In this document: positions 1 through 26,591 of the stretch, in pieces | Position numbering within the stretch: the stretch's first letter is position 1 | How the letters are laid out: every line of letters begins with the position of its first letter | Source of the DNA: an uncultured Lachnospiraceae bacterium | GTDB taxonomy: Bacteria; Bacillota; Clostridia; Lachnospirales; Lachnospiraceae | NCBI GenBank assembly: GCA_947178115.1 | Contig: CAMWXF010000001.1 | Location: forward strand, 1-26,591 | DNA length: 26,591 nucleotides | Direction of reading: 5' to 3' | The notes under the pieces: model-generated | Seen by the model: the letters and a program-made list of their open reading frames with translations, nothing else | Database searches by the model: none | What the model was told of the DNA's origin: nothing | Program-made: the position numbers and the translations under genes

Positions 1-268
1 TCAGGTAAGATGGTGTAGAATAGCACAGAAGAATCCAGTCTTGCAAAGACAGACGAGAGCTCTCGACAGTGGGGCTGTGGAGAATGTTAGACAGACGCAG
101 TCCGATTGCGATGGATGGGACTGCTGCCAGTAGAACAAGGAAAACATTTCTGCGCTGCTTTATGCAGACAAAATGGCTTGTACAGAAATGATGTATTGCC
201 CATGTATAACCTGCACTGCATAGCAGGACAAGAGCTGATTCAAGATATAATAACATTTCGGGTGTCAT
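1..268 (-). CDS. N-terminal part of a membrane protein, probable sensor kinase of the LytTR system (cut by window edge)
   Basis: An open frame on the minus strand begins with ATG at 268, inside an ATGA overlap with the stop of the LytTR regulator gene, and runs off the left edge after 89 codons without a stop. The visible protein starts MTPEMLLYLESALVLLCSAG and holds at least two hydrophobic segments (roughly residues 5-25 and 41-60), so it is the start of a polytopic membrane protein. No catalytic motif is inside the window. The tight coupling to a LytTR response regulator and the multi-pass N terminus fit an AgrC-like GHKL histidine kinase; that identity is inference from context. Confidence 0.6.
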   Translation of the reverse strand, partial: MTPEMLLYLESALVLLCSAGYTWAIHHFCTSHFVCIKQRRNVFLVLLAAVPSIAIGLRLSNILHSPTVESSRLSLQDWILLCYSTPSYL

Positions 269-987
269 GATGTTGTGATTCCTCCGCTTCTTCGCATATA
301 TTCAAGGATTGCAGCGCAGAAGGCTTCGTATCTGCGCTTAGCAATCATAATCGTCTCACCGTTGTCTAGGGTGACTTCTGACTTATTGTAAAGTTCCACG
401 CATTTTAAATTGATCAGATAACTTTTGTGACACCGGAAAAAGTCTTTACCGGACAGTGCAGCTTCCAAAGCGCCGATCTGCTCATACCATGAGAAGGTGG
501 GATTTTTGCCGTGAGCTTCAATGAGTCTTCCGCGTATTTCAAAATACCTGATTTCATTCAGAAAAAGTTTTCTGGTCTGTCGGTCTTTGGAAACAATAAT
601 AAAGTCCTCGGAGTGCCGACCGATTCTTGTTATGCACCTTTGGAGCGTCGAACGAAGCTTATGGTCGCTGACGGGCTTGATGAGATAGTCAGCTGCTTCC
701 ACGGCAAAAGAGTCAAAGACATACTGTCTGCTGGAAGAAACAAAAATCAGAAGCTTATCGGAGAAATTCCGGCGAAATAATTCGGCAGTCTGCATACCGT
801 CCATACCGCACATAATAATATCAAGGAAAATTATGTCGAATTCTTCAGGGGCTTGTAATAGCTGCCTGCCGCTGTTATATTGTTTTATTATGCATGGGAT
901 ATTTGTTTCTGCCAGTATTGTTTGGATTTGGCTGCTAAGATGGAGAGCATCCCGCATTTCATCGTCGCAGACTGCGATCATGAGCAT
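265..987 (-). CDS. LytTR-family response regulator (AgrA/VirR-like)
   Basis: Two-component regulator with a receiver domain (about residues 1-120) and a LytTR DNA-binding domain (about 140-240). Receiver motifs seen: acidic pair D8-D9, phosphoacceptor D56 in FLDIIMCGMDG, and K104 in DYLIKP. The output domain carries the typical FFRCHKSYLINL stretch. I start it at ATG 987 (MLMIAVCDDE) because AGGTG lies six bases upstream; an in-frame ATG at 1047 has no ribosome site and would add 20 atypical basic residues. ATG 981 is also possible. The 3' end overlaps the next gene by ATGA, so both are probably co-translated. The family usually controls quorum-sensing, bacteriocin or surface-property genes; the target here is unknown. 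Confidence 0.93.
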   Translation of the reverse strand: MLMIAVCDDEMRDALHLSSQIQTILAETNIPCIIKQYNSGRQLLQAPEEFDIIFLDIIMCGMDGMQTAELFRRNFSDKLLIFVSSSRQYVFDSFAVEAADYLIKPVSDHKLRSTLQRCITRIGRHSEDFIIVSKDRQTRKLFLNEIRYFEIRGRLIEAHGKNPTFSWYEQIGALEAALSGKDFFRCHKSYLINLKCVELYNKSEVTLDNGETIMIAKRRYEAFCAAILEYMRRSGGITTS

Positions 988-1437
988 TTGCTGCACCTGC
1001 TTTCTTTTTTTTGATTTTGGGGACATTGCTTTTATAGATTCCTGCATGTAAGCAAAAATATACGGTAATAGTATCGGAGCATATAACTTGTTTTATATAT
1101 CGGATGATAGAAGAAGAAGGTTGATTTGGTGTTATGAGCGGACGGTTTTATGGAGTATGCGGTAAATAGGTATGAAATTGGGTTGGGACGAGAACAACAT
1201 GGATAGGATATAAAAATTATGAGTGGGAACTGTACTAGGTCTCAAGGGGCATAGGAAATAGGGCGAGAATATTAAAAAGCATCTGCAAATTGATAATTTC
1301 TTGAGATTTATACAGTATAATATTTTTATGAAAGAAAGCTATAAAATATATGTCACACATAAAAATAATATTTGAGGCGAGACAACAGAGAGTAATAGAA
1401 GTGGTTGGAATCAAATTATACTGAAAAAGAGGTATGT
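988..1437. other. Divergent regulatory gap between two two-component systems
   Basis: This 450-bp stretch separates the start of the LytTR regulator (minus) from the OmpR-family regulator (plus). I see no convincing gene in it. It is A+T-rich toward the right and holds the putative operator and -10 element described separately (1290-1321). A 13-codon frame at 1172-1213 was considered and rejected. No clear promoter was found for the minus-strand gene. Confidence 0.6.
1290..1321 (+). promoter_or_regulatory. Putative operator (11-bp direct repeat) and -10 box of the OmpR-type regulator gene
   Basis: TTGATAATTTC (1290-1300) is followed directly by TTGAGATTTAT (1301-1311), a tandem repeat with 11-bp spacing, then TATAAT at 1316-1321. 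A second possible -10, TATGAA, lies at 1327-1332. No -35 sits at the normal 17-bp distance, as expected of activated promoters. Tandem 10-11-bp half-sites are typical for OmpR/PhoB regulators. A similar repeat with the same spacing lies upstream of the ATPase gene at 3241-3262. Regulator binding is inference. Confidence 0.45.
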
Positions 1438-2109
1438 ATGGGGCAGAAACTATTGATCGTAGATGATGAAAAAGGGATTGTTGATATGCTGCGAAGTTAT
1501 TTTGAAGGCTGGTATGAAGTGATGACGGCGTACAGCGGCCGGGAGGCGTTAGCTAAGGCGGTGTTACAGCCGGATTTGATCCTGCTAGACATCAATATGC
1601 CTGAGATGGATGGATTGACAGTCTGTCAGAGAATCAGGGAGCATGTCGGCTGTCCGATTCTGTTTCTGACGGCACGGGTAGAGTCTTCCGACAAGATCAT
1701 CGGTTTTCAGGCAGGAGCCGACGATTATATTGTGAAACCTTTTGATCTGGATGAGCTGGCAGCGCGGGTGGCGGCGCACCTGCGGCGGGAGAAGAGGCGG
1801 CAGGAAAATGGTAATATCCGGTTTTTCGGTGAGCTGGTGATTGACTATTCGGGGCGGTCGGTCTCTGTTGACAATCAGGAAATACCGTTATCCAGAAAGG
1901 AATTCAATATTGTGGAGCTACTTTCTTTGAATGCGGGACAGGTGTTTGACAGAGAGCGGATCTATGAGAGGGTATGGGGAATTGACGGTGACGGAAACAG
2001 CGATACGGTCATGGAACATATTCGTAAGATCCGGGCGAAGCTTGCCGGACGCACTATGCACAGTTACATTGATACGGTCTGGGGGTGTGGCTACAAATGG
2101 AATGGATGA
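1438..2109 (+). CDS. OmpR/PhoB-family response regulator
   Basis: A 223-residue regulator with an N-terminal receiver and a C-terminal winged-helix domain. Seen: D9-D10, phosphoacceptor D51 in LLDINMPEMDG, T78 in LFLTAR, K100 in DDYIVKPF, and a winged helix ending in DTVWGCGYKW, the usual family signature. I start at ATG 1438 because AAAGAGG lies about five bases upstream; the in-frame TTG at 1405 would add a poor N terminus. The stop overlaps the kinase start by ATGA, so this is the first gene of a regulator-kinase pair next to an ABC transporter, the arrangement of VanRS/BceRS-like envelope-stress systems. Phosphorylated regulator probably acts at 1290-1311 and 3241-3262. Confidence 0.95.
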   Translation: MGQKLLIVDDEKGIVDMLRSYFEGWYEVMTAYSGREALAKAVLQPDLILLDINMPEMDGLTVCQRIREHVGCPILFLTARVESSDKIIGFQAGADDYIVKPFDLDELAARVAAHLRREKRRQENGNIRFFGELVIDYSGRSVSVDNQEIPLSRKEFNIVELLSLNAGQVFDRERIYERVWGIDGDGNSDTVMEHIRKIRAKLAGRTMHSYIDTVWGCGYKWNG

Positions 2110-3197
2110 AAAATATGGGATTGAAGAAATCCTTTGTGCTGCTGTCGGCGGTCAGTGTGGTTGTTTCGCTGCTTCTGATCGGCGCTGTATTTATAATCTG
2201 CGGAGCGATTGCGGATCAGTATCCGAGCGGCGGTATTAGCATAACTTCAGACGGTATTGTCAGGGAGTTGGAAGGGCCTACACGGGGACAGGCGCGTGTC
2301 ATAAATATACTGGGGTGGGTCGAGGTTTTCTCCTGTATTCTGGTTCCCGTGGGGTGCTTAGGGATTGCAAGTCTCATGTTCTATCAGCTTAAGCTGAAAA
2401 AGCCAATTGCGGTTTTGCAGATGGGAACAGAGCGGATCAGAGAACATGATCTTACTTTTTCCATACCGGAGATTTCGGGAGATGAATTGGGGCAGGTCTG
2501 TGCGGCATTTGAGACGATGCGCGCGGAGATGGTGCGGACGAATCAGGAACTGTGGAGGCAGGCGGAGGAACGTAAGCGGCTGAATGCGGCTTTTTCCCAT
2601 GATCTGCGCAATCCGGTCACTGTGTTAAAAGGAACGGTGAAGCTGCTGCAGCAGGGAACGGCGGACGAGCATGCATTGGAGCGATTGGAGACTTATGTTC
2701 TGCGTTTGGAACGGTATGTGGAAGCGATGAGCAGTATACAGCAATTGGAACAAATGCCGGTTCAGAAGAAAGAAGTACGTTTGTCCATGCTGCAGGATGA
2801 GGTGGAGGAGACGGCGAGGCTGCTTGCTCCGGGTGTGAGGACGGAAGTGTGCGTGAATGACAGGTGTCTGCACTCAAGTGTTGCATTGGATCACGGCTTA
2901 TTCCTGACGGTTGTGGAGAATCTGATCGGGAACGCGGCACGGTATGCGAGGAGCATAATTGATATAAATATCAGTGTCGCGAGGGAGGGGCTGATTCTGT
3001 CTGTAAACGATGACGGCAGCGGATATCCGGCGAAACTGATACAGGATGGACCGAAGCCCTTTGGAAAGATGGAAGAGGAGGCGGCACATTTCGGAATGGG
3101 TTTGTATATCTGTCAGATGTTGTGCATGAAGCACGGGGGCATACTTCGCTTGGAGAATGATAGGAACGGAGGTGCAAGGGCAACGGCATTATTTTAG
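2106..3197 (+). CDS. HAMP-domain sensor histidine kinase
   Basis: A 363-residue membrane kinase, the partner of the preceding regulator. Two membrane segments (about 10-32 and 72-94) flank an outside loop of only about 40 residues. A HAMP region follows (95-150), then the H-box FSHDLRNPVTVLKG with H165, the N-box ENLIGNAARYA (271-281), the G1 box DDGSGYP and the G2 box FGMGLYICQMLCMKHGG. All catalytic boxes look intact. I chose ATG 2106 for its ATGA overlap with the regulator; ATG 2097 and 2115 are possible. The small loop suggests that the stimulus may come through the neighbouring transporter or the membrane rather than a large ligand domain; that part is inference. Confidence 0.93.
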   Translation: MKNMGLKKSFVLLSAVSVVVSLLLIGAVFIICGAIADQYPSGGISITSDGIVRELEGPTRGQARVINILGWVEVFSCILVPVGCLGIASLMFYQLKLKKPIAVLQMGTERIREHDLTFSIPEISGDELGQVCAAFETMRAEMVRTNQELWRQAEERKRLNAAFSHDLRNPVTVLKGTVKLLQQGTADEHALERLETYVLRLERYVEAMSSIQQLEQMPVQKKEVRLSMLQDEVEETARLLAPGVRTEVCVNDRCLHSSVALDHGLFLTVVENLIGNAARYARSIIDINISVAREGLILSVNDDGSGYPAKLIQDGPKPFGKMEEEAAHFGMGLYICQMLCMKHGGILRLENDRNGGARATALF

Positions 3198-3240
3198 ATT
3201 TCATATGTTAAAGATTTATTTTTTATAAAAGTTTGTAATC

Positions 3241-3283
3241 TTGAGCATTCTTTGAGATTTACAAATTACACTCTTCTTATACA
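3241..3283 (+). promoter_or_regulatory. Putative operator and promoter of the ABC transporter genes
   Basis: TTGAGCATTCT (3241-3251) and TTGAGATTTAC (3252-3262) form an 11-bp-spaced direct repeat, matching in spacing and partly in sequence the repeat before the regulator gene. TATACA (3278-3283) could be the -10. No -35 stands at a normal distance, which fits an activator-dependent promoter. No convincing terminator separates the kinase gene from this site, so read-through is also possible. Confidence 0.42.
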
Positions 3284-3364
3284 ACAGGGAACGGTTGATT
3301 TTCTCGTAACATGAGCTACTGTGAGAAAAGCGGCTGCGCTGTTAATTATAAGGAGAGTGTTTTT

Positions 3365-4042
3365 ATGAATATTAAAGCAAAAGATTTGTCGAAAATCTAC
3401 GGAAGCGGCGAAAGCAGAATCGTCGCGCTGGACCGGGCGGATATGGAAATACGCCAGGGAGATTTTATCTCGATTATGGGACCGTCAGGCAGCGGTAAGA
3501 GTACGCTGCTGCACCTTTTGTCAGGATTGGATCATCCCTCATCGGGAAGTCTGACTTATGACGGCACGGATATATACGGGATGAAAGACAAGGAACTGTC
3601 TGCATTTCGCCGTCGTCGGGTTGGCTTTATTTTCCAGCAGTTTAATTTGCTGCCGGTGCTGACGGCACGGGAAAATATTGCCATGCCTATGTTGCTGGAC
3701 GGCAGACAGCCGGATCGGGAGTATCTGGCGGAACTGGCGGAGCTGTTAGGGATTGGCGGACGTTTGACACATCTGCCCCATGAGCTGTCGGGAGGTCAAC
3801 AGCAGAGGGTGGCGATCGCCAGAGCGCTGGTTGCCAAGCCGGACATTATATTTGCAGACGAACCCACGGGAAATTTGGACAGTAAGAGCGGCGGGGATGT
3901 CATGGATATGCTGGAGCGTATTCGCAATCAGATGGGAAAGACGCTTGTAATCATTACACACGACAGCAGAATAGCGCACAGGGCAGACAGGCAGTTTGTG
4001 ATTATGGACGGTGTCGTCACTGAAGTGCTTATGCGGAAATGA
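3365..4042 (+). CDS. ABC transporter ATP-binding protein (LolD/MacB/BceA type)
   Basis: A 225-residue ATPase, the normal length of this class. Seen in order: Walker A GPSGSGKST (39-47), Q-loop Q91 in FIFQQFNLLP, signature LSGGQQQR (141-148), Walker B IIFADEPTGNLD (161-172) with E166, and switch H199 in IITHD. I start at ATG 3365 because AGGAG lies at 3351-3355; the ATG at 3311 lacks a ribosome site. The gene ends in an ATGA overlap with a further ATG of the permease frame. It powers the FtsX-type permease that follows. Such pairs next to a two-component system usually give resistance to antimicrobial peptides or act on lipoproteins or envelope components; the substrate cannot be read from the sequence. 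Confidence 0.95.
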   Translation: MNIKAKDLSKIYGSGESRIVALDRADMEIRQGDFISIMGPSGSGKSTLLHLLSGLDHPSSGSLTYDGTDIYGMKDKELSAFRRRRVGFIFQQFNLLPVLTARENIAMPMLLDGRQPDREYLAELAELLGIGGRLTHLPHELSGGQQQRVAIARALVAKPDIIFADEPTGNLDSKSGGDVMDMLERIRNQMGKTLVIITHDSRIAHRADRQFVIMDGVVTEVLMRK

Positions 4043-4065
4043 CTTGGAAAGGAATGACGAAAATT

Positions 4066-6552
4066 ATGAAATCATATTTATCTCTTGCATGGAAAGAATT
4101 AAAGGCGCAGAAAGTGACATCTGTCCTGATCCTGCTTGCGGTTATCTTATCGACGATCGCAACAACTGCTGTGGGACAGTCTGTCGGTATCCTGCAGTCG
4201 ATGCGGATAGAGCAGGCAGCCGGATTGAACGGTGACCGTTATGCCACGTTTCATCAGTTGACGGAGGAACAGAGCAATACGTTACACGGAGATCCGCGGT
4301 TAAAGGATGTGGGAAGCCTTATAACGGTGGGATCGACAGAGCTTGGCAACAGCAGCTTAACTCTTTTTCTGAGAGAGTATTACGGAGACGCGCTGAAAGC
4401 ATATCGTGAGATCGGAAAGATTAAGGAAGGGCGTCTTCCGGCATCGGCAGGAGAGATCGCGCTGCCGGAGGATGCTCTGCAATATCTGGGAATCGAGAAA
4501 AGTGTCGGGGAGAGGGTAACGCTTCCGCTCAGAGCTTTGCTACTTATAGATGATCAGCCGAACTATGAATATACGGCGGATTTTATCCTGACGGGAATTC
4601 TGGAAAACAGTTATCTCGGATATACTACCGGAATCGTGGAGGGCATCGTAGGCGAGGGAACAGCGCAGTCTTTGCTTCCCGAACGGTATCTGCGTTATTC
4701 GACAAATTTTAAGACGGTAAGTCTTAAGGAATTTCAGGCGGTTGTAGATGATCTGGCAAAGCAGCTTGATATTACGGAAAGACAGGTGCAGTATAACTGG
4801 GTTCTGTTAGAGGCTTTAGGAGCGGATTATGCGGATCGGGAGGAAATGGATGCGAATATAGGATTTCCTTTTATGATGGCTGCATGTGTGATGGTAGGGG
4901 TATTGATTCTGCTGGCGGCGGGACTGGTCATCTATAATATCTTAAAAGTAGCTGTCACAAAACGGATACGGGAGTACGGTACACTGCGGGCCATCGGAGG
5001 TGAGAGCAGGCAGCTCTATACACTGGTCACGGTTCAGATCATGCTGTTAAGCGTCATAGGGCTGCCGCTTGGAATGCTGCTTGGAGTTCTGTCGGCAAAA
5101 GGGATTCTCATAGCGGCAACGGGGCTTCTCAGTCCGGATCTTTTTATGGCGGATAGTACACAGCAATTAAACGATATGATTGCGGAAAGCGGCAGCGGCG
5201 GAATATTACCTCTGGTTGTGAGTGGGGCGGTCACATTGTTGTTTGCCGTGCTGGCAGCGTATCCCTCGGCGGTGTATGCGTCCCGTGTCTCACCCACGGT
5301 CGCCATGAGCGGGCAGGCAATTAAAGTAAAGCGACGCAGCCGTAAAGCAAAAAGAATTCGGAATTTTGAAGCATATTATGCGAGACTTAATTTGAAGCGC
5401 AACCGTGGCAGGACGGTAATCACGATTCTCTCAATGGTGATGAGTATCACGGTTTTTGTGGCATTGCAAGGCTTCAGCGGTTTGCTGGATACAAGCCGGG
5501 ATGTACAGGCGATGCATACGGGAGATTACAGTGTGACTAATGAAACGGTAGGAATTGCACCGCAAAGTGTATCGGAATTAAGGCAGCGAGAGGAAGTTAC
5601 GGCGTTGGCTACCACGAAACTTGCCGTGTATTCGGCGGATGAAAACGGAAACATGGAAATCGATCAGGATATTGCCCTGCAGTCGTGGGAAAGCTTCCAG
5701 ATTGCTGCGGTTGACGAGGAACGATTGGAGCGCTACGGAACGGAGAACGAGCTGAGTGAAGAGGAACGGGAGGCGGTCAGAAATGGCGAAGCATGTCTGG
5801 TCATGAATCCGATTCCTTTTGCGTATCAGGGGGAAACCTTAGAGCACACGCAGCTGGCAGCAGGAGATACGATTACGGTCAATGGAAGAAAAGTGAGGGT
5901 AGCAGGTATTGCCTACAATCCGGTCAGTATTAATAACGACGGATTTGTAAACGGGGTACAGATCATAGGAACGGATGCACTTTATGACGCTTTGACGGGA
6001 GATGACAGATATTCGGAAATCTACCCGACGCTTGCGGACAACGTAGAGCCGGAAGCGTTCGAGAAATGGCTGGATGAATGGTGCATAGAAAATCCGGGAA
6101 CACACTGGCTGTCTTATCGCCAGTCGGATGCACAGATGGCGGAGAGTTTTGAACAGGTCCGGCTGCTATGCTGGGGGTTGATCTTATTTATTGGGCTGAT
6201 CGGCATTTTGAATATTATTAATACGGTTTACACGAATATTCACACTCGTGTAAATGAGATTGGTATGCAGAGAGCCATCGGCATGAGTAACGTAAGTCTT
6301 TACAAGACGTTTCTGTGGGAGGGAGCTTACTACGGGCTGATCGCTTCCGGTATTGGTGCGGTCTGTGGATTTCTTTGCAGTACTTTAGTGGAAGCGGCGG
6401 CAAACGACGGTATGCAGCTTTACACGGTTCCTGTCGTGCCTATTCTGGAGGCAGCAGCGGTATCTGTGGCAGCCTGCCTGATTGCCACGGCGATCCCACT
6501 CAGAGGAATCGGTAAGTTGAGTATCGTGGAGTCGATTGAGACAGTGGAATAG
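4066..6552 (+). CDS. FtsX-like ABC permease with tandem FtsX/MacB domains
   Basis: Large permease of about 828 residues. It is a duplicated unit: a first membrane segment (20-43), a large outside region (about 44-268), three membrane segments with the motif REYGTLRAIGGE (about 302-313), a basic linker, another single segment (about 450-470), a second outside region, and a last three-segment FtsX block with the motif VNEIGMQRAIGMS. The repeated E-x-G-x-x-R-A-I-G loop is the usual contact with the ATPase. ATG 4066 (MKSYLSLAWKELKAQK) is preferred for its family-like N terminus and the upstream GGAAAGGA. ATG 4039, which overlaps the ATPase stop as ATGA, would add nine residues. The large outer domains are more like MacB/LolCE machinery than a classical BceB permease. 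Confidence 0.93.
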   Translation: MKSYLSLAWKELKAQKVTSVLILLAVILSTIATTAVGQSVGILQSMRIEQAAGLNGDRYATFHQLTEEQSNTLHGDPRLKDVGSLITVGSTELGNSSLTLFLREYYGDALKAYREIGKIKEGRLPASAGEIALPEDALQYLGIEKSVGERVTLPLRALLLIDDQPNYEYTADFILTGILENSYLGYTTGIVEGIVGEGTAQSLLPERYLRYSTNFKTVSLKEFQAVVDDLAKQLDITERQVQYNWVLLEALGADYADREEMDANIGFPFMMAACVMVGVLILLAAGLVIYNILKVAVTKRIREYGTLRAIGGESRQLYTLVTVQIMLLSVIGLPLGMLLGVLSAKGILIAATGLLSPDLFMADSTQQLNDMIAESGSGGILPLVVSGAVTLLFAVLAAYPSAVYASRVSPTVAMSGQAIKVKRRSRKAKRIRNFEAYYARLNLKRNRGRTVITILSMVMSITVFVALQGFSGLLDTSRDVQAMHTGDYSVTNETVGIAPQSVSELRQREEVTALATTKLAVYSADENGNMEIDQDIALQSWESFQIAAVDEERLERYGTENELSEEEREAVRNGEACLVMNPIPFAYQGETLEHTQLAAGDTITVNGRKVRVAGIAYNPVSINNDGFVNGVQIIGTDALYDALTGDDRYSEIYPTLADNVEPEAFEKWLDEWCIENPGTHWLSYRQSDAQMAESFEQVRLLCWGLILFIGLIGILNIINTVYTNIHTRVNEIGMQRAIGMSNVSLYKTFLWEGAYYGLIASGIGAVCGFLCSTLVEAAANDGMQLYTVPVVPILEAAAVSVAACLIATAIPLRGIGKLSIVESIETVE

Positions 6553-6577
6553 AGAAAAGTATTTTCATAAGTGCGAG

Positions 6578-6617
6578 AAAGGACGGGTAAGAAAGTTATA
6601 AATCTTACCCGTCCTTT
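6578..6617. terminator. Bidirectional intrinsic terminator
   Basis: The perfect 15-bp inverted repeat AAAGGACGGGTAAGA (6578-6592) and its complement (6603-6617), with a 10-base loop, lies between the convergent permease gene and DUF3048 lipoprotein gene. The stem ends in AAA on one side and TTT on the other, so it can stop transcription in both directions, although the U-tract is short. Confidence 0.85.
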
Positions 6618-6633
6618 GATATTCGATTATAGA

Positions 6634-7788
6634 CTAATTTGTAGAACCGATTTTCTCGTCATCTACTAAGAAGGAATCGCCGTCTTCCACGATACATACC
6701 ATGGTCTTACCGGTATTTAACTCGATTTCGTTACCGCTGTCGTCATAGTATCTCGTAGCACCGTAATCGGAAGTCTTCTTCCAGGTTACATGAATGCCCT
6801 TGCCGTTGGTGAAGAACCACCCATCTCTTGTTGTGTCGTGACACTGGAATGCAAGATATCCCTTCTGGTCACGAACCTCATAATAAGTATTCTGGATCAG
6901 GATGTTCTTAAATGCAAGCTGTTTGCCGTTCGCCTTATCCACATGAGGACCATCCGCCTCGCCGGATAAATGTTGGAATCTGTCATACAGACCGGTTTCT
7001 GAATTATATATGAAGTAGCAGTTCGTCACCGGATAAGTAGGAGACATGTCCACTTTGTTGGCAGTGATGGCATTGCTGTATTGATCCAATGTATTAGGCT
7101 CGCCCGAGGGAGCAAATTTATAATGCTGCTCATCCGAATAACCGGAACGGTACTCCAGATCATAACCGAGCTTATTGATATCAGCCATAAGACCCTTTGT
7201 ATCCACATAAGCATTGTCGGTAGAGTTGTTTGTATCGTTTGCACGCCAGAAATTGCTGCTGGACAGACCGTCGATGTCTTCTGTGTCTTTGCGGTTGATA
7301 ACTTCGTCTATGTAGAACGGACCGCCGAAGTGGACATAGAAAGCGTCCCATTCAAATGACCAATACACATAGTAGTCACGGCAGCTTCTCACATTACCTA
7401 ATCTGTCGAAATTACTCCAGTCCTGAAAAAGCGCCATCAGTCTGGTAATGCTGCCTTCAACGTTGCACTCGTACAGCACGTCCGCTTGAGAGATTCCGTA
7501 CTGCGCTGCAGTCTTCGTGTTAGGAATCATAACGGTGATCGGTCTTGTATTATTTACTTCTTCTGTTACCCACTCATTTGTAATACGACTGCGGACCATT
7601 CCGGCTTCCGGCGGAACATCCTCATCGGTTTCTTCTGGCTCTTCTTCTGGCTCTTCTTCAACTTCCGGTACGACTATGTCATCGATAACTTGTTCAACAA
7701 CAGGTTCTGCGACCTCTTTTTCTTTTCCACAACCAAACAGAAGAGTAGAAGACAGGGCTACAAGTAAAAGCACTTGTAATCTTTTCAT
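6634..7788 (-). CDS. DUF3048 (YerB-like) lipoprotein
   Basis: A 384-residue exported protein. The N terminus is a lipoprotein signal peptide with lipobox LLFGC, so C20 should be lipidated and the protein anchored on the outer face of the membrane. An acidic Glu/Pro-rich spacer follows (about 37-62), then DUF3048 sequence with the conserved stretches ISQADVLYE, EGSITRLMALFQ, LGNVRSCRDYY and DAFYVHFGG. The start at 7788 has AGAGAGG upstream. B. subtilis YerB belongs to this family, whose biochemical role is unsettled; a cell-wall or surface-polymer function is often supposed. It stands alone, convergent to the transporter and divergent from the polysaccharide genes. Confidence 0.9.
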   Translation of the reverse strand: MKRLQVLLLVALSSTLLFGCGKEKEVAEPVVEQVIDDIVVPEVEEEPEEEPEETDEDVPPEAGMVRSRITNEWVTEEVNNTRPITVMIPNTKTAAQYGISQADVLYECNVEGSITRLMALFQDWSNFDRLGNVRSCRDYYVYWSFEWDAFYVHFGGPFYIDEVINRKDTEDIDGLSSSNFWRANDTNNSTDNAYVDTKGLMADINKLGYDLEYRSGYSDEQHYKFAPSGEPNTLDQYSNAITANKVDMSPTYPVTNCYFIYNSETGLYDRFQHLSGEADGPHVDKANGKQLAFKNILIQNTYYEVRDQKGYLAFQCHDTTRDGWFFTNGKGIHVTWKKTSDYGATRYYDDSGNEIELNTGKTMVCIVEDGDSFLVDDEKIGSTN

Positions 7789-7836
7789 CTCTAATCCTCT
7801 CTTTCTTTTACTATAGGGAATAACCCAACTGTTCCT

Positions 7837-7865
7837 AGTATATCATAAGCAAATGGGAGAGTCAC
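7837..7865 (-). promoter_or_regulatory. Promoter of the DUF3048 lipoprotein gene
   Basis: Read on the minus strand, GTGACT (7865-7860) is followed by a 17-bp spacer and TATACT (7842-7837). This is a good housekeeping-type promoter about 50 bases upstream of the start codon. Confidence 0.55.
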
Positions 7866-7957
7866 TAGAAAAAAATTGAAAAAATCCACAAAATGTTAAG
7901 AAATTATTACAGAAAGTTTGGGAATATGCATAGTCACCATTTACTGATTTGTGAGAT

Positions 7958-7963
7958 TATAAT
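7958..7963 (+). promoter_or_regulatory. Possible -10 box upstream of the rmlD-like gene
   Basis: A perfect TATAAT lies about 60 bases before the start codon in the A+T-rich gap between the divergent lipoprotein and reductase genes. No -35 element stands at 16-18 bp, so the call is weak; an activator may be needed. Confidence 0.33.
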
Positions 7964-8022
7964 TTGCATATTTTTACCATTGGATGTATGATGTGATAAA
8001 TAAGCAATGTATGGAGGAAAGT

Positions 8023-8862
8023 ATGAAGAAGATTATTGTGACAGGCGCCAATGGGCAGTTGGGACGTGCCATTAATTTACAGTATGCAGGCAGTACGGAG
8101 TATGAACTGATCAATACGGATGTCGGGGAACTGGATATTACCAGGGTAGACAAGGTTATGGAATTTGTGCGGGGAATACAGCCCTATGCGATTATCAACT
8201 GCGCGGCGTATACGGCGGTGGAGGCGTGCGAGAATGAAGAGGATCTTGCTTTTCGGATCAATGCCATCGGACCGAGAAATCTAAGCATTGCGGCTACAGA
8301 AACGGGAGCGAAGTTAATGCATGTTTCCACGGACTATGTGTTCGACGGCAACGGCGTAAGACCGTATCGGGAGACGGATCCAGTGGGACCTCAGGGAGCG
8401 TATGGCAGAACCAAGCTTGCAGGGGAGAATTTCGTGAAAGAATTCAGTGACAGGCATTATATTGTGCGTACCGCGTGGCTGTATGGTGACGGCAAGAACT
8501 TTGTCAAGACCATGCTCCGGTTGTCAGAGTCGAATGATAAGGTGAGGGTTGTGAAGGATCAGGTAGGGTCACCTACCAGTGCGGCGGAACTGGCAAAGGC
8601 GATCGCATATCTGCTGCCCACGGATAATTACGGACTGTTCCATGGAACCTGCGAAGGGGATTGCAGCTGGGCGCAGTTTACGGAGGAGATTTTCAGAATT
8701 GCCGGTAAAGATACGGTAGTGGAGGGTATCACATCGGAAGAGTACGGCGCGGCAGTGAAGAGACCTGCATACTCGATTCTGGAAAACTATATGTTCAAGA
8801 TGACTACCGACTTCATGTTTGCAGACTGGCACGATGCGATTGCAGAGTATCTGAAGCAGTAA
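8023..8862 (+). CDS. rmlD: dTDP-4-dehydrorhamnose reductase-like protein (RmlD family)
   Basis: A 279-residue extended short-chain dehydrogenase. The N-terminal NAD(P) site is TGANGQLG (7-14), VSTDYVFDG (101-109) matches RmlD proteins, and the catalytic pair is Y127 and K131 in AYGRTKLAGE. The family reduces dTDP-4-keto-L-rhamnose to dTDP-L-rhamnose in the cytosol. I start at ATG 8023 because GGAGG lies five bases upstream; the ATG at 7984 has none. It is the first gene of the polysaccharide cluster. The other three rhamnose genes (rmlA, rmlB, rmlC) are not in the window, so either they are elsewhere or this enzyme reduces another 4-keto sugar. Confidence 0.87.
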   Translation: MKKIIVTGANGQLGRAINLQYAGSTEYELINTDVGELDITRVDKVMEFVRGIQPYAIINCAAYTAVEACENEEDLAFRINAIGPRNLSIAATETGAKLMHVSTDYVFDGNGVRPYRETDPVGPQGAYGRTKLAGENFVKEFSDRHYIVRTAWLYGDGKNFVKTMLRLSESNDKVRVVKDQVGSPTSAAELAKAIAYLLPTDNYGLFHGTCEGDCSWAQFTEEIFRIAGKDTVVEGITSEEYGAAVKRPAYSILENYMFKMTTDFMFADWHDAIAEYLKQ

Positions 8863-9022
8863 GGTTTTAGCTTTACACGGCGGCGCATATATGAGAGAAT
8901 GTAGTGACCAGGATGTGCCTATGTGGATGTGAAGGATTATGGCAGATGAAATGGCAATAACGTGATGGGCCATCAGATATATATACGTAAATATGTTGCA
9001 ATAGAAAGGAATAAGTTACGAT

Positions 9023-10093
9023 ATGCAGAAAATAGCGTTAATTACGGGAATAACGGGGCAGGATGGTTCTTATCTTGCGGAGTTTTTGTTGGAGAAGGGA
9101 TATGAAGTGCATGGGTTAATTCGCAGGCACAGTATATCCAATACGATGCGGATCGATCATCTGATCCGATCAGATTATCACAAGGTAAAATTCTTCCTGC
9201 ATTTTGCTGATACGACGGATTCCAGTAATCTTATGCGGCTCATTGCGGAGATTCGTCCGACGGAAGTATATAATCTGGCGGCACAGTCGCATGTGGGCGT
9301 GTCCTTTGATGTGCCGGAGTACACGGCGGAAGCGACCGGTGTGAGTACTTTGAAACTGCTTGAGGCGATTCGCGTCAACGGTGGGACATGCAGATTCTAT
9401 CAGGCTTCCACTTCCGAACTGTTCGGCGGAATTCCGGAGACGGCGCCCCAGAGTGAGAAGACGCCTTTTTATCCGAAGAGTCCTTACGGTGCGGCGAAGC
9501 TGTATTCCTACTGGATCACGGTAAATTATAGGGAATCTTATAATATGTTTGCCTGCAACGGCATTCTGTTTAATCATGAATCACCGAGGCGTGGAGAGAA
9601 TTTCGTCACAAGAAAGATTACGCTGGCGATTGCAAATATCATTGCCGGAAAGCAGGAGAAATTGTCTCTGGGCAATATGAATGCGAAGCGTGACTGGGGA
9701 TTTGCCGGCGATTATGTGAAGGGCATGTGGCTTATGCTGCAGCAGGACAAGGCCGACGATTATGTGCTGGCCACGAATGAGACGCATACGGTCAGAGAAT
9801 TTGTGGAAGCGGCATTCGGTGAGCTTGGCATTGCGATCCGATGGGAAGGAAGCGGCGTGAATGAAAAAGGGTACGATGCAGCAAGCGGGAGACTGCTGGT
9901 GGATGTGAATCCCGAGTTCTATCGTCCGGCAGAGGTTGAGTTCCTCTGGGGTAACTGTGAGAAGGCGGAACGGGAACTTGGCTGGAAGAGAGACGTAGAT
10001 TTCAAGAAGCTGGTTGCCATGATGATGGATGCTGATCTGCAGGAGATTGCGGGGATGAGCTGTGCTGAATACAAGAGCAGTCAGTCAAAGTAA
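9023..10093 (+). CDS. gmd: GDP-mannose 4,6-dehydratase
   Basis: A 356-residue enzyme making GDP-4-keto-6-deoxy-mannose, the first step to GDP-L-fucose. Seen: the NADP site GITGQDG (9-15), [14 protein letters not shown] (34-47), the catalytic T130 and E132 in STSELFGG, Y155 and K159 in [12 protein letters not shown], and [16 protein letters not shown] (184-199), all diagnostic of Gmd. AAAGGAAT stands before the ATG at 9023. Its partner fcl lies 2.1 kb downstream, separated by an unrelated membrane protein gene, whereas the two are often adjacent. The 160-bp gap before it shows no clear promoter or terminator. Confidence 0.96.
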
Positions 10094-10173
10094 TGTATAG
10101 CAGAACAGCAGGTGCTATGCGGCGCGATAAGGATGATGGCGGATTTGCCTGATGAATGGTGCATTGCTTGTTC

Positions 10174-10182
10174 TGATATAAT
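10174..10182 (+). promoter_or_regulatory. Extended -10 promoter upstream of the LIC_10190-like gene
   Basis: TGATATAAT is a perfect extended -10 element (TG at 10174-10175, TATAAT at 10177-10182). No good -35 is present, which extended promoters tolerate. It is enclosed by an inverted repeat (GTGCTATG at 10112-10119, CATAGCAC at 10193-10200), and CAGAACA (10101-10107) can pair with TGTTCTG (10169-10175), which overlaps the TG. Confidence 0.45.
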
Positions 10183-10259
10183 AGGTATCCGACATAGCAC
10201 TGATAGGAAATTATGACGTTGAAAGGGCATTGGCACTGATAAAAGAAAGGCAGATATTT

Positions 10260-12056
10260 ATGCTGTCAATGATTTTAATATGGATTTATATGTTTTTCAC
10301 CACTTTCCTGATCGGATACGGGATATTGTGTCTGCTCACGCGGTTCGTGCCGTACCGGGTCAGGCATATGGATTCTTATCTGATCTGCGGTCTGGCGGGC
10401 GTTACAGTGTATGCGCAATTTTTTAGTTTGTTTGGGCGCGTGGGACTGGTGGCTAATTTGCTGCTGTGCATGGCATGTATGGCGATCGCATGGTGTCTTA
10501 AGCGTCAGCTTGGCAGCATGTTGTCGGAAACATGGAATAATATACGGGAAAATCGATTAGGAGAAAGAGGGAAAATGTTAGGCATACTGTTCCTCTTTTT
10601 CCTATTTGCATATGGTGCGTCAAGGGGAATTATTCATTATGATACGGGGCTGTATCATGCGCAGAGTATCAGATGGCTGGAGGAATACGGTGTGGTGAAG
10701 GGACTTGGCAATCTGCATTGCCGGCTGGCCTATAACAGTTCCTCTTTTGCCCTGTCGGCGTTGTACAGCATGGCGTTCCTGGGCGGACAGTCCTATCACT
10801 GCGCGGCGGGATTCCTAGCATGGATATTGGCGAAAGTCTGTCTGGAAGTGATTGGTGCCCTGCGGAAGAGAAGACTGCATACCGGTGATTTTGCGAGAGT
10901 GATGGGGATATATTATCTGGTTATTATCTTCGATGAAATGGTATCTCCGGCCTCCGATTATTTCATGGTATTGCTGGCATTCTATATTGTGATCCGTTTT
11001 CTGGAACTGGCGGAGTGTGAGGTTAAGGAGGTACTGCCTTACGCATTGCTGTGCGTTCTGGGAGTCTTCCTCATGACCGTAAAACTGTCGGCGGCATTGA
11101 TCTTACTGCTGGTGATCTATCCGGCGTATTACCTGATTCGGGGTAACAGATGGAAAGAAACGGCGGTATATCTGGCGCTGGGAATCGTGACGGCACTGCC
11201 GTTTTTTATCAGAAATGTATTGCTGTCGGGCTGGTTGGTCTACCCGTTTACGCAGATCGATCTGTTTCATGTGGCATGGAAGATTCCGAAGGGTGCGGCA
11301 GACTATGACGCACGGGAGATTCAGGTCTGGGGCAGGGGATATACGGATGTGACACGGTATGACATTTCCGTGAGAGAATGGCTGCCGGATTGGTTCCGTT
11401 CGCTGGCGGGCAGTGATAAGCTGCTGGTGGCGGCAGCGGTGGTGTCGCTGATTGTATTGCTTGTATATGGGATGGGGATGCTGTGCTGCTGGTGGCGCAG
11501 ACGCCCGGGGATTCTGATTGTACAGGTGGCGGTAGCGGCATCCTTTGTCTTCTGGCTGTTTACTTCTCCTCTGATTCGTTACGGTTGCGTTTATGTGTAT
11601 CTGATGCCGGCGGTGGTGATCGGCGGGGTATATGTTGCGATCCTGGAGAGGTCGGAGGAACGCAGCGGGCTGCGAAACGGAGCGAAACTGCATAGTCAAA
11701 GCGGAGCGGGTGCGTGGGAGAACGGTGCAAATGCAAAGAAGAGCGCAGCAGAACCGGTCAGTGCGAAGGTGTTCAGGCTGTGCGGCATGGTAGCAGTAAT
11801 GTTTCTTTTGATATATAAGTGTGCTGCGCTGGGTAAAGAGATTGGTGTCTCTTACAGAAACGATTATTGGATCGCGCAAAAAGATTATGAGAATTACGAG
11901 ACGCAGTCATATGAAATAAACGGAGTGACATTCTATTATCCTGTGAACGGTGATCAGGTGGGATATGAGGCGTTCCCGTCGGCACCCGCAAAGACGGATG
12001 TCCGGTTTCTGGGAGAAGGGATCAAAGATGGATTTGAGGCAGTTTTAAGTAACTGA
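10260..12056 (+). CDS. Multi-pass membrane protein, LIC_10190-like (GT-C-type candidate)
   Basis: About 598 residues with roughly ten or more membrane segments. The signature HYDTGLYHAQSIRWLEEYG (from residue 126) and the following GLGNLHCRLAYNSSSF match, as far as I recall, the LIC_10190 family of membrane proteins found in surface-polysaccharide clusters. The C-terminal soluble tail, with YYPVNGDQVGYEAFP and a final LGEGIKDGFEA, also fits. The acidic residue in the first outside loop is what GT-C glycosyltransferases use, so an outer-face sugar transferase is a fair guess. ATG 10260 is chosen for the upstream AAAGAAAGG; TTG 10230 is less likely. A hydrophilic, Ala/Gly/Asn/Ser-rich insertion (about residues 460-500) interrupts two membrane segments. 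The gene splits the gmd-fcl pair. Confidence 0.72.
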   Translation: MLSMILIWIYMFFTTFLIGYGILCLLTRFVPYRVRHMDSYLICGLAGVTVYAQFFSLFGRVGLVANLLLCMACMAIAWCLKRQLGSMLSETWNNIRENRLGERGKMLGILFLFFLFAYGASRGIIHYDTGLYHAQSIRWLEEYGVVKGLGNLHCRLAYNSSSFALSALYSMAFLGGQSYHCAAGFLAWILAKVCLEVIGALRKRRLHTGDFARVMGIYYLVIIFDEMVSPASDYFMVLLAFYIVIRFLELAECEVKEVLPYALLCVLGVFLMTVKLSAALILLLVIYPAYYLIRGNRWKETAVYLALGIVTALPFFIRNVLLSGWLVYPFTQIDLFHVAWKIPKGAADYDAREIQVWGRGYTDVTRYDISVREWLPDWFRSLAGSDKLLVAAAVVSLIVLLVYGMGMLCCWWRRRPGILIVQVAVAASFVFWLFTSPLIRYGCVYVYLMPAVVIGGVYVAILERSEERSGLRNGAKLHSQSGAGAWENGANAKKSAAEPVSAKVFRLCGMVAVMFLLIYKCAALGKEIGVSYRNDYWIAQKDYENYETQSYEINGVTFYYPVNGDQVGYEAFPSAPAKTDVRFLGEGIKDGFEAVLSN

Positions 12057-12067
12057 ATCAAAAAAGC

Positions 12068-12152
12068 AACCTAACTTTGGTCGGAGCAGTTACCTAACAA
12101 TTCCTCTGGAAAAATCCTGCAGGAATTGTTATACTGACCATGAAGTTAGGTT
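12068..12152. repeat. Long nested inverted repeat upstream of fcl
   Basis: Outer arms AACCTAACTT (12068-12077) and AAGTTAGGTT (12143-12152) are perfect complements, continued by GGTC/GACC after small internal loops. Inner arms TAACAATTCCT (12095-12105) and AGGAATTGTTA (12121-12131) are perfect over 11 bp, and GGA-AAAA-TCC can close the tip. A second copy of ACCTAAC (12092-12098) can compete with the first (12069-12075) for the right arm. No T-run follows, so it is not an ordinary terminator. It may be an operator, an RNA switch or a MITE-like remnant. Confidence 0.7.
12107..12135 (+). promoter_or_regulatory. Putative promoter of fcl
   Basis: TGGAAA (12107-12112) is followed by a 17-bp spacer and TATACT (12130-12135), which is preceded by the extended element TGT. 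The right arm of the inner inverted repeat overlaps the -10, so binding of a protein there, or formation of the hairpin, could control expression. Confidence 0.45.
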
Positions 12153-12179
12153 ATACAAGATACAGAAACGAGGTTCAAC

Positions 12180-13121
12180 ATGAATAAGACAGACAAAATC
12201 TATGTAGCAGGACACAGAGGACTGGTAGGAAGCGCTATTGTGCGGAATTTAAATGCAAAGGGTTATACCAACGTGATCGGCAGAACCCATAAGGAACTGG
12301 ATCTGACGAACCAGCAGGCGGTCATAGAATTTTTCGAAGAACAGAGACCTGACGTGGTGGTACTGGCAGCAGCGAAAGTGGGAGGTATCAATGCCAACAA
12401 TACGACACCGGCAGAGTTTGCCTATGAGAATATGCAGATTCAATGCAATGTGATCAAATGTTGTCATGATTATCAGGTAAAGAAGTTATTATTTCTCGGA
12501 AGTACTTGCATCTATCCACGTATGGCGCCGCAGCCGATTCCGGAAGATGCGTTATTGACAGGACCGCTGGAGGAGACGAACGAGGCGTATGCGATCGCTA
12601 AGATCGCCGGTCTGGAGATGTGCAAATTCTTCAAGAGACAGTACGGAGACGATTTTATAAGCTGTATGCCGACGAATCTGTACGGGCCCTATGACAATTA
12701 TGATCTGGAGGGATCACATGTTATGCCGGCCATGATTCGTAAGTTCCATGAGGCCAAGGTAAACGGCGCTCCTACGGTGGAATTATGGGGAACCGGCACA
12801 CCGCTTAGGGAGTTTCTGTACGTGGATGATATGGCGGATGCATGCGTGTTTTTACTGGAAAATTACAGTGGGGAGCAGCATGTGAATATCGGTACGGGTA
12901 AGGAAGTTACGATCAAAGAACTGGCACAGACAGTACAAAAAGCGGTGGGTTATCAGGGCGAGATCGTTTGGAATAAGGACATGCCGGACGGTACGCCGCG
13001 CAAACTGACGGATGTGACGAAGCTCCACGGATTGGGTTGGAATCATAAGGTTGAATTGGAAGAGGGCGTGCAGCTTGCTTATCAGTGGTTCAGGGAAAAT
13101 GTAGATTCCGCCAGAATGTAA
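12180..13121 (+). CDS. fcl: GDP-L-fucose synthase
   Basis: A 313-residue epimerase/reductase that turns GDP-4-keto-6-deoxy-mannose into GDP-L-fucose with NADPH. Seen: the cofactor motif GHRGLVG (11-17), [12 protein letters not shown] (63-74), S108 and C110 in GSTCIYP, and Y137 and K141 in [18 protein letters not shown] and [12 protein letters not shown] later in the protein are also typical. GAGGT stands five bases before ATG 12180. Together with gmd it supplies GDP-fucose, so the polysaccharide made here probably contains L-fucose. The gene seems to have its own promoter inside a long inverted repeat. Confidence 0.96.
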
Positions 13122-13147
13122 GACAGTGCGTAGGCGATAACTTACAA

Positions 13148-13176
13148 TTTACATAATGCATATTTTTTGCTATTAT
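13148..13176 (+). promoter_or_regulatory. Promoter of the Spo0A-domain gene, covered by a palindrome
   Basis: TTTACA (13148-13153), a 17-bp spacer and TATTAT (13171-13176) make a good housekeeping-type promoter. The inverted repeat TTACATAAT (13149-13157) and ATTATGTAA (13172-13180) covers both elements almost exactly, as an operator for a dimeric repressor would. Confidence 0.6.
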
Positions 13177-13181
13177 GTAAA

Positions 13182-13216
13182 TGCGTAATAAAACTACACG
13201 TTTAATATATTACGCA
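13182..13216 (+). promoter_or_regulatory. 5'-leader hairpin next to the ribosome site of the Spo0A-domain gene
   Basis: TGCGTAATA (13182-13190) and TATTACGCA (13208-13216) form a 9-bp stem with a 17-base loop, starting about where transcription from the 13148 promoter should begin. It ends directly before the ribosome site AAGGAG (13217-13222). It could influence translation or be another operator. Confidence 0.5.
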
Positions 13217-13233
13217 AAGGAGTAAAAAAGGGA

Positions 13234-13614
13234 ATGTTACAAGAAAATGTTTTGTCCAGACAAGAACTGGAACAGGCAATCTCCGGTTTCATGTTGGAGT
13301 TGGGTGTACCGGCACACCTACGGGGCTATCAATACCTAAGGAGCGCCGTGGAGATGTGCACGGAAGACATGGAACTAGTAGGCAGTGTTACGAAACTGCT
13401 GTATCCGGATCTGGCGAAGATGTATCGTACAACAGACCAGAAGATTGAACGGGCGATCAGAAATGCGATCGAAGTGTCCTGGGAGAGAGGAAACAGCGAT
13501 TTGTTCGAGCGGTTATTCGGTTACTGCAATTCGAACGAATACAGCAGACCTACAAACAGTGAGTATATTGCGACAGTGGCGGACTATATTCGTCTGACAT
13601 ACGGACTGATATAG
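13234..13614 (+). CDS. Stand-alone Spo0A C-terminal DNA-binding domain protein
   Basis: A 126-residue protein that matches only the output domain of the sporulation regulator Spo0A. Seen: LGVPAHLRGYQYLRSAVEM (23-41), LVGSVTKLLYPDLAKMY (48-64), the recognition-helix region KIERAIRNAIEVSWERGN (70-87), LFGYCNS and PTNSEYIATVADYIR (106-120), all close to the classical domain. The phosphoacceptor receiver domain is absent and only about 20 residues precede the DNA-binding fold. AAGGAG precedes ATG 13234. It has its own promoter and terminator, so it is a separate unit within the polysaccharide cluster. It may be a phosphorylation-independent regulator of the cluster, or may compete for Spo0A sites; both ideas are inference. 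Confidence 0.9.
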   Translation: MLQENVLSRQELEQAISGFMLELGVPAHLRGYQYLRSAVEMCTEDMELVGSVTKLLYPDLAKMYRTTDQKIERAIRNAIEVSWERGNSDLFERLFGYCNSNEYSRPTNSEYIATVADYIRLTYGLI

Positions 13615-13626
13615 CTGCCGGAACAG

Positions 13627-13652
13627 GGAAGAGATACGTCTCTTCCTTTTTT
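13627..13652 (+). terminator. Intrinsic terminator after the Spo0A-domain gene
   Basis: GGAAGAGA (13627-13634), loop TACG and TCTCTTCC (13639-13646), followed by six T, is a textbook rho-independent terminator 12 bp after the stop codon. Confidence 0.92.
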
Positions 13653-13662
13653 CGTCTATGTA

Positions 13663-13671
13663 TGCTAAAAT
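13663..13671 (+). promoter_or_regulatory. Extended -10 promoter for the downstream glycosyltransferase genes
   Basis: TGCTAAAAT (TG at 13663, TAAAAT at 13666-13671) lies just after the terminator. The -35 position reads TTCCTT, a poor match. It could restart transcription for the long glycosyltransferase run that begins at 13765. Confidence 0.4.
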
Positions 13672-13764
13672 AAACGGAGACCTGACTGTCGGTGCCGCGG
13701 GGTGTGCGGGCGGATATAAACCGACGCAGGCGGATATCAATAGATGAAAGGCACGGTAATTTGC

Positions 13765-14694
13765 ATGAAATTGCTCAGTGTTGTAGTACCCTGCTATAAC
13801 GAAGAAGAGAATATCAGGGACTTCTATGATGAATTGTTTCGGAATGCTCCTTTTTTCAAGGAAAAGGAAATCGAGGTGGAACTGCTTTATATAGATGACG
13901 GATCTAAGGATCAGACGGTAGAAGAGGTTAAGAAGCTGTGCAGAGAGGATGCACGTGTCCATCTGCGGTCTTTATCCAGAAACTTCGGAAAGGAAGCGGC
14001 GATCTACGCAGGATTACAGAAATCTAAAGGAGATTATGTGGTGCTGATGGACGTTGATCTGCAGGACCCGCCGTCGCTTTTGCCGGAAATGTACGACTAT
14101 ATCGAGCAGGGGTATGACTCTGTGGCTACGAGGCGTGTCACGAGGAAAGGAGAGCCGCCGGTGCGTTCTTTTTTTGCGAGGATGTTCTACCGGATTATGA
14201 ATAAGATTTCCAGGACGGAGATCGTGGACGGAGCCAGAGATTACAGATTAATGTCGCGGCAGGTGGTGGATGCGATCCTTGCCATGACGGAATATAACCG
14301 ATTTACCAAGGGTATTTTCGGCTGGGTAGGCTATGAAACAAAGTGGATGGAATATGAGAACATCGAGCGCAGGAAGGGTGAGACGAAATGGTCCTTCTGG
14401 AAGCTGTTTGCCTATTCGTTAGAGGGAATCACTGCGTTTTCCACGGTGCCGCTGACAATTGCGGCGCTGATTGGCGCGCTGTTCTGCATGCTGGCATTTG
14501 TCATGATTATTATTATCATTGTGAAGACGCTAATCTTCGGTGATCCGACTTCGGGATGGCCGTCTCTTGTATGTATCATTATGATGGTCAGCGGAGTGCA
14601 GCTGTTTTGTCTCGGAATCGTGGGGCAATACTTATCGAAAACATACATGGAAGTGAAGAAGAGACCTATTTATCTTGTCAAAGAGGATATTTAA
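13765..14694 (+). CDS. GT2 polyprenyl-phosphate glycosyltransferase (GtrB/DPM1-like)
   Basis: A 309-residue enzyme with an N-terminal GT-A domain and two C-terminal membrane segments (about 226-254 and 266-289). Seen: VVPCYNEEEN (8-17), YIDDGSKDQT (42-51), SRNFGKEAAIYAGL (71-84), the metal-binding D96 and D98 in MDVDLQDPP, and RDYRLMSR (158-165), the pattern of GtrB/CsbB enzymes that load a sugar onto undecaprenyl phosphate at the inner face of the membrane. The loaded sugar is normally flipped and used outside by a GT-C enzyme; two GT-C-like proteins are in this cluster. ATG 13765 gives the family N terminus; ATG 13744 is possible. No GtrA-like flippase is adjacent. Confidence 0.9.
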   Translation: MKLLSVVVPCYNEEENIRDFYDELFRNAPFFKEKEIEVELLYIDDGSKDQTVEEVKKLCREDARVHLRSLSRNFGKEAAIYAGLQKSKGDYVVLMDVDLQDPPSLLPEMYDYIEQGYDSVATRRVTRKGEPPVRSFFARMFYRIMNKISRTEIVDGARDYRLMSRQVVDAILAMTEYNRFTKGIFGWVGYETKWMEYENIERRKGETKWSFWKLFAYSLEGITAFSTVPLTIAALIGALFCMLAFVMIIIIIVKTLIFGDPTSGWPSLVCIIMMVSGVQLFCLGIVGQYLSKTYMEVKKRPIYLVKEDI

Positions 14695-15564
14695 ATGAAC
14701 GGACTGGTCAGCATTATCGTACCGATCTATCGGGCCGAAGCCTATATCCCCGATACGATTGCGATGGTAGTAAGACAGACATATACGGAGTGGGAACTGT
14801 TGTTGATCGATGACTGTTCACCTGACGGCAGCACACAGGTGGTTCGCGACACACTGAGAGAGCAGAAGTGGAGCAGCCGGTCTTCAGTGCAGCAGGATGA
14901 TAAGGAAACGGAACCGGAAGCAGTGCGTTCCGTAGGGAGTGAAGGTATCTGTACAGTCGAGGAATACAATGATGACAAAGGACGGCGGATCCTGTTGGTC
15001 AGTAAAGAACACAACGAGGGAGCAGCCGCCGCGCGCAACACCGGACTGGATATGGCAGGCGGCAGGTATATTGCTTTTCTGGATGCGGATGACGTGTGGT
15101 TCCCGGAGAAACTGGAGAAGGAACTGTTGTTTATGAAGGACAGGCAGGCGGGATTCGTGTTCACGGCGTATGAGTTCGGTGATGAGCAGGCGAATCCTAC
15201 CGGCAAAGTGGTGCATGTTCCCGCACAGCTGCGTTACGGGCAGGCGCTGTCGCGGACAGTGATCTTTACGACGACGGTATTATTGGATCGGGAGAGCATT
15301 CCAGACAAGCTGATACGCATGCCCGGTATAGAGAGCGAGGACACGGCGACATGGTGGCAGATCCTGAGGGCGGGCAATACCGCCTACGGTCTGAACGAGG
15401 TGCTGGCCATATACCGCAGACCGGCGAAGTCGTTGTCTTCCAATAAATTGACGGCGATCAGACGGATCTGGAATCTGTATCGCAGGCAGGAGAAGCTGTC
15501 CGTGATTACGAGTGTGCGCTATTTTATTCCGTGGGCATACCGGGCATGCATGCGGCGTCTGTAG
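14695..15564 (+). CDS. GT2 glycosyltransferase with a hydrophilic insertion
   Basis: A 289-residue cytosolic GT-A enzyme. Seen: SIIVPIYRAEAYI (6-18), LLIDDCSPDGS (36-46), NEGAAAARNTGLD (107-119) and the D130/D132 metal-binding motif in AFLDADDVWFPEKL. It adds one sugar to the lipid-linked repeat unit; donor and acceptor cannot be told. Residues of about 55-97 form a charged insertion (Ser, Gln, Glu and Asp-rich) between the nucleotide-binding half and the conserved asparagine motif, which makes this region longer than usual. The start codon follows the previous stop directly and AAAGAGGAT provides the ribosome site, so the two genes are coupled. Confidence 0.9.
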   Translation: MNGLVSIIVPIYRAEAYIPDTIAMVVRQTYTEWELLLIDDCSPDGSTQVVRDTLREQKWSSRSSVQQDDKETEPEAVRSVGSEGICTVEEYNDDKGRRILLVSKEHNEGAAAARNTGLDMAGGRYIAFLDADDVWFPEKLEKELLFMKDRQAGFVFTAYEFGDEQANPTGKVVHVPAQLRYGQALSRTVIFTTTVLLDRESIPDKLIRMPGIESEDTATWWQILRAGNTAYGLNEVLAIYRRPAKSLSSNKLTAIRRIWNLYRRQEKLSVITSVRYFIPWAYRACMRRL

Positions 15565-15600
15565 AATTACAGTAAGATGAATCGGTACGAATTAGTAACT

Positions 15601-15646
15601 GTTCAGAAGGTGCATCTTTGTAACTATGAAGAACAGGGTTCTGAAC
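15601..15646. repeat. Inverted repeat upstream of the priming transferase
   Basis: GTTCAGAA (15601-15608) and TTCTGAAC (15639-15646) are perfect 8-bp complements around a 30-base loop, 33 bp before the next start codon. Further out AATT/AATT can add pairs. There is no T-run and no clear promoter. Confidence 0.4.
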
Positions 15647-15678
15647 AATTACACGAATTATTTGAATGAGGTAAGGGC

Positions 15679-17055
15679 ATGAAACGTGTCGAATCTTTGA
15701 AAAGACTTATTATATTGCAGTTATCCTTTATCGGATTACTTATTCATACGGCGGTCTATGCATATTTCTGGTTTCAGGATTATTATCCGTATCTGCTTTA
15801 TCACGGTAAGGCGAAGTTCTTTCGAAACGGGCATCTTCTCATTATACTGATCTATTTCGTGCTGCTGTTTTTTTTCGCCAACATGTACGGTGTGCTGAAG
15901 ATCGGTTATCTAAAGGCTACGGATGTTTTTATCTCGGAAGTTTTTGCACTTCTGTTTGTCAATGTGATCTCTTATTTTCAGATCTCCCTAATGGCGAACT
16001 GGGTGGTACAGGTGCGTCCGATTGTCTGGACGATGCTGATACAGATCATTTTTTCCATTGTGTGGGTGTTCGTGTGCGATACGTGTTATTATAAAGTGTT
16101 TCCGCCCAGAGAAATCCTGATCATTCATGGAGAGAGGCCGATAGATGACATTGTGGCCAAATTTGAGTCGCGTAAAGAGAAGTACAAGATCGCAAGGAGC
16201 ATGAATATTTCGGAAGGTATGGAGGCTGTCAAGAAAGAGATTACGGGAGAGTATGGTGCGGTGGTACTGTGGGACATTCCCGTCAGTGACAGAAATTATC
16301 TGCTGAAATATTGTTACAGTAAGTCGATTCGTGTCTATATGATGCCGAAGATATCAGACGTTTTGGTAAAAGGGGCGGATCAGCTCCATCTGTTTGACAC
16401 GCCCGTCTATCTGACGAGAGAGTATTCTCTCAAGGTGGAGCAGCGTCTGGCCAAGAGGATGATCGATCTGATCTGCTCGCTGATCCTGTTAGTGATCGCG
16501 TCCCCGTTTATGCTGATTACGGCGATTGCAATCAAGGTATATGACGGCGGTCCGGGCTTGTATAAACAGGTTCGCTGCACGATCGGACGCAGGGAATTCT
16601 ATATCCTGAAGTTTCGGAGTATGAAAGTGGATGCCGAGAAAGACGGTGTGGCGAGGCTGGCATCTAAGAACGATTCGCGCATCACACCGATCGGCAGGTT
16701 TATCCGTGCGACAAGGATCGACGAATTGCCGCAGCTCCTCAACATTCTGAGAGGGGACATGTCTTTTATCGGGCCCAGACCGGAGCGGCCGGAGATCATA
16801 GATCAGTATATGGAGGAGATGCCCGAGTTTGCTTTCCGCATGAAAGTGAAGGCCGGGCTCGCGGGGTATGCGCAGGTGTATGGCAAGTATAATACAACGC
16901 CTTACGATAAATTAAAGCTGGATCTGACTTATATTGAACAGTATTCGGTATGGCTGGATCTGAAGCTTATGCTTCTGACACTTAAGATTCTCATTAAGCC
17001 GGAGAGCACGGAGGGCGTGGAGAATACGCAGACTACAGCGATGAAAAAGAAATGA
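15679..17055 (+). CDS. Exopolysaccharide priming polyprenyl glycosylphosphotransferase
   Basis: A 458-residue membrane enzyme that starts the lipid-linked repeat unit by moving a sugar-1-phosphate from a nucleotide sugar to undecaprenyl phosphate. Four membrane segments (about 10-32, 51-70, 80-101, 115-135) precede a CoA-binding-like region. The C-terminal bacterial sugar transferase domain (from about 255) holds a membrane-embedded hairpin (262-288), KFRSM (311-315), the catalytic D348-E349 in RIDELPQLLNILRGDMSFIG, and GPRPERPE (365-372). The architecture matches WbaP/CpsE-type long enzymes rather than short PglC types. GAGGT lies before ATG 15679. The stop overlaps an in-frame ATG of the next gene. 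The first sugar cannot be read from the sequence. Confidence 0.95.
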   Translation: MKRVESLKRLIILQLSFIGLLIHTAVYAYFWFQDYYPYLLYHGKAKFFRNGHLLIILIYFVLLFFFANMYGVLKIGYLKATDVFISEVFALLFVNVISYFQISLMANWVVQVRPIVWTMLIQIIFSIVWVFVCDTCYYKVFPPREILIIHGERPIDDIVAKFESRKEKYKIARSMNISEGMEAVKKEITGEYGAVVLWDIPVSDRNYLLKYCYSKSIRVYMMPKISDVLVKGADQLHLFDTPVYLTREYSLKVEQRLAKRMIDLICSLILLVIASPFMLITAIAIKVYDGGPGLYKQVRCTIGRREFYILKFRSMKVDAEKDGVARLASKNDSRITPIGRFIRATRIDELPQLLNILRGDMSFIGPRPERPEIIDQYMEEMPEFAFRMKVKAGLAGYAQVYGKYNTTPYDKLKLDLTYIEQYSVWLDLKLMLLTLKILIKPESTEGVENTQTTAMKKK

Positions 17056-17093
17056 GCGGACGGAGCTACGAACAGCGGGAAAGGTCTGGATAT

Positions 17094-18131
17094 ATGCGGG
17101 AAATTAAGTATGCCGATGCGGGCATGGATATGAAAAAACTGGGGCTTTGCTTTATGCGTAAATGCTGGCTGGTGATCGTGGCGGCGGTAGTCGGTGCGGT
17201 GATTGGCGGCGGGGTGTATACGTTTACGGCGATCGTACCGGAGGCGGAGCGGGAATATCGGGCGATGTCCAAGGTATATTTGGATTTTGAAGTGGATGAG
17301 ACGGGAGAGGTCTATCAGCAGTATAACGGTTATACATGGAATGATCTGATGGCGACGAATCCGATTCTGGATGTTACGATGCAATATCTGCCGGAGGACT
17401 ACAGCAAAGAAGAAGTTATGGCGGCAACGAAAGCTGAGATTCTGTCGGATCTGCGGCTTCTTACGATCACGATTACAACACACGATGCGGAGAGATGTAA
17501 TGCGATCCTAAAGGCAACGGGACAGTCGTTGACGGATCTTGGGAATACGGCGAAAGAATTCCGGCAGATCAGCGTGATTCAGACAACTGTGGCGGAATTG
17601 GTGACGGCGGATGACAGAACTGAGCAGGCGGTGATTGCAGGGACAGTTGCAGCGATGGTGCTGATGCTGCTTGGCATGATGTTTTATTATGTGCTGGATG
17701 ACCGCATCATGGCAGCAAGTGATCTGAAACAAGTGACAGATGTACCGTTTGTCGGTTATGCCGGAGCGGACGGGAGATTTGGCGCAGATTATGAGGAGAA
17801 TCTGAATTATCTGCAAAAGAAGATGAAGGATCTTTGCATACTTACCGTGACACAGGGACATTTTGCAGAACAGAAAGAACAGCATAAGAAGGAGCTGTTC
17901 GTGGATTGGAAAGCGGGAATTACCGATGAACAATGGAACAGGCTGTGTGCGGCCGAGGGCGTAGTGCTCGTGGCTGATTACGGGAGAGTGCATGCTGCAT
18001 ATCTTGCCTATGTGATGGAACAGATACAGCTTAGAGAGTGTCGTATTGCGGGGATAGCGATCGGCGGCGCGGATGAGAAGTTCCTGCGCAGATACTATGG
18101 GCATGCGTTCGGACGTGCAGACAAGGCGTAG
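17094..18131 (+). CDS. Wzz/CpsC-like chain-length protein with a degenerate BY-kinase-like C-terminal domain
   Basis: A 345-residue polysaccharide co-polymerase. Two membrane segments (about 24-46 and 178-200) flank an outside domain of about 130 residues, the layout of Wzz/CpsC proteins that set chain length with the polymerase. After the second segment, residues 210-345 continue as a cytosolic domain. EGVVLVADYGRVHAAYLAYV and IAGIAIGG resemble the Walker-B and following region of the CpsD/BY-kinase fold, but no Walker A P-loop is present. The end RRYYGHAF recalls the tyrosine tail of such kinases. This looks like an inactive kinase domain fused to the co-polymerase. ATG 17094 is chosen because GGAAAGGT lies eight bases upstream; ATG 17052 overlaps the previous stop. 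Confidence 0.8.
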   Translation: MREIKYADAGMDMKKLGLCFMRKCWLVIVAAVVGAVIGGGVYTFTAIVPEAEREYRAMSKVYLDFEVDETGEVYQQYNGYTWNDLMATNPILDVTMQYLPEDYSKEEVMAATKAEILSDLRLLTITITTHDAERCNAILKATGQSLTDLGNTAKEFRQISVIQTTVAELVTADDRTEQAVIAGTVAAMVLMLLGMMFYYVLDDRIMAASDLKQVTDVPFVGYAGADGRFGADYEENLNYLQKKMKDLCILTVTQGHFAEQKEQHKKELFVDWKAGITDEQWNRLCAAEGVVLVADYGRVHAAYLAYVMEQIQLRECRIAGIAIGGADEKFLRRYYGHAFGRADKA

Positions 18132-18166
18132 ACAGGACAGGGCGCTGATCGGAAATGAGGCAAACT

Positions 18167-18961
18167 ATGAAAATACAGTTGTTGGTATCGGCGGTGAATC
18201 AGGATATTTCCGCGCTGGTCAAACAAATGCATATACAGACCGATGCGGTGATCGTGAACCAATGTGACCGTTACGGTTATGAGGAGATCGCGGCCGAAGA
18301 CAGCAGGATTCAGGTTTTCTCTATGCCGGAGAGAGGTGTGGGGCTGAGCCGCAATACCGCTCTGTTGCATGCGGACGGTGAGATCTGCGTATTCTCAGAC
18401 GAGGATATTGTACTGTCGGAAGGATATGCCGAGGCGATTCGCAGAGCGTACAGAGAGCTGCCGGATGCAGATATGATTCTGGTTAATGTGAAGGTCTCAC
18501 CTGCCAGAAGGACTTATTGGAATGAGGACATCCATCGGATCAACCGCCGCAATTACGGGCGTTATCCGGCGTACAGTATCACGGCGAGACATGCTGCTCT
18601 GCTGCGGGCTAATGTACATTATTCTCTGCTTTTCGGCGGCGGTGCCAAGTACAGCAACGGGGAGGACAGTCTTTTTCTGAGAGATTGTTTGAAGGCCGGT
18701 TTGAAGATATATTCCCATACAATATGTATCGGGGAAGAAACAGAACGGAAATCCACATGGTTCAGCGGATATCACGAGAAATTTTTCCGGGACAGAGGCG
18801 TGCTGTATCATTACCTCTACGGACGACTGGCGCTGCCGCTGGCTTTTCGTTTCTTATGGGTTCACAGAGAAGAAATGTGCCGGGAGGTTTCGCTGAAAAA
18901 GGCATATGCGTGGATGAAAGCGGGTGTGCGTGAGGCGGGACAAACGACAGGGAAAGGATAA
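18167..18961 (+). CDS. GT-A-fold glycosyltransferase (GT2-like)
   Basis: A 264-residue soluble protein with the core of a GT-A transferase. GVGLSRNTALLHADGE (57-72) is the usual helix before the metal site, D78/E79/D80 in VFSDEDIVLSEGY is the DxD-like motif, and GGGAKYSNGEDSLFLRDCLKAG (from 157) carries the acidic E-D pair seen at the active site of galactosyltransferase-like enzymes. The nucleotide-binding start of the domain is short and lacks the common IDDGS motif, having NQCD at 31-34, so the subfamily is unsure. ATG 18167 has GAGG six bases upstream. It lies between the chain-length protein and the polymerase, so it probably adds a sugar to the repeat unit. Confidence 0.75.
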   Translation: MKIQLLVSAVNQDISALVKQMHIQTDAVIVNQCDRYGYEEIAAEDSRIQVFSMPERGVGLSRNTALLHADGEICVFSDEDIVLSEGYAEAIRRAYRELPDADMILVNVKVSPARRTYWNEDIHRINRRNYGRYPAYSITARHAALLRANVHYSLLFGGGAKYSNGEDSLFLRDCLKAGLKIYSHTICIGEETERKSTWFSGYHEKFFRDRGVLYHYLYGRLALPLAFRFLWVHREEMCREVSLKKAYAWMKAGVREAGQTTGKG

Positions 18962-18970
18962 CATCGTTCG

Positions 18971-20071
18971 ATGATTCTGTATATTACGGTGGCGGCAGTT
19001 ACGGTACTGCTTGCGGGCATGGTGAACAGCCGGCCGGTCATACAACCGTATATGACTACGAGACAACAGATGTGTAACCGCGTCTGCCTTCTGTCTGTAT
19101 TTCTGATCCTGTTTGCGCTGTCGGCGTGCAGGCTGAATGTGGGGAACGACTACGCCAAATACGTGGAGTTCATGCATCTGGTCAACTGTGATTCGTACGT
19201 GCCCACGGAGATCGGATTTAATCTGCTTGTAAAATTAATCTACGGCTTATCCGGTTTTGAAAATTATCTGCTTGTCTTTGCGGTGTATGCTTTTGTCACA
19301 GTGTTTTTGTTCCTGTCAGCGATGTATGAGCAGAGCGATGATTTTCCGTTGACATTTTTCCTGTTTATGATGCTGGGATATTATTTCCAGACATTCAGTA
19401 CGGTACGCTATTATCTGGCGCTGGCGGTGGCACTCTATTCCATGAAATTTGTGCAGCGCGGGCAATGGGGCAGATTCGTCATTTTGATTCTGCTCGGATC
19501 GGCGTTTCATAAGTCCTTGCTTGTGGTGATTCCGTTATACTATCTGGCATCCAAGGCGTGGAAGAAGTGGCAGCTTGCTATTGCGGCTCTATTCTGTACA
19601 ACCTTCCTGTTCGCACAGGACTTTTATTTAAAAGTGGTGATTCTGCTCTATCCGACCTATGAAGATACGGAGTATCTGGAGGGCGGAACGAGTTACATCA
19701 ATATTCTGCGGTGCCTTGCGGTGCTTGTTTTCGCGGGAATCGTGTACTTTATGCAGAAAGACAGTCGTTTTGGGTTCTATTTCTATCTGAATCTGGGAGC
19801 GCTCGTGCTGTATGTGTTCTGCTCCTTCCTGCCGATTATATCCCGCATCGGATATTATCTGACAATCAGTCACATACTGTATCTGCCGATGTTGCTTAAG
19901 CAGGTGGAAAATGCGAAGTGGCGCAGGCTGTTCCGATTGGGGATTCTGCTGGCGGCGATTTTATATTTTGCCGTATACATGAGCCGGGCGGATCAGGACG
20001 GGACGTTGATTCTGCCTTATAAATCTTTCCTGTTCCACGATATGGTTAATATTTTATCGGATGTGAATTAA
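18971..20071 (+). CDS. epsG: EpsG-family polysaccharide polymerase (Wzy-like)
   Basis: A 366-residue protein with about nine to ten membrane segments. The family pattern is clear: CRLNVGNDYAKYVEF (53-67) in the first outside loop, PTEIGFNLLVKLI (78-90), STVRYYLALAVALYSM in the middle and SAFHKSLLVVIPLYYLA. EpsG proteins are thought to join repeat units on the outer face of the membrane, together with the Wzz-like protein encoded just upstream. AAAGGA ends 12 bases before ATG 18971 and the gene starts 10 bp after the preceding stop. It is the only polymerase candidate in the window. Confidence 0.9.
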   Translation: MILYITVAAVTVLLAGMVNSRPVIQPYMTTRQQMCNRVCLLSVFLILFALSACRLNVGNDYAKYVEFMHLVNCDSYVPTEIGFNLLVKLIYGLSGFENYLLVFAVYAFVTVFLFLSAMYEQSDDFPLTFFLFMMLGYYFQTFSTVRYYLALAVALYSMKFVQRGQWGRFVILILLGSAFHKSLLVVIPLYYLASKAWKKWQLAIAALFCTTFLFAQDFYLKVVILLYPTYEDTEYLEGGTSYINILRCLAVLVFAGIVYFMQKDSRFGFYFYLNLGALVLYVFCSFLPIISRIGYYLTISHILYLPMLLKQVENAKWRRLFRLGILLAAILYFAVYMSRADQDGTLILPYKSFLFHDMVNILSDVN

Positions 20072-20096
20072 TTATGCGACAAAGCGATACAAAGGG

Positions 20097-20126
20097 TTGA
20101 GAAGTTCAGATAGAATATGGCATAAT
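20097..20126 (+). promoter_or_regulatory. Putative internal promoter upstream of a GT2 gene
   Basis: TTGAGA (20097-20102), an 18-bp spacer and CATAAT (20121-20126), preceded by TGG as an extended element, lie in the 80-bp gap after the polymerase gene, about 25 bp before the next start codon. It may boost the distal glycosyltransferase genes. Confidence 0.45.
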
Positions 20127-20151
20127 AAATCTTAAGAGGGTAAAACAGAAT

Positions 20152-21048
20152 ATGACTTTCAGCATCATTGTAGTGTGCCTGAATGCGGGGGAGAAGCTGC
20201 GGGAGACGATCGACAGTATTCTGCATCAGACATGGCAGGATTATGAGATCATCATAAAAGACGGCGGTTCCACGGAGGAAGCGACACGGAAATATCTGGA
20301 CGGCTATGCGAAGGCATGTGAAGCCCCGCATGGACAGCCGGGAGAGCAATCTGCCGTGAAGCTTCGCGTCTACAGCAGCAAAGACACAGGCATCTATGAT
20401 GCCATGAATCAGGCAGTGGAGTATGTGTGCGGCGACTATGTCCTTTTTTTAAACTGCGGGGACAGCTTCTATGATATGCATGTGTTGGAGCGGGTCAGCG
20501 GGAAGATTCGGGAACAGGTGCAGAGTCGGGAAACGGGGAGCCGGGAAACTGACAGAGAGAAGGCTATGCAGCCGGAAACGACGAGATATATTTTCTACGG
20601 CAATATTTATGAACGGTTGACGGGAACACAGGTACAGTCCAATCCGGTGATTGATGATTTCGCCTGTTACCGCAATGTGCCTTGTCATCAGGCGTGCTTC
20701 TACGAGGCAGCGCTGTTGCGGGAGAAATCGTTCGATACAGCTTACGCGGTACGTGCCGATTACGAACACTTTCTGTGGTGCTATTACAGGGCTCATGCAA
20801 AGACGGTCTATATGCCTGTTACCGTGGCGCTCTATGAAGGCGGGGGATTTTCCGAGACGAAGGAGAATGAACGCCGTTCACGCAGAGAGCACAGGGAGAT
20901 CGTAAACAGATATATGCCGGTTGCAAAGGTGCGTAAGTATCGACTGATCATGGCTGTGACGCTGGCGCCTGTCAGAACATGGATTGCGAAAAATCCGGTC
21001 ACGGCGGGGATTTATCAGAAGATAAAAAAGGTGCTGTATACCGGATGA
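20152..21048 (+). CDS. GT2 glycosyltransferase (WcaE-like) with a hydrophilic insertion
   Basis: A 298-residue cytosolic GT-A enzyme. Seen: SIIVVCLNAGEKLRETIDSI (4-23), IIKDGGSTEEAT (34-45), SKDTGIYDAMNQA (76-88) and LFLNCGDSFYD (98-108). In this subgroup the usual DxD is replaced by N-x-G-D (here N101, D104), as in WcaE-type colanic-acid enzymes. HQAC in NVPCHQACFYE and the following RADYEHFLW match the subgroup's acceptor half. Two hydrophilic stretches are longer than usual: about residues 53-68 and 118-144, the latter rich in Glu, Arg, Ser and Thr. AAGAGGGT lies upstream of ATG 20152. Donor sugar unknown; fucose is possible from context. Confidence 0.9.
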   Translation: MTFSIIVVCLNAGEKLRETIDSILHQTWQDYEIIIKDGGSTEEATRKYLDGYAKACEAPHGQPGEQSAVKLRVYSSKDTGIYDAMNQAVEYVCGDYVLFLNCGDSFYDMHVLERVSGKIREQVQSRETGSRETDREKAMQPETTRYIFYGNIYERLTGTQVQSNPVIDDFACYRNVPCHQACFYEAALLREKSFDTAYAVRADYEHFLWCYYRAHAKTVYMPVTVALYEGGGFSETKENERRSRREHREIVNRYMPVAKVRKYRLIMAVTLAPVRTWIAKNPVTAGIYQKIKKVLYTG

Positions 21049-21162
21049 GAAAGCACATTATGTAATACGTCTGCGCGGATTTAGGGGAACTGTTTTCGGT
21101 GGATGAAGGATACAGGGAAAAGATCAGGCGCAGGAATATGGAATACTTCGGAGGAGAGAGAC

Positions 21163-22449
21163 ATGAGGGTACTATGGGTATGCAATATTATGCTTCCGAC
21201 AATTGCCAGACAGCTCGGAATTTCATATAGCAATAAAGAAGGATGGCTGAGCGGACTTCTGGAACGTGTCGTGCAGGAACAGGGGTGGAACCGGATCGAA
21301 CTTGGAATTGCTTTTCCGGTTACAGAGGAGATGGAAGATTTCAGACGGACGATGCAGCTGGGGGAAAATGCATCCTGCCGTTGTTATGGATTTATTGAAA
21401 ATCTTGATGCGCCTGAGATTTATGATGACAGCATTGAAACGAAATTTCAGGAGATTCTGAAGGATTTTGAACCGGATATTCTACATGTGTTCGGAGTGGA
21501 ATATCCGCACGCGCTCGCCTGCATCAAAGCCTACGGACGTCCGGAGAGGACGCTGGTCGGCATACAGGGACTTTGCAGTGCGATTGCGGAGGAGTATATG
21601 GCTGATCTGCCGATGAAAGTACAGCGGCAGGTGACGCTGCGCGATCGGATCAGACAGGACAGCATCAGACAGCAGCAAAAGAAGTTTAAGAAGCGGGGAG
21701 AACATGAGAAAGAGGCTTTGCTCATGGCGGGGAATATAGCCGGCAGAACTGATTTTGACCGCACGCAGGCAGCTAAGATCAATCCGGCGGCGCAGTATCA
21801 TTATCTGAATGAGACGCTGCGCGGCCTCTTCTATCGCGACAGATGGAAAAGAACAGCCTGCCGTCCCTACAGTATTTTCTTGAGTCAGGGTGATTATCCG
21901 CTTAAGGGATTTCACTATCTGCTGCGGGCGATGCCGAAAGTGCTGGAGCAGTTTCCGGAAGCCCATGTCTATGTGGCAGGCAATAATATCATTGAAGACA
22001 GTACGCTTAAGGATCGTTTAAAATTGTCGGCGTACGGGAAATATATCAGAAAACTGATTCGGGATAATCATCTGCGCGATCATGTGACGATGTTGGGGAT
22101 GCTGACTGCGGAGGAAATGAAGGAACAATATTTGCAGAGTCATCTTTTTGTGCTGCCTTCCGCACTGGAAAATTCGCCTAATTCGCTGGGAGAGGCTATG
22201 CTGTTGGGTGTACCCTGTGTGGCGGCGGACGTGGGCGGCGTGCATAATCTGCTGACGGACGGCGGTGACGGGATGCTGTATCCGGCGGGAGACGTGGAAG
22301 CGCTGGCGGACAGTATCATCGAGATTTTTACAAAAGAAGCCATTGTAGAGCGGTTCTCAGACAATGCCAGAAAGCATGCGCGGGTCAATCATGACGCGGA
22401 TCAGAATTATTATCGACTGATACACATTTATCGGGAGATGTTATCATGA
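21163..22449 (+). CDS. GT4-family glycosyltransferase
   Basis: A 428-residue GT-B enzyme. The N-terminal acceptor half begins MRVLWVCNIMLP and includes DILHVFGVEYPHALA (105-119). The donor-binding half (about 240-400) has FLSQGDYPLKGFHYLLRAMP (239-258), VYVAGNN, the E336...E344 pair in ENSPNSLGEAMLLGVPCVA, and GGVHNLLTDGGDGMLYPAGD (358-377), the typical GT4 pattern for binding the nucleotide sugar. I start at ATG 21163 because GAGGAG lies six bases upstream; the ATG at 21103 gives a poor 20-residue extension. The stop overlaps the next gene as ATGA. A basic, Gln-rich helix (about 155-182) links the early part of the protein. Confidence 0.92.
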   Translation: MRVLWVCNIMLPTIARQLGISYSNKEGWLSGLLERVVQEQGWNRIELGIAFPVTEEMEDFRRTMQLGENASCRCYGFIENLDAPEIYDDSIETKFQEILKDFEPDILHVFGVEYPHALACIKAYGRPERTLVGIQGLCSAIAEEYMADLPMKVQRQVTLRDRIRQDSIRQQQKKFKKRGEHEKEALLMAGNIAGRTDFDRTQAAKINPAAQYHYLNETLRGLFYRDRWKRTACRPYSIFLSQGDYPLKGFHYLLRAMPKVLEQFPEAHVYVAGNNIIEDSTLKDRLKLSAYGKYIRKLIRDNHLRDHVTMLGMLTAEEMKEQYLQSHLFVLPSALENSPNSLGEAMLLGVPCVAADVGGVHNLLTDGGDGMLYPAGDVEALADSIIEIFTKEAIVERFSDNARKHARVNHDADQNYYRLIHIYREMLS

Positions 22450-23630
22450 CCTTTGTGTTTGTCTCCAATTATATCAATCATCATCAGATTCCGCTGTGCG
22501 AGGCGCTTTATCAGGAGCTGGGCAGTGACTATACTTTTATCCAGACCATGCCCATGGAACAGGAGCGGGTAGCTATGGGGTGGGGTGTGGATGTCCGCAG
22601 CCTGCCCTATGTAAAGTGTTTGTATGAGGCGGAGTATGACTGTCTGAAAAAGATAGCGGAGAGCGATGTGGTGATGTTCGGATGGACAGGCAGAGAGGAT
22701 CTGGCAGACTCCAGATTAAGATCCGGCAAAGTTACGCTTCGCGTCAGTGAGCGGATCTATCGGGAAGGACAATGGAAAGCGGTATCGCCCAGAGGTCTTG
22801 TGGCAAAATATCGGGAGCATATCAGATATCGCGCGCAGAATGTATGTATGCTGTGTGCCGGTGCCTATGCGGCATCGGATTTTCATCTGATCGGCGCATA
22901 TCCTGATAAAATGTTCCGATGGGGATACTTTACGGCACTGCGTACTTACGGGGAAGAACAATTTGTAAATATGAAACCGTGTGACGAAACGCTTCACATC
23001 GTATGGGCGGGAAGATTCATCCCGCTGAAACATCCGGAGTATATGGTACGCCTGGCGAATACCTTGCATGACAGAGGGCATCGATTCTTTATTCATATGC
23101 TGGGAGACGGGCAGATGGAGCCGCAGATCAGGCAGGATGTAGAGAATAACGGACTTACGGAACATTTTCAGTTCTACGGATACACTGCGCCGGAGAAGGT
23201 GCGGGACGTGATGGAGAAGTGCCATATTCATATTTTCACAAGCAATTATCTGGAAGGCTGGGGAGCCGTGGTCAATGAGGGAATGAACAGCGGCTGCGTG
23301 GAGGTGGTCAATGCACAGGTCGGCGCGGCCCCTTATCTGATTCAGCACGGCGATAACGGACTGGTTTATCCAGATGACAGATATGATAAGATGGAAGAAC
23401 TGGTGATTGATCTGTTCGATCACTGGGAGGAACGCAAGGGCATGGGGCGTAAAGCGTACGAGACGATTCGTGATATGTGGAATGCGGAGCATGCGGCAAA
23501 AGAGCTTCTGCGATTCGCAAACAGGCTGCTGCAGGGGGAAATCGTGCCTGCACAGGAAGGCCCCTTAAGTGCGGCGCCTCCCGTTCGCCCGAAGAAAATG
23601 TATCAGATGATGACGGGGAGCAGGAAGTAA
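22446..23630 (+). CDS. GT4-family glycosyltransferase
   Basis: A 394-residue GT-B enzyme coupled to the previous gene by an ATGA overlap, with GGGAG just upstream. The N-terminal half starts MTFVFVSNYINHHQIPLCEA, a form common to a GT4 subgroup in exopolysaccharide clusters. In the donor half: VWAGRFIPLKHPEYMVRLA (187-205), HMLGDGQM, FYGYTAPEKV (243-252) and the conserved E270...E278 pair in LEGWGAVVNEGMNSGCVEV. Then AAPYLIQHGDNGLVYPDD gives the usual end. The two GT4 proteins are different in sequence, so they probably add different sugars. The next gene starts one base after this stop, so they are translated together. Confidence 0.92.
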   Translation: MTFVFVSNYINHHQIPLCEALYQELGSDYTFIQTMPMEQERVAMGWGVDVRSLPYVKCLYEAEYDCLKKIAESDVVMFGWTGREDLADSRLRSGKVTLRVSERIYREGQWKAVSPRGLVAKYREHIRYRAQNVCMLCAGAYAASDFHLIGAYPDKMFRWGYFTALRTYGEEQFVNMKPCDETLHIVWAGRFIPLKHPEYMVRLANTLHDRGHRFFIHMLGDGQMEPQIRQDVENNGLTEHFQFYGYTAPEKVRDVMEKCHIHIFTSNYLEGWGAVVNEGMNSGCVEVVNAQVGAAPYLIQHGDNGLVYPDDRYDKMEELVIDLFDHWEERKGMGRKAYETIRDMWNAEHAAKELLRFANRLLQGEIVPAQEGPLSAAPPVRPKKMYQMMTGSRK

Positions 23631-23631
23631 G

Positions 23632-24624
23632 ATGGGGGAAAAGATCAGTGTGATCGTACCGGTGTACAATTCCATAGATTGTCTGGAAAAGTGTGTGCGC
23701 TCCATCTGTGCCCAGACTTATGAGAATCTGGAGATCCTTCTCATAGATGACGGTTCCACGGACGGAACGGATAAGCTGTGCGACAAGTTGGCCACGGAAG
23801 ACCGGCGCATAGGCGTTTATCATAAGAAGAATGGCGGCGCATCCTCGGCGCGTAACATGGGAATCGGTCTTGCGGCGGGAACGTATCTCGGGTTCGTGGA
23901 CAGTGATGACTATATTGAGCCGGATATGTACGAGCTGATGATGAACGCTTTGCAGGACAGACGGGTGCCGATCGTACAGATTTCCAGAGACGAGGTGGAC
24001 GAAGCGGGAAACCGTCTGCCAGATGTATGCATGCCGCCGGAGAATGGGTGGTTCTGCGGGACAGAAGAGTTCCTGAAAGAACTGCTGCTGCACAGAGGCG
24101 ATTGCTCCTTCTGCACAAAGCTGGTGAGAAAAGAATTGTTTGCGGTGCACAGATTCCCGGAAGGCGTACTGAATGAGGATTTCAGTCTGTTAGTTGAGCT
24201 ACTGCAAGAGATCGACGGAATCACGATCCTACCGAAACAGTGCTATCATGTAGTGTGCAGGCAGACGAGCACGACTCGCAGCCGTACGAAGGACAGTTTT
24301 TCCAGAGTGTTTCTGGATATCGTGGACAATGCGGATCGAATGCAGGTGTTGGTAGACGAGCGCTATCCGGCGCTGCACGATTATGCGATACGATTCAATC
24401 TGTATCAGCGGCTGGATTATCTGCTGCATGTGCCGATCGCACAGATGACGGGACACAATCGGTTTTATAATCAGGTGAAAAAATATCTGCGGCAGCATTT
24501 GTATGACACTGTGAGAAACCCCTATCTTACGAGGAAGAATAAAATATATCTGTTGCTGCTTACGGCTGCACCACGGACAGTAAGAAGAGTCCATGCGTGG
24601 AAGAAGAAAGTCGGGCGCAACTGA
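23632..24624 (+). CDS. GT2-family glycosyltransferase
   Basis: A 330-residue GT-A enzyme with the classical layout. Seen: VIVPVYNSIDCLEKCVRSI (7-25), ILLIDDGSTDGTDKLCD (35-51) with D40, HKKNGGASSARNMGIGLA (64-81), and the metal-binding D90/D92 in FVDSDDYIEPDMYE. VLNEDFSLLVELL farther on carries the catalytic E-D pair. The C-terminal third is mostly helical and basic and ends in RRVHAWKKKVGRN, which may sit on the membrane surface. It begins one base after the preceding stop, with AGGAAG just upstream. The frame is intact and the length normal for the family; substrate unknown. Confidence 0.93.
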   Translation: MGEKISVIVPVYNSIDCLEKCVRSICAQTYENLEILLIDDGSTDGTDKLCDKLATEDRRIGVYHKKNGGASSARNMGIGLAAGTYLGFVDSDDYIEPDMYELMMNALQDRRVPIVQISRDEVDEAGNRLPDVCMPPENGWFCGTEEFLKELLLHRGDCSFCTKLVRKELFAVHRFPEGVLNEDFSLLVELLQEIDGITILPKQCYHVVCRQTSTTRSRTKDSFSRVFLDIVDNADRMQVLVDERYPALHDYAIRFNLYQRLDYLLHVPIAQMTGHNRFYNQVKKYLRQHLYDTVRNPYLTRKNKIYLLLLTAAPRTVRRVHAWKKKVGRN

Positions 24625-24699
24625 GAACCGCAGAATATATATTTTGGGGTACTGTGGGGATGATGTGTGTGGTGACTGTCAGCATGAAAGAACAGTGAA

Positions 24700-26418
24700 A
24701 TGGAAAGTAATGTAAGAATTAACAAAAAATACCTCATACTTTTTCTGATAATCTGGGTGGTGCAGATGGCGGCCGCCTTTTATTTCTGTACGCAGAAACA
24801 GGGATTTCACGAGGATGAATATTATACCTATTATTCCACGGCGCGCACGGCCGGATTCTATGTGGAAGACGGACAGTGGATGGACAGGGAGACTTACCGC
24901 AGTGAGTTCGTGGTGCTTCCCGGAGAGCGTTTCCAATACGGTTTGGTGAAGCAGGTGCAGTCGTGGGATGTGCACCCGCCGATGTATTACTGGGTGTTTC
25001 ACACGGTGGCTTCCTTGGTGCCGGATGTGTTTTCGAAGTGGATCGGTTTATCGGTCAATCTTTTTTTCCATGGAATCAACATTGTATTACTGACATGTTT
25101 GTCATATTTAGTGAGCGGACGGGATGTCAGACTGACATTTCTTGTGACGTTGGTTTACGGTTTATGTCCGGCAGCCATGAGCGGCGTGGTTTTTATACGG
25201 ATGTATGAGATGCTGACGTCCTTCGTGCTGTTGTGTGCTCTCCTGCATATACAGACGGTGCGGCGTGGTGAGAAGAGGCTGTCGGTTATGAGAAGTCTTG
25301 TGCCGATGGCAGTGGTGACTTATGTCGGGTTTCTGACACAGTATTATTACTTTATTTTTCTTTTCTTTCTGGCAGTTTCGTTCTGCGTGTGGCTGCTGTG
25401 GAGGGACAGAAATCTTTGGAACTGTCTGCGTTACGGCATCAGTCAGGGGATTGCGTTCGTCCTCGCCTATCTGACCTACCCATCTTTTCCGGCACAGATG
25501 TTTCGCGGACAGCGGGGAGCGCAGGCAACGGAGAATTTCTTTGATTTGTCTAATACATTTGGACGGGTATGGTTTTTTCTGGATCTGATGAATCGATATG
25601 TGTTCGGGTATATGTTTTTCCTGCTTCTTCTGATTATTGTGCTCCTTGCGGTGGTGCTGCGCCGGTGTAGTAATGGGATCGTGGGGAAAGAAAAAAATGT
25701 TCGTGGGGAACCAGAATTTGTTGCTGAGCAGCAGGATGAAATAGAGGAAAATCGACAAAGCGGCGGACAGTTAGGAGTTGGATATTATATGCTCCTGTTT
25801 ACTGCGGCAGGGTATTTTCTGGCGGTTTCCAAGACAGCGCTTCTGCTGGGAGAGACTTCCAACCGCTATCAGCTTCCGATCTACGGGATTGTCGTGCTGC
25901 TGATTTTTCTGACAGTCAAAACATTGTGGGGAAGGGTAATCGATGCGTCTGCCATGAATGGCGGGAAAATACTTGCATTTGCTATCAGACACAGAGGGAT
26001 CACGGAAAAGGCTGCTGTGGTCTTTTGCCTTGCAATGCTCGTGCTGGCGTATTGGAGGGAGGACGTGGTGTTTCTCTATCCGGAGGACCGGGAACAGACC
26101 GCATACGCGAAACAGTGGGCGGCGGAGAATACGCCTGTCGTGTATCTGTATCAGCCCGGTGAGGAATGGTGTATCTGGGATGTGACGAATGAACTGCTGG
26201 AGTATCCGGGGGTGTATTTTGTTGCTGTGGACCATGCAGGGACATTTGTGGATGATAAGATTCGGAATGCGCATTCACTGGTGGTGTATCTGCCTAAAAT
26301 GGAGCATGCCAAGGAGCAGCTTGTGGAGCTCTGCGGGAAGAATGAGGTGTTGACGAACTGTCAGCCGCAGTATGTGTTTGCGGAGAAGTATTGTGATGTG
26401 TTTTATATTGGAAGATAG
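24700..26418 (+). CDS. GT-C-type membrane glycosyltransferase (GT39/ArnT-like)
   Basis: A 572-residue protein with about ten to twelve membrane segments. The first outside loop has FHEDEYYTYYS (36-46), where E38, D39 and E40 are placed like the catalytic acid of GT-C enzymes, and SWDVHPPMYYWVFH (88-101) repeats a well-known PMT/ArnT pattern. A soluble C-terminal domain follows the last membrane segment (from about 460). Such enzymes take a sugar from polyprenyl phosphate outside the cell and attach it to the growing glycan or a protein; the GtrB-like enzyme at 13765 could make the donor. A hydrophilic Glu/Gln-rich stretch (about residues 325-358) interrupts two membrane segments. The ribosome site before ATG 24700 is weak. 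Last gene of the cluster in the window. Confidence 0.82.
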   Translation: MESNVRINKKYLILFLIIWVVQMAAAFYFCTQKQGFHEDEYYTYYSTARTAGFYVEDGQWMDRETYRSEFVVLPGERFQYGLVKQVQSWDVHPPMYYWVFHTVASLVPDVFSKWIGLSVNLFFHGINIVLLTCLSYLVSGRDVRLTFLVTLVYGLCPAAMSGVVFIRMYEMLTSFVLLCALLHIQTVRRGEKRLSVMRSLVPMAVVTYVGFLTQYYYFIFLFFLAVSFCVWLLWRDRNLWNCLRYGISQGIAFVLAYLTYPSFPAQMFRGQRGAQATENFFDLSNTFGRVWFFLDLMNRYVFGYMFFLLLLIIVLLAVVLRRCSNGIVGKEKNVRGEPEFVAEQQDEIEENRQSGGQLGVGYYMLLFTAAGYFLAVSKTALLLGETSNRYQLPIYGIVVLLIFLTVKTLWGRVIDASAMNGGKILAFAIRHRGITEKAAVVFCLAMLVLAYWREDVVFLYPEDREQTAYAKQWAAENTPVVYLYQPGEEWCIWDVTNELLEYPGVYFVAVDHAGTFVDDKIRNAHSLVVYLPKMEHAKEQLVELCGKNEVLTNCQPQYVFAEKYCDVFYIGR

Positions 26419-26447
26419 GATATATAATCGGATTATAGAGAAAAATC

Positions 26448-26476
26448 TTGCGAATCGCTACGCTCTCTGTTATAGT
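26448..26476 (+). promoter_or_regulatory. Promoter at the right end of the window
   Basis: TTGCGA (26448-26453), an exact 17-bp spacer and TATAGT (26471-26476) make a good housekeeping-type promoter 30 bp after the last stop codon. It points out of the window on the plus strand. Confidence 0.65.
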
Positions 26477-26482
26477 AAATCT

Positions 26483-26591
26483 ATCAATTCAAAGTGAATC
26501 TCTTATTTCTTTACCGGGGCAGCCATAGCGGCTGCTTGACGGGAGGAAATCTGTATCGGCATCTCGCCGGAAATTCACGGAAGAAAAACTA
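26483..26591 (+). other. Structured untranslated leader or small RNA start (cut by window edge)
   Basis: Downstream of the 26448 promoter there is no start codon with a ribosome site inside the window. The stretch can fold: GCAGCC (26519-26524) with GGCTGC (26530-26535), and a further small stem CGGC/GCCG near 26558-26569. A GGGAGG (26541-26546) is not followed by a start codon at a usable distance. It may be a riboswitch or leader of the next gene, or a small RNA; I do not recognise the class. Confidence 0.4.

Follow-up and report, generated by a model that had tools for sequence, protein, structure and literature searches.

A stand-alone Spo0A output domain, here called S2, is encoded among surface-polysaccharide genes in the window (the whole 26,591-nucleotide stretch of Lachnospiraceae DNA analyzed here), and it goes together with a second gene, S1, which is the lineage's own spo0A without most of its receiver. 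The lineage probably controls its Spo0A switch in some way other than phosphate sensing. We give about even chances to a joint model in which S1 and S2 make up a two-gene, phosphorylation-independent Spo0A system with GCGATR promoter control and a link to polysaccharide.

S2 and its polysaccharide locus

S2 (positions 13234-13614, plus strand) is an open frame for a protein of 126 amino acids. The Pfam model PF08769 (Spo0A_C) covers the protein end to end, at profile positions 1-104 of 104, with an E-value of 6.2e-38 and a score of 129.4 bits against a cut-off of 25. TIGR02875, the model for full Spo0A, matches only through its positions 144-258 of 262, and the 146.8 bits obtained do not reach its cut-off of 200. 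Structures of the Spo0A C-domain (PDB 1lq1 and 1fc3) match the S2 sequence at E-values of 3.5e-38 and 7.9e-38. The AlphaFold model of S2 has the Spo0A output fold, with six helices and a mean pLDDT of 92.7, and a Foldseek search with it returns the same two structures as best matches, 1lq1 with a TM-score of 0.90 by target. (AlphaFold inputs for S1 and S2 were alignments of 30 sequences each, chosen from the sequences collected.) The receiver with a phospho-acceptor Asp that marks canonical Spo0A is absent from S2 in profile searches, and since the frame is only 140 codons long from stop to stop, there is no in-frame receiver upstream. The initial annotation, which had taken S2 for a Spo0A output domain standing alone and had allowed that a receiver in frame upstream would undo this reading, is borne out by these matches.

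The genes around S2 were assigned by Pfam, and those given here with coordinates lie on the plus strand. An RmlD-like sugar-nucleotide reductase (7984-8862) and a GDP-mannose 4,6-dehydratase (9023-10093) are followed by a 608-aa protein without a Pfam match, by an Epimerase-family protein (12180-13121) that by our reading is GDP-fucose-synthase-like (GFS), and then by S2. Past S2 come two family 2 glycosyltransferases (GT2; 13744-14694 and 14695-15564), a bacterial sugar transferase (15679-17055) that is likely the initiating enzyme of the polysaccharide, a 359-aa protein without a Pfam match, a glycosyltransferase, and an EpsG-family protein (18971-20071). The epimerase as upstream neighbor of S2, the first GT2 as downstream neighbor, and the sugar transferase are supported by synteny as well. 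Upstream of the rmlD-like gene (window 7984), a TTGCATAATTT...GGTTGTATGATA block recurs in several loci of the genus. Elsewhere in the window, at 1405-6552, a response regulator, a histidine kinase, an ABC ATPase and an FtsX-like permease stand in a row, which we take to resemble a peptide-sensing or resistance module.

This placement is kept in relatives. The synteny sample comprises the window with 56 genus-like loci (L035-L090), set against 32 lower-identity loci (L091-L114 and eight of L174-L183, with L179 and L181 left out because they duplicate L096 and L097). One or more of four marker neighbors (GT2, sugar transferase, epimerase, GDP-mannose dehydratase) lies within six genes of S2 in 57 of 57 genus loci and in 28 of the 32 others, counts that are not independent because the genus group includes some near-identical genomes. 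The four loci without a marker neighbor are L091, L094 (where the contig ends one gene downstream), L098 and L107. For example, the S2-type gene of L098 leads a set of DegT aminotransferase, polysaccharide deacetylase and GT2; L091 is like it by gene lengths, and L107 is so in part. Conservation beside polysaccharide genes, the lack of which was to count against the initial annotation, extends across several Lachnospiraceae genera.

A spo0A gene without its receiver

A single Spo0A_C gene besides S2 is present in the window's own genome, which is 64% complete. This gene is S1, with 172 codons; GlgA follows it, and spoIVB is not seen beside it. S1 scores 158.7 bits against PF08769. Its surroundings match those of spo0A in part: NCBIfam models find recN, spoIVB and glgA around S1 in L168 as around full-length Spo0A in L190, and S1 is followed by glgA just as canonical spo0A is. 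Positions compared by hand put spoIVB less than 1 kb directly upstream of S1 in 30 of the 77 genomes of the genus; in the remaining ones it is farther off, on another contig, or not found. S2 has no spoIVB neighbor. In receiver-less genomes of other genera the gene after S1 is usually as long as glgA, and GlgA is confirmed for L155, L161 and L163.

About 90 receiver residues, the phospho-acceptor region included, are lost in frame from S1, leaving a conserved stub of 33 residues. The first 33 residues of S1 and of full-length Spo0A have a mean identity of 26% (35 S1 and 8 full-length sequences), against 7.2% when columns are permuted (standard deviation 2.7%, maximum 19%), and 0 of 5000 permutations reach the observed identity. 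In the 34 S1 proteins with both ends placeable, 24-37 aa separate the stub from the output domain, versus 114-120 aa in the 8 full-length ones; missing from S1 are the phospho-acceptor motif that 8 of 8 full-length proteins have and the conserved Lys motif that 7 of 8 have. The stub is conserved among 30 aligned S1 proteins, and AlphaFold models it at low confidence, with block means of pLDDT 50-64. The Pfam model Response_reg finds no match in two S1 proteins and does match the full-length control L186. An in-frame TAG interrupts one S1 (genome G108, L157), and the S1 listed for G024 is a fragment of 95 codons. Assembly error or a broken Spo0A was considered as the cause of receiver loss and rejected: 24 genera show this structure, and so does a genome assembled as one contig.

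S1 is present in 74 of the 77 genus genomes (missing from G021, G034 and G053), and S2 orthologs are also present in 74 (missing from G031, which has a 39% match, from G063, and from G066, which is 97% complete). TIGR02875 matches are found in 77 of 77, the best of them beginning at position 103 to 171 of 262, and among the matches listed, which go down to 92.9 bits, there is no full-length Spo0A; the one match that covers the receiver as well as the output domain has this lowest score and belongs to a divergent regulator in G048. The initial annotation had expected the genome to have a full-length Spo0A too, with S2 perhaps competing against it. The first expectation fails, spo0A itself being receiver-less, and competition with a normal phosphorylated Spo0A is unsupported, none being listed in the 77 genomes.

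The same pair is found beyond the genus. In an even sample of the family (150 genomes), 105 genomes match the full Spo0A model at E 1e-25: 91 have matches running from receiver to output domain, 2 are split or partial (G190 and G223), and 12 are receiver-less, 2 from the window's genus and 10 from other genera. All ten of the latter have S2. A search for S2 at a strict cut-off in 396 family genomes yields 25 genomes from 21 of 307 genera (G173, G178 and G210, receiver-less in the family sample, are not among these matches). Each of 15 further S2 genomes, one of them the one-contig genome, has S1 and S2, and among the matches listed for those 15 the only spanning ones are divergent regulators of at most 97 bits (G403, G549, G384 and G391). 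S1 and S2 thereby occur together in 24 genera, two of the 15 sharing a genus with the earlier ten. Outside the family, the matches listed for 128 genomes across the class at E 1e-35 include no output-only Spo0A. These searches across the family, of the kind proposed at the outset, place S2 in several Lachnospiraceae genera, mostly beside polysaccharide genes.

Two other kinds of Spo0A_C gene turn up in these searches. Divergent regulators of about 260 aa that have both a receiver and a Spo0A_C domain (L376-L379, from G403, G048, G549 and G166) occur sporadically in receiver-less and in full-length genomes, and in L377 and L379 the gene adjoins one of 472-476 aa. They are rejected as a replacement for Spo0A: being sporadic, they cannot be a general one. 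Two stand-alone Spo0A_C genes (L184:7449-8009 and L185:7611-8144), with a full-length Spo0A also present, branch outside both S1 and S2.

Sporulation genes are largely retained. SpoIVA scores above cut-off in 71 of the 77 genus genomes and SpoIVB in 72; four of the six genomes without a SpoIVA match are less than 90% complete, and neither protein has a match in the window's own genome, at 64% completeness. SpoIIAA and SpoIIE are each found in 30 of 30 genomes (15 receiver-less and 15 full-length). The SpoIIE match starts at profile position 410 or later in 15 of 15 receiver-less genomes, whereas in 14 of 15 full-length genomes it starts no later than position 314. In the SpoIIE proteins of L208-L218 and L220-L223, the N-terminal, presumably membrane, region is unmatched and the frames are 386-495 aa long.

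Promoter elements and the recognition helix

Promoter and terminator calls at S2 rest on consensus matches, which alone are weak evidence. A sigma-A-like promoter, TTTACA-17-TATTAT with TG before the -10, is predicted at 13148-13176 (plus strand). A GCGATA box (13134-13139, plus strand) opens a 20-bp element, GCGATAACTTACAATTTACA (13134-13153, plus strand), that recurs in all 57 genus loci, never with more than 4 mismatches. A perfect 11-nt inverted repeat (13147-13182) lies over the promoter, and a perfect 9-nt inverted repeat (13182-13216) lies between the promoter and the start codon. A terminator-like hairpin stands 3' of S2 (13625-13648, plus strand), with a similar one in 45 of 56 genus loci, which agrees with the description of S2 as a single-gene unit with its own terminator. 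In loci outside the genus the next gene often starts less than 60 nt past S2, and no terminator is seen between the two (16 of 32). A TATGNTAAAAT-like sequence past the S2 terminator (window 13625-13700) recurs in relatives and is perhaps the promoter of the next glycosyltransferase.

A search of 40 genus genomes for a GCGATR regulon, using the 20-mer with at most 2 mismatches, gives scattered matches about as frequent as those of the reversed control. The exceptions are S2 itself and two sites just above S1 (in G002 and G039), and on account of these two sites S1 promoters were tested for GCGATR. S1 and S2 promoters do have this element in common, about 14 nt above the -35. An arrangement was defined as GCGATR, 7-9 nt, a -35 with at most 3 mismatches, 16-18 nt, and TATAAT with at most 1 mismatch; in the genus S1 promoters the -35 hexamer is poor. 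The arrangement is found at S1 in 10 of 10 genus genomes and 17 of 24 from other genera, and at S2 in 47 of 57 genus loci, versus 0.01-0.06 per set in shuffles; of the distinct S2 loci of other genera, 11 of 43 have it. It is found at 1 of 8 canonical spo0A, 0 of 30 spoIIE and 1 of 30 spoIIAA promoters. All these counts come from a definition made after S1 and S2 promoters had been viewed. In promoters fetched only afterward, the arrangement occurs at 20 of 20 genus S1 genes (close relatives of the ten already seen) versus 2 of 40 canonical spo0A genes. Conversely, the 0A box TGTCGAA occurs at 0 of those 20 S1 genes versus 28 of the 40 canonical ones (shuffle means 0.67 and 1.38). Misplaced starts affect three canonical genes of the 40 (L320, L326 and L335), and leaving them out gives 2 of 37 for the arrangement and 26 of 37 for the 0A box.

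In S2 promoters the 0A box itself is commoner than in shuffles, at 7 of 57 genus loci (shuffle mean 1.3) and at 6 of the 32 other loci (shuffle mean 0.8), so S1 may act on some S2 genes; of the distinct S2 loci of other genera, 7 of 43 have the box in plain form. Among the genes that canonical Spo0A, a protein binding 0A boxes, activates are spoIIA, spoIIE and spoIIG. A Spo0A-type spoIIE promoter, defined as TTTGACAAA, 20-22 nt, and TATAAT with at most 1 mismatch (0.03% in shuffles), is found in 6 of 15 receiver-less versus 10 of 15 full-length genomes, the G173 gene having only 78 nt of upstream sequence in this test. It is found at spoIIE in 0 of 5 genomes of the window's genus, one of which (G039) has a doubtful start. 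Regions upstream of spoIIAA show no clear 0A-type signal in the 15 receiver-less or the 15 full-length genomes.

Within the polysaccharide locus of the genus, 0A boxes are no more frequent than by chance above seven EPS genes. Above some of these genes GCGATR on its own is commoner than in shuffles, most of all at the sugar transferase (29 of 54 versus 8.7). In all of the 25 examples inspected there for which the limit of the preceding gene is known, it falls inside the last part of that gene's coding sequence. The full arrangement is not found above the sugar transferase gene; in the genus loci it occurs 51 times close to S2 and 9 times elsewhere in 1.37 Mb. These results speak against direct control of the EPS genes by S2, a possibility that the initial annotation raised.

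The two recognition-helix differences that the initial annotation pointed out, Lys for Arg and Asn for His, prove to be real and are nearly fixed. In S2 (helix QKIERAIRN in the window) Asn is found in 91 of 91 sequences and Lys in 81 of 91, against His and Arg in all of the aligned 35 S1 and 8 full-length sequences; among 82 distinct S2 sequences, N is found in 82 and K in 73. The E-R-x-x-R of the helix is kept in 53 of 53. We assume from the literature on 1lq1 that the substituted residues contact DNA. In a FastTree phylogeny the 53 S2 sequences form one clade with support 1.0, apart from S1 and full-length Spo0A (0.70), and S1 alone as a clade has a support of only 0.47. Pairwise comparisons with the window indicate that S2 is under purifying selection: dN/dS is 0.02-0.07 in 8 of 16 pairs, values that are rough because dS (1.1-2.5) is near saturation, and of the other pairs four have a dN of zero and four a saturated dS.

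A proposed switch without phosphorylation, its alternatives and known systems

The comparisons support a history that begins in an ancestor of this Lachnospiraceae lineage, where spo0A lost most of its receiver by an in-frame deletion, becoming S1, and where a duplicated output domain, S2, settled in a surface-polysaccharide locus. Because neither protein has a receiver through which the phosphorelay could switch it, the activity of each would be set by how much of it is made. By our reading, phosphorylation control may have been replaced by transcriptional control through the GCGATR element, and at S1 of the window's genus the GCGATR box, at the level of sequence, takes the place of the 0A box in the canonical spo0A promoter. 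With its canonical recognition helix kept, S1 probably continues to recognize 0A boxes, the one at spoIIE among them. For S2, with its Arg to Lys and His to Asn changes, the GCGATR box is a candidate site; the reverse complement of this box, YATCGC, resembles the TGTCGA core of the 0A box. That S2 rather than another regulator would bind there is a guess from the two substitutions and the likeness of the boxes. Several results weigh against the joint model: most S2 promoters of other genera do not have the arrangement and some have a plain 0A box, no common box ties S2 to EPS genes, spoIIE of the window's genus has no Spo0A-type promoter (0 of 5), three genus genomes are without an S2 ortholog, and the window's own incomplete genome has no match to SpoIVA or SpoIVB. 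S2 would then control itself and S1, and would link the state of the surface polysaccharide to sporulation or stationary-phase genes. It is a tentative step further to propose that this lineage, a large one among gut Lachnospiraceae, enters sporulation without Spo0A phosphorylation, with the receiver deleted, S1 and S2 as a transcriptional switch, a new promoter code, and S2 in the surface-polysaccharide locus recognizing a changed 0A box.

S2 could instead act locally on the polysaccharide operon in which it lies, binding EPS-cluster promoters to switch capsule or EPS synthesis on or off largely independently of sporulation, a reading that we think unlikely and yet deserving of weight. In its favor are the synteny (all 57 genus loci and 28 of the 32 others), the short, terminator-free distances to the next gene in 16 of 32 loci outside the genus, and the lead position of the S2-type gene in L098, similarly L091 and partly L107. 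In the genus, however, a terminator stands between S2 and the next gene, the seven EPS genes have no enrichment of 0A boxes above them, the GCGATR arrangement keeps to the S2 promoter apart from 9 scattered matches, and the GCGATR excess above the sugar transferase falls in the end of the preceding gene in the examples inspected. It is also conceivable, and in our view improbable, that sporulation is being lost, with S1 and S2 now serving in the control of stationary phase, glycogen or envelope and the spore genes left behind as remnants. The retention of SpoIVA (71 of 77) and SpoIVB (72 of 77), of SpoIIAA and the SpoIIE phosphatase part in 15 of 15 receiver-less genomes, and the purifying selection on S2 argue against such decay; the restriction of SpoIIE matches to the C-terminal part in those 15 genomes, the six genomes without SpoIVA (four of them less than 90% complete), and the lack of a recognizable Spo0A-type promoter at spoIIE of the window's genus (0 of 5) are consistent with it.

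S2 might also be an antagonist that occupies 0A boxes without activation and so holds S1 back. For this reading, S2 has the fold of the Spo0A C-domain (1lq1, TM-score 0.90), keeps the E-R-x-x-R in 53 of 53, and is present in every receiver-less genome of the 150-genome sample and in the 15 further genomes. The recognition-helix residues have nevertheless changed in a fixed way, which favors a different site for S2, and we regard antagonism as quite improbable. Recent arrival of S2 from a phage or other mobile element is scarcely credible. Truncated Spo0A genes are reported from viromes (PMC10294663), and 13 phage records match S2; S2 is nevertheless a single clade, syntenic across genera among bacterial polysaccharide genes, rather than a phage-borne truncated Spo0A. 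The best phage record, MT838085.1, one of two inspected among the 13, is a bacterial EPS-like fragment with a GT2 at 76% and part of a sugar transferase at 84% identity. This record (L284, 7 kb, filed as Bacteriophage sp.) carries an S2 gene and is a possible false positive for surveys of Spo0A in viromes.

If the two-gene system proposed here is real, it would be a natural counterpart of constitutive laboratory alleles and would change how sporulation is predicted from genomes. Spo0A phosphorylation counts as the gate to sporulation, and gut bacteria are classed as spore formers by whether they have spo0A (Browne 2021, PMC8340488). A clade that keeps its spore genes with the receiver deleted would show that this gate can be rebuilt. 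Loss of spo0A has been reported for some gut Lachnospiraceae with many spore genes (PMC11170972), and we infer that these losses may in part reflect such shortened genes. The open-licence literature searched holds no description of a receiver-less bacterial Spo0A, which is weak evidence of novelty, as most subscription papers lie outside that search.

S1 and S2 share with canonical Spo0A (TIGR02875; receiver plus Spo0A_C) the fold and family of the output domain, and S1 has the same neighbor in glgA and, for 30 of the 77 genomes of the genus, also in a directly preceding spoIVB. They differ in having neither receiver nor phospho-acceptor, in being two proteins and not one, and, in the window's genus, in the GCGATR promoter that S1 has instead of a 0A box. 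The divergent receiver-bearing regulators (about 260 aa, 90-105 bits) resemble them in a Spo0A_C-like domain and are found in both kinds of genome; unlike S1 and S2, they have a receiver, another recognition helix and a sporadic distribution. A further comparison is with the 2023 work of Schwartz et al. on virome spo0A. The receiver-less truncated genes reported there from gut viromes (PMC10294663) likewise have the output domain only, and the authors suggest that normal host signals are not required; S2, in contrast, is syntenic among bacterial polysaccharide genes, with a host Spo0A that is also receiver-less. In the laboratory, receiver loss is represented by sad67, an internal receiver deletion in B. 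subtilis spo0A. PMC4689505 describes this allele as constitutively active; S1 would likewise be a Spo0A free of phosphorylation control. The S1 deletion differs from it in being natural, fixed, marked by a conserved stub, and spread over 24 genera.
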